Shown: one piece after another, positions 1 through 64,000 of the stretch | Layout: every line of letters starts with the position of its first letter | How positions within the stretch are numbered: position 1 is the stretch's first letter | From: Rhodopirellula bahusiensis | Lineage (GTDB): Bacteria > Planctomycetota > Planctomycetia > Pirellulales > Pirellulaceae | DNA: 64,000 bases | Assembly (NCBI RefSeq): GCF_002727185.1 | Contig: NZ_NIZW01000031.1 | Span: forward strand, 1 to 64,000 | Direction: 5' to 3' | Program-made: the position numbers and the translations under genes | Notes under the pieces: model-generated | The model's database searches: none | Told to the model about the DNA's origin: nothing | What the model saw: only the letters and a program-made list of their open reading frames with translations

Positions 1-33
1 CGTCAGGGCGGAGACTCGATCTTCGAAAACGCA

Positions 34-567
34 CTAAAAGTGTGACCGCTGAACGTACGCGCCGAAACGGCTATACTGCCAAACTATAAAAACCACATAG
101 CAGCTTATTGGTTCTGCCTGGTATGAGCCATCGGGCTTCGTTCCAAGCAGAAGACAGTACGGGAGTTCCACATCCTGATGCTCTACACAGACGTACGCTA
201 GACGCCCAGCTTTGCGCCAGTATGCCAATGCAACGGCTCCACGCCAATACATGTCTTCTTCGAACGACTTAGGTTCATCGTCAGTGTAGGGAAATGACGG
301 AACAGTGATAGACTGGAAGCAAGGCGGTCCCCAAACGGTGTGAATCGCGTTCACGGCTTTCATGAATCGATCGTGGTAGTCAGCCTCGACTCGCCCATGT
401 GCTGCCCTGCGGTCACCCTCGAAGAAACTCTCGGATACGGCCAAGGGCGTGGAGAGTTCGTCATCGATCGCATAGACATCGAGCCCGTCGACCGTAAGTC
501 GATTGTTGTCTACCGGCTTCCTCGCAGTCAGCAACGAGTTCAATATCGAAATCGGATCTACGGTCAT
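34..567 (-). CDS. hypothetical protein, 177 aa
   Basis: I do not recognise this protein. It begins at an ATG and has no signal peptide or membrane segment, so it is probably cytoplasmic. It is acidic and rich in aromatic residues. The central part (about residues 60-150), containing VWGPPCF, WRKAGRLAYVCVEHQD and PYCLLLGT, looks like a folded domain. The last 20 residues are less regular, so the C-terminus may be frame-shifted or truncated relative to relatives. It stands alone at the window edge, followed by about 1 kb of repeat-rich DNA. No function is proposed. Confidence 0.55.
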   Translation of the reverse strand: MTVDPISILNSLLTARKPVDNNRLTVDGLDVYAIDDELSTPLAVSESFFEGDRRAAHGRVEADYHDRFMKAVNAIHTVWGPPCFQSITVPSFPYTDDEPKSFEEDMYWRGAVALAYWRKAGRLAYVCVEHQDVELPYCLLLGTKPDGSYQAEPISCYVVFIVWQYSRFGAYVQRSHF

Positions 568-901
568 GTCTTCACGCCTGAGCGGATCTTTGGCAGAACA
601 ATAGATTCAACCCTACTCAGTAGGGTCGTACGCGGGAAATTGCATGATACGGGGTAAGTGAGTTGGGGTGTTTGACCAATATCACTCAACTCACTCCCGT
701 GCTCAGAATCCTAACTGCTGGGGGTTGCCGCGGCAACGTTTCGTGCCGGTGGAACCGAATCGTGCCAAACTTGATCCGGGGAGACTGGTCATATTGGGCA
801 TCAACGAACTCAGGACTTCCTCCACGAGCTGATACCCCGGATTCCTCTGGAGTCGTTCATGAGTTCGTCCCGGACAGAGCCGTCACCGCAACGATTCAGA
901 A
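568..901. other. non-coding stretch with a degraded repeat
   Basis: I see no convincing gene here. Positions 748-807 are a partial, diverged copy of the sequence found at about 940-1000 and 1515-1570 (shared words such as AATCGTGCCAA and GGGCATCAACGA). The rest shows no structure that I can name. Confidence 0.5.
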
Positions 902-1015
902 GTAGCGGACCGAATTCTTGGCGAATCCGGCTACGGTGGTGGAGCCAAATCGTGCCAACCTAGATCCTGGGAGGCTGGTCAATTGGGCCGCAACGATTCC
1001 GTAGACCAACTCGGC

Positions 1016-1049
1016 GCAAACAAAAACACGTCAGCGAGAACTGACGTGT
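1016..1049 (-). terminator. duplicated copy of the atp operon terminator
   Basis: A 9-bp perfect stem (ACACGTCAG / CTGACGTGT) with a CGAGAA loop. On the minus strand it is followed by a T-rich tail (TTTTGTTTGC). It is identical to the terminator at 1591-1624 and lies downstream of an atpC fragment, so it may act as a second stop for read-through. Confidence 0.6.
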
Positions 1050-1083
1050 GGATGTTGTTTCTGATTCGAAGCTTTGGTGAAGC

Positions 1084-1140
1084 TTAGCGGCTGGCTCGCA
1101 GTTGCCCGCGAGCTCGACGCACGGCGGCGTCTTTGATTTG
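1084..1140 (-). pseudogene. 3' fragment of atpC
   Basis: This encodes the last residues of the epsilon subunit (QIKDAAVRRAR...LRASR, then TAA), matching the true atpC end at 1659-1715. It has no start and is a by-product of the 240-bp duplication. Confidence 0.8.
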
Positions 1141-1475
1141 CGCCCGAACAAAGGGGACGGAGGTAGTTTAACCATCTCTATGCACCGGAGTACTACGGTA
1201 GCATTCTCGGTACCGGATCGGCGGAGCCGGTGCCAAGCACCATCGATCGGCTCACGAAGGACCGATGGGAGTGGTGTCTTACTAGGAAACAGGAGTGGTC
1301 GATCGGTTTTGAAAACCATCGCACGGGGGTCTGAAACGAAAGATCGCCTGGCGACGGGGCGGTGAACAACTGTCGTCGCTCCGCGACTTGGGGGGCTGGG
1401 TGTCGACGGATGAACTTGGGTTAAAAGCCCAAGGCTTTCGGATGCCGTCACTCCGCGACTGGTTGCGTGGTAGGG
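1141..1475. other. non-coding spacer between the two 240-bp repeats
   Basis: 335 bases with no gene that I can support. It contains small internal repeats (CTCCGCGACT occurs twice, at about 1380 and 1451) and a short hairpin around CTTGGG...GCCCAAG (about 1416-1434). Open frames across it have no recognisable protein character. Confidence 0.45.
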
Positions 1476-1715
1476 GTAGCGGGCCGAATTCTTGGCGAAT
1501 CCGGCTACGGGGGTGGAGCCAAATCGTGCCAACCACGATCCGGGGAGGCTGATCAAGCTGGGCATCAACGATTCAGAGGTCCAACTCGGCGCAAACAAAA
1601 ACACGTCAGCGAGAACTGACGTGTGGATGTTGTTTCTGATTCGAAGCTTTGGTGAAGCTTAGCGGCTGGCTCGCAGTTGCCCGCGGGCTCGACGCACGGC
1701 GGCGTCTTTGATTTG
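1476..1715. repeat. 240-bp direct repeat, copy 2 (native end of atp operon)
   Basis: Counterpart of 902-1140. It contains a GTAG palindrome (1476-1508), the operon terminator and the true 3' end of atpC. The distance between equivalent bases of the two copies is 574 bp. Confidence 0.9.
1591..1624 (-). terminator. rho-independent terminator of the atp operon
   Basis: A perfect 9-bp inverted repeat with a 6-nt loop lies 35 bp after the atpC stop, followed on the minus strand by TTTTGTTTGC. It is the only strong stem plus T-tract that I noticed in the operon and fits its end. Confidence 0.8.
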
Positions 1716-2045
1716 AGCTTGCTCGGGAGTGCTGCTGGGCATGTCCAGTGCTTCCGCCAATGTCTTGGTGGCCTCGTCATTGTCGAGCAAATCCACAGGG
1801 ATCGCTCGTCCGGTCAAAACGTTCACGACGTCATCCTCGACTTGGGCGAAACCCCCGTCGACGAAGTAACGTTCGGGTCCGCTGACCGTTTGCAGACGCA
1901 ACACACCGTAGCCGAGACGGCCAATCATCGGTGCACGACCGCGCTGAACGCCCAGTTCGCCATCGAACATCGGCAAGGCTACAAAGTCAGCTTCCCGATC
2001 CAATTCGGTTCGTTCGGGCGTGACGACGACACATCGAATGGACAT
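1659..2045 (-). CDS. atpC: F1F0 ATP synthase subunit epsilon
   Basis: Epsilon forms the central stalk with gamma and can inhibit ATP hydrolysis. The 128-aa protein opens with the usual beta-sandwich pattern (CVVVTPERTELDREADFVALPMFDGELGVQRGRAPMIGRLGYGVL). The C-terminal part, with DAAVRRARGQL, is the helical region. It starts at an ATG three bases after the atpD stop, so the two genes are closely coupled. The GTAG palindrome and terminator follow, and the end of the gene is duplicated upstream at 1084-1140. Family and position make the assignment safe. Confidence 0.95.
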   Translation of the reverse strand: MSIRCVVVTPERTELDREADFVALPMFDGELGVQRGRAPMIGRLGYGVLRLQTVSGPERYFVDGGFAQVEDDVVNVLTGRAIPVDLLDNDEATKTLAEALDMPSSTPEQAQIKDAAVRRARGQLRASR

Positions 2046-2048
2046 CGG

Positions 2049-3613
<1,565 letters not shown>

Positions 3614-3637
3614 AAGCTCTCAAGCTGCCCGAGGGCA

Positions 3638-4528
3638 TTAGCCTTCCAGGGCCTCGACACCGCCGATGATTTCCATGATTTCGCCGGTGATTTGACTTTG
3701 ACGGGCTCGGTTGTAGGTCATCGACAACTGTTTGATCATGTCGCCGGCACTCTCGGTGGCTCCCTTCATCGCGATCATTCGAGCGACCTGCTCGCTCACC
3801 GCAGCATCCAGGAAACACTTGAACAACTTGACTTTGAAACTGGTCGGCACGACCTCTTCCAAAATGCTTTCCGCCGATGGAAGGAATTCGTATTCGGCAT
3901 TGGTTTCGTCTGAACCAGCCAAATCGGAATCCGATTCATCGGCCAGTGAACCAAGTGGAAGCAAGGTTTCGATCACGGCCTCTTGCTTCGATGTGCTGAT
4001 GAACTTGGTGTAGACGACATCCAACCGGTCAATTTTGCCGGTGATGTATTCGGCCAAATAACCTTCAGCGATCTTCTCGACGTCGTCGTATGCAGGTTGA
4101 TCTTCGAACTGCAGGAACTGCTGTTCGGTGTCGATGCCACGAAACTTCAAACCGTTGACACCGCGTTTGCCGCTGGCGTCGATGATGACGTTCGGAATCG
4201 ATTCGCGAAGCGATTTGATGCGGGGCAGAGCGGTACGCAAAATCGACGCGTTGTATCCGCCGCACAAACCACGGTTGCTGGCCAGAACCAGAACACGGGT
4301 CGTGTTGATCTTTTCGCGTTGTTCCAACAGCGGGTGCTGCACGTCCAACCCGGCATCAGCGAGCCGCGAGACAATTTTGGTGATCTGCTCGGTGTAAGCC
4401 GTGGCCGCGGCAGCGCGGTCCATTGCTTTTTTGTACCGAGCCGTTGCGATCAGCTCCATCGTCCGCGTGATCTTGCGGATGTTGCGAATCGACTTGCGTC
4501 GTTTATCGAGGGCACGTGCGTTGGCCAT
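3638..4528 (-). CDS. atpG: F1F0 ATP synthase subunit gamma
   Basis: Gamma is the rotating central stalk of F1. The 296-aa protein has the conserved N-terminal helix (MANARALDKRRKSIRNIRKITRTMELIATARYKKA), the central LVLASNRGLCGGYN segment, and the C-terminal helix (MKGATESAGDMIKQLSMTYNRARQSQITGEIMEIIGG). A central insertion (about residues 195-225, ADESDSDLAGSDETNAEYEF) is acidic and low in complexity; I cannot say whether relatives share it. The gene starts 21 bases after the atpA stop. The longer gap to atpD is the largest in the F1 part of the operon. Confidence 0.96.
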   Translation of the reverse strand: MANARALDKRRKSIRNIRKITRTMELIATARYKKAMDRAAAATAYTEQITKIVSRLADAGLDVQHPLLEQREKINTTRVLVLASNRGLCGGYNASILRTALPRIKSLRESIPNVIIDASGKRGVNGLKFRGIDTEQQFLQFEDQPAYDDVEKIAEGYLAEYITGKIDRLDVVYTKFISTSKQEAVIETLLPLGSLADESDSDLAGSDETNAEYEFLPSAESILEEVVPTSFKVKLFKCFLDAAVSEQVARMIAMKGATESAGDMIKQLSMTYNRARQSQITGEIMEIIGGVEALEG

Positions 4529-4549
4529 GAATCACTCCGCCTTTCGGGT

Positions 4550-6073
4550 TCAGGCTGCAGGGGTGGCGGGTTTGTAGACAGTCTTGAACTCTTTGACCGC
4601 CGCAACGATGCGTTCAGCGATTTCATCGCTCAAGGCTGGCGTCGCGGTCAGATCGCTGATCAACGAACTGTGCTTGTCATGGACGTATTGCAACAATTCC
4701 TTCTCGAACCTTTGCACTTCTTTGACAGCAACGTCATCGAGGTGACCGTTCGTACCGGCATAGATGCTGATGACTTGCTCAGCAACCGAAAGCGGTTGGT
4801 ACTGAGGTTGTTTGAGCAACTCGACCATGCGGTAACCACGATCCAGTTCGGCCTGGGTCGCCGGATCCAAGTCGGTACCGAGCTGGGCGAATGCTTCCAA
4901 AGCACGGAAGGCAGCCAACTGAAGACGCAAACCGCCGGAGACCTTCTTCATGGCCTTCGTTTGAGCGGCACCACCCACGCGAGAAACACTGATACCAGGG
5001 TTCATAGCGGGACGAACGCCCGAGAAGAACAAGTCAGGTTGAACGTAGATTTGACCGTCGGTGATCGAAATCACGTTGGTTGGAATGTAAGCCGAAACTT
5101 CACCTTCGAGCGTTTCGATGATCGGAAGGCTGGTGATCGAACCGCCACCGAGCTCATCGGACAACTTCGACGAACGTTCGAGCAAACGACTGTGACAGTA
5201 GAAAACGTCACCAGGGTAAGCTTCACGACCTGGTGGGCGACGCATCAGCAAGGACATTTGACGATACGCGGTGGCTTGTTTGGACAAGTCATCGTAGACG
5301 ACCAAGGCGTGTCCGCCGTTGAACATGAAGTGTTCTGCCATCGCGGTACCGGCATAAGGAGCCACGTATTGCAGAGGAGCCGGTGCACTGGCACCCGCCG
5401 CGATGACGGTGGTGTATTCCATCGCACCGTGACGCTCGAGGACGTCGACGACCGAAGCGACGGCGGAGTCCTTTTGGCCGATGGCGATGTAGAAACACTT
5501 CACGCCCTGACCCTTTTGGTTCAGGATCGCGTCGATCGCGATAGCGGTCTTTCCGGTCTTTCGGTCACCAATGATCAGTTCGCGTTGACCGCGTCCGATC
5601 GGGGTCATCGAGTCGATGGCCTTGATACCCGTTTGCAGAGGCTCGGTAACCGGTTTGCGTTCAGCAACGCCCGTCGCGATGATTTCCACCGGGCGAGTGA
5701 TGTCGGTTTGGACGGGGCCTTTGCCGTCCAGTGGGTTCCCGAGTGGATCGAGAACGCGACCGATAACTGCATCGCCGGCTGGAACGGACAAAAGCGTTCC
5801 GAGTGCTTTGACTTCTTGACCTTCTTCGATCGTCAGGTAGTCGCCCAGAATGATGACCCCGACGCTGTTTTCTTCCAGGTTGAAGGCCAGACCGATCGAT
5901 CCGTTGGCGAACTCGACCATTTCACCGGCCATAACGCCAGACAGGCCGTAGACGCGAGCAATCCCGTCACCAACTTCCAAGACCGTTCCGACTTCGCGGA
6001 CGTCAATTTTGTTATCGAACTGTTCGATCTCGGCCTGCAAGACAGAGGCGATCTCGTCGCTATTGAATTTCAC
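4550..6073 (-). CDS. atpA: F1F0 ATP synthase subunit alpha
   Basis: Alpha alternates with beta in the F1 hexamer and binds non-catalytic nucleotide. The P-loop is at residues 169-176 (GDRKTGKT). The [10 protein letters not shown] segment near residue 360-370 carries the conserved arginine reaching into the beta catalytic site. The length of 507 aa is typical. It follows atpH with a 74-bp gap. A very long antisense open frame runs over it but has no protein character and is treated as a shadow. Confidence 0.97.
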
Positions 6074-6147
6074 TGGACCGTACCGTGTTTTCCGATGGTG
6101 GTTTGTGCGTAAATGTTTTGAGGTGGGAGTTCAGTCGCCGCGTTGGA

Positions 6148-6831
6148 TCACGACGATGAACTGAATCGATCCGACTGTTCGATCAATTGGCGAGCGAAAC
6201 CAGCCGCAGCGGTTTTGCCGAGCTTGTCCAATCGGCTGGCCACTGACGAATCAAAAACGGTGTCGCCGACTCGGATCACCATGCCGCCGATCAGTTCGGT
6301 ATCGACTGACTCACGAAGGCGAACGGTTTTGCCAAAGCGGCTGGAAAGTTGTTGGGTGACTTCACCACGAAGCTGTTCCGTCATCGGAACCGCCGTGCGA
6401 ACTTCGGCGACGACTCGTCCTGCGGCTTCGTCGAACAACTCGACCGCCGCATCGCGAACTGCGACCAAGTAACCGAGTCGACCACGTTTGGCCATCACCT
6501 TCATCAGCTTGATCAAGACTGGATGAGTGTTCCCACCAAACAAACGATCCACCACACGGCATTTTTCGTCAGCGTCGATTTGCGGCGATTGAAAAGCGAG
6601 TTGCAACTTGGGGTTCGGCAACAAAGCTTCGTCACAAATCACGTTCAAATCACTGACAACCGCATCGGTGGATCCATCCGCTTGAGTCGCAGCGAGCAAC
6701 GCCCGAGCGTAGGTCTTGCCGAGTTTTTCGGCGCCGACGTCAAGGACGGTGGAATGCGAGGCGGTTTCGGACACGTTGGGGGTCTCGTCGGTTGAGCGTC
6801 GTAGGAATTTCAGGGAAGGAAGTTTGACCAC
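6148..6831 (-). CDS. atpH: F1F0 ATP synthase subunit delta
   Basis: Delta joins the top of F1 to the b-subunit peripheral stalk. The 227-aa protein is longer than the usual ~180 aa because of an N-terminal extension of about 35 residues before the family motif (EKLGKTYARALLAATQ). The C-terminal part (RLRESVDTELIGGMVIRVGDTVFDSSVASRLDKLG) is the well-conserved OSCP signature. The start lies 10 bases after the atpF stop. A later start would remove the extension, but no internal methionine precedes the conserved motif. Confidence 0.93.
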   Translation of the reverse strand: MVKLPSLKFLRRSTDETPNVSETASHSTVLDVGAEKLGKTYARALLAATQADGSTDAVVSDLNVICDEALLPNPKLQLAFQSPQIDADEKCRVVDRLFGGNTHPVLIKLMKVMAKRGRLGYLVAVRDAAVELFDEAAGRVVAEVRTAVPMTEQLRGEVTQQLSSRFGKTVRLRESVDTELIGGMVIRVGDTVFDSSVASRLDKLGKTAAAGFARQLIEQSDRFSSSS

Positions 6832-6841
6832 GTCAAAGGCG

Positions 6842-7570
6842 TTAGTTCTGGCTGGGAAGCCGTTCCATCGATTGACGAATCAAATCCGCGTGGTCATCAG
6901 CCGACAATTCGCGGCCAACAACACTGCGAGCGACTTGCATGGCCAACTTGGACGTTTGTCCGGCCATTTCAGCCATCGCAACTTTCTTTGCGTTCTCGAT
7001 GTCCGACAAAGCTCGTTCGCGTTGCGCGGCGGCTTCCACTTTGGCGGCATCGACAATCTTCTGACCGTTTGCTTCGGCGTCACGGCGAGCATCTGCCAGC
7101 ATCGTTTGAACTTGGCCGGCTGCCTCGTCCAATTTCAACTGGTAATCGCTCAGCATTTGCTTCGCTTCGGCACTGGCCTTCTCAGCCGATTCCAAATCTT
7201 CGCGAATCTTTTCTTCGCGAGCCTGCAAACCGCCCAGGACGGCTGGCCAAACGAATTTGGACAGAATCGCCAAGACGCACAGGAAGATGATCAGGTTCCA
7301 AATCGCCGACCCACCGTCGAACGACAACAGAGGAGTCGCTGCATGGTCCTCGTCGCCGTGACCATGTTCGTCTCCGGCGGCTTCATCGTGCCCATGGTCA
7401 TCACCTTCGTGATCATGGTCGTGATCGCCATCTTCGCTGTCCGCCGCGTCCGCACGAGCGTCCACCACGGTCACTTCATCTTGTGCTGCCAACGAGCGTG
7501 CAGGTGAAACCACCAACAACACCAGTGAGGCCAGCAAAGTGAGCGAGCTAATTGCAAGCAAGCGTTTCAT
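6842..7570 (-). CDS. atpF: F1F0 ATP synthase subunit b with His/Asp-rich N-terminal region
   Basis: The b subunit forms the peripheral stalk. I choose the ATG at 7570 (242 aa), 10 bases after the atpE stop. An upstream in-frame start at 7627 would overlap atpE. Residues 1-30 look like a signal peptide or first membrane helix (LLAISSLTLLASLVLLVV then ARSLAAQ). Residues 48-76 are a striking run of His, Asp and Glu with eight histidines. The usual b membrane helix is at about 88-105, followed by a long charged coiled coil (EEKIREDLESAEKASAEAKQML). The extra N-terminal region would face outside the cytoplasmic membrane. Its metal- or proton-binding role is only a suggestion. Confidence 0.93.
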   Translation of the reverse strand: MKRLLAISSLTLLASLVLLVVSPARSLAAQDEVTVVDARADAADSEDGDHDHDHEGDDHGHDEAAGDEHGHGDEDHAATPLLSFDGGSAIWNLIIFLCVLAILSKFVWPAVLGGLQAREEKIREDLESAEKASAEAKQMLSDYQLKLDEAAGQVQTMLADARRDAEANGQKIVDAAKVEAAAQRERALSDIENAKKVAMAEMAGQTSKLAMQVARSVVGRELSADDHADLIRQSMERLPSQN

Positions 7571-7580
7571 CAAATTCGAC

Positions 7581-7838
7581 CTAGCTGCGGCACAACAGAA
7601 TGAACACCAATGCGATGACGGTCGCACCTTCGATCAGTGCAGCCGCGATGATCATCGCCGTTTGGATGCGTCCACCAGCTTCAGGCTGACGTGACATCGC
7701 GTCGACAGCACTGCCACCGATGCGACCAATGCCCAAAGCGGCACCGATAATGATCAATCCGATTCCGATCCCCAGACCCATGCGGCCGAAGTCGTAGGAA
7801 GCGATTTCTTGGGCCAACATCATTGCCAGTTCTAACAT
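7581..7838 (-). CDS. atpE: F1F0 ATP synthase subunit c
   Basis: The proteolipid subunits form the membrane rotor ring. I choose the ATG at 7838 (85 aa, MLELAMMLAQ) because a start further upstream would add a charged tail not seen in the family; GGAG lies about 12 bases before it. Two hydrophobic hairpin helices are clear, with the glycine-rich GLGIGIGLIIIGAALGIGRIGG and the polar loop SRQPE. The ion-binding carboxylate is Glu70 (AALIEGATVIAL). The residues around it lack the Ser/Thr after Glu and the helix-1 Gln typical of sodium-type c subunits, so protons are the likely ion. A 281-bp structured gap separates it from atpB. Confidence 0.95.
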   Translation of the reverse strand: MLELAMMLAQEIASYDFGRMGLGIGIGLIIIGAALGIGRIGGSAVDAMSRQPEAGGRIQTAMIIAAALIEGATVIALVFILLCRS

Positions 7839-7948
7839 CTTCAGATTGCTCCGTAAAAATTTTGAGCGAGTGAAAGGGGGAAAGGTTTTTTTGAGTGCGG
7901 AAGAATAGTCCAACCAAGTCGAACCGTCATGCCACCCTGCTGTAGTTT

Positions 7949-7993
7949 CGTCAGAAAGGAGTCGAAAAAGCTTTCACTCCCGAACGCCTGACG
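7949..7993 (-). promoter_or_regulatory. hairpin in the atpB-atpE leader
   Basis: Two-part stem: CGTCAG / CTGACG outside and GGAGT / ACTCC inside, with an AT-rich loop. It lies about 110 bases upstream of atpE in a 281-bp gap, unusually long for this operon. It could stabilise the downstream message or help adjust the higher translation of subunit c, but no function is shown by the sequence. Confidence 0.35.
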
Positions 7994-8119
7994 GCGCGAA
8001 TCAAAACAGTTTGCGGACTCGGGGCAATTTCAAATGCTTTGAGCCTTGAAATCGAGCGACAAAATGCCACATCGTTTTCCGCTCGTCAAAATCACCCTTC
8101 GAACCGCCTCAGAAGCCAA

Positions 8120-9169
8120 TCAGGCACCCGCTGGATGACTGGCACCCACGGCTGGACTGATGCGACTGGGGTCAAAAATCTTGTCTGGGTCCATTTGGTT
8201 GGCGTCCGTCATTGCGTGCGGGTCGTCGTCCAAATGCTCGTCGTGTTCATGTGTCGCCATTGCGGCGATAAACAGCACGGTCAGGAAGGTGAAGATGAAC
8301 GCTTGCAGACAGCAAACAAACAACTCCAACAATGTCAGCGATGTTGCCACCAAGACGACGGGCACGCTGACCGCGTAACCCATTCCCTTGCTCGCTTCAC
8401 CAGCCGCGAAAATCAGTCCGACGAAGGCGGCGAGCACCAAGTGGCCGGCCATCATTGTGCCGAACAACCGCATGGCGAGCACGAAGCACTTGACCAGCAA
8501 ACTGAGCCACTCGAGCACGTACAGCATCAACGCGATGGGCAACATCAAGATGCCGCCATCCCAGCCAATGGGGTTGAAGTGATTGAAAAAGTCTTTGGCG
8601 CTGGTTTCGCGAATCCCGATGAAGATGATCGCAATCAGCGAGGTCAGAGCCAGCATGCTGGTCAACGACAGGTTCCCGGTGGCACTGCCGCCCCAATGCG
8701 AAAACGCGTCGTTTCCAGTGATCAACTGCAACATGTAGCCAAACGGGATCACGCCCAGGATGTTGGCAAACAGGATGAAGAAGAACACCGTCCAGATGTA
8801 ATGAATGTATTTGTCGGTCAGGCCGTGCAGGTTCGGGTAAGCGACCTCATCACGAATGAACGCACAGATCGTTTCGAACAATTGCGACAACCGGCCGCGA
8901 GTCTGATAGCGACCCAAACCTTCGCCGTGAAAGATGCTGATTTTTCGTGAGCACAACACGCCGGTGATGATCAACAACAAACCGACCACGGCCGTCATCA
9001 TCAAGTGATTGGTCAGGAAGAACTCGTAGTAGCCATCCCGAATTCCAAGTGCGGGCACATTCGTGCCTTCGCCACCAAACGGGATTTTGAGCAACGGCGA
9101 TTCATGCAACGCGTGCGGAATCGCGTGATCGGTCGGATCGTGACCGGCTGCGGCTAAAAATGGCAACAT
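8120..9169 (-). CDS. atpB: F1F0 ATP synthase subunit a
   Basis: Subunit a forms the proton channel against the c ring. The 349-aa protein has several membrane helices. The essential arginine is Arg234 in KCFVLAMRLFGTMMAGH, and the last helix carries ELFVCCLQAFIFTFLT with its conserved Gln. It is longer than the E. coli form (271 aa). Both ends are rich in His and Asp (GHDPTDHAIPHALHE at the start, ATHEHDEHLDDDPHAMTD near the end), echoing the odd N-terminus of atpF. The ATG follows the small membrane gene by 27 bases. Confidence 0.96.
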   Translation of the reverse strand: MLPFLAAAGHDPTDHAIPHALHESPLLKIPFGGEGTNVPALGIRDGYYEFFLTNHLMMTAVVGLLLIITGVLCSRKISIFHGEGLGRYQTRGRLSQLFETICAFIRDEVAYPNLHGLTDKYIHYIWTVFFFILFANILGVIPFGYMLQLITGNDAFSHWGGSATGNLSLTSMLALTSLIAIIFIGIRETSAKDFFNHFNPIGWDGGILMLPIALMLYVLEWLSLLVKCFVLAMRLFGTMMAGHLVLAAFVGLIFAAGEASKGMGYAVSVPVVLVATSLTLLELFVCCLQAFIFTFLTVLFIAAMATHEHDEHLDDDPHAMTDANQMDPDKIFDPSRISPAVGASHPAGA

Positions 9170-9196
9170 GACAGATGAAATTAGGTCGGGATGATT

Positions 9197-9643
9197 TCAG
9201 GCAACGTCACGGTGAGCGAACCGTGCGATCACAACGACTTCGACCGCCAACAAACTGACGTGCCAGAACAGCACCCAGGCGGCGGACCAAGTCTCGGGAG
9301 CGTCCAAGTAATAACTACTGGCCAAATACAACGCAACGGTCCCGCTGATCCGAATCAACATCCCAGCCAGAAAGCCTTGCGTCGCCAACCACCGATCTTT
9401 GCTGATTTGAACCGACATCAACCGCGGAAAGACCGACGCCAGAGCGATCAACCAACTCGCGATCGCCAACTTTCGCCACACCAGCCAGGGACTGACCAGC
9501 GACACAATGCCCCAGGTCGAATTTGGCGAAAACTGGCTCTGAATCATGCTTCCCGACGCGAACAACAGACACAGCAGCAGCCAGACCACGGTGATCGCCA
9601 TGACCGTGATCAAGATGACTCCGTGTTGAATCGTTCTCGTCAA
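9197..9643 (-). CDS. small membrane protein, AtpI-like
   Basis: A 148-aa protein with four probable membrane helices (about residues 9-31, 50-70, 88-108 and 118-140). It lies between the AtpZ/I-like gene and atpB on the same strand, the usual place of atpI (ATP-synt_I family), which is thought to help assemble the c ring or carry Mg2+/Ca2+. I see no decisive motif, so the name rests on topology, size and position. The basic stretch SVQISKDRW may mark a cytoplasmic loop. Confidence 0.65.
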   Translation of the reverse strand: MTRTIQHGVILITVMAITVVWLLLCLLFASGSMIQSQFSPNSTWGIVSLVSPWLVWRKLAIASWLIALASVFPRLMSVQISKDRWLATQGFLAGMLIRISGTVALYLASSYYLDAPETWSAAWVLFWHVSLLAVEVVVIARFAHRDVA

Positions 9644-9658
9644 AGATCACCGCCTACA

Positions 9659-9770
9659 GGCTGTTGATTTAGTCGTATACCGAATGACAACAATTGGCCG
9701 ACGGGTAGTAGCCCCGTTTGACGTCTGATTAGCCGCCGCTAATACGGTACGGCTTATTAAATCGACAGCC
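9659..9770. mobile_element. MITE-like element, family A, copy 1
   Basis: 112 bp with near-perfect 13-bp terminal inverted repeats (GGCTGTTGATTTA against GGCTGTCGATTTA). It is flanked by the 7-bp direct repeat CGCCTAC (9651-9657 and 9771-9777). The reverse complement of 35025-35138 aligns along its whole length at about 84 % by hand count. No coding sequence is present, so it is a non-autonomous element. It sits inside the atp operon between two membrane genes. Confidence 0.8.
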
Positions 9771-9816
9771 CGCCTACCAAGAAATGGGCGTATCAAACAC
9801 GTTCCGAAGGCTGATT

Positions 9817-10062
9817 TCACGATGGAAGCTGATTCACCATCAGAATGAGCCGGTAGAACCCCAAGCAGAATCCGACCAGAACTCCCGCGATCGCGATATA
9901 CGGGGTCTCGTTCCCCATCCACGGATCGAGCCAGTAGTAGCCGATCGCACCCAAGATGAGCGGAAAGGAAGCCAGTTCAAACCCAGCAGAAGCCAATCGG
10001 AGCATCGGCTGCGTGTTCGAACCACCGCCATTTCGCTGCTTTTCAGAATCACCCATGAACAC
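9817..10062 (-). CDS. AtpZ/AtpI-family F0F1 ATPase accessory protein
   Basis: First gene of the ATP synthase operon. The protein has 81 aa, or 79 if the second ATG at 10056 is used. It has two membrane helices (about 30-46 and 56-75) joined by a short loop, in the pattern FPLILGAIGYYWLDPWMGNETPYIAIAGVLVGFCLGFYRLI, typical of the small ATPase gene-1 (AtpZ/Q) family. Members assist ATP synthase assembly or Mg2+ uptake. The glycine ladder in helix 2 supports this. The operon promoter candidate lies just upstream. Confidence 0.75.
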   Translation of the reverse strand: MFMGDSEKQRNGGGSNTQPMLRLASAGFELASFPLILGAIGYYWLDPWMGNETPYIAIAGVLVGFCLGFYRLILMVNQLPS

Positions 10063-10082
10063 CCCTCTGGTTAGCCATTTGC

Positions 10083-10110
10083 TCGATTATCGCATCAGGC
10101 ACGCTATAAT
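10083..10110 (+). promoter_or_regulatory. possible sigma-70 promoter, plus strand
   Basis: A perfect TATAAT at 10105-10110 with a weak -35 (TCGATT, 16 bp away). It would drive the DUF4912 gene from a long leader of about 330 bases. It overlaps the opposite-facing atp promoter candidate. Confidence 0.3.
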
Positions 10111-10115
10111 GTCGC
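10086..10115 (-). promoter_or_regulatory. candidate promoter of the atp operon
   Basis: On the minus strand GCGACA, then 18 bases, then GATAAT, about 25 bases upstream of the first operon gene. The hexamers match the sigma-70 consensus at 4/6 and 5/6. Confidence 0.35.
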
Positions 10116-10120
10116 GACAT
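10109..10120. promoter_or_regulatory. perfect 12-bp palindrome, possible operator
   Basis: ATGTCGCGACAT is self-complementary. It overlaps the -35 of the minus-strand promoter candidate and the end of the plus-strand TATAAT, where a dimeric regulator could act on both genes. A chance palindrome cannot be excluded. Confidence 0.3.
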
Positions 10121-10445
10121 TGATTCTGCCCATTGCTGGCACTCAAACACACGAATGGTGCAAAGATTGGCCGATCAGAGGGTTTTTGTCATCCGAGGCC
10201 CCCTCTTTTCGCATCTCAATCCGGCTTTTCGCAAATCGAACACTAGAACAATGAGCATCCCCTTGCCATAATAGTTGGGCAGCAGATTCCCCCGTTAAGG
10301 TGCGTCCACTAGCCGATTCTGCCTCCTTCCACAGCGGTACAGCTGGGTGCACCACGGCATCAATTTGTTGCCTCAAATCAACCATTCGCGCCTCGTTTCC
10401 CTCAATTGGGAAGATCGGCGAGGCGTTCATCTCGAGGAGCCCGCC
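10121..10445. other. non-coding leader upstream of the DUF4912 gene
   Basis: No gene is supported. A CATAAT with flanking AT-rich sequence at about 10267-10275 could be another -10 for the plus strand. I see no riboswitch or RNA gene that I can name. Confidence 0.4.
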
Positions 10446-11750
10446 TTGATTAGTACTGTTGATCTACCGTCGCAAACCCGTCGCGAATTGGCTGAAATTG
10501 CCAAAAATTACGGGGTCACAGGCTGGCACTCCATGCGGAAGGACGATTTGATCAGTGAGATCAAAAAGGCCCAGCAACGCTTGCGCCGAAAAGCGGCAAG
10601 TGATGCGAAAAAAGGACGGGCTGGAGCCGGTTCCGCAAAGGCGAAAAGCACCGCCAAAACGAGCGAACCACGAGCTTCGGCGAGTTCCAAGAAACCTCGC
10701 TCCTCCTCGAGCGGCAAGTCGTCCACCAAATCACCTGCTCGCAAAGCGGCCGCTGGCAAACCAAAAACGACGGTGCGTTCACGTCCGGACGCTCCCATGA
10801 CTGACCTGACCGAACCCAAAGTTTCCGCGAAAACCGAACGCATTCGGGCTGAAATGCGTCGCCGCCGCGAATTGGTCCAAAAACACAAGGATCTCTCGAC
10901 TGGGACTCTGGTCGCTGGTTCCGCGGTCACCGATGGTGCCCAACGTCATCGTGCTGACGCTCCTCACAAAGACCGCATCGTCCTGGTCGTTCGCGACGCC
11001 TTTTGGTTGCAGGCGAGCTGGGAAATCACCCAAACCAGCGTCCAACGTGCTCAATCAGCGATGGCTGAAAAGTGGCACACCGCGGTCCCAACGCTTCGTC
11101 TGCTGGCCGTCGGCGATGTGACCAGCAACAGCGCCGAAACGGTCGCTCGTGACATCACGGTGCATGGTGGTGTCAGCAATTGGTACGTCGACGTTCAAGA
11201 CCCACCTTCGCGTTTCCGCGTCGCGATTGGTTATTTGGCCAGTGACGGTGAATTTCATTGCCTGTGCCGCAGCAACGTGGTCGAAACTCCTGTGCCAGGC
11301 GACTGCCAACGTCTCGACGAACACTGGCAGGACATCGCCGAAGATTACGAGCGAATCTACGCTCTCAGCGGCGGTTACGAGTCCCGCAGTGCCGATCTGC
11401 GAGAAGTCTTCGAAGATCGTTTGCAACGAAAAATGCCTCATCGCAACGATTCAGGCTCGACCACCGGCGATCCCTCGCTGCTGCGTCAAACCAAGCTGCG
11501 TTTGGATGTCGAAGCCGAACTGATCGTGTTTGGAAAAGCCGACCCAACCGCCTCGGTGATGGTTGGCGGACATCCCGTCAAACTGCAAAACGATGGTGCC
11601 TTCACGGTTCGCATGGAATTCCCCGACAAACGTCAGGTGCTTCCCGTGACCGCCGAAACACGCGATGGTCTTCGCCAACGCACCACCGTGATCGCGATCG
11701 AGCGAAACACAAAAGTCATGGACACCGTCGAACTTCAAGAGAACAACTGA
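10446..11750 (+). CDS. DUF4912 domain protein with SAP/Rho-N-like N-terminus
   Basis: Function unknown. I prefer the TTG at 10446 (434 aa) because GAGGAG lies six bases before it and the conserved domain begins just after. A longer ATG form from 10347 adds 33 unremarkable residues. Residues ~5-45 (SQTRRELAEIAKNYGVTGWHSMRKDDLISEIKKAQ) resemble the Rho N-terminal/SAP-like helix-extended-helix fold. Residues ~50-130 are a Lys/Ala/Ser-rich linker that may touch nucleic acid. The DUF4912 part (IVLVVRDAFWLQASWEIT ... SRFRVAIGYLASDGEFHCLCRSN) follows, and a beta-rich region with repeated glycines ends the protein. The ThuA-like gene starts three bases after its stop. Confidence 0.8.
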   Translation: MISTVDLPSQTRRELAEIAKNYGVTGWHSMRKDDLISEIKKAQQRLRRKAASDAKKGRAGAGSAKAKSTAKTSEPRASASSKKPRSSSSGKSSTKSPARKAAAGKPKTTVRSRPDAPMTDLTEPKVSAKTERIRAEMRRRRELVQKHKDLSTGTLVAGSAVTDGAQRHRADAPHKDRIVLVVRDAFWLQASWEITQTSVQRAQSAMAEKWHTAVPTLRLLAVGDVTSNSAETVARDITVHGGVSNWYVDVQDPPSRFRVAIGYLASDGEFHCLCRSNVVETPVPGDCQRLDEHWQDIAEDYERIYALSGGYESRSADLREVFEDRLQRKMPHRNDSGSTTGDPSLLRQTKLRLDVEAELIVFGKADPTASVMVGGHPVKLQNDGAFTVRMEFPDKRQVLPVTAETRDGLRQRTTVIAIERNTKVMDTVELQENN

Positions 11751-11753
11751 GCA

Positions 11754-12563
11754 ATGACGTCTCTCTCCACCTTGTCGCGGCGATTCGCCGCGACTTTTTT
11801 GTTGGCATCCGCTGTTTTCGCTTGTGGGACTTTCGTTCCCGGGTTCGCCTCGGCGGAAGACGCCTCTGATGCCAAATCGAACAACGGCTCGTTGAATGTC
11901 CTGATCATCACCAGCGGTTGCTGCCACGATTATGACTTCCAAGCCAAAGCCATTCAGATGGCGGCCACAAAGGCCGGCGTCGAAGCCAAATGGACGGTCG
12001 TCAACGATGGTGGCAAGGGCACCCAAGCCGAGATCGACTTCTACGGCGATGAAGATTGGGCCAAACCGTTCGACGTCGTCATTCACAACGAATGCTTCGC
12101 CGCAACGACCAACCCCGATTACATCCGCCAAATCACAAAAGCCCACCACGCTGGCGTTCCCGCCGTGGTGATTCACTGTGCAATGCACACCTATCGTGAC
12201 GCGGAAATCGATGACTGGCGCGAGTTTCTGGGTGTGACCAGCCGCCGCCACGATCACCAAAGCCACTACCCAATCAAAGTGGTCGCGGAAGACCATCCGG
12301 TGATGCGTGAGTATCCCGCCGCCCACGTTTCTGCGATGGACGAGCTGTACATCATCGAAAAGATCTGGCCCAACACGACTGTTCTGGCAACTTCCAAGAG
12401 CGAACGGGACGGCAAGTCCCATCCCGTCATTTGGACCAACCAATACGGCGACGCTCGCGTTTACGGAACGACCTATGGCCACTCCAACGAAACGTTCCAG
12501 GATGAAGTGTTCCTGGCTAACTTGGTCCGCGGCATGCTCTGGGCCGCCGGCCGAGTCGAGTAG
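11754..12563 (+). CDS. secreted ThuA-like domain protein
   Basis: A 269-aa protein of the ThuA-like fold (class I glutamine-amidotransferase-like), associated with sugar metabolism in trehalose-utilisation loci. A signal peptide (LSRRFAATFLLASAVFACGTFVPGFASAE) precedes the mature domain. It contains VLIITSGCCHDYDFQAKAIQ, DVVIHNECFA, VPAVVIHCAMHTYRD and a His-rich RRHDHQSHYPIKVV. YGHSNETFQDEVFLANLVRGMLWAAGR near the end is characteristic of these proteins. It is three bases from the upstream gene, so probably co-transcribed. The substrate is not evident. A MITE-like element follows the stop. Confidence 0.85.
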   Translation: MTSLSTLSRRFAATFLLASAVFACGTFVPGFASAEDASDAKSNNGSLNVLIITSGCCHDYDFQAKAIQMAATKAGVEAKWTVVNDGGKGTQAEIDFYGDEDWAKPFDVVIHNECFAATTNPDYIRQITKAHHAGVPAVVIHCAMHTYRDAEIDDWREFLGVTSRRHDHQSHYPIKVVAEDHPVMREYPAAHVSAMDELYIIEKIWPNTTVLATSKSERDGKSHPVIWTNQYGDARVYGTTYGHSNETFQDEVFLANLVRGMLWAAGRVE

Positions 12564-12584
12564 CCTGAGGCCCGGCCGCAAAGC

Positions 12585-12746
12585 GGTCGTGCGACTCTTA
12601 AATGCTGTGTTGCGAGCCGTTTCATCACCCTCCCCTTGGGAGGGTCGAGCGAGGGGAGGGCTCAGCATTGAATCCAGCGCGTAACCCTCCCCGGCCCGAA
12701 GCGGTCCGACCCTCCCAAAGGGAGGGTGAAGTCAAACTGCACGACC
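12585..12746. mobile_element. MITE-like element, family B, copy 1
   Basis: 162 bp with inverted ends (GGTCGTGC ... GCACGACC) and an interior of strong hairpins (CCCTCCC-TTGGGAGGG; GGCCCGAAGCGGTCC; ACCCTCCCAAAGGGAGGGT). It matches 46439-46608 almost base for base over the central 100 bp. It has no coding capacity and may also act as a terminator for the ThuA-like gene. Confidence 0.75.
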
Positions 12747-13009
12747 GCCGAAGTTGAGAGGGGTCAGAAAGCGAGATATCCGGGGAAGGGCATCACGCGC
12801 CACCTCCCTCCCGGATCATTCGCGGGCAGTCAACAGCTCATCACCTCGTCCACCATGTGCCGCTGACACGGGTTCGTCTTGCGTTGCTGAAACGGCGGCG
12901 AACCGTGGTTCATGACTCATTGGGTACCGATGCCCTCACGCATCAGTGCTAAACTGATCGACCGAACTCGACACTTCGTTTGGTTGGTCTTTTCAGCTTG
13001 AGCTCATTG

Positions 13010-14392
13010 ATGGCACGCACTCTGATCCGAAACGCGCAGGCGGTTTTGCCTGGCGATGGCATCCACAGTTCTTCCGGCACCGTCGATCTTCGTCACGTGC
13101 TGATCGAAGACGGCAAGATTCTTGACGCCGACGCTTCTTCCACCGCCTCGTGCGATCACCTCATCGAAGCTGATGATCTGTTTCTGCTGCCCGGCGTGAT
13201 CGACGACCAAGTTCACTTTCGCGAACCAGGCCTGACGCACAAAGAAGACTTGGCAACCGCGTCTCATGCGTGTGCCGCCGGTGGTGTGACCACGTTCTTG
13301 GAAATGCCCAACACGAAACCACCTGCGATCACCATCGAAGGTGTCCAAGCCAAAGAAGCCCTCGCCGCCGAAAAGTCACTGGTCAACTATGGCTTCTACA
13401 TCGGTGCGACACCGAACAACGTGGCCGAGCTGAATGCCGCTCAAAACGTTCCCGGCATCAAGATCTTCATCGGCAGCAGCACCGGCAATTTGTTGGTCGA
13501 TGAACAAGCCGCCTTGGAACGCATCTTCGCTGAGACCACTCTGCCGATCTGCGCCCACTGCGAAGACGAAACGACCGTACGAGCCAACGCGGAACGACTT
13601 GCGGGCACCACCGACATTCACGATCACTCTCGCATTCGCGATGAAGCTGCTGCGGTGATCTCGACCGCCCGAGCCACCGGGTTGGCCCGTCGACATCAAC
13701 ATCGTTTTCATGTCTTGCACGTGTCCACCGGCGCGGAACTCGTGTCGCTCGTGGATCCATCGCCATACCTGACCGCGGAAGTTTGCCCGCATCACCTGTT
13801 CTTCAACGTCGATGATTACGATCGCTTGGGTTCACGGATCCAAATGAACCCATCGATCAAAACCGCGGAAGACAACGCCAAACTTTGGCAAGCCCTGCAA
13901 GACGATGTCATCCAAGTCATCGCGACCGACCACGCACCTCACACGCTGGAAGAAAAGGCTCAACCGTACCCGCAGTCACCATCGGGTTTGCCAGCGGTTG
14001 AGAACTCACTCGCGTTGATGCTGAATCAATGCAACGCTGGCAAAGTCACGATGCCACAGATCGCACATTGGATGAGCGACGCGCCAGCGCGAGTTTGGGG
14101 CATCACGGGCAAAGGCCGCATCGCCAATGGTTACGACGCCGACTTGGTTTTAGTCCGCATGAATTCCGAGCGCACCATTCGCGACGAAGACCAACACACG
14201 AAGAACCGTTGGAGTCCCTGGAACGGCGAGACCCTTCGTGGCTGGCCCGTCACCACGATCGTGAACGGTTCGATCGTGTGGTCCATCGACGGCGGTTTTC
14301 GCGAAAAGATTCGCGGCCAAAAACCCACCTTCGATCACGCCCGCGGCGGCTTCTGGAACACGGCTGACGGCATCGGCCCAACGAACGCCTGA
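13010..14392 (+). CDS. pyrC: dihydroorotase
   Basis: Catalyses cyclisation of carbamoyl aspartate to dihydroorotate in pyrimidine synthesis. I take the ATG at 13010 (460 aa, [10 protein letters not shown]); an earlier in-frame start adds ten residues. Metal and substrate motifs are clear: [16 protein letters not shown] (65-80), [26 protein letters not shown] and [12 protein letters not shown]. The first His of the usual HxH metal pair is Gln here (QVHF), a variant I also associate with the [10 protein letters not shown] subgroup. The family (amidohydrolase, long type I-like form) and the nearby upp support the role. Confidence 0.92.
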
Positions 14393-14515
14393 TAGGTTGC
14401 ACACCCACACAGGCTTTCCGTTGCTCATTCTGCTTCACTGACTTGATCGATCATCGGCGGACTTCGATCATGCTCTTGCACCCATCTCATTCATTCGCCC
14501 CTAGCCACCCAAGTC

Positions 14516-15151
14516 ATGTCGCACGTTCACGTTTTGCAGCACCCTTTGGTTTCGCATCACCTTTGTCAATTGCGAGACAAACGGACTCGGCCGCCCGAGT
14601 TTCGATCCGCCGTTTCGCGGCTGGCGATGTTGATCGGGGTTCGCGCGACGGATGACTTGTCGACCCAACCCGTCACCATTCCAACTCCGGTGGCGGACGC
14701 ACCGTGTCACGAGTTGGCAGCCGACATCGGGATCGTGCCCGTGCTTCGAGCGGGACTGGGAATGGTCGATCCGTTGCTGGATTTGATTCCCGATGCCTCC
14801 GTGTGGCACCTGGGTTTGTATCGCAACGAGCAAACTGCCGAACCGGTTGGTTACTACGACAAACTGCCGAAGAAAGGCGCACCGAACGTCGCCTTGATAC
14901 TCGATCCAATGTTGGCCACTGGCGGATCGATCGACATGGTCGTTCGCCGTTTGATGCGCTGGGGCGTCGAAGACATTCGTGTTCTCAGCATCATCGCATC
15001 CCAAGCCGGACTCGACCGCGTGGCCAAAGATTTTCCCGACGTCAAACTGTTCGTGGCAGCCGTCGACCCCAGCTTGAACGAACAAGCCTTCATCGTCCCC
15101 GGCCTCGGCGACGCCGGCGACCGGATCTTTGACACGCCTCAGCACGACTGA
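14516..15151 (+). CDS. upp: uracil phosphoribosyltransferase
   Basis: Makes UMP from uracil and PRPP (pyrimidine salvage). The 211-aa length is normal. Visible signatures are HPLVSHHLCQLRDKRT near the start, VPVLRAGLGMVDPLLDLIPDA, and the PRPP-binding ALILDPMLATGGSIDMVVRRL. The C-terminal DPSLNEQAFIVPGLGDAGDRIFDT is the uracil-contacting end typical of Upp. It lies 123 bp after pyrC on the same strand, which puts synthesis and salvage of pyrimidines side by side. The REP array begins about 80 bp after its stop. Confidence 0.95.
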   Translation: MSHVHVLQHPLVSHHLCQLRDKRTRPPEFRSAVSRLAMLIGVRATDDLSTQPVTIPTPVADAPCHELAADIGIVPVLRAGLGMVDPLLDLIPDASVWHLGLYRNEQTAEPVGYYDKLPKKGAPNVALILDPMLATGGSIDMVVRRLMRWGVEDIRVLSIIASQAGLDRVAKDFPDVKLFVAAVDPSLNEQAFIVPGLGDAGDRIFDTPQHD

Positions 15152-15232
15152 CAGTGTGTTACGTGAGTTTTCGAGCAGCGAATTCGCGATTCAATGTAAC
15201 GCAGCGGATTCGTCCCAGGCCCGATTCGCCAC

Positions 15233-15558
15233 AGGCCCAACGGGCCGATCCTATGTTAGCCCAGGGCAACGCCCTGGGTTTGTGGGCCGAACATTCCCGG
15301 TAGCCCCGACGGGGCGGTGCTAGTCAGCCAGCGATGGATAGGGCCGCCCCGTTGGGGCTACGGGTTGCTTTTGCCGCCGGTTTCCCAGGGCCTCGCCCTG
15401 GGCTGAAATAGCAATGCCCCGTTGGGGCGGACGAAGACACAATGCAGCTTCGCTGCATATTCCCAAGGCCCAACGGGCCGAGCCTAATCTAGCCCAGGGC
15501 AACGCCCTGGTTTCGTGAAACCGAACAATCCCCCGTAGCCCCAACGGGGCGGCCCTGG
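15233..15558. repeat. REP-like palindrome array, left of the transposase
   Basis: About one and a half composite units. Each unit has, in order, GGCCCAACGGGCC, a CCCAGGGC-AAC-GCCCTGGG hairpin, GTAGCCCCGACGGGGC, the inverse GCCCCGTTGGGGCTAC, and CCCAGGGC-CTC-GCCCTGGGCTGAAATAGCA followed by GCCCCGTTGGGGC. The GTAG tetranucleotide at the foot of the GC-rich stem is the mark of REPs recognised by RAYT transposases (known from other bacteria). The same unit continues at 16088-16334. Confidence 0.85.
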
Positions 15559-15565
15559 TCTGACA

Positions 15566-16024
15566 TCAGTCCCAAACATAACGTTCGTCGATCTCAAGTT
15601 CATGCCGTTTGCAGAAGTCTCGAAATTCGTCCTGGAATGAAAGTTGGCGATGATGCTTTTCTTGGTTGCCAACGTACTGGATCACTTTCGGGACGTTGGT
15701 TTGGCTGACGGAGAAGGCACCGTATCCAGCTTGCCAAGCGAACTCCGTCGTTCCTTTTGGTTGGCGTTTGATCCATTTGCTGGTTTCCGTTTTCATGTGC
15801 TGAACCACATCCTTGATAGCGAAACTCCGGTTGAGCGTGAGCAGTGCGTGAACATGATCTTCGACTCCACCGATCTTGATTGCTGGTGATTGAACATTGT
15901 CGCGTAAAACCGTCGCCATGTACGCGTAGAGTTCCGATCGCAAGGTCGCATCCTTCAGCCAAGGAATTCGTCCCTTGGTGGAAAAGACGATGTGCAGATA
16001 AACGCGGGCCAAAGATTGCGGCAT
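15566..16024 (-). CDS. IS200-like Y1 transposase, probable RAYT
   Basis: A 152-aa single-strand DNA transposase of the HUH/Y1 (IS200/IS605, Transposase_17) superfamily. The metal-binding HUH is His57-Val-His59 (GGVEDHVHALL) and the catalytic tyrosine is probably Tyr117 (VPKVIQYVGNQEKHHR). YGAFSVS and the ending ELEIDERYVWD are typical. No tnpB lies next to it. It sits between two arrays of REP-like hairpins that it may recognise and spread. The reading frame is intact. An ordinary IS200-like element is the alternative; the flanking GTAG hairpins favour the RAYT view. Confidence 0.85.
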   Translation of the reverse strand: MPQSLARVYLHIVFSTKGRIPWLKDATLRSELYAYMATVLRDNVQSPAIKIGGVEDHVHALLTLNRSFAIKDVVQHMKTETSKWIKRQPKGTTEFAWQAGYGAFSVSQTNVPKVIQYVGNQEKHHRQLSFQDEFRDFCKRHELEIDERYVWD

Positions 16025-16087
16025 GGTTCAATTCTGCGAACGGCACAAAATTCAAAGAACACGACGCACCCGTCACGGAGACGCCAC

Positions 16088-16334
16088 AGGCCCAACGGGC
16101 CGACCCCATTCTAGCCCAGGGCAACGCCCTGGGTTTTCAAAACGGCGCGAATGTTGGTAGCCCCAAAGGGGCGGCGATAATCAGTTAGAGCCGCCCCTTT
16201 GGGGCTACCGGCGTGTTCATTCCGACGGATTCCCAGGGCTTCGCCCTAGGCTGAAATAGCACTGCCCCGTTGGGGCGAAAATGGACTCCCAGGGCTTTGC
16301 CCTGGGCTGAGATAGTGTTGCCCCTTTGGGGCGG
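16088..16334. repeat. REP-like palindrome array, right of the transposase
   Basis: One complete composite unit in the same order as the left array: GGCCCAACGGGCC, CCCAGGGCAACGCCCTGGG, GGTAGCCCCAAAGGGGCGGC, the inverted GCCGCCCCTTTGGGGCTAC, CCCAGGGCTTCGCCCTAGGCTGAAATAGCA and GCCCCGTTGGGGC. An extra CCCAGGG hairpin and CCCCTTTGGGG follow. Paired changes (AAAGGGG against CCCCTTT) keep the stems intact. It ends 18 bp from the ABC ATPase stop and could serve as its terminator. Confidence 0.85.
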
Positions 16335-16352
16335 AGGGGCCCCATGACTTGG

Positions 16353-17897
16353 TCAGGATGTTGCCGCAGCGCCGAGCGCTTCGGTCAGCAGACTGTGTTC
16401 GGTCCATTCGCTTGCTGGGCGGATGCCGGTCAGGCTTCCTTGGTGAATCACGCCGATTGAATCGCAGACGCCGAGCAACTCGGGCAAGTAACTGCTGATC
16501 AACAAGATCGCTTTGCCTTGCGCCGCCAACTCACCAATCGTTTGATAGATCGTGCGTTTGCTGCCGATGTCGATGCCCCGAGTGGGCTCATCGAGCAACA
16601 GGATCTCGCAATCGTGATGCAGCAAACGAGCCAAGGCGATTTTCTGCTGGTTGCCGCCGGATAGCTCACCAATCGCCTGATCGGGATCGCTCGCCCGAAC
16701 CGCCAATTCTTTCATCCAGTGCTCGGTCGCTTTCTTCATTTCCGATCGGCGAAGGAACGGGCCTCGTCGGTAAGGTTCCGTACGAGTCAGCGTCAGGTTC
16801 TCGGTCAGACTGCGTTCCAAGAACAAGCCTTCGTTCTTGCGATCCTCGGACACCAAACCCATCGCGTCTCGGATCCAACTCTTCTGCGGATCCCGCCGCG
16901 CATCTTCGCGACCCATCACGACGACTTTGCCAGACGCCAATCGATCCAGCCCAAACAGGGCTCGAATGGTTTCCGTCCGTCCCGCGCCGATCAATCCGGC
17001 GAGCCCTAAGATCTCGCCTCGGTGCAGCGTCAATGAAACATCGGTAGGCAAACGTGACCCGCGAACATCTTCGAGTTGCAACACGGGTTCGCCACGAACA
17101 TGGTCGAGGTCGGGATAGAGTTGCGAGATCTCACGACCAACCATCATCTGCACGATGGAATCCATCGGCATCCAATCCGGATCGTTTTCAGTCAAGCTGC
17201 CTGAGCCTGCTGTCACGCCATCACGTAGGACGGTGAAGCGATCACCGATCAACTGACACTCTTCTAGGAAGTGACTGATATACAGCACGCTGACGCCTTC
17301 GGATTTCAGTCGCTCGATTACCGTGAACAGGTTCTCGGTGTCGACCTGGGTCAGGCTGCTGGTAGGTTCGTCCAAGATCAACAGTTTCAGCTTGCGGCCG
17401 GCCACAACCGCGCGAGCGATCTCGACCATTTGCTGCTGAGCGATCGACAATTCGCGAACGGGTTGCGCCGGATCAATGTCTTCGCAGTGCAACCGCTTCA
17501 AAGCTTCCTTGGCGATCGCGTGTTGCCGGCCACGATCCAGCCAACCACCGCCGCGTCCGCCCCATCGAGACGGTTCGTCACCCAAGGTGATGTTGTCCGC
17601 GACCGACAAATCAGGAGCCAAGTTCAGCTCCTGATAAATCATCGCGATGCCCGCGGCCTGGGAGGCTCGCGGGTTGCTCAGATCGACTTCTTCCCCATCG
17701 ATACGAATCCGACCGGCGTCCGGGCAATGAGCGCCGGACAGGACCTTCATCAACGTGCTCTTGCCAGCCCCGTTTTCGCCAATAATCGCGTGCACTTCCC
17801 CCGGACCAACGACCAAGTCCACGCCGTCGAGCGCCTTGGTCGATCCAAAGTGTTTGCGAATTCCGGTCAGTTCCAGACGATGGGTGGCGTCGGTCAC
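16353..17897 (-). CDS. sugar-type ABC transporter ATPase, RbsA/MglA-like
   Basis: A 514-aa protein with two ABC ATPase domains in tandem, as in ribose and galactose importers. I take the GTG at 17897 (TDATHRLELTGIRKHFG), which overlaps the pepF stop by four bases; an upstream start would run far into pepF. The first Walker A is GENGAGKST (40-48) and its signature LSIAQQQMVEIARA. The second domain has the degenerate GLIGAGRTE and a good LSGGNQQKIALARLL with ILLLDEPTRGIDIGSK. No permease or solute-binding protein is adjacent. Its partners must lie elsewhere, or its role differs. REP hairpins follow it. Confidence 0.88.
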   Translation of the reverse strand: MTDATHRLELTGIRKHFGSTKALDGVDLVVGPGEVHAIIGENGAGKSTLMKVLSGAHCPDAGRIRIDGEEVDLSNPRASQAAGIAMIYQELNLAPDLSVADNITLGDEPSRWGGRGGGWLDRGRQHAIAKEALKRLHCEDIDPAQPVRELSIAQQQMVEIARAVVAGRKLKLLILDEPTSSLTQVDTENLFTVIERLKSEGVSVLYISHFLEECQLIGDRFTVLRDGVTAGSGSLTENDPDWMPMDSIVQMMVGREISQLYPDLDHVRGEPVLQLEDVRGSRLPTDVSLTLHRGEILGLAGLIGAGRTETIRALFGLDRLASGKVVVMGREDARRDPQKSWIRDAMGLVSEDRKNEGLFLERSLTENLTLTRTEPYRRGPFLRRSEMKKATEHWMKELAVRASDPDQAIGELSGGNQQKIALARLLHHDCEILLLDEPTRGIDIGSKRTIYQTIGELAAQGKAILLISSYLPELLGVCDSIGVIHQGSLTGIRPASEWTEHSLLTEALGAAATS

Positions 17898-19702
17898 AGC
17901 AGTTCGTCGAGTTGCTTGGAAAGACTGGCGAAGTGATCCAAGGTCGTCTTCACCGCTTCGGGCTGGGTCATGTCGACACCGGCGCCACGAAGCAGATCCA
18001 AGGGGTCTTGGCTGCAACCACCACGCAAGAAGTTCAGGTAGTCATTCAGTTCGGATTCGCCACCGCCGAGGACGCGACGACTGAGAGCCACGGCGGCACT
18101 GAGTCCGGTGGCGTACTTGTAAACGTAGAACGCACGGTAGAAGTGAGGGATGCGGAAACATTCCAGTTCCAACGCATCATCGACGATGAAATCGGGACCG
18201 AAGTAAGCGTCGAGCAATTCGCGATACACCGCGCGGAATGACGCAACCGTCAACGGCTCGCCGGCTTCCGCCATCTCGTGCGTCTTCTTTTCAAACTCCG
18301 CGAACATCGTTTGCCGGACCACGGTGGCGCGGATGCTGTCGAGTTCATTGTTGATCAAATAGGCTCGCTCGGCATCGTCTTGAGCATTCTCAAGCAAGTG
18401 ATGCGTCAGCAATTGTTCGTTGAACGTGCTGGCCACTTCCGCCACGAAGATCGTGTAGTCGTAGTACTGATAAGGCTGGTTCTTCGATGAGTACCAACTG
18501 TGCATTGAGTGCCCGGCTTCGTGCGTCAGCGTGAACACATCGTTGAGCACTTCCTCTTTGAAGTTCATCAAGATGAACGGGTCGCCATCGAACGACCCGC
18601 AACTGAACGCGCCGCTCTGTTTGCCTCGGTTGGGATAGCGATCAGACCAACGTCCACGCAGCCCTTCTTCCAACGTCGACACGTATTCTTGGCCAAGCGG
18701 TTGCAACGATTCCAGCACCACGTTGACGGCTTGATCCCACGTGTGATGCTTCTTGATTCCCGACAGAATCGGCACGTAGGTGTCGTAGTGATGCATGTCG
18801 GGCAAGTTCATCTTGCGACGACGCACGTCCAAGTATTCATGAACCGCTGGCAACGAATCTCGCACCGCTTGGATCAAGTTGTCATAGACCGACACAGGCA
18901 TGTTGTCGGGGAACAACGACGATTCCAAGCTGCTCTCGTAGTTGCGGGCTCGAGCGTAGTACACATCCCGGTGGATGCTGCCGGCCAACGTCGCGGCGAG
19001 TGTGTTCTCGTGTTCCGAGAAGACTTGGTAGTACTGATCAAACGCCTTCTTGCGAACGTCGCGATCGGTGCTGTGCAGGAACTGAATGAACGTCGCGTGC
19101 GACAACTCCATCCGTTGTCCGTCTTCGTTTTCCAGCTCACCGAACCGCAGGTCAGCGTCGTTGAGTTGTCGAAACGCGTTGCCCGCCGCACCAGCCATCT
19201 CGCCTTGCATCGCCAGCAAACGTTCTTCGCGATCGGTCAATGTGTGCGGTCGATACCGAACGATTCGCTCAAGCAACAACTTGTAGGGTTCCAGAACCGG
19301 ATCGTTCAAAAACGATTCCATCTTTTCCGGTTCGATGCTCAGCAATTCGGGACGAACAAAGCTGCTGGCCTGCGACGCCTTCACAGCCAAGTTTTGAAAC
19401 CGCGACTTGCGGGCTTGGTGATCGCTGTCGGATTGATTCTCGGTTGTTCGCAGAAACGCGTACGTGCCACAACGTTCTGCCATCCGGTCGAACTCGCCAT
19501 CGAAATCCAAGAATTCACGGATGACTTGGGCCGATTCGCCCAAGCGTCCTCGGAAGGTTTCGAAGGTGTCGATTTTCGACGTCAGCGTGTCGAAATCGGC
19601 CTGCCAACCCTCCTGGGATTCGTACAGGCTGGACAGGTCCCAGCAATCGCTGGCGGCGACTTCGTCGCGGGTTGGCAATTTCGTGGCGGCGGGTGCGTTC
19701 AT
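17894..19702 (-). CDS. pepF: oligoendopeptidase F (M3 metallopeptidase)
   Basis: Cytoplasmic zinc peptidase that cleaves short peptides. The 602-aa protein has the catalytic HEAGH at residues 394-398 (FTLTHEAGHSMHSWYS). The PepF-type N-terminal helical domain begins CWDLSSLYESQEGW, and the C-terminal FYRAFYVYKYATGLSAAVALSRRVLGGG is well conserved. No signal peptide is seen. It is the first gene of a two-gene unit, and its stop overlaps the GTG of the ABC ATPase (GTGA), implying coupled translation. Confidence 0.95.
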   Translation of the reverse strand: MNAPAATKLPTRDEVAASDCWDLSSLYESQEGWQADFDTLTSKIDTFETFRGRLGESAQVIREFLDFDGEFDRMAERCGTYAFLRTTENQSDSDHQARKSRFQNLAVKASQASSFVRPELLSIEPEKMESFLNDPVLEPYKLLLERIVRYRPHTLTDREERLLAMQGEMAGAAGNAFRQLNDADLRFGELENEDGQRMELSHATFIQFLHSTDRDVRKKAFDQYYQVFSEHENTLAATLAGSIHRDVYYARARNYESSLESSLFPDNMPVSVYDNLIQAVRDSLPAVHEYLDVRRRKMNLPDMHHYDTYVPILSGIKKHHTWDQAVNVVLESLQPLGQEYVSTLEEGLRGRWSDRYPNRGKQSGAFSCGSFDGDPFILMNFKEEVLNDVFTLTHEAGHSMHSWYSSKNQPYQYYDYTIFVAEVASTFNEQLLTHHLLENAQDDAERAYLINNELDSIRATVVRQTMFAEFEKKTHEMAEAGEPLTVASFRAVYRELLDAYFGPDFIVDDALELECFRIPHFYRAFYVYKYATGLSAAVALSRRVLGGGESELNDYLNFLRGGCSQDPLDLLRGAGVDMTQPEAVKTTLDHFASLSKQLDELL

Positions 19703-19784
19703 CCGTGGAGCATCGTTGGTGAGAGGAGTGGAGACGAGATTGAGTGCGATAGTTTAGCACCGGACTCAAACCGCCATCACCGCC

Positions 19785-21014
19785 TCACGGGGAGAGCCCC
19801 AGATCCTCCGAATTCCGCTGATTCGCCGCATTTTTGAACGGATTTGGCCCCACGGAATGAATCCGCCATCCCTCGCCGGAAGTCTTCTCGATCTTCAACG
19901 GATCTCCGGAATACGGATCTTGCGTCGCGATGACCGGCAAATCCAATTGCTCATACGTCAACTCCTCTCCGGTCAATTCGTGCATTCGAATCGCGTTGAG
20001 AATTCTCAAGCAACGACATCGAATACGGTCTCGTTCAAACGATGCACGACAAGCATCCACCGCCGTCATCGCAATTTGGCTCAGAGCACCCAGAGGTGGT
20101 CCACGGGTTGCCGGCAAGTCACATGTTGGCGTCTTGCCCAAGTCGATCTGTGTCTTCATCGCCGACAGATAGTCCTGAAGTCCTCCTGAGATGGATCGGA
20201 TCATGCCCATGGATTCGAATGATGCGATCCCGTACGCCCGTTCGGTTTTAAGAGCATGCAAGAACGCGTCGCTCGATTCATGCTCCACCAATGCTTGTTC
20301 GATTGCCGCGTGCGTGCCGGGATCCAGCGGTTCCGCCTGCAAGATCGCGTTGAGTTGATCAATAGCGGACTGCCGGATCGCAACGTTGGTTTGATAAACA
20401 ACGACTGTCGGTCCCGTCTCTTGCAATCCTGTCAAACGCATTAAATCGACGCACAGCATCGCGGACTCATCGACCTTGCCTTTGGCTGCCAAGAACCGTG
20501 AACCACAAAGCATCAACCGGCCAACCATTCGCAATCGGCTGACTTCTTTCAGCAAGACTTGCATGTATTGATCGGGCGGCATCACACCGGACGGCGTCAG
20601 CGGCGATGGCCACGCATAACGCTGGCAATGCGACGCGTCGCGCAAAGCGGGCAAGACCTGCGGGTGTTGTTGAAAAGCATCCTCTAACAACGCCACGTTT
20701 TGGGCCGACAATGGTTGGTGATGATCAGCGGCAGCATCGGAAATCAGATAGGGCTGCAGTTTCTTGTAGAGGCGTTCTGCCGGTTCGATCACCTCCAGAA
20801 TTTCACTTCGCGCATCGACCTTGTCCGCCAATGGCCAAACGGAAACGGGAGTTGGATCACCGAATTCCGAAAGCGAAATCGGGTCACCGTTCGATGCAAT
20901 GGCCTGCAACTGAGCCCGAACCCGATACTGCCGAAGCCCGATCGGGAACGTCACCGACAACAGACCGACGCACAGTAAACCCAGACAGCCGAGTGAAATT
21001 GTTTTTGCGTTCAT
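19785..21014 (-). CDS. hypothetical membrane-anchored protein
   Basis: Not recognised. I choose the ATG at 21014 (409 aa) because GGGGGAG precedes it. The first 25 residues (MNAKTISLGCLGLLCVGLLSVTFPIGLRQYR) form one membrane anchor. The rest is mostly alpha-helical with several Leu-rich stretches (FLAAKGKVDESAMLCVDLMRLTGL). The end (TYEQLDLPVIATQDPYSGDPLKIEKTSGEGWRIHSVGPN) resembles the C-terminal part of many uncharacterised planctomycete membrane proteins, where a YSGDPL...YSVGPN pattern is common. It stands alone between pepF and a palindromic repeat. Confidence 0.7.
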   Translation of the reverse strand: MNAKTISLGCLGLLCVGLLSVTFPIGLRQYRVRAQLQAIASNGDPISLSEFGDPTPVSVWPLADKVDARSEILEVIEPAERLYKKLQPYLISDAAADHHQPLSAQNVALLEDAFQQHPQVLPALRDASHCQRYAWPSPLTPSGVMPPDQYMQVLLKEVSRLRMVGRLMLCGSRFLAAKGKVDESAMLCVDLMRLTGLQETGPTVVVYQTNVAIRQSAIDQLNAILQAEPLDPGTHAAIEQALVEHESSDAFLHALKTERAYGIASFESMGMIRSISGGLQDYLSAMKTQIDLGKTPTCDLPATRGPPLGALSQIAMTAVDACRASFERDRIRCRCLRILNAIRMHELTGEELTYEQLDLPVIATQDPYSGDPLKIEKTSGEGWRIHSVGPNPFKNAANQRNSEDLGLSP

Positions 21015-21090
21015 GCTCCCCCAGGCCAGATCACCCGCTAGGAGGGGCGCAAAAAATTTGGCTTCCCGCTTTGTGGCCTCTTTGTAGCAA

Positions 21091-21212
21091 GTAGGCCAGG
21101 TTTTCACCTGGCAACCCAGCCGATGCTTCGAAAGAAGCGAGGCGTGCTGGCACTTCCAACCCGTTAGTAATGTGAGTCGTGCTCGCGCTCGCCAGGTGGA
21201 ACCGTGGCCTAC
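21091..21212. repeat. GTAG-headed inverted-repeat element
   Basis: 122 bp bounded by 22-bp inverted ends (GTAGGCCAGGTTTTCACC... against GTAGGCCACGGTTCCACC..., about 18 of 22 matching). No coding sequence. It lies between two minus-strand genes, just downstream of larC. Confidence 0.7.
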
Positions 21213-21230
21213 GACCTACGAGGCTAAATC

Positions 21231-22454
21231 TCAAGTGACACCGGAGGGCTCGCGCCCTACCGCTAACAATTCTGCGAACGCAGCCTGGGCCTCGACACGG
21301 ATTTGATCAGCCGGTTTTCCGGTCGCGGAAGACAGACGTTTGACCTCGTCGTTTTCCAACGAGAAACGCAGCGTTCCGTCAGGCAATCGCACCGTCTTGC
21401 CCGTCGCGGATCCGTCGGGCGTTTGCACGATCTGACTTTCGCGAGCCAGCTTGGAACGATTCATCTCCGTTCGACGAATTCCAATCGTGCTGGTTTGAGT
21501 GAAGAGCAACGTTTGCAACGCACCGATTCGGCTGGCGTCGCAAAGCACCGAAACCGTCGTCGCCAAACGTCCCTTTTTCATCACGATGGGAGTCTGCCAA
21601 ACATCGAGGGCTCCCGCGTTCATCAACAACTCGCTGACATTGGCCAACTGCTCCGCCGTCGCGTCGTCAATGTTGCTTTCCAGCAGTGTGACGCGATCGG
21701 TTTCGATCTGACCTTGGGAAGAACTCGCTTCGGTCAGCTCACCCAGCGTCACCCGCAACACGTTGGCCTGACCTTCCAAATCACGCGTTCCCGATCCGTA
21801 GCCCACTCGCAACGGAGTCATCGCCGGAGGCGGACCAAACGATCGAGCCAGCGTCTTGATGATTGCGGCCCCGGTGGGCGTGGTCAGTTCGGATTCGATG
21901 TCGCATGCCATCAACGGCACACCCGTCAAAATTTCCGCGGTGGCAGGCGCCGGCACAGCAACACGGCCGTGATCAATCGTGATCGCACCGGTCCCGGTCG
22001 GGATCGTGGATGACGTCGCGTGTTGAATGTCCAACGCATCGATCGCGATCGCCACGCCGACGATGTCCGCGATGGAATCGATCGCGCCAACCTCGTGGAA
22101 GTGAACTTTCCGAAGCGAACAACCATGGACCTTGGCTTCCGCTTCGCCCACGCACAGAAAGATTTTTTTCGCGAGAGCCTTGGCGGATTCGTTGATCTCG
22201 GTGGCCTCGTCGATCATCGCATCGATGTGATGCAGATGCCGGTGAGCCTTTTCCGGCGGATGATCGATGTGAATCTGCACGGCACGGAAACCGCACTTTT
22301 TCACTTCCTCGGTCCGCAGCTTCAAATCCGGCAGATTCAGCGATTGCAGCCCCTGCTGGATCTGGTCCACGGACACGCCCAAATCGATCAGGGCGCCCAA
22401 GGTCATGTCGCCGCTGATTCCCGATAAACAGTCAAAGTGCAGTGTTTTTGTCAT
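21231..22454 (-). CDS. larC: nickel-pincer cofactor biosynthesis protein LarC
   Basis: LarC is the CTP-dependent nickel insertase for the pyridinium-thiol nickel-pincer nucleotide used by lactate racemase and related enzymes. I take the ATG at 22454 (407 aa, MTKTLHFDCLSGISGDMTLGALIDLG, the hallmark start). An open frame extends upstream but lacks family character. KVHFHEVGAIDSIADIVG, PVPAPATAEILTG, ELTTPTGAAI and ESNIDDATAEQL are all visible. The frame is continuous, unlike the split larC1/larC2 of some lactobacilli. No larA, larB or larE lies near. The last codons (VGREPSGVT) come from REP-like DNA. Confidence 0.93.
   Translation of the reverse strand: MTKTLHFDCLSGISGDMTLGALIDLGVSVDQIQQGLQSLNLPDLKLRTEEVKKCGFRAVQIHIDHPPEKAHRHLHHIDAMIDEATEINESAKALAKKIFLCVGEAEAKVHGCSLRKVHFHEVGAIDSIADIVGVAIAIDALDIQHATSSTIPTGTGAITIDHGRVAVPAPATAEILTGVPLMACDIESELTTPTGAAIIKTLARSFGPPPAMTPLRVGYGSGTRDLEGQANVLRVTLGELTEASSSQGQIETDRVTLLESNIDDATAEQLANVSELLMNAGALDVWQTPIVMKKGRLATTVSVLCDASRIGALQTLLFTQTSTIGIRRTEMNRSKLARESQIVQTPDGSATGKTVRLPDGTLRFSLENDEVKRLSSATGKPADQIRVEAQAAFAELLAVGREPSGVT
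21239..21265 (-). repeat. REP-like half-element inside the larC 3' end
   Basis: On the minus strand this reads TAGCGGTAGGGCGCGAGCCC... and matches 50968-50994 at 25 of 27 bases. It encodes the C-terminal residues of LarC just before the stop. Confidence 0.65.
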
Positions 22455-22608
22455 GCGGATAATGGAGCAAAACGAATCGAATTTACCAAGCCGACCATTC
22501 ATCAAAACCTCACCTGGGGCGTCCACAAATCGCGTTCCGGTGAACACCTGATTCGTGGTAACTTGTCTGCCTACCGCAACTTGCTTGTCATCTCCTCCGG
22601 AACTTTTC

Positions 22609-23682
22609 ATGACCGACGAAAACGAAAATTTGCCAGCCGAAGCCATTGGCGAAGATGAATTGCAACGGCCGCAACCGATCGACGATCCGATCTCCGACAA
22701 TCAGTCGCAGGACTTGTACCAAGTCATGCGGCACACGATCGAGCGATTGGAAAAGGACAACACGGCTCGCGGTGACGTGAAGATCCTTTCCCGAACGATC
22801 CGGGAACTGCGGTACGCGTTCAAAGTCTTTCGTCCCTATCGTCGGCGACGCAAAGTCACCATCTTTGGATCGGCCAGGACGGCACCCGATCGCCCCGATT
22901 ATCAAGCCGCTGTGGACCTGGGTCGCCGAATGGCCGCTCACGGTTGGATGGTGATCACCGGTGCCGGCGGCGGCATCATGGAAGCCGGTCACAAAGGTGC
23001 CGGACGCGATGCATCGATGGGCTTGAATATCATGTTGCCGTTCGAACAAGGCGCGAACGAATACATCGAGAACGATCCCAAGCTGGTCACGCTGAAGTAC
23101 TTCTTCACTCGCAAGTTGATGTTCTTGAAAGAGTGCAGCGGCATCGTCTGCTTGCCCGGAGGTTTCGGAACGCTCGACGAAGGCCTCGAAGTGCTGACGC
23201 TGTTGCAAACTGGCAAGCAAACCATGATGCCGTTGATCTTCCTCGATCATCCCGGCGGCAGTTACTGGAAGGACCTCGGCAAATTCATTGACAAGCAACT
23301 GATGTGCAACGGCATGATCAGTCCCGAGGACGTGGCCCTCTACAAGATCACCAACTCAGTCGATGAAGCCGTCGAAGAACTGCTGACGTTCTACGACGTG
23401 TATCACTCCCAACGCTACGTCGGTCATCAGTTGGTGTTGCGGATGAAGCAAAAGCTTTCTGAGGAAGCGTTGGAATCCATCCGGACCAACTTCGCTGACA
23501 TTCTGAAAGATGGCACGTTCGAACAAACCGGTCCATTGCCAGAAGAAGCCGGCGAGCCCGAGCTGGCCGACTTCCCAAGGTTGGTGTTCCACTTCAACCG
23601 TCGAGGCCTCGGTCGATTGCGGATGTTGATCAACCAAATCAACGGACATCCTCTGACCACCACACCCGATCCCGAGTGCTGA
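22609..23682 (+). CDS. LOG-family nucleotide phosphoribohydrolase-like protein
   Basis: A Rossmann-fold protein of the LOG/TIGR00730 family (often mislabelled lysine decarboxylase). Characterised members release the base from nucleoside 5'-monophosphates. I use the ATG at 22609 (357 aa). The family motifs are GAGGGIMEAGHKGA (119-132) and PGGFGTLDE (183-191). An N-terminal helical part (about 1-80, with DLYQVMRHTIERLEKDN) and a C-terminal extension after residue 260 make it longer than plant-type LOG proteins. It is divergent from larC with a 154-bp gap. The exact substrate is unknown. Confidence 0.85.
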   Translation: MTDENENLPAEAIGEDELQRPQPIDDPISDNQSQDLYQVMRHTIERLEKDNTARGDVKILSRTIRELRYAFKVFRPYRRRRKVTIFGSARTAPDRPDYQAAVDLGRRMAAHGWMVITGAGGGIMEAGHKGAGRDASMGLNIMLPFEQGANEYIENDPKLVTLKYFFTRKLMFLKECSGIVCLPGGFGTLDEGLEVLTLLQTGKQTMMPLIFLDHPGGSYWKDLGKFIDKQLMCNGMISPEDVALYKITNSVDEAVEELLTFYDVYHSQRYVGHQLVLRMKQKLSEEALESIRTNFADILKDGTFEQTGPLPEEAGEPELADFPRLVFHFNRRGLGRLRMLINQINGHPLTTTPDPEC

Positions 23683-23796
23683 GCAGATACGTGATCGTTT
23701 GTGTTGGCCTTCTCGTACGATGGGCTCCCAACCCGTCGATCACAACCCGAAGCGTCGCGGCTTGTCGATTGAGCCGTCAACGACGTTTGAACGCAT

Positions 23797-23856
23797 GTAG
23801 GATGGGCACTCTTTCCCGTCGGAGTGGTGGATGTCGGCCAAGAGTGGCCAACCTAC
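23797..23856. repeat. GTAG-headed palindromic element
   Basis: 60 bp with inverted ends GTAGGATGGGCACTCTT against GTAGGTTGGCCACTCTT (14 of 17). It sits in the 334-bp gap between the LOG-family gene and the aldehyde dehydrogenase. I see nothing else in that gap. Confidence 0.65.
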
Positions 23857-24016
23857 AGCAAAACCGACAAACCGGTCAGCGAGGGACCACATCGCCCCTC
23901 GCCCCCATGCGTTTCGAAGAAGCATCTTCGCGATCGCATTTGTTGGCATCCTCGCCTGCGAAGCCTTAAGCTAAAAGCTTGATTCCCATCCCCATCGCAG
24001 CCGACGAGGATCTCTG

Positions 24017-25486
24017 ATGTCGACAACCCTTCCAGAAATCGCACCCCCAAAAGTCCGTCACACCCAGTTGTTCATCGACGGCCAGTGGCGGGATTCAGCC
24101 AGCGGAAAAACCTTCGCCACGATCAACCCCGCGACCGAAGAAGAGATCGTTCAAGTCGCCGAAGGTGACAAGGAAGACATCGACGCTGCGGTGAAAGCAG
24201 CTCGCAAAGCGTTTGAGTCGGGTCCCTGGCGGACGATGGACGCTCGCGATCGCGGACGGCTGATGATGAAGTTGGCCGATGCAATCGAGAACGAGATCGA
24301 TGAGCTGGCTCAACTTGAAACACTCGACAACGGCAAACCCCTTCGCGAATCACGGCACGCGGATTTGCCCCTGGTGATCGATGCCCTGCGTTACTACGCC
24401 GGCTACGCGGACAAGATCCAAGGCGAAACGGTTCCCATCCGCGGCAACTACCTCTGCTACACGCGGAAAGAGCCGGTCGGTGTGGTTGGCCAGATCATCC
24501 CCTGGAACTTCCCCATGCTGATGGTCGCCTGGAAGTGGGGCCCGGCTCTCGCCACCGGTTGCACGATCGTGATGAAGCCCGCTGAACAGACACCGCTGAC
24601 CTGCCTGCGAATGGCACAGCTCGCCAAAGAGGTCGGTTTCCCCGATGGCGTCATCAATGTCGTGCCGGGCTTTGGCCCGACCGCCGGTGGAGCCTTGGTC
24701 GACCATCCCGGCGTCGACAAAATCGCGTTCACGGGAGAACACCGAACGGCTCAGTTGATCATGAAGAACTCCGCCCAATCGTTGAAACGACTGACGTTTG
24801 AACTGGGCGGCAAAAGTCCCAATGTGATCTTCAGCGACGCAGACTTGGACGCCGCCGTGCAAGGCAGCTTCGTGGGTCTGTATCTGAACCAAGGCCAATG
24901 TTGCTGTGCCGGCAGTCGCGTGTTCGTCGAAGAATCGATTCACGAAGCCTTCGTCGAAAAACTAACCGACCTGACAAACAAACGCGTCGTCGGCAACCCG
25001 TTTGAGCACACCACCGAACAAGGTCCCCAAATCGACCAAGCTCAATTCGACAAGATCATGAGCTACATCGACAAAGGCAACCAGCAAGGCGCTTCCTGCG
25101 TCAGTGGTGGCAAGCGTTCCGGTGATCGTGGTTACTTCATTGAACCGACCGTGTTCACTGACGTTCAAGACGACATGGCGATCGCTCGCGATGAGATCTT
25201 CGGTCCAGTGATGAGTGTGCTGTCATTCAAAGACAGCGACGACATTCTGAAACGAGCCAACGACACAATGTTTGGCTTGGCCGCTGCCGTGTGGACACAA
25301 GACATCAAGAAAGCCCATCACTTCGCCGCCAACGTTCGCGCGGGAACCGTGTGGGTCAACTGCTACGACGTCTTCGACGCCGCCGCCCCATTCGGCGGAT
25401 TCAAGATGAGTGGCCAAGGCCGCGAGCTAGGAACCGAAGGCCTGAAGGCTTACTTGGAAAGCAAAACCGTCACGGTCGCCCTTTGA
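24017..25486 (+). CDS. NAD(P)-dependent aldehyde dehydrogenase
   Basis: Oxidises aldehydes to acids. The 489-aa protein is a full ALDH-superfamily member, nearest in pattern to the ALDH1/2 group. The catalytic Cys is Cys296 in [11 protein letters not shown], the general base Glu262 is in FELGGKSPN, and the cofactor site includes IIPWNFP with Asn164 and KPAEQTP with Lys187. The usual GSTEVG after FTG is replaced by FTGEHRTAQ. No signal peptide is present. It stands alone and ends at a strong hairpin. A short relic of an identical type of 3' end is found at 32119-32150. Confidence 0.95.
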
Positions 25487-25502
25487 GCCATGGGAACGGA
25501 GT

Positions 25503-25536
25503 GGTCTCGAGGAGCAATCCTCGAGACCGTTTCATT
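25503..25536 (+). terminator. strong hairpin after aldehyde dehydrogenase
   Basis: A perfect 11-bp stem (GGTCTCGAGGA / TCCTCGAGACC) closed by a GCAA tetraloop, followed by GTTTCATTG. It is 17 bp from the stop codon. The tail is only weakly T-rich, so termination efficiency is uncertain. Confidence 0.6.
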
Positions 25537-25565
25537 GACTTTGACTCAAGCAGGATCGGATATAC

Positions 25566-25591
25566 GAGCCGTTTGAGTGTTAGTCGCGGTT
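25566..25591. repeat. remnant of the GAGCCGTTT repeat
   Basis: GAGCCGTTTGAGTGTTAG with its flank resembles the element half at 35006-35024 (GAGCCGTTTGGGCGTTAGC). It appears to be a single degraded arm. Confidence 0.45.
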
Positions 25592-25646
25592 CACATGCAC
25601 AACCGGGCAGCGCCCCACAGGCTCCCGTGCTTGCCCTCAATCGCTG

Positions 25647-25989
25647 CTACCGATCTGATTCGTTCGACCGAACGTGATAGCGTGCGTTGATCACTTCTGG
25701 ATCGTAGTGACCGCCGCTTTCGCTCAAGTAACGTTTGTAAATTTCGGCACGGTAGGAGCGATCGACCGGCGAGTCTCGATACTCATCTTGGATCAATCCG
25801 ATGCGTTCAAATGGAATCAATTGAAACCCGTCCATCGATTCAAACCCATCACGAAACCTGAAATTCAGCGTCGAAATGTTCTCGAACACTTCTGGTTGAA
25901 TCTCTTAGGGCAGCTCAAAGTGTCCTTCGGCTGGCAGATCCGCGAACCGTCCCTTTTCTTTGCTCTCCATGCCTTCGACCGTTCCTGAC
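25647..25989 (-). pseudogene. C-terminal remnant of a beta-helix protein gene
   Basis: The reading frame encodes FRFRDGFESMDGFQLIPFERIGLIQDE ... GGHYDPEVINARYHVRSNESDR, closely matching the end of the intact beta-helix gene at 32167-34539. Going upstream, the homology continues past an in-frame TAA (codons read E-L-P-stop-E-I) to about 25989. It then stops abruptly at the start of the next gene. The 5' nine-tenths of the gene is missing. It lies convergent with the aldehyde dehydrogenase. Confidence 0.85.
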
Positions 25990-26006
25990 CCTATCGGTTA
26001 ACTCAA

Positions 26007-29000
26007 ATGCACGCCGTCTTCCCCTGGCAATGTCCGTCGCAGACATCACGAACGTTTTTGATGGCGGTTTTCCTCGCGGCGTCGTGGGTAGGAGTCGCGA
26101 CGGCTCAAGATAAAAACCAAAATTTTAACGCTGTCAGGCGATCTGATCTGACGGCATTTGGTGAGATATTTGGTGAGCAAACCTTCATCGAATCCGGCAT
26201 CGTCATTTGTCGGAACGCATCAATGCTGTCCCCTTCGGATCGTTATGAGTACTTGCTTTCATGGGTGACCCCAACGATCAGTCATCCCGGATTTCGGGTG
26301 ACCGCGGATTTCTCAGCGGCTGGCGCGCCGAATTGGGTGCGCGCGAGCGACAGAGACGGAGCTGAGTATTCCGAACACCCAACGATTGTTTCTCCGGCTG
26401 TCGATTTGATCCGATTGGCGAGACAGCTTGAATCGTCGGACGCGTTACGTCGGCGAATTACCAATTGCCCAGCCACATCGCCACGGATGAAACGCAATCA
26501 ACTCACGCTACTCGCTTTGATTGCTATGCAACAAGGCGATGCGGCGCGTGCGGAACAGCATTTAGAACATCTGGTAGAGGCGGTTCGAACGGATGAGTCA
26601 ATTTCGGACGAAATCGGATACGAAACTTTACTGCTCGCAGACGAAGCGGCTCGATCAAACCCTTCCAGCCTTGCGGTTCGCGAACTCGTTTTGTTCGTCA
26701 TTCTTGCTCGTCAGAAGGATTACGTTCGTCCCGCTTGGATTCGACATTTGGTTGCGGCGCGAGCGAAAATGGACGGATCAACAGCGGAAGGCTCGTTGGG
26801 GCACGAAGTGAGTCCTCAGTGGTACATCGCGAGTCGTGAACGAGCCTTTGAACACGGCAATGCGTTCCCGCTTCCATCCCCAATCATTGGTACCGGTCAC
26901 TATCGCAACTTGTGGAACTACGGTGACGAGTATCTCTTTTATCAATCGCCGCTGCGTGGTTCGTTTACGATTGACGCGCTCGCGACAGGGTTCGGCTACC
27001 AGGAGGCTGAACTGATGGTTGGTGGATACTGGGCTGGCCTCGTTTTCGACCATGAACAATGCCTCACTGGCAATATTCGCGAGGAACTTAGCCGCCATAA
27101 CATCGGGCGGCCTCTCACGGACACTGGTAGCTATGGGTATCTGCGTACAAGAGTGGACGTCCGCGACGGCACTGCAACCACGTCAATCAGTGGCCGAACA
27201 ATTCACCAGCAGCCGATCGCAGATTCGGCCGATCCGTGGGTTGCGATTCGTACGAACTACCGTATCCAAGGTGGCGTGGATAACTTGAGGATCTCGGGCA
27301 ATCCCGTTATTCCAGATAGTCTCGAGATGATTGATTCCGAAGAACTGCTGGGTTGGTATGACTACTTTCAAGCACCTGGGAAAACCGATCATCCGCTCGC
27401 CAATTGGTCCGCTGAAATTGGCACGGAGATTGGTTCGTCGGTCATCCGTGAAATCTCAGATCCACAGGTCACTCGGCTTCCCAATGGGAGTCATGACGAG
27501 CATCTTCTACGTTATATGCGGCCGATGGTTGAGAACGGTACTATCGAATATGAGTTTTGGTACGAGCCCGGCAAAACAATGGCGCACCCGGCGCTCGGCC
27601 GAAACTGTTTTTTGATCCGTGAAGACGGAGTTGGCTTGCATCGGCTGACCGACGGCAGGTTCGATCGAAGTGAATTACGTCCCGGAAACGAACGGAGCAT
27701 TGACGCGCAGTCCGGGTCGCCCCCTCCGCTGCAGTCAAACGCGTGGAACCAACTGAGCCTCTCGCGTCGCGGTGATCAGATCCGGCTGCATCTGAACGGC
27801 GTTTTGATTTGTGAGTCCAAAATAGAACCGTCAACCGTGCCACCGTCTTTCGGCTTATTTCACTTCGCCGACCAAACTTCGCTGCGCGTCCGCAATCCGC
27901 GATGGGAAGGAGATTGGCCAAAGGAGCTTCCTTCCAGGGATGCACAACAGTTGGCTGCAAAGACCGAGAGCTTTCTCAAATGGACGTCGACCAATCCTGG
28001 GGAAGAAATGCGGCACCGGTTTGATGGATCTTCAATGATGACAGGATCGTTCGCGCAACCGCACGGCGACCCGACGAGAACAGTCAACGCGACCGATCGG
28101 GGTTTGGTGGTCAGGCAGTCGAGCGACGCCGGTTTTCGCGGTGCCTACGTGGCTCCGACGATCGAAGTGGGCGGCGACTTCGACGTTATCGTGTCATACG
28201 ATCAATTTCAATGTGATTCGTTGCTCGAACGGGTCGGCAGCGTTCGCGTCCGGGTCATAGCCGACTCCATCGGCAGCGATGAGGCGATGATCCAAAGAGT
28301 CGAAGATCGTAGAAATGCGCACTTGATTCAGTGCATGAAGATGTTCACCACCGAGGGCAACCAACGGCGTCGCTATTTTGGTCAGGTTCCATGCGATGGA
28401 GATTCCGGAAGGATGAAGTTATCGAGACGTGGCGATACGATCCACTACTCGGCGGCCGATGGCGAATCCGACTATTTCTACTATCTGGGGAAAGAGTCAT
28501 TCGTTGTCGACGATCTGGTTCGATTGGGGATTCAGCTCGGCGTGGACATTGAAGGCCCGGCAGGAAAAGTTAGCGGTCGATTCACTGAAATGTACGTTCG
28601 TGCCGAACATCTTGGCGGAAACACCGGGATCGACGAAATTGCAACCATCCAATCTTTGAACCAAAACGTCGCTCAACTGCCAGATTCGTTCTCACACGAC
28701 TTCACCGAATCACCCCAAACAAGAACAGCGTTTTCCCACTGGGGAAACTCTATCAAGTCGGACGAAGGACTAAAAGTCACTTCGCCGGGAACGGATGATT
28801 GGACTAGCGCTGGGCTTGCTTTTCCAAATGCCATCGCGGGTGATTTTGATATCTCACTTGAATTCGCAACGGTCAAATTTCCAAAACCTGCCAAAGACCA
28901 AAATACACAAGTTCTTTTAGAAGTCGAATTGAGTGACAAAGACCGGACACAGATCAGCGCAACCTTGACAAAAACTGACGAAAACACTGTCGCCGCACAG

Positions 29001-29354
29001 GCGCTTGCGAGAATGAAGTACGACGGACGTTTTCTGTACCAAGTCATCGGCAATCAAGCCATCGACGACGTGAACGTTCTTCGTGTCGTGCGTCGTGGAT
29101 CGCAAGTTTTCTGTGTCGCGGGACACGGTCCCGGTCAATCCGAGTCGATCATCGGTACCATGGTGACTTCGCAACTGCCGATCGATCCGAACAACGTTCG
29201 CGTGATGCTGCATACCGGTGGCGTGGGCCGAACGTCGCAGATGATCGTTCAATCAATCCGAGTGAAAGCGGCAAACATAGCAAGTGTCCGACCATATGGA
29301 ATCATCCAGTCTTCGACACCAGTATCTCAGCCCGAAATACCGAATGAGCCGTGA
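26007..29354 (+). CDS. large secreted planctomycete protein (DUF1581/DUF1583-like)
   Basis: An 1115-aa exported protein of unknown function. A signal peptide is visible from the second methionine (FLMAVFLAASWVGVATAQ), so 26061 is an alternative start. Residues 150-240 are helical and repeat-like (QGDAARAEQHLEHLVEAV). The middle and C-terminal parts are beta-rich, with recurring concanavalin-like phrases (WNQLSLSRRGDQIRLHLNGVLICES; RRGDTIHYSAADGES; RRGSQVFCVAGHGPG). This suggests three or more jellyroll-type modules. I associate the SPIIGTGHYRNLWNYGDEYLFYQSPL region with the planctomycete DUF1581/1583 families, from memory. It interrupts the beta-helix remnant upstream. Confidence 0.7.
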   Translation: MHAVFPWQCPSQTSRTFLMAVFLAASWVGVATAQDKNQNFNAVRRSDLTAFGEIFGEQTFIESGIVICRNASMLSPSDRYEYLLSWVTPTISHPGFRVTADFSAAGAPNWVRASDRDGAEYSEHPTIVSPAVDLIRLARQLESSDALRRRITNCPATSPRMKRNQLTLLALIAMQQGDAARAEQHLEHLVEAVRTDESISDEIGYETLLLADEAARSNPSSLAVRELVLFVILARQKDYVRPAWIRHLVAARAKMDGSTAEGSLGHEVSPQWYIASRERAFEHGNAFPLPSPIIGTGHYRNLWNYGDEYLFYQSPLRGSFTIDALATGFGYQEAELMVGGYWAGLVFDHEQCLTGNIREELSRHNIGRPLTDTGSYGYLRTRVDVRDGTATTSISGRTIHQQPIADSADPWVAIRTNYRIQGGVDNLRISGNPVIPDSLEMIDSEELLGWYDYFQAPGKTDHPLANWSAEIGTEIGSSVIREISDPQVTRLPNGSHDEHLLRYMRPMVENGTIEYEFWYEPGKTMAHPALGRNCFLIREDGVGLHRLTDGRFDRSELRPGNERSIDAQSGSPPPLQSNAWNQLSLSRRGDQIRLHLNGVLICESKIEPSTVPPSFGLFHFADQTSLRVRNPRWEGDWPKELPSRDAQQLAAKTESFLKWTSTNPGEEMRHRFDGSSMMTGSFAQPHGDPTRTVNATDRGLVVRQSSDAGFRGAYVAPTIEVGGDFDVIVSYDQFQCDSLLERVGSVRVRVIADSIGSDEAMIQRVEDRRNAHLIQCMKMFTTEGNQRRRYFGQVPCDGDSGRMKLSRRGDTIHYSAADGESDYFYYLGKESFVVDDLVRLGIQLGVDIEGPAGKVSGRFTEMYVRAEHLGGNTGIDEIATIQSLNQNVAQLPDSFSHDFTESPQTRTAFSHWGNSIKSDEGLKVTSPGTDDWTSAGLAFPNAIAGDFDISLEFATVKFPKPAKDQNTQVLLEVELSDKDRTQISATLTKTDENTVAAQALARMKYDGRFLYQVIGNQAIDDVNVLRVVRRGSQVFCVAGHGPGQSESIIGTMVTSQLPIDPNNVRVMLHTGGVGRTSQMIVQSIRVKAANIASVRPYGIIQSSTPVSQPEIPNEP

Positions 29355-29418
29355 TCCCTAACCTCCCAACTCTTTGATTCTCTTCGAAAAATCTCTCCCA
29401 ATGTTGCTCACCATGGCG

Positions 29419-30662
29419 CAGGGCGATTGCACGGGAAATCAAGGGCTGAAAACGACTTTTTCCATGTAGCTGTCGTCCCATTCCGCAGTGAGGCGTTTGT
29501 TTTTCACGCCACACTTGGCTGTCTTCTCTTGTTTTAGCAAACTGAGTGCGGTTCGCCTCAGCGTGCTGAAGTTCTCATCCCCATGCCCCTTGCGGATTCG
29601 ACATTGGTCTTCGCCGAAGGTCACATCAAGTTGCCAGTGGCAACTGTTTTCAATTCCCCAATTACCACGAACCGCACCGGCGAAGTCTTCACCAGGCAAC
29701 ATCTTACTCACGATGTAGTATCGAACTGCGATCTCATCGCCTTTGCGACGCTGAGTGTTGTTGATCGACATTCCGATGGCCTGGAGCCCCTTCCATCTTG
29801 AGCCGTCTGGCAGGTCCTCAGGAAGCTCACACAAGTAGTAGCTTCGTTCGTCGATTCGACCATGAGCAGCCTCTTTCGTGTGATGCTCTGCAACATGCAC
29901 TCTTGCAAAGTCATCTTCCAGGTGGGAAAGGAAGAACGCCTTGATCCCCTCGTGAAGCGTCGGCTGATTTCCCTTGACGGCCAAACAGTAGTCCGCTCCT
30001 TCGTCGATGATCTTGGCAGCGATTTCGGTTTGGCATCGCATCGATCGTGACCAAACCACCGGAAACCTCGATGATCTCAAGCAATTTTGGGATCGCCGTG
30101 ATTTCGTTGCTCTTCTGGTCGACGATGGTCTGCCCAAGACTGAGGTGGTTGGCGGTTGCCCAAGCACTCACCATATGAATGGCGGCTTTCCCGCTTGCGT
30201 GGTCATAGCTTCGACGAAGCGTCTTGCCATCGATGGCGATGACTTGTCCGTTGGTGATCTTGTGCAGTTCGGTAAGCCACGCCAACAGAATCGGTTCAAA
30301 TTCTTCTGGCTTGATTGCGTTGAGGATCGCGTTGAAACGATCGTGAGATGGAACGCCATGAGTCATATCCAGAAACTTGGCAAACCAGTCCTTCTTCGTG
30401 TTGGCGAATCGTGCGATTGCAACAAAGTCATCCGCTCCTGCGACAACTCCACAAATCATCATGAACAGTATGTTGACCAGCGGATAAACGGGTTCTCCTG
30501 GACGAGGGTCGGCTACGTTGCCAAGCTGATCAATCAGTGAAGTGAAGCGTTCCATCGAGACATACCAAAGTGAGGGCACCCGGCTGGCTGCGGTGAGTCA
30601 GCAGCCCAGACAGGGATATTTACTCACTGTCGCAGATCACCCAGTGTGGCGCAATCGCCCTG
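29419..30662 (-). mobile_element. ISAs1-family insertion sequence, defective
   Basis: 1244 bp bounded by 12-bp perfect inverted repeats beginning CAGGG (CAGGGCGATTGC), the usual start of ISAs1-family ends. It contains one transposase gene broken by a frameshift. No clear target duplication is seen (left CCATGGCG, right GGGTCTCG). It lies between the large secreted protein gene and the transglutaminase gene. Confidence 0.85.
29439..30579 (-). pseudogene. frameshifted ISAs1-type DDE transposase
   Basis: The N-terminal frame (30579 to about 30030) has GNVADPRPGEPVYPLVNILFMMICG and VIAIDGKTLRRSYD with the first catalytic Asp, then TIDAM. The C-terminal frame picks up at CQTEIAAKIIDEGADYCLAVKGNQP and includes NWGIENSCHWQLDVTFGEDQCRIRKGHG with the catalytic Glu. 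Relatives read TIDAMGCQT across the join. A loss of about five bases near 30030-30040 explains the shift. Both halves are otherwise well preserved, so the lesion is recent or the element depends on frameshifting, which I think less likely. Confidence 0.88.
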
Positions 30663-30883
30663 GGGTCTCGGGCGATGAAGTCGACAACAAAAGACGACTC
30701 CGTAGAGAATTTTTACTGGCGGAGTCATTCCATTCGGCGAGGACCTTTCATCAGTGGTTGCGCACGCTTGGGCCAGTCATACTGATGACTTGACTGGGCG
30801 TTTGAATCGGGAGCAGTGACCACTGCTGCGATCGGATGCCTGTTCCATGCCACTGCCTGACACTTGAACGCTGAGTCCATCTC

Positions 30884-32110
30884 ATGAGACAGCCGTTTGT
30901 TGCCTTGATCCTTCCTACGTTTCTCCTCTGTCTTTCCGGGCTCGCATCGGCGGAGTTCGACACCGATCGACTGGCTCTGGCGGGAGACAACCGTGGGGAA
31001 CTGGAACAAGCGCTGGCAGATGCACCAGCGGATCAACGGGAAGGGATCGAGTTTCTGATCGCGAATATGCCAGAGAGTGATCTGCAAACGCTTTCGGCGG
31101 ACTACCTGTTGGAAAACACTCGACTGGCCTATCAAGCTTGGACCGATGCACCGTGGGCAAAGGAGATTCCCAAGGACATCTTTCTCAATCATGTTCTGCC
31201 GTACGCGAGCATCTATGAGCGACGCGACGAGTGGCGAGCCGATTTTCGAAAGCGCTGCCTGCCGATGATGGAAGGAGCGAGTTCACCGAGCGAAGCGGCC
31301 GCTTTGATCAATCAAAAACTATTCAAAAACGTCGGCGTGAAGTATTCCACTCGGCGAGTGAAGGCTGATCAAAGCCCACTGGAATCAATGGAAACCGGGT
31401 TGGCGTCGTGCACGGGTTTGTCGGTGCTGCTGATCGATGCTTGTCGATCCGTTGGGATCCCCGCTCGGTTCGTGGGCACGCCCCTGTGGTTCAATCAATC
31501 AGGAAATCACTCGTGGGTGGAAGTCTGGGACGATGGCTGGCATTTCACGGGTGCCGCGGAGCCAACCGGGAACGAACTGGATCGTGGTTGGTTTGTCGGC
31601 AATGCAACCAAAGCAGACCGTTCGTCAAAGGCCCACGCGATCTATGCGACCAGTTTCAAACAGACCCCGCTCTCGTTCCCTTGCGTTTGGAATCGAAAGC
31701 TTCGAAGCATTCCCGCTGTGAACGTGACCGACCGCTACGTTGCTCTTCAAAAGTCATTGCCGCCCGGCATGACCGAGTCGCTGTTTGTGGTCCATGGTGC
31801 GGATGGGAACCGAGCCAGTTGCCGATTGCGAGTCCTGGATGGCGACGAAGTTGTCTTTGAAGGTCAAACCAACGACGAGGGATTCGATGCCAACGATCAT
31901 CTTCGCGTGAAACTGAAACAACAACACAAGTACTCCGTCTTGATTGGCGAAGGCGATCAAGTCATTCGTGACACCTTCATCACCAGCACGAAAGAACAAC
32001 TTCACAAGCACCGTCTCACCTCCGAAGAAGCGGTCTCCGAATCACCAACAGACAAAACCACCCCCGAGATTAAAGCTTCGACTCCATCGCAGCAAGAAGA
32101 ATCAAAATGA
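30884..32110 (+). CDS. secreted transglutaminase-like protein
   Basis: A 408-aa exported protein with a transglutaminase-like (papain-fold) domain. A signal peptide (FVALILPTFLLCLSGLASAE) is at the start. The domain (about 135-270) has the nucleophile Cys176 in METGLASCTGLSVLLIDACRSVGIPARFVG and His209 in GNHSWVEVWDDGWHFTGAAEP. The usual third-residue Asp motif is replaced by GAAEP, as in several secreted relatives. A C-terminal beta-rich segment follows (residues 290-370), and the tail is Ser/Thr/Glu-rich. It could be a protease or cross-linking enzyme at the cell surface. It stands alone next to the IS. Confidence 0.85.
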   Translation: MRQPFVALILPTFLLCLSGLASAEFDTDRLALAGDNRGELEQALADAPADQREGIEFLIANMPESDLQTLSADYLLENTRLAYQAWTDAPWAKEIPKDIFLNHVLPYASIYERRDEWRADFRKRCLPMMEGASSPSEAAALINQKLFKNVGVKYSTRRVKADQSPLESMETGLASCTGLSVLLIDACRSVGIPARFVGTPLWFNQSGNHSWVEVWDDGWHFTGAAEPTGNELDRGWFVGNATKADRSSKAHAIYATSFKQTPLSFPCVWNRKLRSIPAVNVTDRYVALQKSLPPGMTESLFVVHGADGNRASCRLRVLDGDEVVFEGQTNDEGFDANDHLRVKLKQQHKYSVLIGEGDQVIRDTFITSTKEQLHKHRLTSEEAVSESPTDKTTPEIKASTPSQQEESK

Positions 32111-32118
32111 ATGGCGAG

Positions 32119-32150
32119 GGCCTACCTGGGAAGCAAAGCCGTCACGGCTC
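32119..32150 (+). pseudogene. relic of an aldehyde dehydrogenase 3' end
   Basis: In one frame this reads AYLGSKAVTAHIL against [12 protein letters not shown] at the end of the intact aldehyde dehydrogenase (25450-25485). Most differences are in third codon positions. Only the last dozen codons remain. As at the intact locus, it is convergent with a beta-helix gene end. Confidence 0.55.
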
Positions 32151-32166
32151 ACATCCTTGTCGCCAA

Positions 32167-34539
32167 TCATTCCTGTCGGTCTGACTCGTTCGACAACACG
32201 CGATAACGAGCGTTGATCACTTCCGGATCGTAGTGACCGCCTCTTTCATTCACATATCGCTTGTAGACATCGGCGCGGTAGGAGCGATCAACTGGCGTAG
32301 CGCGAAATTTGTCGCGAACCAGTCCAATTCTTTCGAAGGGAATGGGCTGAAACCCGTTGGTCGTTTGAAAGCCTTCGCGGAATCGGAAATCCAGTTGTGC
32401 GAGGTCTTCAAACGCTTCCATCGAGATTTCTTCGGGCAACTCAAAGTGCCCCTCGGAGGGCAGATCCACGATCTTCCCAGTTTCCTTGCTCTCCATGCCT
32501 TCAACCGTTCCCGACCCACCATGAATGTGAAATGGGACTCGAACGCGATGCACATAGTTGTTTGCAACCACGCTGAATGTCTGCGCAAACGGATTGGTTT
32601 GGATGGCAGTGGACAACATTGGAAACTCCTTTTTCCAAACCCCGATGGACCATCCATTTTCGCCAAGCATTTGTTCCATCAAATAGAGATTGTCGCCTTT
32701 GTCCCCGTGTGGCAGATCGCGTCCAAAACGCTCCAAGCCTTTCCATTCGGCTTGCACTTCTTCTTCGGTGATCGCCCCCTTGTTGGTCCACCACATGTGA
32801 TGGGTTTTCATCGTGATATTGTTGCGAAACGAATTCAACGGGCCATGGAACTGGGCCGCACCACGCCCCGATCGATAGAACACATTGCCATAGATCTGAA
32901 GTCCCATGCCTCCGTCATCATTTCGGAATCCAATCACCGGATGCCCGCCAGGCTCAAATAGATGGTGTACGAAATTGAAACGCAACACATTGTTCATGGT
33001 GTGCCACTTTGCTCCGCAATAGGCGACGTTGAAATCGCCCATCTCGTAGCCAATGTTGTAGAACTCGTTGAATTCCATCAGCGTGTCGACCGCGTTGAAA
33101 CTCAGCGCTCCATTCATGTCGTGAATGAGATTGTGAGCGAAGTACATCCCCACGCCGTTCATTCCCATCACACCGTATCCGCGACGTCGACAGGAATGAA
33201 CTTCGTTGTTCGTAGCGAAGTGGTAGCAGCGTTCGAGCGTTCGAAAGTCACCACCCCGCATCGAGAATGCACTTTCCAAATCGTGAAATTCACATCCCGT
33301 GATCCCATGCCGCGATCCGCCATTGATATCCACGCCACGATGAGTTCCGTTGCGGAAGACACAACCGGCGATCAAAACGTTGGCCCCATCCTCAATCGAA
33401 ACGGCGCAGCGTCCCGAATCTTCGAAGATCAAATCGCGAAACACGCAGAAAGAAACGTTCTCCATCGCGATCGTTCCTTGATGAGATGGTGACAGCATCG
33501 ACAACCGTGTCTTCTGTGGATCGATCTGGGTCGGGGGCCACAGGTACAGGATCTGATCTGTGGTGTCGAAATACCATTCCCCAGGCTCATCCAGTTCTGC
33601 AAGAACGTTGACCAAACGAATCCGCCGAGGAATTGATTTGATCTTGTCGGCGACTCCGTATCGCGTCGCTTGTTGAAGCTGGATGACACCGTCCTGAATG
33701 GCACCAACTGGTTCTCTTTGGAAATACCAATCGTTGTGCAAGTAACCCTCCACCTGCATCCTTTGGGTGCGTCGGAACTCGCTCTGCAGTAAAGGTGAAA
33801 GCGGTTCAACCGTGGTGAACTTCGCGCCGATCGGGTTGCCCGGACTTGCCGTCGGTGGCTTCTCACCAGGTTTCAACCAACGCGTCGTGGGACCTTTGTC
33901 GATGATCTGATCGATGTGACAGTATCCGAGGTTGGGCCACTGAGCCCGTCGAAGCAACTGACCATCAAAGGCGAGCCGAGTTGAATGATCGACGCCAGAC
34001 AACCATTCGTCTGGAACACGAACCATCACAACTTTGTCTTGAGCATTCGGGTGCAAACGTCCCAGCAACGCCGGGTGCTCGACTCGCTGAGTGTCCTGCA
34101 ATTCAATCGGCGTGCCCGCCGAGAGACGAACGGATCCAGGGACTTCGGCACGATAGATGATCGGTGCGTCTTCTGTCCCAGAATCCTGTTGCGATAGATG
34201 AAATGTTTCCGGCAGATGGTAAACACCGGGCAGCAGGACCACCTCGATTCCGCCCGCCGGTAGACCCGACTCGGCCTGAAGCCTTCGAATCGAATCACGA
34301 GCCTGGGTCAAATTGCTGAAAGGAGAATCCCTCGTGCCAACACCATCGTGCGCCGCCGACGAGGACACAAAGATGGCTCGATCTGGATCGCTGCTCGGCT
34401 TCCACTGGGACTCCAGAAACCGGTCGTGGTAACCAAGTTCGGAATAGGGTGGCGGTTGCAACTCATCTTGCGCAAACGACTGGATCGATAGGTTGGCAAA
34501 GACCAAACCCATCGCCAAAAACGATGTTGTTGAATTCAT
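32167..34539 (-). CDS. secreted right-handed parallel beta-helix protein
   Basis: A 790-aa exported protein of the pectate-lyase-like beta-helix type, probably acting on or binding a polysaccharide. I choose the ATG at 34539, which gives a clear signal peptide (MNSTTSFLAMGLVFANLSIQSFAQ). The N-terminal part has AAHDGVGTRDSPFSNLTQARDSIRRLQ and EVVLLPGVYHLPETFHLSQQDSGTEDAPIIYRA, the usual entry to such helices. Residues about 390-560 carry the repeating coils (CVFRDLIFEDSG, ANVLIAGCVFRNGTHRGVDINGGSRHGITGCEFHDL). No catalytic residues can be assigned with confidence. A truncated copy of its 3' end is at 25647-25989. Confidence 0.85.
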   Translation of the reverse strand: MNSTTSFLAMGLVFANLSIQSFAQDELQPPPYSELGYHDRFLESQWKPSSDPDRAIFVSSSAAHDGVGTRDSPFSNLTQARDSIRRLQAESGLPAGGIEVVLLPGVYHLPETFHLSQQDSGTEDAPIIYRAEVPGSVRLSAGTPIELQDTQRVEHPALLGRLHPNAQDKVVMVRVPDEWLSGVDHSTRLAFDGQLLRRAQWPNLGYCHIDQIIDKGPTTRWLKPGEKPPTASPGNPIGAKFTTVEPLSPLLQSEFRRTQRMQVEGYLHNDWYFQREPVGAIQDGVIQLQQATRYGVADKIKSIPRRIRLVNVLAELDEPGEWYFDTTDQILYLWPPTQIDPQKTRLSMLSPSHQGTIAMENVSFCVFRDLIFEDSGRCAVSIEDGANVLIAGCVFRNGTHRGVDINGGSRHGITGCEFHDLESAFSMRGGDFRTLERCYHFATNNEVHSCRRRGYGVMGMNGVGMYFAHNLIHDMNGALSFNAVDTLMEFNEFYNIGYEMGDFNVAYCGAKWHTMNNVLRFNFVHHLFEPGGHPVIGFRNDDGGMGLQIYGNVFYRSGRGAAQFHGPLNSFRNNITMKTHHMWWTNKGAITEEEVQAEWKGLERFGRDLPHGDKGDNLYLMEQMLGENGWSIGVWKKEFPMLSTAIQTNPFAQTFSVVANNYVHRVRVPFHIHGGSGTVEGMESKETGKIVDLPSEGHFELPEEISMEAFEDLAQLDFRFREGFQTTNGFQPIPFERIGLVRDKFRATPVDRSYRADVYKRYVNERGGHYDPEVINARYRVLSNESDRQE

Positions 34540-34685
34540 CAGGCGGGAGAGATGGAGGGAGGAACGCTCAGGGGTGAGCAGGTGGGAAGGTAGGCGGGAC
34601 TTCAAATGGCCGACCATTTCAAATGGTCGGCCGGGAACATGACCGACGTCTCACTCGGCCGGCACATTCAGTTGACGACGGGCAA

Positions 34686-34865
34686 TCAGAACTTCTCGAA
34701 CGAGACTTCTTCGGTCGCTTCACCATCCGCACCAATGCCGGCGGCTTCGTCCATCGATCTGAAATCCTCTTCGCTGTAATCGAGCAGCACGGGCTCGTCG
34801 GAAGAGCACCCAGGCAAGAACGACAAACCGCCGAGACAAAACAAAAGGGCCATCAAGTTTCGCAT
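34686..34865 (-). CDS. small lipoprotein
   Basis: A 59-aa protein starting MRNLMALLFCLGGLSFLPGCSSDEP. The lipobox LPGC shows a lipid-anchored protein of about 40 mature residues. It is very acidic (YSEEDFRSMDEAAGIGADGEATEEVSFEKF). A longer in-frame form from 34934 is possible but would spoil the signal peptide. It lies between the pseudopilin and beta-helix genes on the same strand. Small lipoprotein genes beside DUF1559 genes are common in planctomycetes (from memory). Function unknown. Confidence 0.7.
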   Translation of the reverse strand: MRNLMALLFCLGGLSFLPGCSSDEPVLLDYSEEDFRSMDEAAGIGADGEATEEVSFEKF

Positions 34866-35005
34866 GTTTACCAATTTTTCAAATGAGGAGGAGTGAACTG
34901 CGAAAACGAAACAGATCGTTCTCGCGAGTATCAAGAAAGAGGTGTCGAATTGATCGATCCCCCATCGCTAAGCAGCTGGGCAGGAATGATCGGGCAACTC
35001 CATGT

Positions 35006-35160
35006 GAGCCGTTTGGGCGTTAGCGGGCTGTTGATTGAATGAGCCGTACCGCGTTCGCGGTGGTTGGTCAGACGCCAACCGGGGCTAACGCCCATCGGCT
35101 AATTGTTGTCATTCGGTATTCGACTAAATCAACAGCCCGCTAGCCCCGGTTGTACGCGGG
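35006..35160. repeat. GAGCCGTTT repeat interrupted by a MITE-like element
   Basis: GAGCCGTTTGGGCGTTAGC at 35006-35024 continues after the inserted element as TAGCCCCGGTTGT at 35141 onward. Removing 35025-35144 restores an uninterrupted GGGCGTTAGCCCCGG. The inserted element itself carries a related arm (GGCTAACGCCCATCGGCT at about 35083-35100). Confidence 0.6.
35025..35138. mobile_element. MITE-like element, family A, copy 2
   Basis: 114 bp with perfect 12-bp terminal inverted repeats (GGGCTGTTGATT / AATCAACAGCCC). It is flanked by GTTAGC and GCTAGC, a likely imperfect 6-bp target duplication. It is inverted relative to copy 1 at 9659-9770 and aligned end to end with it. It lies 60 bp after the pseudopilin gene. 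Confidence 0.82.
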
Positions 35161-35198
35161 AATAGTGGCGTGTGGCAAAGCAGTTCAAATGCCGAAAC

Positions 35199-36431
35199 TT
35201 AGAACTCTTCGTCGATGACTTCCTTGTTAGCGCGAGTCCCGAGTGCACCCCACAAACCGTAGGGGCTGGTCCGTCCCGCCGTTTGATCGCACCCGGCACG
35301 ACCTGGATCGACAGGTGGAGCATCCGCATTGCCCGCGTCGATCGAATCGGTGACAAACTTCACCGCACCGTCGCCCATCAAGACATGGACGCCACCCTGG
35401 TGTCGACTGCTAGCGGTGAACGATCCAACGTGCTCGTAGGCATTCGCATTGCCAGCGTTTCGGGTGCAGCATGGTTTATTGGGAGCCAACATGGTGTTCA
35501 TCCCCGAGAACGCAGCACCCGCGGCTGTCCAGCGAAAACCGCGTTTGACGTTTCCGTTGACCAACGGAACATAGTTGCCGTTGCTCAAGTCCCAGAATGT
35601 GGGACGTTCTGGGTCAACCAAAGTTGCACACGCATTTGGATTGGACAGAATCAGGTTGTTTGACGAGTTCGTTCCAATGGTCGTGGTGACGAAGTTGTCA
35701 CCCAAATCGGTCGCAATCTCACCCATCGCGATCGTGTTGCTGAGCCCGTCCAAGATGTCACGGAATTTCATGCTTGCATGCGCGACAAAGAACCCGCGAC
35801 ATCGCGGTTCTGAGGATGCACCGGCAATGGTTTGATTGTTGTTGCGATGTTTGATTCCACGGTGGTTGTTCCAAATCCCATCGCCCAAACAGAACGCGTA
35901 GTTGGTTCGACCCAGGGCAGGCAAACCAAACCCAGGGTCGCTGGGGCATCGAATGGTTGGAATCTCCGTCCGAGCTGGGTTATATCGAGCAACATCCGAA
36001 CCGCCGTAGGTGTGGTTGGAGCCAAATGGCCAGTACAAGATGGCAGTGTCGTCACTGACCGTCTTCACGGACATCTGCTCCCACAGACCCTGCTGTTCCA
36101 TGAACGGCATCAATCCGATGAGTGCGCTGCCTTGGCTTTTCGTTGAACGACGGTTTTCCGATCCTTCGTTCCCATTGTTATTGGGTCCGCGAGACTCATC
36201 GCCATAGGGACCAGTCCCCTGAATGGGCAATTGGTTGAACGCCGAGTGATAGTTGTGCAGCCCCAAACCAAGCTGTTTGAAGTTGTTGCTGCAACTCATG
36301 CGACGTGCGGCTTCGCGAGCGGCCTGGACCGCTGGCAGAAGCAATCCCACCAACACACCGATGATCGCGATCACGACCAGCAACTCGACAAGTGTGAAGC
36401 CATCACGACTATGTTTTTGTCGTTTGTTCAT
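35199..36431 (-). CDS. DUF1559 type II secretion/pilin-like protein
   Basis: A 410-aa protein with a type IV prepilin leader: [44 protein letters not shown], with cleavage expected after Gly11 and Glu at position 5 of the mature form. The rest matches the planctomycete DUF1559 family ([58 protein letters not shown], and the late [27 protein letters not shown]). I use the ATG at 36431. It is probably a surface or pseudopilus protein. It is the first of three minus-strand genes with the lipoprotein and beta-helix genes. Confidence 0.92.
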
Positions 36432-36918
36432 CAAATGATTCCTGTCGCAGTCTGATAGATCGAACGGGATCCCATGCCGATGTTCACCCCGTGACTGCGA
36501 TCGCGGTGAGTGGCATTGAACCAAACAAGGGCGGTCCGTTTACCGCCTTGAGGGTTTACTGCCGTCCTCAAGACAAATAGCCAAAGAAACCTTCAAAAAT
36601 CCACCATTTATTTCAATTGCGATTCATGGAATCATCCACCAAATCTATTCAATAGACTTATTAGAAGATGGACTCGAACTCTCACCTTCAAGTTCTCGCA
36701 CCATGACTGCTATCTTTGTTCATCACAGAACAGAATTTGCCTGCTGACAAAATCTATGGAATTGGATTCGATTGCCGGCCAATTTCCTGTTGACCGGCAG
36801 TAACCCTTTGCACCGATTCCAAGCGGATCAGTTTCGCGGCTCTCCGAGCAGGTGGATCACCACTATTGCCGAGAGCGAACGAACTGATGAATCGACTCTC
36901 CAGGGAAGTGAATCGACA
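36432..36918. other. 487-bp divergent intergenic region
   Basis: This lies between the pseudopilin (minus) and sigma-factor (plus) starts and must hold both promoters. It is more AT-rich than its surroundings (36590-36760). A tRNA-like TTCGAGTCC on the minus strand near 36665-36690 does not fold into a tRNA. I can assign no specific site. Confidence 0.4.
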
Positions 36919-37461
36919 ATGACAACCAACAATTCTCTTCATGCCCACGCTGAGGTGGAACGGTTTGTACGTTTGCTCACCGCGAACGAGAGACGACTAC
37001 GCGCCTTCCTCTTCCAATTGGTCGTCGATCGCGACGCCGTGGATGAAATCATGCAGGATGCGTGCACGTCGTTGTGGAAGAAGTTCTCGCAGCTTGACGA
37101 CGACGAGGGCTTCCTGCCTTGGGCTTACGTGGTCTGCCGATACGAAGTGTTGATGTATCGACGCAAGCGAGCGAGAGACCGGTTGGTCTTTGACGAAGGC
37201 CTGATCGAACAGATCGCGAACGAAGCAACGGAACGTGCGGCGGGTGACCAGATCGATCAAAGGCAGACGTACTTGAAGGATTGCCTGACGCAATTGCGAG
37301 AAGCCGATCGTCGGTTGTTGATGACCGCCTACGGTTCCAAAGCAACCATCATTGAAATGGCTGAACAACTCAATTTGACGTCCAACGCCCTTTACAAGAC
37401 GCTGGGTCGTCTTCGTCGGCGATTGAAAGGCTGCGTCAAAGGAAAGCTGGCCACCTCATAA
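36919..37461 (+). CDS. ECF-like sigma factor, Rhodopirellula/Verrucomicrobium type
   Basis: A 180-aa RNA polymerase sigma factor with region 2 (RLRAFLFQLVVDRDAVDEIMQDACTSLWKKFSQLDDDEGFLPWAYVVCRYEVLMYRRKRARD, about 25-85) and region 4 (LREADRRLLMTAYGSKATIIEMAEQLNLTSNALYKTLGRLRRRLKGCV, 130-178). I use the ATG at 36919 because the frame before it has no family character. It matches the TIGR02989-type subfamily by pattern. The FecR-LamG gene starts 16 bases later, which suggests a sigma/anti-sigma pair of the kind linked to surface polysaccharide genes. Confidence 0.9.
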   Translation: MTTNNSLHAHAEVERFVRLLTANERRLRAFLFQLVVDRDAVDEIMQDACTSLWKKFSQLDDDEGFLPWAYVVCRYEVLMYRRKRARDRLVFDEGLIEQIANEATERAAGDQIDQRQTYLKDCLTQLREADRRLLMTAYGSKATIIEMAEQLNLTSNALYKTLGRLRRRLKGCVKGKLATS

Positions 37462-37477
37462 CACTGGAACAAAGAAC

Positions 37478-39241
37478 ATGAACGACCGGTTGGAAGACCT
37501 AATCGACCAGTATTGCGCAGGATGCATCGAAGAGTCTGACTTCGTCGAGCTTCAAAGTCTGCTTCGCGAAAGTGAAGCCAATCGCCAACACTACTATGAG
37601 ATTCTGCAAATCCATTCGGATCTGCATGAACTCGTTGACACAGAGCTGCACGACGAACAGGAGACTTCTCCACTCACCCGCACCTTCACCGATACAATTG
37701 CGGGAGAGAAGCCTCAAGCTAGCGTGTCGACTGAGGGATCAACCGGGTTCAACAGAATTTTTCCCACGCAAGCCTGGATGTTGGTTGCGTCCGTTTCATC
37801 CATCGCAGCAGCATTCCTGGCAGTCGTTGTTTGGCAACAATCACGTTCGTTGCACGAGCATGCGAACCAGCAAACTGTCCTGCCGTCCGGTCAGGAACGC
37901 AAGGTCGTGTCGGTGGTCAACGCGGCCAGGTCCTTGAGGCTTCCCACCCAAATCACGTCGCACAAAACAGACTCGTTGGCGATCCTTCAACAAGTGGTTG
38001 ATCCAGTCTGGAACGACGGTGAAAAAGCGCCTCGTGTCGGCGATGAACTGACTGCTCAAACGCTGGATCTGCAGAACGGGATCGTTCATCTGGCCTTTCT
38101 CAACGGCGCTACCGCGATCCTGGAAGGCCCGGCCAGGTTGGATCTGATCAACCGTCAACTCGGTGTGTTGCATCACGGTAAGATCCGATGTTTCGTTCCA
38201 GAATCTGCTCATGGTTTCACCATCGAAACCTCGACAAATCGATTTGTTGATTTGGGCACTCAGTTTGGATTGGATGTGGGAATCGATGGCGAGCAGGAAC
38301 TGCATGTTTTTGACGGGGAAGTCGAAATGCAGTCGATTCAAGATCGAGGAACAGCCCAACGGATTGTTTCTGGGTACGCGATTTCACGAGACGCTCCTGA
38401 CCACGATTGGTCCACCGTTGCGACGCAACCAACACGATTCACTAGCGTTGAAAAACTGTGGGGACTGAAACAACGATCCGATCAGCGACGATACGAACGT
38501 TGGAAACAACACATCGAGACCGTGTTGGAGGATCCTGATCTGGTGGTGCTCTACGATTTCGAACCCGACGCTTCCGAACCAAGCCGACTGACCAACCAAA
38601 AGTCGGACTCCACTCACGGAACGATCCTGGGTTGCGAATGGTCTCGCGGTCGCTGGGATGGAAAGTATGCCTTGGAGTTCAAACGTCCAAACAATCGTGT
38701 GCAGTTCAACCTGCCGGGAACCTTTGACGATCTCACCATGATGACGTGGCTGCGAATTGACGGGTTTGATCGCTTCTTCAGTTCTCTCATGTCAACAGAC
38801 CGGTTTGACAATCATCACATCCACTGGCATCTCAAATCCACCGGTCAAATCGGTTCGGGCATCAAACCTCCGTCCTCGCTTCGAGTGCTCTACGACACGG
38901 AAGAAACCTTGGGTTACGAAGACCTCGGTCGCTGGATGCATCTCGCCTTGGTGGTCAACCAAACCGATCAAACGGTGACTCATTTCCTCAATGGCCAAGT
39001 TGTCGGCCAGTTCCCTCTTCACACGGGCAGTGAAAAAATGCGAACCGACGTGTTCGGCAATGAGACGTGGCCCATCCGAGTCGGGAAAGCAGAACTTGGT
39101 AATTGGAGTCCGGCGGAAGATTACGACGAATGGCTGGTGCGGAACCTAAATGGTCGCATTGATGAATTCTCCGTCTTTCGACGCGCTCTCGGCGACCAAG
39201 AAATCCAACGGTCCTACGAACTGGGAAAACCAAATTCGTGA
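37478..39241 (+). CDS. FecR-like / LamG domain membrane protein
   Basis: A 587-aa protein. The N-terminal 95 residues are cytoplasmic and acidic (DLIDQYCAGCIEESDFVELQSLLRESEANRQHYYEIL), like planctomycete anti-sigma domains. One membrane helix is at about 99-119 (AWMLVASVSSIAAAFLAVVVW). A FecR-like region (about 180-290) includes GIVHLAFLNGATAILEGPARLDLINRQ and NRFVDLGTQFGLDVGIDGEQELHVFDGEVEMQ. A LamG-type jellyroll (about 355-585) has MHLALVVNQTDQTVTHFLNGQVVGQ and GRIDEFSVFRRALGDQEIQ. The likely role is to sense an outside ligand through LamG and control the sigma factor just upstream. Confidence 0.88.
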   Translation: MNDRLEDLIDQYCAGCIEESDFVELQSLLRESEANRQHYYEILQIHSDLHELVDTELHDEQETSPLTRTFTDTIAGEKPQASVSTEGSTGFNRIFPTQAWMLVASVSSIAAAFLAVVVWQQSRSLHEHANQQTVLPSGQERKVVSVVNAARSLRLPTQITSHKTDSLAILQQVVDPVWNDGEKAPRVGDELTAQTLDLQNGIVHLAFLNGATAILEGPARLDLINRQLGVLHHGKIRCFVPESAHGFTIETSTNRFVDLGTQFGLDVGIDGEQELHVFDGEVEMQSIQDRGTAQRIVSGYAISRDAPDHDWSTVATQPTRFTSVEKLWGLKQRSDQRRYERWKQHIETVLEDPDLVVLYDFEPDASEPSRLTNQKSDSTHGTILGCEWSRGRWDGKYALEFKRPNNRVQFNLPGTFDDLTMMTWLRIDGFDRFFSSLMSTDRFDNHHIHWHLKSTGQIGSGIKPPSSLRVLYDTEETLGYEDLGRWMHLALVVNQTDQTVTHFLNGQVVGQFPLHTGSEKMRTDVFGNETWPIRVGKAELGNWSPAEDYDEWLVRNLNGRIDEFSVFRRALGDQEIQRSYELGKPNS

Positions 39242-39304
39242 TTCCCAATCGCGATCAACCCAACTCTGTTTCTTCTCAAACTCAATTTCTTCCTTCCTAT
39301 ATCC

Positions 39305-40711
39305 ATGCCAGCTCAATCCACGAAACCAAACGTGTCGATTCAATCATCCACCACTCGTCGACGATTCCTGTCACGTTCCGCAGCATTGTCTGTCGCAACA
39401 CTGGCACCGACCCACTTGCGTTCGGTCCTTTCTGCGGAACCTGATTCAGCCAACGACCGTCCTGGATTGGCTCTTGTCGGCGCTGGCCGGATGGGGCACA
39501 ACCACCTGCGATTTGCCAAAGGCATGTGCGATGTCGTCGCAGTTTGCGATGTCGATCAAAACCATCGCCAAAAAGCGGTTCAGAATCTGAGCGGCGGCAA
39601 AGCCTTGGGAGTCAACGATTATCGCGAAGTGTTGGACAACAAAGAGGTGGATGTCGTTTACATCGCCACACCCGATCACTGGCACGCCAAGATTCTGATC
39701 GAAGCCATGTTGGCGGGCAAAGACGTCTACTGCGAAAAGCCTTTGACACTGACCGTCGATGAAGGCAAGCAAATTCGAAAGGTACAACAGCAAACCGGAC
39801 GCATCGTCCAAGTTGGAACAATGCAGCGAAGCTATCTGGATTTGTTTGTCAAAGCGGTGGCCATCGCAGGCTCCGGTAGACTCGGACGCATCCTTCGAGC
39901 AACGGCATCGATCGGAGGGAGCTCGGGTTCCGGACCCATTCCCGTCGCGAAGGTTCCCAAGTGGCTGGATTGGAACCAATGGTTGGGGCCCGCCCCCGAA
40001 TCACCCTTTCGACTGATCGCGGATCCCAAAGCGGACGAGTGGCACATCGGCAAAACAAACGCTCATCAAAACTTCCGTTGGTGGTATGACTACTCCGGCG
40101 GCAAAATGACCGACTGGGGTGCCCACCACGTCGACATCGCTTGCTGGGCTTTTCGCGAAGCCGGCCAATCCGACGCGCTGGTTTCGATCGAGGGGAATGC
40201 CAAGATGCCGGTGCCGTACGAAAACGGTTTCCCAACTCAAGCGGATCAATACAACACCGCTCATTCGTTTTCGATACTTGCCAAGATGAAAGATGGCACG
40301 GAGCTTCATATCAAAAGCGAAGGCAGGAACGGCGTTCTGTTGGAAGGCACTCGCGGCCGCATCTTTGTCAGTCGAGGCGACTTGACCGGTGCCCCGGTGG
40401 AGCAGTTGAAAGACAACCCGTTGCCAGAAGATGCCGTCGCGAAGGTCTATCGCAACATGCCAACGCCGTACAACCAGCATCGCAACCACTGGGCCAACTT
40501 TTTCCATTGCACACGGGAACGAGTCGAACCGATTTCAGACGTGACCAGTCACCTTCGAGCGATTGACATTTGTCACCTCGCCAACTTGTCGGCTCGGTTT
40601 GGGCGGTCACTTCGTTGGGATGCGGAAACGGAACAAATTCTCGGCGATGACGAAATGAATTCTCTGCTGGCGCGCCCTGCTCGTTCCGGTTTCGAGACTA
40701 AACTCTCCTGA
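39305..40711 (+). CDS. Tat-exported Gfo/Idh/MocA family oxidoreductase
   Basis: A 468-aa NAD(P)-binding oxidoreductase with a twin-arginine signal (STTRRRFLSRSAALSVATLAPTHLRSVLSAE, RR at 19-20). The Rossmann motif is LALVGAGRMGHNHLRFAKGMCDVVAVCDVD. The conserved lysine lies in KDVYCEKPLTLTVDEGKQI, and the C-terminal domain has GGKMTDWGAHHVDIACWAF. Members oxidise or reduce sugars and inositols. Export by Tat fits a folded enzyme with bound cofactor outside the cytoplasm. It follows the FecR-LamG gene by 63 bp and may share its control. Substrate unknown. Confidence 0.93.
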   Translation: MPAQSTKPNVSIQSSTTRRRFLSRSAALSVATLAPTHLRSVLSAEPDSANDRPGLALVGAGRMGHNHLRFAKGMCDVVAVCDVDQNHRQKAVQNLSGGKALGVNDYREVLDNKEVDVVYIATPDHWHAKILIEAMLAGKDVYCEKPLTLTVDEGKQIRKVQQQTGRIVQVGTMQRSYLDLFVKAVAIAGSGRLGRILRATASIGGSSGSGPIPVAKVPKWLDWNQWLGPAPESPFRLIADPKADEWHIGKTNAHQNFRWWYDYSGGKMTDWGAHHVDIACWAFREAGQSDALVSIEGNAKMPVPYENGFPTQADQYNTAHSFSILAKMKDGTELHIKSEGRNGVLLEGTRGRIFVSRGDLTGAPVEQLKDNPLPEDAVAKVYRNMPTPYNQHRNHWANFFHCTRERVEPISDVTSHLRAIDICHLANLSARFGRSLRWDAETEQILGDDEMNSLLARPARSGFETKLS

Positions 40712-40748
40712 GTTGAATCGTTCACGTGCCACAGCCTCTTCCCACCCA

Positions 40749-41195
40749 ATGATCAATCAAATCGATGAGGAAAACGGATCGTTGGTGATCCGTAGCTATC
40801 CCACTTGGATCGCCGGGTTCTGTTTGATTGTGCTGGTGGCGGTGATAGTCCAATTTGTTCGAGGTCAACTGGCTTGGATCGATGCTGCCATTCCCACCTT
40901 TGTTGTGATCGTCGCGGCATCGGTCTTGGAATACAAAGTCGCCATCTTTCGACGAGGCGATCCGAACGTGTTGATCCAGTCGATTCGTTTGCTTCACCGC
41001 AAAGAAACGCGAATTCCAATGGATCAAATTCGCTCCGTCCATCGCAGCACAGGACGGGGTGGCCACTCCCATGCCGGAGTGGTGGAACTGAGAACCGTGG
41101 ATGACGCTGTGTCAGTGACCTCCGTGGCGGCGTTGGGTCCTCGCAAACAAGTGGTGGCGTTGAAAGCGATCCGCGAATTTTTGTCTCTCGGTTGA
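40749..41195 (+). CDS. small membrane protein with PH-like domain
   Basis: 148 aa from the ATG at 40749; a longer start at 40713 directly after the oxidoreductase stop is possible. Two membrane helices lie at about 20-40 and 46-64 (WIAGFCLIVLVAVIVQFV; WIDAAIPTFVVIVAASVLEY). A soluble tail follows (VAIFRRGDPNVLIQSIRLLHRKETRIPMDQIRSVHRSTGRGGHSHAGVVELRT). The pattern is like bacterial PH (DUF304-type) membrane proteins. No catalytic residue is evident. Confidence 0.65.
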   Translation: MINQIDEENGSLVIRSYPTWIAGFCLIVLVAVIVQFVRGQLAWIDAAIPTFVVIVAASVLEYKVAIFRRGDPNVLIQSIRLLHRKETRIPMDQIRSVHRSTGRGGHSHAGVVELRTVDDAVSVTSVAALGPRKQVVALKAIREFLSLG

Positions 41196-41353
41196 ACGCG
41201 ATTTCGCGGCTCGCACGCAGGTTTTTCCTGACACGGCGTGTGGTTGTTGGTGGTCGAGACTTGCTGAGTGAGTCATCATGGTGATCCGGTCGGGCGATCC
41301 TCTTGTCGTTCTCGACTTGCTGCTTGATCATCAACAACTGCTGAGACATCACC

Positions 41354-43444
41354 ATGAATTGGTCTTCGAACATCCGACTCGCATGGATGCCGTTTTTAGT
41401 CGCGGCCTGCATTGGTTTGCTTGGTAACTCGTATGCAACTGGAACGGAAACGTCAGTCGGGAATGCGGACTCCGCGGGTGCGGTCCAAGCACTCGAGGAA
41501 TTCTTGAACGATCATTCGACCGAAGACTTCCAAACGATTGCAGAGCTACCGTGGAGCTCGACCGCATTGACTGCTCAGGACGTCGTTCGAGCGAGAGAAC
41601 TTTTGGCGGCAGCTCACAAGCGAGTTCTGCGCAAGACCCGAGCCGACGAGATGCAGAAAAAAGTGTTGACGCTCGGAGACTTGAAGATGCCGTTTGACTA
41701 TCGCATTTTTGGTGAAGCACCCGAAGGCGGACGCAGTCTTTACATCTCCATGCACGGCGGTGGTGGTGCCCCGAAAGCGGTCAACGATCGTCAGTGGGAA
41801 AACCAGAAACGTTTGTATCAACCCGAAGAAGGTGTCTACGTGGCTCCGCGTGCTCCGACTGACACATGGAACCTGTGGCATCAAAAGCACATCGATCCGA
41901 TGTTCGTGCGTTTGATTGAAAACATGGTCGCGTTTGAAAACGTCAATCCAAATCGCGTTTACGTGATGGGTTATTCCGCTGGCGGTGACGGGGTGTATCA
42001 ACTGGCACCTCGTCTGTCCGACCGCTGGGCGGCCGCCGCGATGATGGCAGGGCACCCCAACGAAACGTCGGCACTGGGTCTCCGCAACGTTCCCTTCGCA
42101 TTGCAAATGGGAGGCAAAGACGCGGCCTACAAACGCAACCAAATCGCGGCGGATTGGAAAACGAAGTTGGCCGAACTGCATGAAGCTGACCCGGAGGGAT
42201 ACAAACACTTCGTGAAGATCTACCCGAACAAAGGGCACTGGATGGATCGCGAAGATGCGGTCGCGCTTCCTTGGATGGCCAAGCACACTCGAAACGTGAC
42301 CCCGTCCAAGATTGTGTGGGTCCAAGACGATGTGACTCACTCGCATTTCTATTGGTTGGGCGTGGAAGAGTCGTCGGTCAAAGCGGGTGCGACCATCATC
42401 GCAGCCGTCGACGGTCAAACGATTGACCTGACCTCCTCGGACGTGAACAAGATCAACGTCTTCTTGGATGACCGATTCATCGACTTGGACCAACCGATCC
42501 AAATCACCAGCGGAGGTCAAACGCTGTTCGAAGGGCAGGTCACGCGAACTCTAAAAACACTCGCGACAATCTTCGACGCGCGATCCGATTCCGAGCTCGC
42601 GTTCCCGAGTTCTGTCGAGGTGGAGATGCCCAAGCCGTTCCCTCAATCGTTGGTCCCTGCCAAGGATTTACCACGATACACGGCGGCGAAGATCGACACT
42701 GAGCTGTCGATCGATGGTCGCTTGGACGAGGAAGCTTGGCAGCAAGCCCGCAAGACCACGTCCTTTGTCGACTTGGTCAGCGGGCAACCCACTCGCCACG
42801 ACACCCGCTCATCCATCCTGTGGGATAACGAGTTTCTTTACATCGGATTCTGGTTGGAAGAACCCAACGTCGACGCGGAGTACAAAGAGCGTGACGATCC
42901 GATTTACTACGACAACGACGTCGAAGTCTTCATCGCTGGAAAGGACGCCTACTACGAGTTCGAGATCAACTCCTATGGAACCGTCTACGAAGGCTTCTTT
43001 GTATGGCAGGAAGCGTACGAGAAAGGCGGTTATGCATCCGACCCACAACTTGCCAAAGACGCTCCGAATCAACAGGAGTTCGATGGCGTTGGGTTCACAA
43101 ATCATCCACGCGGCAAACGCATCGCGTTTCTTGGCTACGACTTTCCCAATTTCAAATCCGCCGTTCACATCAACGGGACCTTGAATGACGATTCCGACGT
43201 CGATCAAGGTTGGACGGTCGAGTTGGCGTTTCCTTGGAAGGAGATGAATTGGCTTGCCAAGGGCGACAACCGATCACTGCCACCCAAGGTCGGCGATGAG
43301 TGGCGAATCGACCTTTTCCGATTCAACAAGACCAAGGCCCCCGAACCCGCCACCGACTCCGGAGGCTGGGCCCTCGGCAAACACGGAGTCTGGGACTCCC
43401 ACATTCCAGAAACTTTCCCCATCATCACCTTCGCAGAAGAGTGA
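41354..43444 (+). CDS. secreted alpha/beta hydrolase fused to a CBM9-like domain
   Basis: A 696-aa exported protein. After a signal peptide (WMPFLVAACIGLLGNSYATG) comes an alpha/beta hydrolase domain (about 100-300). It has the oxyanion-type MHGGGGAPKAVN, nucleophile Ser208 in VYVMGYSAGGDGVYQL, Asp in QMGGKDAAYKRN and His in PNKGHWMDRED. A beta-rich linker (DDRFIDLDQPIQITSGGQTLFEGQV) leads to a C-terminal CBM9-like module (about 445-690). That module reads LSIDGRLDEEAWQQARKTTSFVD, YIGFWLEEPNVDAEYKERDDPIYYDNDVEVFI and WTVELAFPWKEM. The fusion points to an esterase anchored on carbohydrate. It stands alone in the local gene order. Confidence 0.85.
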   Translation: MNWSSNIRLAWMPFLVAACIGLLGNSYATGTETSVGNADSAGAVQALEEFLNDHSTEDFQTIAELPWSSTALTAQDVVRARELLAAAHKRVLRKTRADEMQKKVLTLGDLKMPFDYRIFGEAPEGGRSLYISMHGGGGAPKAVNDRQWENQKRLYQPEEGVYVAPRAPTDTWNLWHQKHIDPMFVRLIENMVAFENVNPNRVYVMGYSAGGDGVYQLAPRLSDRWAAAAMMAGHPNETSALGLRNVPFALQMGGKDAAYKRNQIAADWKTKLAELHEADPEGYKHFVKIYPNKGHWMDREDAVALPWMAKHTRNVTPSKIVWVQDDVTHSHFYWLGVEESSVKAGATIIAAVDGQTIDLTSSDVNKINVFLDDRFIDLDQPIQITSGGQTLFEGQVTRTLKTLATIFDARSDSELAFPSSVEVEMPKPFPQSLVPAKDLPRYTAAKIDTELSIDGRLDEEAWQQARKTTSFVDLVSGQPTRHDTRSSILWDNEFLYIGFWLEEPNVDAEYKERDDPIYYDNDVEVFIAGKDAYYEFEINSYGTVYEGFFVWQEAYEKGGYASDPQLAKDAPNQQEFDGVGFTNHPRGKRIAFLGYDFPNFKSAVHINGTLNDDSDVDQGWTVELAFPWKEMNWLAKGDNRSLPPKVGDEWRIDLFRFNKTKAPEPATDSGGWALGKHGVWDSHIPETFPIITFAEE

Positions 43445-43505
43445 TCAACACTCGCGAAGTTTCTGCAGGACAATTAACGCTCGAATGTCATAGGCAATGC
43501 CTAGC

Positions 43506-43519
43506 AGGCTATTGATTGA
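43506..43519. repeat. solo end of MITE-like family A
   Basis: GGCTATTGATTGA matches the family A terminal repeat GGCTGTTGATTGA at 12 of 13. No second end is found nearby, so it is a remnant or chance match. Confidence 0.35.
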
Positions 43520-43564
43520 CTGAACCATTTAGCCACGAGCGAAGAACAAGTGTCGGATTGAAAT

Positions 43565-43623
43565 TGTGGCATAGGCTTCCAGCCTGTGTTCCGCGCAATC
43601 ACAGGCTAGAAGCCTATGCCACA
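43565..43623. repeat. 59-bp near-perfect hairpin
   Basis: Two 24-base arms (TGTGGCATAGGCTTCCAGCC... and its complement, one mismatch) separated by 11 bases. It is in the 352-bp gap after the hydrolase-CBM9 gene and is either a terminator for it or a REP-like element. The rest of the gap (43624-43796) shows nothing I can name. Confidence 0.75.
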
Positions 43624-43796
43624 TGTTTTCCGCTCGGTCCTCATGCTTTCGCCTCGGTTGTGCGTAGCTGCTGAAAGACCTGCGTGTTGCGACTGAAAAT
43701 TTGCTTCGCACCCGTGGGATGCCTTATCCTTGTGGTTCTGCTTTTCGGATTGGACGGAGTCTTCGTATCCAGTTCTCCAAACCAGGTGGGTGCACA

Positions 43797-45191
43797 ATGA
43801 TTCGAGCGACGTCGATGGGATTCTTGATGGTGCAGGCCGTGTTGTTTTGTTGTCCGGCCGTTGCTGAAGAGTCGGAGAAACTCATTGCAAAGATTCAGTC
43901 CTTTGATGCGAAGGCGAGCCCGCTCACTGCCATTACGGGTTGCGAACATTCCGCGACTTGCTTGCTCGGCTATTACGACGGGAGCATCGAACGGTTGAAC
44001 CTGGAAACCGGAATGAGGACCGAAGTCTGCCGAGGCGTTGCACCGATCCGTCACATCGCCCTGTCAAACGATGAACAGCAGTGGTGTGCGGTTGTCAGTG
44101 GTCAAGACGAAGAAGTCCATTTGGTCTTTGGTCAGTTTGATGGCTCGAGCGCGTTGAATGTCATTCCGCTCGCCACCGGCTTGAGGTTGCGAGGATGCTA
44201 CGCCGAGTTCTCGCCTGACGGAAAGTTCATCGGCGTTTCTGTTCGCCGATTCAAAGATAATAGATCCGTGTTCTTCGTCGCTCACTGCGAAACCAATGAG
44301 ATCCTTTGGGAATCAAACACCAAAAGCACAGTGACCAGTACTAGTGGCTTTCAACAATCGTTTGGGTTGACTTGGATCGGTGACCACAAGGTGGTTTTTC
44401 TTTCAAACCAATCCAAGTCTGGTTCGGCCATCCGAATCATCGACGCGGCGACTCTGATCGACATGTCGCCTCTGGATCGCCGACGACATATCAATCTGAA
44501 GAGAAAGTGGGAGTCCATTCAGGTTCCTGGAGAGATCCTGCAGATTCGCGCGGCGGTTGACAAGAAATCGATCATCGTCCTCTCTGACCTTGATCCAAAG
44601 ACCACGCTTTTGAAGGTGGCTTCTTTCAAGTGTGCACTGTCCAACCCAGAAGGTCAGGCAAGTCCAGCAGCACAGGCTGAATTGCTGTCCCAAATGCCGC
44701 AGAGCCACTACCTGCGTGACCACGTTTATCTCATGAATGAAGAGGGCAGTTTTTTGGTCAACCTGACGCAACGCATCGCTGGCGGCGTTTCTGTTGCCTA
44801 CGAGCTCTATGTGGCCCAGCCATCAGGCGTGAAGTTGATTGAACGATCAAACGCACCCGCCATTCTACTCGCCGCTGAGAACTCGGTGAGATTGCAACAT
44901 GACCGAGACAGTGAGACTTCATTTTTGTTTGGAGACGCTAAAAACGATGAACGCCACAGTCTGCTCGCGATACGCCACTACCCGACAGAGACCCGTGACG
45001 ACGGGGTCTTCGATTTGAACTTCCGAGGCAGGCATCCAACAAGTGTGATGGCAGGCGACAAGCCCAGGTACCTGGTGATTGCCGCAGTGAATGTGGTGCT
45101 TCCGTTCATTCCTGATGTCCCGACCCGAAAACAGCAACCGCCGGTGTCGCCGATCGTGGTTGCCGAATTGGTTCCCGCGATCGGGTCATAG
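43797..45191 (+). CDS. secreted protein of unknown function, possible beta-propeller
   Basis: 464 aa from the ATG at 43797, with AGGTGGG eight bases upstream. A signal peptide (MIRATSMGFLMVQAVLFCCPAVAEE) is clear. The mature protein has several stretches reminiscent of WD40-like propeller blades (HSATCLLGYYDGSIERLNLETGMRTEVCRG, APIRHIALSNDEQQWCAVVSGQDEEVHLVFGQFDG, ECYAEFSPDGKF-type strands). The repeats are irregular, so the fold is an inference. Three or four cysteines near the N-terminus could form disulfides. It is convergent with the esterase gene, 38 bp away. I do not propose a function. Confidence 0.65.
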   Translation: MIRATSMGFLMVQAVLFCCPAVAEESEKLIAKIQSFDAKASPLTAITGCEHSATCLLGYYDGSIERLNLETGMRTEVCRGVAPIRHIALSNDEQQWCAVVSGQDEEVHLVFGQFDGSSALNVIPLATGLRLRGCYAEFSPDGKFIGVSVRRFKDNRSVFFVAHCETNEILWESNTKSTVTSTSGFQQSFGLTWIGDHKVVFLSNQSKSGSAIRIIDAATLIDMSPLDRRRHINLKRKWESIQVPGEILQIRAAVDKKSIIVLSDLDPKTTLLKVASFKCALSNPEGQASPAAQAELLSQMPQSHYLRDHVYLMNEEGSFLVNLTQRIAGGVSVAYELYVAQPSGVKLIERSNAPAILLAAENSVRLQHDRDSETSFLFGDAKNDERHSLLAIRHYPTETRDDGVFDLNFRGRHPTSVMAGDKPRYLVIAAVNVVLPFIPDVPTRKQQPPVSPIVVAELVPAIGS

Positions 45192-45229
45192 CCCGGATCA
45201 GGCGATACTTCATCAGCGATGCGTTGCGA

Positions 45230-46135
45230 TCAGTCCAACAGCTCGTTCAATTGCAGCCAACCTTTGAGTTGGTTGGGCCATTGGTCGACGGGGCGGTCGC
45301 CGCGGAACATGCCGAAGCCGTGGCCGCCAGTGGGGAAGAGATGCATTTCGGCTGGGACGCCGTGCTCGATGCAAGCCGAGTAGTAACGCAAGCTGTTTTC
45401 GACAGGAACAGCCTTGTCATCGCCTGCGTGCACCAAGAAAGTCGGGCATGTTGATGACGAGACTTGTTCGTCTCGCGACATTTGGTGCACCAATTCGTCA
45501 CTGGGCGATTCGCCCAACAGGTTCTTCTTCGAACCTCCGTGTGTGACCGCTTTATCCAACGAGATCACCGGGTAGATCAACGCGGCAAAGTTGACGCCGG
45601 TTTGCGGGTCCGTTGCGATGGTCGATGCCAAGTGACCACCTGCTGAGAAACCCATGATGCCGACTTGGTCCGTTTTCAATTTCCACTCGTCAGCATGATC
45701 TCGCATCAACTTCACCGCTTGGCGAGCATCGCCCATTGGGATCGGATGCTTGTGAGCACCACCGCCACATCGGTACTTCAAAACGCCAGCCGTCACGCCT
45801 TGTTCTGCGAACCATTCCGCCACCACGTGGCCTTCTTTGTCGATTGCCAGCCCGCCATAACCGCCGCCGGGGCAGATCACGATCGACGTTCCTGAATGCT
45901 TGGCCGGGTCAGCGTGATAGATCGTCAATGTCGGACGCAAGATGTCCGTGACCCAGGCATTTCGATCGCCTCGATCGTGCAAAACTTCGGTGTCATCCGC
46001 TTCGGTGGATCCGAGTTCCTCGTCGGTCCAAAGTGGTAGCATTTCGGGTTCCGCAGAATGAGCGGATGTGGAAAGTGGCATCCAGGTGGCAGTGAAAACG
46101 GCAAGCGTCAGAGCAAACTTCCAGGAGATGTTCAT
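45230..46135 (-). CDS. secreted alpha/beta hydrolase (esterase/lipase-like)
   Basis: 301 aa from the ATG at 46135, with signal peptide MNISWKFALTLAVFTATWMPLSTSAHSAE. The fold is of the acetyl-xylan-esterase/BD-FAE-like kind: ICPGGGYGGLAIDKEGHVVAEWFAEQG near the oxyanion hole, nucleophile in VGIMGFSAGGHLASTIA, Asp in VHAGDDKAVPVENS, and His in FPTGGHGFGMF. Members remove acyl groups from plant or algal polysaccharides. The substrate here is not shown. It is transcribed toward the unknown secreted-protein gene and is followed upstream by a MITE-like region. Confidence 0.88.
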   Translation of the reverse strand: MNISWKFALTLAVFTATWMPLSTSAHSAEPEMLPLWTDEELGSTEADDTEVLHDRGDRNAWVTDILRPTLTIYHADPAKHSGTSIVICPGGGYGGLAIDKEGHVVAEWFAEQGVTAGVLKYRCGGGAHKHPIPMGDARQAVKLMRDHADEWKLKTDQVGIMGFSAGGHLASTIATDPQTGVNFAALIYPVISLDKAVTHGGSKKNLLGESPSDELVHQMSRDEQVSSSTCPTFLVHAGDDKAVPVENSLRYYSACIEHGVPAEMHLFPTGGHGFGMFRGDRPVDQWPNQLKGWLQLNELLD

Positions 46136-46438
46136 GGGCAGGGCATTCGCGAACAGGGTGGGATGATTCGTTGAGAGAAACGAAATCATAACTCGTCACG
46201 CCGCGAAAAGTGTGAGTGGGTCGTCGTGCCCCGTGGCAAATCGCTTTTTCAAACCACCGCCAGTTAGCCGATGGTCCTTGAGCCTGGTCGCGTCGTAGAA
46301 ACCGATGCGAACGCACTGCGGCTGGATTTCCTAAATCTACGAATGATTGGCCCTGAAGTGTTCTACTCCAGCCATCATAGGTTGTGCAGTTTTTAGAGCT
46401 GTGTTTGTGTCGTCTTGCGAAACTCGCTCGACGAAGGA

Positions 46439-46608
46439 GGTCGTGCAGTTTTGAAGTTGTTGTATTGCCACGCGTTTATCATCATCCTCCCCTTGGGAGG
46501 GTCGAGCGAAGCGAGGGGAGGGCTCAGCATTGAATCCAGCGCGTAACCCTCCCCGGCCCGAAGCGGGCCGACCCTCCCAAAGGGAGGGTGAAGTAAGACT
46601 GCACGACC
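46439..46608. mobile_element. MITE-like element, family B, copy 2
   Basis: 170 bp with inverted ends (GGTCGTGCAGTTTTG against GGTCGTGCAGTCTT) and the same hairpin interior as copy 1 at 12585-12746. It carries a 5-bp expansion (GCGAAGCGAG for GCGAG). An extra left-end-like GTTGTGCAGTTTTT occurs at 46381, so an older partial copy may lie beside it. Nothing else is recognised in 46136-46631. Confidence 0.75.
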
Positions 46609-46631
46609 AAATCAGTTGCAAGGATGCTACG

Positions 46632-47645
46632 TCAGTGTGTGGGCAATTCGTTGCTGCCCGCTTGGCTGACCCGGGGCGGGTTCAATTGCGATTCGTCCCA
46701 CATCGGTTGTGGTTCGGGAACGGGGACCGACATGTCTGGCTGAGAGATGGTCGGAACGGATTGATGCTGAACCGGTTGGCTTCGGAAAGTCTGGTGGTAA
46801 TCAGCCAGGTGCTGATCGAGGTTTCGTGAAAGCATGCGACCATTGGCGTGGCCGGCGATCACACAACCGTAATACAACGCCGCTCCACCATCGGGAATGA
46901 ACCAGCTCGCAGTTCCCGCAACGTACGTTCCGTAGGCTGGGTACAGAATACGATTGGCCTCGATGATTCCCGCACGATCATGGCGATCATAGAGGTGAGC
47001 CATCACGTCTCGCGAAGCGATTGTTTCGTGCCAAGTAGGAAAGAACGTGTACGCCAACGCGTAGGTCCCTTGGTATCGGCGACGTGTGAAGTCTTTTGCA
47101 TGTGCCAGTTCATGCAAGGCAATCGAGGGAACATCGCTGTACAGATGGACGGTCTGCGTGAATGGGTTGAAGTGGTCTCCGCCGAAGAAGCGACCTGGCA
47201 AAATCGTTTCGCCACCGACGGACAAAAGTCCCAGGGTATAGCGATATGGCCAAGCAACAGTTTTGTTCTGCCGCAATCGGTGAAAGTCCTTCAGCGGTGC
47301 ATACTGGTTCACTCGCACCTTCACGTGAGGCAGATTGTTTTCGTCCAAGTATTCAGCGACTGTCTCGACGGTCGGGCTGGTGACATGGTGATTGTCGACC
47401 CGGTGATCCCACAACAAAATTTTGTCGGGGATGCCCCAAATCCATCCCGCGGTGTCGAGCACCTTGTGGGGTTCGCCGAATTCGACCTGACTGGATGAGT
47501 CGTTGAGCAACTCGGGCGCGATGTACTGCGGGCGAGCAGGAATGTGTGCAGGGGTCAGCACGTGGCAACCGGTGGAACTGAGCAGTCCCAACGTGGTCAC
47601 CACGAGAGCCAAGAGTTGGCAACGAATCGCTGCGTGCACCTTCAT
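46632..47645 (-). CDS. lipoprotein with HELAH metalloprotease-like motif
   Basis: A 337-aa lipoprotein: the signal LLALVVTTLGLLSSTGC gives a lipobox with Cys27. A zinc-protease-like HELAH is at residues 178-182 (DVPSIALHELAHAKDF), followed 25 residues later by a Glu in FFPTWHETIASRD. That spacing fits a gluzincin-like metal site (HExxH plus Glu). The upstream segment GGDHFNPFTQTVHLYSDV is also found in secreted proteases, by pattern. The C-terminal tail is Gln/Pro-rich and unstructured. I do not know the family. It could equally be a non-catalytic relative. Confidence 0.65.
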   Translation of the reverse strand: MKVHAAIRCQLLALVVTTLGLLSSTGCHVLTPAHIPARPQYIAPELLNDSSSQVEFGEPHKVLDTAGWIWGIPDKILLWDHRVDNHHVTSPTVETVAEYLDENNLPHVKVRVNQYAPLKDFHRLRQNKTVAWPYRYTLGLLSVGGETILPGRFFGGDHFNPFTQTVHLYSDVPSIALHELAHAKDFTRRRYQGTYALAYTFFPTWHETIASRDVMAHLYDRHDRAGIIEANRILYPAYGTYVAGTASWFIPDGGAALYYGCVIAGHANGRMLSRNLDQHLADYHQTFRSQPVQHQSVPTISQPDMSVPVPEPQPMWDESQLNPPRVSQAGSNELPTH

Positions 47646-47817
47646 TCCGCCAATCCCTTCACCGAATTCTGATGTCGACTGAGACTCGCGAATTGATTTT
47701 CGCGAGCGAGCCTATCCATGAACAGAAGCGAACCAGCAGGTGGCTCGGCTCCGCAGGATTTCTATCGGAAGGGGACCGGGTCCAGGACAAATCGAACTGG
47801 ACCGGTCATGCGAAATT

Positions 47818-47837
47818 TACTGCCTTTGCCGGCAGTA
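47818..47837 (-). terminator. possible terminator after the SulP gene
   Basis: A 7-bp stem (TACTGCC / GGCAGTA) with a 6-base loop, 18 bp downstream of the SulP stop on the minus strand, followed by AAATTTCG. The T-tract is weak. Confidence 0.4.
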
Positions 47838-47854
47838 GTTTCACATCAGCCGTT

Positions 47855-49675
47855 TCACGCCAGGCGGTCAGATGCCACGTGGTAGTGCGGGTCTTCGGAA
47901 ACGTTCACTTCAACCAAGTCACCAGCCTGATTCAACAATGAGCGACACTCTTCGCTGAGGTGAGTCAGGTGCAAACGTTTGCCCGCGGCTTGGTACTTTT
48001 CCGCCAGTCCGTTGATGGCTTCCAAACCCGATTGGTCATAGACGCGGGTGTAGTAGAAGTCGATCACCACGTCATCGGGATCTTCCGAGACATTGAACAT
48101 GTCTTTGAACGAAGAAACCGAAGCGAAGAACAATGGGCCATGCAGCTGATAGATCTTGCTGCCGAACTCGTTGATTTTGACGTCGGCACCAATGTGCGTG
48201 GCGTGTTGCCAAGCGAAGACCAAGGCCGACACGATCACACCCAAGATCACAGCCGATGCCAAGTCGTGCATCAACACGGTGTATCCCGCCACCAAGATCA
48301 TCACAAACATGTCACTGCGTGGCATGCGGCGAAGCATCTTGATTGACGCCCATTCGAACGTCCCGATCACCACCATGAACATGACGCCGACCAAAGCCGC
48401 CATCGGAATTTGTTCAATCCAAGGTGCCAAGAACAACACGAACAACAACAAGCAGATTGCGGCTGTGATTCCCGAGAGTCGACCACGACCGCCCGAGTTC
48501 ACGTTGATCAGCGACTGACCAATCATTGCACAGCCGCCCATGCCCCCGAACAAACCACACACCAAGTTGGCGGTGCCTTGCCCGATGCATTCGCGATTGC
48601 CTTGTCCGCGAGTTTCAGTGATTTCGTCGATCAGCGACAACGTCATCAGGGACTCAATCAGTCCAACGCCGCAAAGCACAATCGCGAAAGGGAAGATGAT
48701 TTTCAGTGTCGCCCAATTGAACGGAACCATTTCGAATTCCATCCAGAAAGGCATTGGCAATCCGCCGCTGATGCCTGATTCGGATTCGGCCGTTTCTTCT
48801 GCACCGGGATCAGCCGGTGGCATTTCGATGTCTGGCGTGTCGGTTGCCGATGCGAAGGAATCTTTGATCGTTGGTCCGTCTTGAGCAACCACGGCACTGA
48901 TCAACGTCGTTGATCCATCGGCCGAGTTGACCGGGTTGAATTGTGCCGCGTGCAAGGCAGCTTCAGCTTCTTCGGCTGCCATCGCTTCATTGGCGGCTTT
49001 GGTTTCAGCGGCGATGGTGTTGGTTCGCAGCATGTCGCCGACCGTGGCCAACAAGTTTTCGCCGGTGTCAGTCCGTTGCGATTCATTCACCGCAACGGCG
49101 ATCAACGTGATACTCAGAATCGCAGCGAGCGAAGCAGGAATCGCCGTCGTGACCTTTGGCAACAACCAGATGATCGCCATCGTCAAACCGACCAAAGCCA
49201 GCATTGCGAAAAGAGGCAATCCATTCAGGTAAACCAAGGTTCCTGATTCAGAAAGTGTTTTGAAACTGCCTAACTGAGCCATCCCAATGACGATCGCCAA
49301 TCCGTTGACAAATCCCAGCATCACCGGGTGAGGCACCATGCGGATGAGCTTTCCCAGTCGCAGCAAGCCGATGACGATTTGCAACACGCCGCACAGGATC
49401 ACGGTCGGGAACAAGTACTCGACACCGTGATCGGCGACCAACGCCACGACCACAACTGCCATGGCTCCCGTCGCACCGGAGATCATCCCAGGTCGGCCGC
49501 CGACAACGGCCGTGATCAATCCCAGGAAGAAAGCCGAATACAAACCGATCAGAGGTGACACGCCAGCGACGAAGGCGAAGGCGATCGCTTCTGGTACGAG
49601 GGCCAACGCAACGGTGAGTCCAGAGAGAAGGTCGTTCTTAAACGAACTGGTTTGTTGACGAAAGAAGTTCAGCAT
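47855..49675 (-). CDS. SulP family anion transporter with STAS domain
   Basis: A 606-aa membrane carrier of the SulP family (sulfate, bicarbonate or related anions). About ten to twelve membrane helices begin with [38 protein letters not shown], the family signature. A large insert (about residues 200-300) rich in Ala, Glu and Asp interrupts the membrane part, much longer than a normal loop. The C-terminal STAS domain (about 500-595) has [22 protein letters not shown] with the conserved Asp-x-Ser-Gly. The ion cannot be told from sequence. No carbonic anhydrase or sulfate genes are adjacent. Confidence 0.9.
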
Positions 49676-50102
49676 TTTGGTTTCCGAAGCCGCGACTCAT
49701 CGATTCAGTCGCTGGCTCTGCTAGGTCATTAGGGATGGAGCTTCCTCAAACCTAGGCCACCGTGAGACAAAAGCACGTCCGAATGAATATTCGGGGCATC
49801 AGCAAAACCCGATCGACTTACCGGTTAAGGTGTCGCGGGCGGGTGATAAAACCCAAGAAGCGACGCAGGTCAGTCCATTCATTCCTGCGTGAAAGCCGGA
49901 CTATAATCCTGTCCTACCTTGGGTCAACGCGAATTCACTTGGCCCAGCCTGCCTTCCATCGGTGCCGTAATTCCCCGACATCGACCCGCCAGAAGTTCGA
50001 ACGCAAACTAACGCGCTCCACACTTACTTTATGTTCATCCGAGGTGACTGATCGCCCCGGTACCCGCCCCATCTGACCCACCTAAATCCACAGAGTTCGA
50101 TC
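49676..50102. other. 427-bp divergent intergenic region
   Basis: This lies between the SulP (minus) and DUF1080 (plus) starts. Apart from the promoter candidate at 49878-49907, nothing is recognised. Confidence 0.45.
49878..49907 (+). promoter_or_regulatory. candidate sigma-70 promoter for the DUF1080 gene
   Basis: TATAAT at 49902-49907 with TTCATT 18 bp upstream (a weak -35). It faces the DUF1080 gene with a leader of about 190 bases. Confidence 0.35.
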
Positions 50103-50921
50103 ATGCGGCTCATTTCAGATTTTTTCGCTGCTTTCCTGTTTCTTCAGCGAATCCCCACACCAACCGCTGTGGTGACACTGACCTTTGCCGGTTGTTGCCT
50201 GCTAAGCGATCCATCCACTTCGGTCGTTCGAGCGGATGAATCAGTGGAAAAAGCAGCCAATGTCAAATCGGACAATGTCTCGGTTCAGATCTTTGACACC
50301 AGCGCGCCGGGATGGCGGCAATTGGATGGCAGTGACTTTGTACGAGTCAACGGCGACGATCAAACATTGACCTGGGAAGGCACCGAGGCTCTCGGCAGCG
50401 GCCAACCCATCGGCGTCACTCGGACTAAATTCGAAGTCAAGAACTTTGAATTGGTCATTCAGTGGAAGCATCTCAAAGCGGCTGGCAACTCCGGTGTGTT
50501 CGCGTGGGTGCCGATGTCAGCTTTGAAAGACCTTCCGCCGAACAGGTTGCCCAACACAGGAATCGAAGTCCAAATGTTGGACCTCGACTATGGCCGGAAG
50601 TACACCGAATCGACGGGAAAACCACCGACGTGGTTCACCAGCCACGGTGACATCTTTGCGGTCGGCAAATCGTCGATGCAGCCGTTTCCGCCGCTCTCGC
50701 CCGATGGGCACCGCAGTTTCCCATCGGCCGAAACCACTCATCCGCACGGCGAGTGGAACCAGTACTACGTCCGCGGGATCAACGGCGAGATCCGTTTGTG
50801 GGTCAACGGGGTGGAGGTTTCCGGCGGTCGCAGTTGCTCGCCCGACGAAGGCTTCCTGTGCTTGGAATCGGAAGGCAGCCCCATTCGATTCCGTGAAATT
50901 TGGCTGCGTGAGCTTCCCTGA
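50103..50921 (+). CDS. secreted DUF1080 (3-keto-glycoside hydrolase-like) protein
   Basis: A 272-aa exported protein of the DUF1080/3-keto-disaccharide hydrolase family, a jellyroll fold. Some members cleave 3-keto-glycosides formed by Gfo/Idh-type dehydrogenases. A signal segment is at about 20-45 (AVVTLTFAGCCLLSDPSTSVVRADE). The domain shows TRTKFEVKNFELVIQWKHLKAAGNSGVFAWVP, NTGIEVQMLDLDYG, PHGEWNQYYVRGINGEIRLWVNGVEVSGG and the ending EGFLCLESEGSPIRFREIWLREL, all characteristic. It could act together with the exported oxidoreductase at 39305, but the two genes are 10 kb apart, so this is inference. Confidence 0.9.
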   Translation: MRLISDFFAAFLFLQRIPTPTAVVTLTFAGCCLLSDPSTSVVRADESVEKAANVKSDNVSVQIFDTSAPGWRQLDGSDFVRVNGDDQTLTWEGTEALGSGQPIGVTRTKFEVKNFELVIQWKHLKAAGNSGVFAWVPMSALKDLPPNRLPNTGIEVQMLDLDYGRKYTESTGKPPTWFTSHGDIFAVGKSSMQPFPPLSPDGHRSFPSAETTHPHGEWNQYYVRGINGEIRLWVNGVEVSGGRSCSPDEGFLCLESEGSPIRFREIWLRELP

Positions 50922-50932
50922 GCTCCGGTTTA

Positions 50933-51051
50933 GGAACCATTCGGAAACAACTTCGGGATCTAAAAGGTAGCGGAAGGGCGCGAGCCCTCTGGTGACACAC
51001 CGGGCGGCTCGCGCCGCTCCGCTATAACCGAACTTAATTCCGAACGGTTCC
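50933..51051. repeat. nested palindromic element
   Basis: Outer inverted repeats GGAACCATTCGGAA / TTCCGAACGGTTCC (13 of 14) enclose a second palindrome (50967-51024) beginning GTAGCGGAAGGGCGCGAGCC. The inner left arm (50968-50994) recurs in the larC 3' end. It lies between the DUF1080 and rplU genes, starting 11 bp after the DUF1080 stop. Confidence 0.75.
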
Positions 51052-51240
51052 TCAACACCAACAATTGTGAGACCGGGCGATATTTCGCTCAACCGAGCTA
51101 TTTCCAAGCGTCGATCAACAGGATTCGCTCGCTTTGAAAAATCAGCCCTGGTCAAAACGATGGTTGGTCGCTATCCTTCGCGATTCGAAAATCCGACCTC
51201 CAGGTCAATTCCCACTTCACCCCGAACATTTTTTCCCGCC

Positions 51241-51555
51241 ATGTATGCCATTTTTGTCGACGGTGGACGCCAATACCGAGTCGAGCCAGGAATGGAACTC
51301 GACGTCGATTACCGCGACATCGCAGCAGGAGAAAACCTGAAATTTGAAACCGTGTTGGCCGTTGGTGCCGATGACGGGCTAAAATTGGGTGCTCCGACTC
51401 TGGACGGTGTTTCGATCAGTGCATCGGTGTTGGGCATGTCCCAAGACAAGAAGATCTACATTCAAAAGTTCCGTCGTCGTAAGCACAGCAAGAAACGCAC
51501 GGGACACCGCCAAAAAAACACCCGCATCCGAATCGAAGAAATCGCGGGCGTATGA
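51241..51555 (+). CDS. rplU: 50S ribosomal protein L21
   Basis: A 104-aa ribosomal protein that binds 23S rRNA. I use the ATG at 51241 (MYAIFVDGGRQYRVEPGMELDVDYRD), the usual N-terminus; an open frame upstream lacks family character. The C-terminal basic region (KKIYIQKFRRRKHSKKRTGHRQKNTRIRIEEIAG) is the L21 signature. In most bacteria rpmA (L27) follows at once. Here a Ser/Thr kinase gene starts 23 bases after the stop and no rpmA is seen in the window. Confidence 0.97.
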   Translation: MYAIFVDGGRQYRVEPGMELDVDYRDIAAGENLKFETVLAVGADDGLKLGAPTLDGVSISASVLGMSQDKKIYIQKFRRRKHSKKRTGHRQKNTRIRIEEIAGV

Positions 51556-51578
51556 CGCTTTCCTGATCGGCTGAATCG

Positions 51579-52676
51579 ATGCCCCACCTTCGCCTGAATG
51601 ATTTTGAACTGGGCGCGGTTCTTGGTGTGGGCACGGTCGGCACGGTTTACGACGGGAAAATTCGTGACGACATCGAAGTCCACCCCGCCGCGGAAGCCAT
51701 CCGCGGTCAGGACTTGGCCGTCAAAAAGCTGCACCCGGCCGTCTCACAAGACGACCTGATTCAGGCCCGCTTTCGCCGCGAAATGGTGATTTTGGAGCGA
51801 TTGCAGCATCCCAACATCATTGGCTATTTCGGCGGCGGTTCCGAAGACGGTCAATTGTTCTACGTGATGGAACGTGTCGACGGCGGGACGATCAAGGATC
51901 TGCTGGAAACCAACGGAGCGTTGGCTTGGCCGGTCGTTGTCGACGTTGCTCGGCAAGTTTGCTCCGCTCTGCAATGTGCTCACAACCACGGCGTCATCCA
52001 TCGCGATCTGAAACCTGGGAACCTGTTTCTCACACGCGATGCGCACGTGAAGTTGGGCGATTTTGGCATCGCTCGCGATCAACACTCATCGGATCTGACA
52101 TCACAAGGTTTGACCGTCGGAACTCACGCCTACATGGCACCGGAGCAAATCACCGGTGATGAAACCATCAGCGGGAAAGCAGATTTGTATGCCCTGGGCT
52201 GCGTTCTGTTTGAAATGCTGGCCAATCGGAAAGTATTCGCGGGCGAGAACTTCGCACAATTGTTCGAGCAGCATTTGCGAACAAAGGCACCTGATATCGC
52301 TTCGATCGTTTCAGATGTGCCCCCGGAACTGAACCAAGTGATCGCGGAATGCTTGGAAAAGTCGCCCGACGATCGCCCATTCAACGCTCGATCGGTTCAA
52401 GGTGTGATGATCGAAATCGGCGAGAAATACGACCTCTCAGCATCCTCCACGCCGGCGACCCATGGCGACTCAGATCATTCCCAGGCTGAGAATCGTCACG
52501 CCGACGTCAGCGCTGACAGCGTGACTGAAAAAGGGCGTCGGTTGTTGGAAGAACAGATTCACTACCGTTTGGGCGGCACTTCTCGCGAAACCGTGGGCTT
52601 GGGAAAAGTCAGCGTCATCGTGATTGCGATCATCGTTCTGATCGCATTGGCTGTTTCGCTGTCGGGTGGTTCGTAG
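51579..52676 (+). CDS. membrane-anchored Ser/Thr protein kinase
   Basis: A 365-aa Hanks-type kinase. The glycine loop is LGVGTVGTVY (15-24), the ATP-binding lysine is Lys49 (DLAVKKLHP), the catalytic loop HRDLKPGN is at 141-148, and DFG is at 161-163, followed by GTHAYMAPEQI. The catalytic domain ends near residue 285 (FNARSVQGVMIEIG). A Ser/Asp/His-rich linker leads to a C-terminal membrane helix (about 343-361) with only a few residues outside, so no outside sensor domain is present. It follows rplU at 23 bases and may be co-transcribed. Its targets are unknown. Confidence 0.92.
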   Translation: MPHLRLNDFELGAVLGVGTVGTVYDGKIRDDIEVHPAAEAIRGQDLAVKKLHPAVSQDDLIQARFRREMVILERLQHPNIIGYFGGGSEDGQLFYVMERVDGGTIKDLLETNGALAWPVVVDVARQVCSALQCAHNHGVIHRDLKPGNLFLTRDAHVKLGDFGIARDQHSSDLTSQGLTVGTHAYMAPEQITGDETISGKADLYALGCVLFEMLANRKVFAGENFAQLFEQHLRTKAPDIASIVSDVPPELNQVIAECLEKSPDDRPFNARSVQGVMIEIGEKYDLSASSTPATHGDSDHSQAENRHADVSADSVTEKGRRLLEEQIHYRLGGTSRETVGLGKVSVIVIAIIVLIALAVSLSGGS

Positions 52677-52934
52677 AAATTAATTCGAGCGACTTTCAGG
52701 CTCCGAATGGACTGCGTCGCCAGCGGCAGTGTCGGAAGAACGATTCGCGTTTTATTCCGGTCGAAATTGCTTGAAAAACGGCAATTCTGCACGAACGATC
52801 ACACCCAATTCGCCGGGGCGTGAAGTATTCTGCCACGACTGGTATCTTGAATGCAGGCAGCACGAAGTCTCGAAGGTTGTCGGCGATTGTCTGCCAACAA
52901 CGCGTCTGCTTGCCTCCCTCTTAGGACATTACCG

Positions 52935-53651
52935 ATGCCCCCTCTCTCCCGCCTCATTCCCACCCTCTGTTTGGCCACGTTCGTCATGACCTCCCCCGGC
53001 AACGCTCAAGATGATTCAGCGGCCCAGGTCGACGATCAACTCGGCTACTTCCTCGGATTCACCGTTGGAAATTCTTTTGTGCAACAAGGTTTTCAACCTT
53101 CTGACTTCACCGTCGAAGGCATGAACCAAGGCTTGCAAGACGCGTTGTCGGAAAAGGACCCCGCATTGTCCGACGAACAACTGCAAGAAATTCAAGGCAA
53201 GATTCAGGCCATGATGCAAAAGCGTCAGGCAGAACGGATGGCCGAGCTGAAAAAGCAAGGCGTGATGAACAAAGAGAAAAGCGCCTTGTGGCTCAAACAA
53301 AACGCCAAGGCAAAAGGCATCAAAGAGCTCGAAGGTGGACTGCAATATAAAGTGGTCACAGAAGGCGAAGGGGCATCCCCATCCGCTGAAGACACCGTCG
53401 CGGTTCACTACACCGGTAAGTTGACCAACGGCGACGTTTTCGACAGCTCGGTCGAGCGTGGCCAACCGGCCAAGTTCCCAGTCGGTCGAGTGATTCAAGG
53501 ATGGCAAATGGCTCTTCAGAAGATGAAGGTTGGATCAAAGTGGATGCTCTACATTCCACCAGAATTGGCCTACGGCGAAAACGGTTCGCCACCCAAGATC
53601 GGACCCAACGAAGTGTTGGTCTTCGAAGTCGAGTTGCTTGAGATTCTGTAG
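52935..53651 (+). CDS. exported FKBP-type peptidyl-prolyl isomerase
   Basis: 238 aa from the ATG at 52935 (MPPLSRLIPTLCLATFVMTSPGNAQD, a signal peptide). A Mip/FkpA-like layout follows: an N-terminal helical dimerisation domain (about 35-120: DDQLGYFLGFTVGNSFVQQGF, KIQAMMQKRQAERMAELKKQG) and a C-terminal FKBP domain. The FKBP domain has VAVHYTGKLTNGDVFDSSVERGQPAKFPVGRVIQGWQMALQKMKVGSKWMLYIPPELAYGENGSPPKIGPNEVLVFEVELLEIL. The active-site aromatics and Asp of FKBPs are present. It helps fold extracytoplasmic proteins. A strong terminator follows. Confidence 0.94.
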   Translation: MPPLSRLIPTLCLATFVMTSPGNAQDDSAAQVDDQLGYFLGFTVGNSFVQQGFQPSDFTVEGMNQGLQDALSEKDPALSDEQLQEIQGKIQAMMQKRQAERMAELKKQGVMNKEKSALWLKQNAKAKGIKELEGGLQYKVVTEGEGASPSAEDTVAVHYTGKLTNGDVFDSSVERGQPAKFPVGRVIQGWQMALQKMKVGSKWMLYIPPELAYGENGSPPKIGPNEVLVFEVELLEIL

Positions 53652-53688
53652 GTCGCCACGGCGGTCTGACACAATCAATTGATCAAGG

Positions 53689-53717
53689 ACGCTCGTCATT
53701 TGACGAGCGTTTTTTTT
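53689..53717 (+). terminator. rho-independent terminator after the FKBP gene
   Basis: A perfect 10-bp stem (ACGCTCGTCA / TGACGAGCGT) with a 2-base loop and seven T residues. It is 38 bp after the stop and is the clearest terminator on the plus strand. Confidence 0.9.
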
Positions 53718-53760
53718 GCTATCCCCACCTAACCATATTTGTCCCCCGAAGGTTCTTGCT

Positions 53761-55044
53761 ATGAAGAAGACTTGGATTCATCAGCTGTTGCTCAGTGGAG
53801 CCGCGACGGCTTGCTTGGCCACGCCGCCCGCGATCGCGGAATCACCTGACGCTGTTGCCACCTCACCGAAGCTACCTTCGTCCACGATCAACTTGGCCGC
53901 GCCTCCTTCGTCGCTCGACGTCTCGCCGATGCCGATCGAAGTTGTCGAAGCCTACCCCAACCTTCGCATCAGTCGTCCCGTGATCATCACCGGTGCGGGC
54001 GATGGAAGCGGACGCGTGTTCGTCGCCAGCCAAACCGGCGAAGTGTACGCCTTTGACGAAAACGACAGCGAGATCTCCGAGCCGGATCTGTTCGGCGACT
54101 TCAGCGAACTGGTCACCTACAAGGACAACGAAAACGAAGAAGGCTTTTTGGGATTGGCGTTCCATCCCAAGTTCAAAGACAACGGCCTCTTCTATGCCTA
54201 CTACACCACCTCGGACAAGCCACACGTTTCAGTCTTGGTCGAGTTCGGTACCGTCGAAGGCAGCAACAATCAAAAGGGCGATCCATCGACCGCTCGTGAA
54301 CTGATGCGGATCGAACAACCATTTTGGAATCACAACGGTGGTACCGTCGCATTTGGACCCGATGGTTACCTGTACATCGCATTGGGCGACGGCGGCAAAG
54401 CCAACGATCCGCTGCAATCAGCACAAGACCCGAGTCAGTTGCTTGGTTCGATCATGCGGATCGATGTCGACAAACGCGATGGTGACAAAGCTTACGGCAT
54501 TCCCGAAGACAATCCCTACGTCGGCAAGTCGGATGCTCAACCAGAGATCTACGCGACCGGCATTCGCAATATCTGGCGTATGGCGTTTGATCCCAAGACT
54601 GATTTCCTGTGGGCGGCTGACGTTGGCCAAAACGAATGGGAAGAAATCAATCTGATCCGTCGTGGTGGGAACTACGGTTGGAGCCTGCGGGAAGCCAACC
54701 ACAAGTTCACGCTAAACGGAAACGGTTCGGACGCTCGTCCCGATTTGATCGATCCTTTGGTCGAATATCCCCACACGGATGACTGGGGAAAATCGGTCAC
54801 CGGCGGAGCCGTCTATCGCGGAACTCAAACACCGATGCTCGATGGTTACTACCTTTATGGCGACTATGTCAGCGGAAAGGTTTGGGCGTTGAAATACGAT
54901 GCCGACACATCGACTGTCACCGAGAACCGACCTGTGTCAGCAACTGGATTGCCAGTCTTCACGTTTGGTCAAACAGATTCGGGCGAAGTCCTGGTGAGCA
55001 CCATGATGGCCGGTGGACGAATCTACAAATTCGTCGCCAAGTGA
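53761..55044 (+). CDS. exported PQQ-dependent sugar dehydrogenase-like protein
   Basis: 427 aa from the ATG at 53761, with a signal peptide (MKKTWIHQLLLSGAATACLATPPAIAE). It has the six-bladed propeller motifs of soluble glucose/sorbosone dehydrogenases (GSDH): GDGSGRVFVASQTGEVYAF, GFLGLAFHPKFKDNGLFYAYYT, PFWNHNGGTVAFGPDGYLYIALGDGG and YATGIRNIWRMAFDPKTDFLWAADVGQNEWEEINLI. PQQ would be the cofactor. No PQQ synthesis genes are seen. It ends at a hairpin shared with the convergent gene. Confidence 0.92.
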   Translation: MKKTWIHQLLLSGAATACLATPPAIAESPDAVATSPKLPSSTINLAAPPSSLDVSPMPIEVVEAYPNLRISRPVIITGAGDGSGRVFVASQTGEVYAFDENDSEISEPDLFGDFSELVTYKDNENEEGFLGLAFHPKFKDNGLFYAYYTTSDKPHVSVLVEFGTVEGSNNQKGDPSTARELMRIEQPFWNHNGGTVAFGPDGYLYIALGDGGKANDPLQSAQDPSQLLGSIMRIDVDKRDGDKAYGIPEDNPYVGKSDAQPEIYATGIRNIWRMAFDPKTDFLWAADVGQNEWEEINLIRRGGNYGWSLREANHKFTLNGNGSDARPDLIDPLVEYPHTDDWGKSVTGGAVYRGTQTPMLDGYYLYGDYVSGKVWALKYDADTSTVTENRPVSATGLPVFTFGQTDSGEVLVSTMMAGGRIYKFVAK

Positions 55045-55070
55045 ACCACTGAAGTTTGCAAACAATGCAA

Positions 55071-55103
55071 CCTCCTCCGAACAAACGATTAGTTCGGAGG
55101 AGG
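55071..55103. terminator. hairpin between convergent genes
   Basis: A perfect 12-bp stem (CCTCCTCCGAAC / GTTCGGAGGAGG) with a 9-base loop, 26 bp from the plus-strand stop and 15 bp from the minus-strand stop. It probably ends both transcripts, although no T-tract is present. Confidence 0.65.
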
Positions 55104-55118
55104 AACATTGGCTCGGAA

Positions 55119-56465
55119 TCAGCGAGCGATATCAAACGCAAAGATCAAGTTTTGATCGCGGATGAACAACGTCTGATCGGCCACCACAGGGTGAGCCCAA
55201 ATGGCACCACGATCGCGAGGCAGATCCGTTTCGCGTGGGATGGTGAGCATCCCCAGCGGTGACCAACGTTCCGCATTGGGTTCTACCAGAACCACGGTGC
55301 CATCACCGTCGTTGTAGCAATACAACCGGCCGTCAGCAAAACAGATTGAACCGCTTTTGTTCCGGCCCACTTTCTCACGCCACAACGTGTCGCCGGATTC
55401 GATGTCCTGAGCCATCCAAACGCCACCGTCGACCTTTGACATGCCGTAGATGGTTCCGTCCACGGCCACGACGCCGCCATGATGGTTTCTCATCGTCTTT
55501 CCATCCAAGTGGTAGACCTGCTCGGCGTTGATTCCGGAGCTCGCAGAAGTCAACTTCAGCAACACGTTGCCGGAACCATAGTCGCTGGTGTGATAGATCA
55601 GATCACCGAGAATCAACGGCGTTGGGATGGTCGCTACATCGTTCCCCGAAAGCGAGTTCTCAAACAACTTGTCACCTGACTCGCAATCGAACGCAACCAC
55701 ACCAATGTTGCTCGCGGTGACGTAGTAGTTCGTTCCGCCGAGTGACCCTTTCATGACTGAAACGTAGTGGGCCGGTGCATCGACTCCCTTGGATTGCCAA
55801 AGCAACTTACCGGTGCGTCGATTCAAAGCGATCATGTAGTTGCTGCCGCCAGGTTGCACAACGACTCGGTCGCCGTCGATCAACACCGACTCGCTGTATC
55901 CCCATTTTGGAATGCGGCCACCATACTCCGCGACCAAGTCCACTGACCAAAGCTTTTTGCCGTCTTGAAGCCGCAGAGCCGAAAGCACTCCTACGTCGGA
56001 AAGCACGAAGACTTGATTTCCATCGATGGTTGGAGTGCCGCGTGGTCCGCCGCCCCAACCGGTGTTGTAGTCGTCGTCGGTGCCGGCTCGTGAAATTGGA
56101 ACTTGCCAAATCGATTGTCCTGATTTGGCGTCAACGCAAATCGCATAGCAGGTTTGCTCGTCCGATCCCATCGAGAACAGTTTGCCATCGACGATTGCCG
56201 TGCTGCTGTACCCACGTCCGGCGGTGGAGAAGGTCCATTTCAGCTTGGGGCCGCCTTCGGGCCAGCTTTGAAGCAAACTCTGTTCGGCTGCCTTGCCGTC
56301 TCGAGCGGGGCCACGCCACTGAGCCCAATCGGCGTCGCCCGCCATCAAGTTCGTCCCCAGCAAAGTTGTGCCGAGCATCAAAGAAGTGGCTGCAATTCGT
56401 TTTACCTTTGCCAAGATCGGCCGAGCAGATTCGAATGAGGGCAGGATACGAAGTCGACGAAGCAT
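55119..56465 (-). CDS. secreted PQQ-like beta-propeller protein
   Basis: 448 aa from the ATG at 56465, with an export signal around residues 20-45 (RIAATSLMLGTTLLGTNLMAGDADWAQWRGPARDG). The body is an eight-bladed PQQ/BamB-like propeller: blades recur as GKLFSMGSDEQTCYAICVDAKSGQSIWQVP, GVLSALRLQDGKKLWSVDLV and NYMIALNRRTGKLLWQSKG. WAQWRGP at the start is very common in planctomycete secreted propellers. No catalytic site is visible, so it may be structural or bind a ligand. It is convergent with the GSDH gene. Confidence 0.88.
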   Translation of the reverse strand: MLRRLRILPSFESARPILAKVKRIAATSLMLGTTLLGTNLMAGDADWAQWRGPARDGKAAEQSLLQSWPEGGPKLKWTFSTAGRGYSSTAIVDGKLFSMGSDEQTCYAICVDAKSGQSIWQVPISRAGTDDDYNTGWGGGPRGTPTIDGNQVFVLSDVGVLSALRLQDGKKLWSVDLVAEYGGRIPKWGYSESVLIDGDRVVVQPGGSNYMIALNRRTGKLLWQSKGVDAPAHYVSVMKGSLGGTNYYVTASNIGVVAFDCESGDKLFENSLSGNDVATIPTPLILGDLIYHTSDYGSGNVLLKLTSASSGINAEQVYHLDGKTMRNHHGGVVAVDGTIYGMSKVDGGVWMAQDIESGDTLWREKVGRNKSGSICFADGRLYCYNDGDGTVVLVEPNAERWSPLGMLTIPRETDLPRDRGAIWAHPVVADQTLFIRDQNLIFAFDIAR

Positions 56466-56821
56466 GGTGGCTCGTTCCGTAGTGGTGTGAAGGCGGGGAA
56501 GTTCGGAACTTTTGGTCGAGTTCCGTCTGGGCACTTTAGCAAACCACCTCAGGCGATCCAAGCAAGCCGTTCGAGGGCGTGGGGGCTTTCTCACCAATCG
56601 ATCACCCGTGAAGCTTTCGGTCGCAAACCAAGGTTTGAGAAGAAGTTAAGAAGTTTGCTGAATTTCGAGACAAAGCTGAAAATCGAACCCAGTCACGATC
56701 CGAAAACGACATGATTGACCGTAGGACTACGATCTTTCACCTATCCCAAGCAGGCGGGCGATCAACCAGGCGGTGAAACTGGACTAAACTGACAGACACC
56801 GTTTTTGCTGAGAGATTTCTG
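56466..56821. other. 356-bp intergenic region upstream of the sigma-kinase pair
   Basis: Divergent starts: propeller gene (minus) and sigma gene (plus). AT-rich around 56640-56720. A TTGACC at 56714 is a possible -35 but has no good partner. I see no RNA gene. Confidence 0.4.
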
Positions 56822-57478
56822 TTGAACCCATCGCCATCCCAATCGACGTCTTCGGACACCACGACCGCTTTGGTGATCGCTTCCAAAGGAGGCGACAACG
56901 AAGCGTTGGGTCGATTGATGCTGCGCTATCGAGGGTACTTGCTGATGTTGGCGCATCGTTACCTCAGCGATCAACTTCGTCGACGCATCGATCCAGCTGA
57001 CTTGGTACAAGTCACGTTTTTGGAAGCCAAACGCGACCTGCATGCCTTTCGAGGCGAATCGGCAGGTGAGTTTGCAGGCTGGCTGCGGGGCATGCTGAAA
57101 AACAATGTTGCCTCCGCCGTCGCTCACCATGTGATGACGCAGAAGCGTTCAACCAAAAAAGAAGTGCACGCCGGAGGAGCCGGCGGCGATGGCAGTCAGC
57201 CGGACAATTGGATCGCACAAATGCCCGGTGCGAAGACCAGCCCGAGCGGCGTTGCAGTTCGACAAGAGGTTGTGAGCGCCATGATGCAGGCGCTGCATGA
57301 GTTGCCCGAAACTCAGGCCGAGGCCATTCGACTGCGTTACATGGAAGGCTTGTCGCTGAAAGAGATCGTCGACCGGATGGGGAAGAGTGAGACCGCGGTC
57401 GCCGGCTTGCTCAAACGTGGCTTGAAAAAGCTTCGGACGATTCTGGACACCGGCAGCAGTCCTTGGTGGAAGACCTGA
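56822..57478 (+). CDS. ECF-like sigma factor, planctomycete type
   Basis: A 218-aa sigma factor from a TTG start. Region 2 (about 30-95) reads ALGRLMLRYRGYLLMLAHRYLSDQLRRRIDPADLVQVTFLEAKRDLHAFRGESAGEFAGWLRGMLKNN. Region 4 (about 155-205) reads ALHELPETQAEAIRLRYMEGLSLKEIVDRMGKSETAVAGLLKRGLKKL. The pattern fits the planctomycete subfamily TIGR02984, by memory. A Gly/Ser-rich linker sits between. Its stop overlaps the start of the kinase gene (TGATG), so the two are translationally coupled. The kinase is the likely regulator, perhaps by phosphorylating the sigma factor or its linker. Confidence 0.92.
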   Translation: MNPSPSQSTSSDTTTALVIASKGGDNEALGRLMLRYRGYLLMLAHRYLSDQLRRRIDPADLVQVTFLEAKRDLHAFRGESAGEFAGWLRGMLKNNVASAVAHHVMTQKRSTKKEVHAGGAGGDGSQPDNWIAQMPGAKTSPSGVAVRQEVVSAMMQALHELPETQAEAIRLRYMEGLSLKEIVDRMGKSETAVAGLLKRGLKKLRTILDTGSSPWWKT

Positions 57479-59763
57479 TGGCCCAATCCAACGAAGACGA
57501 CTTGGATGAGATCTTCGCTTTGTACCTGTCCGCTTGCGACACAGGAGAACTGACTTCACGAGATGACTTTCTAAATCAGCATCCCGAACATGCTGACCAA
57601 CTTCGGGAATTGATGGACGCCGCCGATTTGATCGGCACGTTTTCAATGGCCGGATCGGCTTCGGATGAGTCGTCGCAACCTTGGACGGGACCGATCACGC
57701 TGCCGCCCAATCGCAGCGACAACGATGAAGATCCGCGTTTGGCATCGACGGCCAGCCAAATCGATGTGCAAACGGACATGGCGGACACCATTGGGATCGG
57801 CTCCGCGTTGTCGGCCGACGCGCTGGGTGAGCATTCCAACGTGGATCCCAATTTGACGCTGCCGATGGCCAATCGCTCGCAAGGCGATTCGGGACCATCG
57901 TTGCCGTATGATCTGGGTGACTATCAGCTGCTGAAGGTGTTGGGCGTCGGTGGGATGGGGGTCGTCTATCTTGCCAAGCAGCGTGATTTGGATCGCTTGG
58001 TGGCAGTGAAGATGATCCGCAGCGGCATGCTGGCTGGCCAAGACGAAGTCAAACGCTTCTACACCGAAGCCAAGGCGGCCGCAAAACTCAAACACCCCAA
58101 CATCGTCGCGGTTCACCAATTTGGGCGACGAGCCGGTCACCACTTTTTCTCGATGCAATACGTCGAAGGCGAAGACCTGCAAAAGGTGCTCGCAAAAGGC
58201 CCGTTGCCTTCCCGCCGCGCGGCCGAGATCGTTCGCGACGTGGCTCAAGCCATCCATCACGCTCACAGCCGCGGTGTCCTGCACCGCGACCTCAAGCCAG
58301 GCAACGTCCTGATCGATCCATCGGGTCAAGTTCACGTGACTGACTTCGGTCTGGCCAAACACACCGACGCTGACAGCAGCGTGACCGGCAGCGGCGCCGC
58401 GGTTGGAACGCCGCACTACATGGCACCGGAACAAGCACTCGGACACAGCGATCGAGTGACGCATCACAGCGACATTTACTCGCTCGGTGCGATCCTGTTT
58501 GCAACTATCACATCGCGACCGCCGATCGTCGGCGACACGGTGATGCAAACCTTGTTGAAAGTCGCTCATCAGCCGCCGCCAGCACTGCGATCAGTGAACC
58601 CAGAAGCGGACTCTGATCTGGAAGTCATCGTCGCGAAGTGCTTGGAGAAGCAACCCAAAGATCGCTACAAGACCGCCAAGAACTTGGCCGACGACCTGAA
58701 TCGGTTTTTGTGCGGTCAAACCATCCACGCTCGTTCGCGAAGTCGAGCTCGCAAAGTCATTGATTGGTTCGGGCAAGTTCCCGTGGTCGCGGCAGTCACG
58801 GGGCGTCAAACGTCCGGCACTCCGATTGGACAACGCCGTTTTCAAAACGGAATTCTGTCAGCAACGCTCGTGCTTCCACTGTTGTTGTTGGGCGGATTGG
58901 TGTGGCAACAACGAGCCAACAACGCGATGCCCACGCGAATCCGGATCGCGGGTGGTTTGCCCGGCGGTCTCTACAATCGCGTCTCCGAACAGTTGTCGAA
59001 AACGTTGCAGTCGCGAACGTCGGTTCCATGCGAAGTCGTTCCAACCAACGGCACGTGGGACAATCGTGAACGCTTGCTGGCGGGCAAGTTTGAGTTGGCT
59101 CCGATCCAAGCCACCGCGGTCAACGGTGAAACACTTCGAGTGGTGGCGCCTCTGTTCTACGAAGCGGTTCACGTGCTGATTCGTGACGACAGTGAGATCG
59201 ATTCGGTAGAAGACCTGTCCGGACAACGCATCGCGGTGGGTCCCCATGGAAGCGGTTCACGTCGAGCGGCTGAGATGGTGCTCGAATCGCTCGCCTTGTC
59301 TGAATCCGTGTCGCCTCGCGTCGAAATGCCATGGGACACTCTGCAAGAGACGAATCCAGAGGTTTCCACGGAAGCAGCGATCATCTGCATCGGCGTCGGC
59401 AGCGATCTGGTGACCCGAATGTTGACCGAGCATCACTGGCATCTGCTGCCGTTGCCCGATGGAGTTTCGATCGCACTGCAACATCCAACGCTTCATGCGA
59501 TGACGATCACCGCGGATGCCTATTCCGGATCAAGCATTCCTCCGGCCGGAGTTCACACGGTCGGAACCACCGCGTTTTTGGTCTGCCGAGATTCGGCTCC
59601 CGACCCACTGATCGAAAGCACCTTGCATTCGCTTTATGAAGAACCATCGATCGCCGGATTGATCCCCGCACGCCAAGCGGCCGAATGGCAAGGCCTCGCC
59701 TTCCACCGAATCTCTCGCCGCTACTACGACGACCTGGAAGCCGCCGCAGCGAACTCCCAGTGA
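57478..59763 (+). CDS. receptor Ser/Thr kinase with extracytoplasmic TAXI-type solute-binding domain
   Basis: 761 aa from the ATG at 57478. The N-terminal 145 residues are acidic. The kinase (about 149-412) has LGVGGMGVVYLA, Lys178 (VAVKMIR), HRDLKPGN (269-276), DFG (289-291) and GTPHYMAPEQ. After a basic linker, one membrane helix is at about 460-477. The rest (about 487-750) matches TAXI-family TRAP substrate-binding proteins: RIRIAGGLPGGLYNRVSEQLSKTL, NRERLLAGKFELAPIQATA, FYEAVHVLIRDDSEIDSVEDLSGQRIAVGPHGSGSRRAAEMVLE. The binding protein is thus the sensor outside the membrane. Ligand unknown; TAXI proteins often bind small organic acids. No TRAP permease is adjacent. It is coupled to the sigma gene before it. 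Confidence 0.88.
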   Translation: MAQSNEDDLDEIFALYLSACDTGELTSRDDFLNQHPEHADQLRELMDAADLIGTFSMAGSASDESSQPWTGPITLPPNRSDNDEDPRLASTASQIDVQTDMADTIGIGSALSADALGEHSNVDPNLTLPMANRSQGDSGPSLPYDLGDYQLLKVLGVGGMGVVYLAKQRDLDRLVAVKMIRSGMLAGQDEVKRFYTEAKAAAKLKHPNIVAVHQFGRRAGHHFFSMQYVEGEDLQKVLAKGPLPSRRAAEIVRDVAQAIHHAHSRGVLHRDLKPGNVLIDPSGQVHVTDFGLAKHTDADSSVTGSGAAVGTPHYMAPEQALGHSDRVTHHSDIYSLGAILFATITSRPPIVGDTVMQTLLKVAHQPPPALRSVNPEADSDLEVIVAKCLEKQPKDRYKTAKNLADDLNRFLCGQTIHARSRSRARKVIDWFGQVPVVAAVTGRQTSGTPIGQRRFQNGILSATLVLPLLLLGGLVWQQRANNAMPTRIRIAGGLPGGLYNRVSEQLSKTLQSRTSVPCEVVPTNGTWDNRERLLAGKFELAPIQATAVNGETLRVVAPLFYEAVHVLIRDDSEIDSVEDLSGQRIAVGPHGSGSRRAAEMVLESLALSESVSPRVEMPWDTLQETNPEVSTEAAIICIGVGSDLVTRMLTEHHWHLLPLPDGVSIALQHPTLHAMTITADAYSGSSIPPAGVHTVGTTAFLVCRDSAPDPLIESTLHSLYEEPSIAGLIPARQAAEWQGLAFHRISRRYYDDLEAAAANSQ

Positions 59764-59781
59764 AAAAGCCGCATTCAAAGC

Positions 59782-61188
59782 TTAGCCAGTCTTTGCTTTC
59801 TTCTTCGCTCGTTTGGGTTGGCCTCGTTTCATGTGGTTGAGGGCGTCCATCTCGGTGGCTTGTCCTTTGTCACCGCAGTGTTGCATCCACTGGTCCAGTT
59901 CATTTCGCAATGATTGCATGGTTGCTTGATGAGCCGGATCGTCAGCGAGATTGTTCATCTCCAAGGGGTCCTTCGCTAGATCGTAGAACTCGATCTCAGG
60001 ACGCTGCGTGTATCGTTTGACCAGTTCGATCGCTTTCTCATCGCCCGCCTTGGCTTCGCGTCGCCAACTGACAAATTCCTTGGAGTTCGTGCAGGCATTC
60101 TCGAACGTCACTTCGGGCGTGAAGTTCCAGATGTACTTGTAGCGATCCGATCGCACGCTTCGGATGCCATAGTATTCAGAACCGTTGTTGATTCCCCTCG
60201 TCGTCATTTCGCCGAACACAAAGTCTTTGTGGGTCGGCCTGCCAGCGAACACTGGCAGCAAACTCTTGCCATCCAACTTAGCTGCGGATTCGGACGATAG
60301 ATCTCCGCCGGCCACTTCGATCCAGGTCGGCAGGAAATCGATGTATTCGATCATCGCGTTGTTGGTCGATCCTGCTGTGACATGTCCCGGCCAACGAACG
60401 ATGCACCCGGATTGCAGGCCACTGTCGTAGCACGTCCATTTCGCGAATGGCATCGAGTTGCCTTGTTCGCTGACCACGATCAGCATCGTGTTCTCGGCCA
60501 CGTTGTATTGGTCCAACAAGTCAATGGCTTGTCCGACTTGAGAATCGAAGTAGGTGATCTCGGCCAAGTAACGTGACATCCCATCGCGAGTTTCGGGCGT
60601 GTCCAGAATGTAGGGTGGCAACTCCAGAGTTTCGGGATCGTACTGAGTGGCATCGCCCTTGTTCCAAGGGGTATGCGGTTCGTTCGAACACAAGAACAAA
60701 CAGAACGGTTGTTCGGTTTCGGAGCATCCTTTTACAAACTCTTCCACCGCCTCAAAGTCAGGGTTGGATTTGCCCGGCAACTGCTCCCAACTAAACACGG
60801 ATGGCGGAGCGATGTGCCGTTTTCCACTCTGTGCAACCTGGTAACCCAGCGGTTGCAGGAACTGAACCACGCTTTCAGTTCCATCCGGAACGAAAGTGTG
60901 ATTCGGATAGGCACCTGATTTTACGGGATACTGGCCACAGTAAATGCTGTGCCGGGTCGGCGAGCACATCGCAACGGATTGAAAACAACGCGTGAACCGC
61001 ATGCCTTCTTCTGCCAGTGCATCGATCCGTGGCGTGTCAGCTTGACCGCCATAGCAGCCAAGGTCGCGAAAGGTGCAATCGTCCGCAATCACGAATACTA
61101 AATTGGGTTGTTCATTCGCGAACATTGCGTTTGGCAAAAAGGTCAACGCAATGACAGCGATGGAAACCGCGAGCAAAAATCGATTCAT
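59782..61188 (-). CDS. secreted sulfatase
   Basis: 468 aa from the ATG at 61188, the second of two overlapping genes (ATGA). A signal peptide (MNRFLLAVSIAVIALTFLPNAMFANE) is clear. The formylglycine site is Cys75 in CSPTR, and the metal site includes Asp36-Asp37 (VFVIADDCTFRDLGCYG). The C-terminal part has the usual propensity for RPEIEFYDLAKDPLEMNNLADDP. It needs a formylglycine-generating enzyme. The substrate is a sulfate ester of an unknown glycan. A Lys/Arg-rich tail (KRGQPKRAKKKAK) ends the protein. It is convergent with the kinase gene, 18 bp away. Confidence 0.94.
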   Translation of the reverse strand: MNRFLLAVSIAVIALTFLPNAMFANEQPNLVFVIADDCTFRDLGCYGGQADTPRIDALAEEGMRFTRCFQSVAMCSPTRHSIYCGQYPVKSGAYPNHTFVPDGTESVVQFLQPLGYQVAQSGKRHIAPPSVFSWEQLPGKSNPDFEAVEEFVKGCSETEQPFCLFLCSNEPHTPWNKGDATQYDPETLELPPYILDTPETRDGMSRYLAEITYFDSQVGQAIDLLDQYNVAENTMLIVVSEQGNSMPFAKWTCYDSGLQSGCIVRWPGHVTAGSTNNAMIEYIDFLPTWIEVAGGDLSSESAAKLDGKSLLPVFAGRPTHKDFVFGEMTTRGINNGSEYYGIRSVRSDRYKYIWNFTPEVTFENACTNSKEFVSWRREAKAGDEKAIELVKRYTQRPEIEFYDLAKDPLEMNNLADDPAHQATMQSLRNELDQWMQHCGDKGQATEMDALNHMKRGQPKRAKKKAKTG

Positions 61189-62639
61189 GAGTTTGCCTTC
61201 GTTCGCCAAACGGGACGGGCATTGGATGTGATTTCTTCGTTCAGCTCTTCCATTCGAGCACGCATTTTCTCCGCTCGTTCAGGATCCTGTTTGACAAGGT
61301 TGTTTTGCTCACCAATGTCTTCCGACAGATGGAAGAGAAAGACCTGCGGTTCTGGAGCCGGTCCCTTCGCATTCTTTCCGCGACGAGGAACCTTTCGAAG
61401 ATACTTCCAATCACCCATGCGAATCCCTTCCAGTGCACCATGAGCCGAATAGAAAACGAATTCTTCTCGCGATGATTCATCAGACGTGAAGGTGGAAGTC
61501 AGATCCACCCCGTCGATCTTTCGATCGTTCTCCAGCGGCACGCCGGTCACCGAAGCGATGGTCGGAAGCAGGTCCATGTTGGTTGCGAAGGCATTGCTCG
61601 ATGTCCCGGCAGGAATGCGTCCCGGTGCCCACATGATGCAAGGCACCCGCTGGCCTCCTTCAAACGTGGTTCCTTTGCCCGCTCGCAGGGGACCCGCACT
61701 GCCGCCATGGTTTTTGAATTGCAACCACGGTCCGTTGTCGCTGGTGTAAACAATCAGCGTCTTTTCCGACAGACCAAGGTCACGAACGGTCTGAATCAGA
61801 CGACCGACTTCGGTGTCGATGTGTTCGATCACGCACTTGTATGCATTCTGTGGATCGGGATCGTAAACATCCTCGGGCACATACAAAGGAATGTGTGGCA
61901 TTGAGTGAGGCAAATACAAGAAAAACGGTTTGTCTTGATTTGCTTCGACAAACTCAATGGCTCGATCCGTGTACCGACGCGTGATGGTTCTTTGATCGAC
62001 GGGCACTTCGATGATCTCTTCGTCTTGCACCAGCGGTGTATTCCAAAAAGTGACCGCGGAGGATTGGTCCTTCCACCGTTCATCGGACGGCAATTTGCCA
62101 ATTCGTTTGTTGTCGGGGTGATTCATATCGTTGGAATAAGGAATCCCGTAGTAAGAATCAAAACCGTTCGACGTCGGCAACGTCTCCTTGTGGTGACCCA
62201 GATGCCATTTGCCGACGCAAGCGGTGGCGTAGCCCGCGGTCTTCAAATGGTCTGCGATGGTGACCTCTTCCGGATGCAGCCCGTAGTTGCTTTGAGGGAA
62301 CAGGACATGCTTGTGCAATCCGACTCGTTTGGGATAGCAACCCGTCAGCAACGCCGCTCGCGAAGGCGAACACACCGAGCACGCTGAGTAGAAACTGGTG
62401 TAGCGACGTCCTTCACTGGCCAAGCGATCGATGTTCGGCGTCTTGATGTTGGGCGAACCAAAGCAACCCAAATCGTTGTAGCCCTGATCGTCGGTGAAGA
62501 TCACGATGACGTTGGGTTTCTCGGATGTTTCGGTCGACTCTGCAGCAAAGCTGGGGCGACCGAGCAGTGCGAGAAACCCCGCGAGGCCGAGCACAATGGA
62601 TTGGCAGCGAGGAATCGGGAAAGCGCTTCTGGATGACAT
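61185..62639 (-). CDS. secreted sulfatase
   Basis: 484 aa from the ATG at 62639, with signal peptide MSSRSAFPIPRCQSIVLGLAGFLALLGRPSFAAE. The active site is Cys90 in CSPSR (SACSVCSPSRAALLTGCYPKRVGLHKHV). The N-terminal metal residues are in VIVIFTDDQGYNDLGCFG, and YTSDNGPWLQFKNHGGSAGPLRAGKGTTFEGGQRVPCIMWAPG carries later active-site residues. Its stop overlaps the start of the next sulfatase, so the two are made from one message. They probably act on related sulfated polysaccharides. Confidence 0.95.
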   Translation of the reverse strand: MSSRSAFPIPRCQSIVLGLAGFLALLGRPSFAAESTETSEKPNVIVIFTDDQGYNDLGCFGSPNIKTPNIDRLASEGRRYTSFYSACSVCSPSRAALLTGCYPKRVGLHKHVLFPQSNYGLHPEEVTIADHLKTAGYATACVGKWHLGHHKETLPTSNGFDSYYGIPYSNDMNHPDNKRIGKLPSDERWKDQSSAVTFWNTPLVQDEEIIEVPVDQRTITRRYTDRAIEFVEANQDKPFFLYLPHSMPHIPLYVPEDVYDPDPQNAYKCVIEHIDTEVGRLIQTVRDLGLSEKTLIVYTSDNGPWLQFKNHGGSAGPLRAGKGTTFEGGQRVPCIMWAPGRIPAGTSSNAFATNMDLLPTIASVTGVPLENDRKIDGVDLTSTFTSDESSREEFVFYSAHGALEGIRMGDWKYLRKVPRRGKNAKGPAPEPQVFLFHLSEDIGEQNNLVKQDPERAEKMRARMEELNEEITSNARPVWRTKANS

Positions 62640-62801
62640 GAACTCGCCTTGCAAAGGAGGGGGGACGGTTCCTGCCAGGCGAAGGAACCGGTGGGCTGCG
62701 GTCCATCATAGCCACTGCTGCCAGACGAAGCAGCAAAGGATGGTGCCTTCAGACCACACATCCACGACGGCCCCCTCCGGGGCGTCGATTCAATGAGTGA
62801 G

Positions 62802-62869
62802 GTAGCGGAACTCGCCAAGAGTTTCGGCCTGCACCGTTATTCGCCGAAAGTCTTGGCGACTTCCGCTAC
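62802..62869. repeat. GTAG-headed palindromic element
   Basis: 68 bp with 27-base inverted arms (GTAGCGGAACTCGCCAAG... against GTAGCGGAAGTCGCCAAG..., 25 of 27). It lies between the trpC end and the sulfatase start in a 331-bp gap. A second, weaker hairpin is at about 62764-62788 (CGACGGCCCC...GGGGCGTCG). Confidence 0.75.
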
Positions 62870-62970
62870 GGCCAGATGCGTCAGTAATAAAATCGACATC
62901 CTCCGGGGCGAATGCGCGTGAATAGCGCCGAGAGAGCCCCGAGACCCACCCGCCTTGATCCACGACCTCC

Positions 62971-63750
62971 TCAGCTGGCGAGCAACGCTTTGGTCGCGAT
63001 CGTGATGTTGGGCTGACGCATCAGTGATTCGCCAACCAAGATGGCTTTGACGCCGCCAGCTTTCAGCATTGCGACGTCATCCGAAGTTCGGATGCCGCTC
63101 TCACCAACCACCAATCGATCCGACGGAATGTCGGCGGCCAAGCGGATGCAATGTTGCAGATCGGTTTCGAAAGTTCGCAGGTCTCGGTTGTTGATTCCAA
63201 CCAAACGGGTCTTGGTTGCCAGAACCGGAACCAGGTTCTCGGGTTCGTAAAGTTCGATCAGCGTTTGCAGTCCCAACTCGGAGGCTTGCTCATCCATCTC
63301 GATCAATTGCTGAGGCGAGAGACATTCGGCGATTAACAATACGGCGTCGGCACCGGCGACGCGGGCCTGCAGCAGTTGATAGGGATCGACGATGAAGTCC
63401 TTCCGAAGGATCGGCAAATCGACTGCCGAGCGAACGGCGCGAAGAAAGTCCAATGACCCTTGAAAGAATGGTTCGTCGGTCAGCACGCTGATGCAAGCGG
63501 CTCCTCCGTCTTCGTACGACTTGGCGATTGTCGGTGGGTCAAAGTCTTCGCGAATCAGTCCGGCGGAGGGACTGGCTCGTTTGACTTCGGCGATCAAGCG
63601 AACTTGATCGGTTGCCGCGAGCGAACCGTGAAAGTCGCGACACGCGGGAAGATCCTTCGCCGCCGCGACGAGTTCCGCGGCGGGCACGGAAGCTTGATCA
63701 CGCGCGATGACTTGGCGAGTTTTTACCAGGATGTCGTCGAGAATCGTCAT
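62971..63750 (-). CDS. trpC: indole-3-glycerol-phosphate synthase
   Basis: Ring-closing step of tryptophan synthesis. I use the ATG at 63750 (259 aa, MTILDDILVKTRQVIARD). The TIM-barrel motifs are clear: LIAEVKRASPSAGLIREDFDP, ACISVLTDEPFFQGSLDFL, PILRKDFIVDPYQLLQARVAGADAVLLI and LVGINNRDLRTFETDLQ, with catalytic Lys and Glu residues in place. LVVGESGIRTSDDVAMLKAGGVKAILVGESLM is near the end. The purH stop is 18 bases before its start. No other trp gene is adjacent in the window. Confidence 0.95.
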   Translation of the reverse strand: MTILDDILVKTRQVIARDQASVPAAELVAAAKDLPACRDFHGSLAATDQVRLIAEVKRASPSAGLIREDFDPPTIAKSYEDGGAACISVLTDEPFFQGSLDFLRAVRSAVDLPILRKDFIVDPYQLLQARVAGADAVLLIAECLSPQQLIEMDEQASELGLQTLIELYEPENLVPVLATKTRLVGINNRDLRTFETDLQHCIRLAADIPSDRLVVGESGIRTSDDVAMLKAGGVKAILVGESLMRQPNITIATKALLAS

Positions 63751-63768
63751 CGCAATACTACCGGTCAA

Positions 63769-64000
63769 TCAGTGTTTGAAGTGACGACGACCAGTGAAGA
63801 CCATCGCGATCTCGTGTTCATCACAAGCAGCGATCACTTCGTCATCACGACGTGAGCCACCGGGTTGAATGATTGCCAGCACGCCCGCTTTCGCAGCCGC
63901 TTCGATCGAATCGGGGAAGGGGAAGAACGCATCGGACGCGAGAATCGATCCTTCGGAACGCTCCGCGGCTTTCTTGATCGAGATCTCGACGCTGTCGACG
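63769..64000 (-). CDS. purH: bifunctional AICAR formyltransferase/IMP cyclohydrolase (3' end)
   Basis: Incomplete: the gene continues past the window. The 77 visible codons read [74 protein letters not shown]. This is the very conserved C-terminus of PurH (purine synthesis, last two steps to IMP). It is upstream of trpC with an 18-bp gap. Confidence 0.95.

Follow-up and report, generated by a model that had tools for sequence, protein, structure and literature searches.

Rhodopirellula bahusiensis carries a two-gene unit in which the gene for an ECF-type sigma factor overlaps the gene for a Ser/Thr receptor kinase ending in a TAXI solute-binding domain. ECF sigma factor-kinase pairs are known; such a pair with a TAXI sensor, a probable amino-acid-type receptor, appears to be new. 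The locus occupies positions 56822-59763 of the window, which is the whole stretch of DNA analyzed (assembly GCF_002727185.1, contig NZ_NIZW01000031.1, positions 1-64,000, forward strand; Table 1).

In the reading we favor, to which we give a probability of roughly two in three for the full mechanism, a TAXI flytrap receptor kinase regulates the sigma factor encoded with it. The topology, ligand class, docking, phosphorylation site, direction of effect, and regulon assigned to this unit are putative. The kinase would be anchored by one helix, with the kinase domain inside and the TAXI Venus flytrap outside. Closure of the flytrap by its ligand would be relayed by the helix and alter dimerization and activity of the kinase. 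The kinase would recruit its partner sigma factor through an N-terminal module and alter the activity of the latter, most likely via phosphorylation. Candidate sites are Thr65, beside a missing acid in region 2.2, or Ser140 or Ser142 in the linker.

Table 1. Coordinates of the sigma factor-kinase locus within the window
Feature	Position	Strand	Basis or remark
ECF-type sigma factor, TIGR02984 subfamily	56822..57478	+	218 aa; start TTG 56822; profile match
Sigma region 2.2, residues 57-65 (DPADLVQVT)	56990..57016	+	Asp57 and Asp60 kept; 64 neutral; Thr65 conserved
TGATG, sigma stop overlapping kinase start	57476..57480	+	read in sequence
Ser/Thr receptor kinase with C-terminal TAXI domain	57478..59763	+	761 aa; profiles, alignment, fetched relatives
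N-terminal helical module (residues 4-58), candidate for sigma docking	57487..57651	+	predicted helices, relatives
Hanks-type protein kinase domain, residues 149-402	57922..58683	+	Pkinase match; catalytic residues intact
Single transmembrane segment, residues 458-476	58849..58905	+	hydrophobicity, predicted helix
TAXI solute-binding domain, residues 482-761 (Pfam NMT1_3 490-722)	58921..59760	+	profiles, alignment, predicted fold
Tyr499, equivalent of VcGluP Tyr45	58972..58974	+	alignment to VcGluP
Gln544, equivalent of VcGluP Gln93	59107..59109	+	alignment to VcGluP

Sigma factor and kinase genes

An earlier reading of the sequence alone had described a planctomycete-type sigma gene sharing a TGATG overlap with a gene for an intact Ser/Thr kinase with one membrane helix, and each of these claims holds. 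The sigma factor belongs to TIGR02984 (Planctomycetaceae-specific sigma-70 subfamily 1; NCBIfam), scoring 237.4 bits against a cut-off of 183.75, and an upstream alignment shows that its five closest congeners keep the region of its TTG start. We looked for a promoter or operator shared by 14 aligned upstream regions, but conservation was clear only in the six closest and near the start codon. The overlap (...GACCTGATGGCC...) comprises the stop TGA at 57476-57478 and the start ATG at 57478, and the two genes may be translationally coupled through it.

The kinase matches Pfam Pkinase with an E-value of 2.7e-52. Its K178, H269-R270-D271, and D289-F290-G291 are invariant in 21/21 aligned sequences. 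With these motifs in a Pkinase domain, it is a Hanks-type Ser/Thr kinase. The one hydrophobic segment lies within a predicted helix spanning residues 450-481.

TAXI domain and ligand pocket

The TAXI/TRAP-type C-terminal domain recognized in the sequence-only reading, which had suggested a profile search of this part, was recovered by both Pfam and NCBIfam. The domain matches NMT1_3 (E = 5e-21; score 76, cut-off 27) and TIGR02122 TRAP_TAXI (98.7 bits, cut-off 84.35), which place it in the TAXI family; each profile matches all 21 aligned members (E 0.001/0.01). A predicted model of the domain alone (pLDDT 91.2, pTM 0.88) has as its seven best Foldseek matches in the PDB TAXI chains exclusively (E 6.4e-21 to 3.9e-17; TM-score 0.78-0.85 by query length), followed by MatC (E 4.1e-10). 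The C-terminal part is thus predicted to have the TAXI fold. Comparison with four congeners gives it a dN/dS of 0.050-0.066 at a partly saturated dS of 0.9-1.9, indicating purifying selection.

The domain has a TAXI sequence, but the protein does not qualify as a subunit of a TRAP transporter, as it is not a separate binding protein serving a permease: TAXI domain and kinase form one chain, and no TRAP DctM exceeds the cut-off in the genome (best 21.2 bits, cut-off 23.8). DctM exceeds the cut-off in 7 of 14 control genomes. VcGluP and TtGluBP, which are glutamate-binding TAXI proteins, have the fold and key pocket residues in common with the fused domain, but VcGluP is a free periplasmic protein for a TRAP transporter (PMC11574862, excerpt). 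We also rejected a TAXI-GltS pairing as in Bordetella (PMC12344293, excerpt), because the one GltS-like protein in the genome (38 bits, cut-off 26) is encoded on contig C9, unlinked to either TAXI gene (contigs C10 and C31). The GltS-like protein may be used together with the stand-alone TAXI protein.

The pocket residues are conserved. In VcGluP, the substitutions Y45A and Q93A lower glutamate affinity 213- and 990-fold, and the two residues are present in 78% and 54%, respectively, of the published TAXI alignment (PMC11574862, excerpt). In fusion sequences, the Tyr45 equivalent is tyrosine in 81/82 and the Gln93 equivalent is glutamine in 82/82. The equivalent of Ser75 is serine or threonine in 79/82, that of Gly156 glycine in 81/82, and that of Glu125 glutamate in 76/82 and aspartate in 6/82. 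These observations suggest that the sensor is probably an amino-acid-type receptor, and its ligand would be a small carboxylate or amino acid, most likely of the glutamate type.

Binding-protein folds, once recruited, can lose their pocket, and the TAXI part might no longer bind ligand and act instead as a dimerization or protein-contact domain. The strong divergence outside the pocket fits such a role (among 21 aligned members, the five farthest from the R. bahusiensis TAXI domain share 25-34% identity with it). However, conservation across the 82 sequences reaches 95% or more at just 15 of 280 TAXI positions, among them the counterparts of Gly156 and of both residues on which glutamate affinity chiefly depends. 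We regard loss of binding as improbable. The sequence-only reading had held that a nutrient-binding protein was recruited as a ligand sensor; the fusion itself stands, and recruitment as a sensor is well supported by the TAXI family and fold, the pocket residues, purifying selection, and the lack of a DctM over the cut-off.

Distribution of the fusion and its pairing with the sigma factor

Kinase and TAXI domain occupy a single frame in 81/81 fetched relatives, which were chosen for full-length or long-frame matches and which make up 82 loci together with R. bahusiensis. Eighty belong to its own family, Pirellulaceae, and one to another family of the order. This common frame and the low dN/dS of the TAXI part place the fusion beyond chance, and its presence in all relatives fetched for a long TAXI frame marks it as old. 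By a de-duplicated hand count, frames of at least 680 aa contain a TAXI match in at least 107 of 241 genomes; 86 of the 107 were additional members, and 59 of these were fetched, plus G511 (630 aa). TAXI matches occur in 77 of 392 genomes of a phylum sample, but among 20 long-frame loci fetched from it only G331, again of Pirellulaceae, is a fusion. The fetch left aside frames of 589-611 aa (G177, G248, G255, and G143:C2) as well as G016, G526, and G497, where a second TAXI match lies in a frame of 661-697 aa. A scan of genome contigs gave 43 named loci, of which 34 are fusions, all planctomycete by title; the other nine include Verrucomicrobiales/Akkermansiaceae loci and L227, cut by a contig end.

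A single origin is not the plain reading of a quick TAXI tree (101 rows, several inner branches weak). Ten stand-alone proteins fall within the fusion clade, and two changes are needed, meaning either one origin and one kinase loss or two origins. Stand-alone TAXI frames of ~430-510 aa occur in Planctomycetota and Verrucomicrobiota, and those read have a helix-TAXI-helix-coil arrangement. They are near TAXI relatives by sequence with no kinase domain in frame, and may be sensors too.

The sigma gene adjoins the fusion in 61/82 loci (60/81 fetched plus R. bahusiensis). Of the 21 genomes in which it does not, 20 keep a sigma orthologue elsewhere (at least 247 bits); no kinase was found near the unlinked sigma gene in the fetched flanks of 15/15 loci examined, some flanks being short at contig ends. 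Conversely, the best sigma match is below 230 bits in 49/52 genomes without a listed fusion, a hand-picked set in which no listed long-frame TAXI match was taken for a fusion and in which a few genomes (G489, G509, and G642 among them) have unproved fusion-less status, the frame of the TAXI match not being shown. G514, with a sigma factor at 253.6 bits and no fusion found, brings this to 49/53, so that 4/53 have the sigma factor. G505 and G506 retain the fusion while the sigma factor is missing (best 99.8 and 159.9 bits). G506 and G514 were added after the sets of 82 and 52; with G506 counted, the sigma factor is present in 81/83 fusion genomes, and the 14 further genomes in the same check (besides G506, G514, and five sigma-less ones) all have it at 243 bits or more. 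Orthology here means bit scores, and two linked sigma factors, L168 (181.7, interrupted by Ns) and L191 (190.4), come into the range of the best-scoring paralogue (190, G491). The co-occurrence counts are not phylogenetically independent, and the Fisher tests, including the phyletic one (81/82 vs 3/52), ignore relatedness. In 15 loci compared, only the sigma and fusion genes were found to recur widely beyond the five closest congeners, with no additional conserved operon members found outside these.

The sequence-only reading had also claimed that the kinase controls its own sigma factor, and adjacency, co-retention when unlinked, and rarity without a listed fusion support this indirectly. It had named separate kinase and C-terminal parts, unlinked to the sigma gene, as evidence against itself: the parts are separate in 0/82, in its favor, and the sigma gene is unlinked in 21/82, which counts against it. 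The unlinked loci, and survival of the fusion without sigma factor in G505 and G506, would fit a kinase that targets other proteins, the sigma factor being merely an operon mate or a regulator of the kinase gene. We think this unlikely, given the sigma factor's retention in all but one of the non-adjacent genomes and its low scores in 49/53 genomes without a listed fusion.

The kinase might instead be mainly a ligand-controlled anti-sigma factor, its N-terminal module tethering the sigma factor at the membrane until ligand or autophosphorylation frees it, with phosphorylation of the sigma factor unneeded. Consistent with this, conservation of the module is close to that of the kinase (dN/dS 0.010-0.057 vs four congeners), and the G505 and G506 fusions lack the module as well as the sigma factor. 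However, G505 and G506 are of one genus and count as a single event, and the G506 assembly is 87% complete in 530 contigs. The module also occurs in kinases without a sigma match in the fetched flank (C11:110389 in the same genome; L024 and L025), and the invariant catalytic residues imply that catalysis matters too. In favor of the anti-sigma role, the sigma factor, as described below, keeps its DxxD acids and could be active unmodified. On balance, an anti-sigma role is possible but somewhat unlikely.

Sigma region 2.2 and known sigma factor-kinase systems

EcfP and EcfK are ECF43 sigma factors activated by Ser/Thr kinase phosphorylation (PMC8999054 and PMC13147305, excerpts), and the EcfP/PknT and EcfK/PknS pairs resemble the favored receptor kinase-sigma factor unit. 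PknS, encoded beside EcfK, has its kinase inside and sensor outside, as predicted for the R. bahusiensis kinase, but its periplasmic part is TPR-rich (PMC13147305, excerpt), whereas that of R. bahusiensis has a solute-binding domain. In EcfP the DAED charges are absent, and phosphorylation of a threonine supplies one (PMC8999054, excerpt). This charge swap does not transfer as it stands, because all 75 readable sigma orthologues have an acid (D/E) at 57 and an aspartate at 60. The missing acid is instead four residues beyond DxxD, beside a conserved threonine. Position 64 is acidic in 0/75 orthologues vs 16/23 paralogues, and Thr65 is present in 73/75 vs 10/23, including 4/16 paralogues with an acid at 64. 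(The paralogues are 23 of 30 loci; three are orthologues, and L289, L291, L294, and L297 were dropped as weak or partial.) A kinase match occurs in the fetched locus of 2/7 paralogues without the acid and 12/16 with it, which argues against a simple link of the lost acid to kinase control. That a glutamate-like amino acid outside the cell is sensed by the TAXI domain and the kinase phosphorylates Thr65, supplying the charge lacking at 64, is a tentative and rather doubtful proposal.

Planctomycete ECF59, ECF61, ECF62, and ECF217, two of whose examples are from Rhodopirellula species, are listed in a table as predicted to be phosphorylation-regulated (PMC8999054, excerpt); like the R. bahusiensis sigma factor, they are planctomycete ECFs. 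Mycobacterial GlnH-GlnX-PknG likewise ties a periplasmic amino-acid-binding protein to a Ser/Thr kinase, but through three separate proteins, and its described target is GarA rather than a sigma factor (PMC6069109, excerpt).

Which stimuli bacterial Ser/Thr kinases respond to is an outstanding question (PMC6069109, excerpt), and our literature search found no paper naming the input for a planctomycete sigma factor-kinase pair. With its nutrient pocket joined to a kinase that co-travels with one sigma factor, the receptor looks like a gene switch responding to a small nutrient, perhaps an amino acid like glutamate. Since the sensor family has glutamate-bound structures and mutated pocket residues, a simple binding screen plus two point mutants would suffice to look for the ligand. 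Species in which sigma factor and kinase are adjacent, unlinked, or without both sigma factor and N-terminal module form a natural test set. If the Thr65 reading is true, the unit would provide direct nutrient-to-sigma signaling without a transporter, anti-sigma factor, or response regulator.

Architecture of the gene pair and its sensor domain

The sigma and kinase genes share the bases TGATG, as the sequence-only reading had described. The sigma factor is a member of NCBIfam TIGR02984 (237.4 bits; cut-off, 183.75 bits). A Pkinase domain occupies residues 149–402 of the kinase (E 2.7e-52), and the residues from which an intact enzyme had been proposed (K178, HRD 269–271, and DFG 289–291) are all present and do not vary among the 21 sequences aligned. 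The proposed single membrane helix was likewise recovered, as a hydrophobic segment at residues 458–476. The full-length model (pLDDT 77, pTM 0.45) has a helical N-terminal module (residues 4–58), proposed to dock sigma, a low-confidence linker (pLDDT <50 at residues 54–126), and a long membrane helix predicted to span residues 450–481. Residues 421–456, which connect kinase and membrane helix, are conserved, with W430, P435, and G442 invariant in 21 of 21 sequences. They are covered by none of the protein's Pfam matches, and may act as a signal relay.

Coordinates of the features discussed (positions in the window unless a genome and contig are given)
Feature	Position	Strand	Remarks
Sigma gene	56822-57478	+	657 bases
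Kinase gene	57478-59763	+	2286 bases, 761-residue product
Kinase residues 421–456	58738-58845		kinase-to-membrane-helix stretch
Second Ser/Thr kinase gene	51579-52676		365 aa, ~4 kb upstream of sigma; taken as 51567-52676 in the locus comparison
Two sulfatase-like genes	59782-62654	minus	convergent with the pair
Second TAXI gene (L001/L103) of the window's genome (G000)	G000:C10:173146-173994	minus	stand-alone
Locus L263 of genome G511	G511:C1:4194500-4203500		N-terminal module apart from the kinase–TAXI part

The sensor domain, claimed earlier to be of TAXI type, is a real TAXI domain. It matches Pfam NMT1_3/TAXI at residues 490–722 (E 5e-21) and NCBIfam TIGR02122 (98.7 bits; cut-off, 84.35 bits). 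When the domain was modelled alone (pLDDT 91.2), its seven best PDB matches were TAXI chains, headed by 9ibo, glutamate-bound VcGluP of Vibrio (E 6.4e-21), and 1us4, a glutamate protein from Thermus; the weakest of the seven had an E of 3.9e-17 and the next protein one of 4.1e-10. Entry 9oz4, a TAXI protein found by sequence, was absent from the best 50 structural matches.

Profile alignments place Tyr45 and Gln93 of VcGluP at Tyr499 and Gln544. These two VcGluP residues largely set its affinity for glutamate, which is reported to fall 213- and 990-fold when they are mutated (PMC11574862, in part). Our VcGluP numbering, counted by hand, agrees with that paper's S40, V44, Y45, Y46, S75, Q93, H123, and E125. 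Across 82 fusion proteins, the Tyr45 equivalent is kept in 81 and the Gln93 equivalent in all; the equivalent of Ser75 is S or T in 79, of Glu125 E in 76 and D in 6, and of Gly156 G in 81, while that of Ser40 is variable. Since the Tyr45 and Gln93 equivalents reach only 78% and 54% in the TAXI alignment of the VcGluP paper (PMC11574862, seen in part), their near-invariance is a trait of the fusion group. Against four congeners, dN/dS was 0.011–0.034 for the kinase, 0.010–0.057 for the N-terminal module, 0.129–0.272 for the linker, and 0.050–0.066 for the TAXI part, all rough values at high dS.

Distribution of the fusion and its link to sigma

A whole-protein search, with coverage read by us, gave a full-length match in 21 of 60 genomes, the window's own included. 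By hand count, at least 107 of 241 Pirellulaceae genomes have a TAXI match within a frame of at least 680 aa. We fetched 81 loci picked for full-length or long-frame matches (20 relatives, genome G331, and 60 more), and kinase and TAXI share one frame in every one. An even sample of the phylum had TAXI matches in 77 of 392 genomes; among the 20 long-frame loci fetched from it, G331 held the only fusion.

Planctomycetota and Verrucomicrobiota also encode TAXI domains in stand-alone frames of about 430–510 aa. In those examined, the domain is preceded by one helix and followed by another with a helical tail, and such helix-TAXI-helix-coil proteins resemble a further class of membrane TAXI sensor, one with no kinase. 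Besides the fusion, the window's genome carries a single TAXI gene, a 434-aa frame with TAXI at 29–320 and a C-terminal extension. In a quickly built tree covering 101 TAXI domains, ten stand-alone proteins are nested among the fusions, suggesting either one origin and one kinase loss or two origins.

Adjacency of sigma proved common but not general: in the window and 60 of the 81 fetched loci, the sigma gene immediately precedes the kinase gene in the same orientation, and no sigma is adjacent in 21. TGATG is the overlap in the window's pair and in those of the five nearest congeners. Overlaps of 4 bases (ATGA or GTGA, and TTGA once) are found in six of the other seven congeners and in part of the more distant loci; in the remaining linked loci, the nearest start codon follows after 6 to 320 bases. 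In 20 of the 21 unlinked genomes, a sigma of at least 247 bits lies elsewhere (next-best, at most 179), with no kinase near it in the 15 loci examined, some with flanks shortened by contig ends. The exception is G505 (best sigma, 99.8 bits); its sister G506, 87% complete, reaches 159.9 bits. The N-terminal module was not found in the fusions of these two genomes and was found in the others, the L191 copy being divergent. In G511, the module lies ~1.5 kb from the kinase–TAXI part with a transposase-like gene between. On a Rhodopirellula sallentina SM41 contig (L043/L208), it is in another frame, owing to a genuine frameshift or to misassembly.

Among genomes without a listed fusion, a sigma of at least 230 bits occurs in 3 of 52 (G462, G459, and G493), or 4 of 53 with G514; the fusion may be absent only from the data in G459, G462, and G514, as these assemblies comprise 530–820 contigs. 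In 15 loci beyond the five closest congeners (12–19 kb of context), only the sigma and kinase genes recur widely; other recurring frames are antisense shadows, plus remote sulfatase similarity at two loci. Linkage and co-retention, counted over phylogenetically non-independent genomes, together with this locus comparison thus suggest that sigma and fusion kinase behave as one unit without need of adjacency. The linked or unlinked state changes at least four times on the TAXI tree.

The window also holds two genes judged by eye to be sulfatase-like and a second Ser/Thr kinase with a C-terminal hydrophobic segment. Only the five closest congeners have a close relative of the latter (83–91% identity) in the vicinity of the pair; the second kinase's matches of 30–36% identity in other loci are most likely the fusion's own kinase domain.

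Possible control of the sigma factor

Because the protein has one helix and its kinase needs ATP, the kinase would lie inside and the TAXI domain outside. By analogy with the usual receptor-kinase picture, ligand would close the TAXI domain and act through the helix on kinase dimerisation.

Two kinase-regulated sigma factors offer comparisons in the source parts consulted: EcfK is phosphorylated on T51 and four linker residues (PMC13147305), and in EcfP the phosphorylated Thr occupies the DAED position (PMC8999054). Unlike EcfP, the window's sigma retains acids at 57 and 60. We compared 76 orthologues (61 linked, the window's included, and 15 unlinked), of which 75 are readable and one is cut by Ns; position 57 is D or E and position 60 is D in 75 of 75. 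Position 64, which we take to be the equivalent of sigma70 E407, a polymerase contact, is acidic in 0 of 75 orthologues versus 16 of 23 paralogues from three genomes. Position 65 is Thr in 73 of 75 versus 10 of 23; among the paralogues, Ser or Thr occurs there in all seven that lack the acid at 64 versus 4 of the 16 that have it (Fisher p 0.0013). Thr65 is therefore the first candidate phosphorylation site to test. Linker Ser140 and Ser142 are S or T in 76 of 76 orthologues and commonly so in paralogues.

Within the fetched loci, a kinase hit accompanies just 2 of the 7 paralogues lacking the acid versus 12 of the 16 having it, which weakens a kinase-related meaning of the lost acid. The main rival to phosphorylation is that the kinase acts by docking, as an anti-sigma factor. 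The best explanation as a whole is a ligand-sensing TAXI kinase controlling its partner sigma, to which we give odds of roughly two in three, slightly reduced by this count against Thr65.

Relation to known systems

A class of planctomycete sigma factors with predicted control by phosphorylation is already known (ECF59, 61, 62, and 217, in a table of PMC8999054). The sections consulted of a planctomycete kinase survey list TPR, WD40, sulfatase-modifying, and DUF1080 as periplasmic domains (PMC11032199), and a word search of its main text returned no TAXI. In GlnH-GlnX-PknG, a separate binding protein is already known to be linked to a kinase (PMC6069109, in part). Among the best-matching titles and abstract starts, from a search covering few subscription papers and not the ECF re-classification, none described a TAXI–kinase fusion. 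We call sigma–kinase pairs known and, as far as the literature search reached, the TAXI domain as a kinase sensor new.
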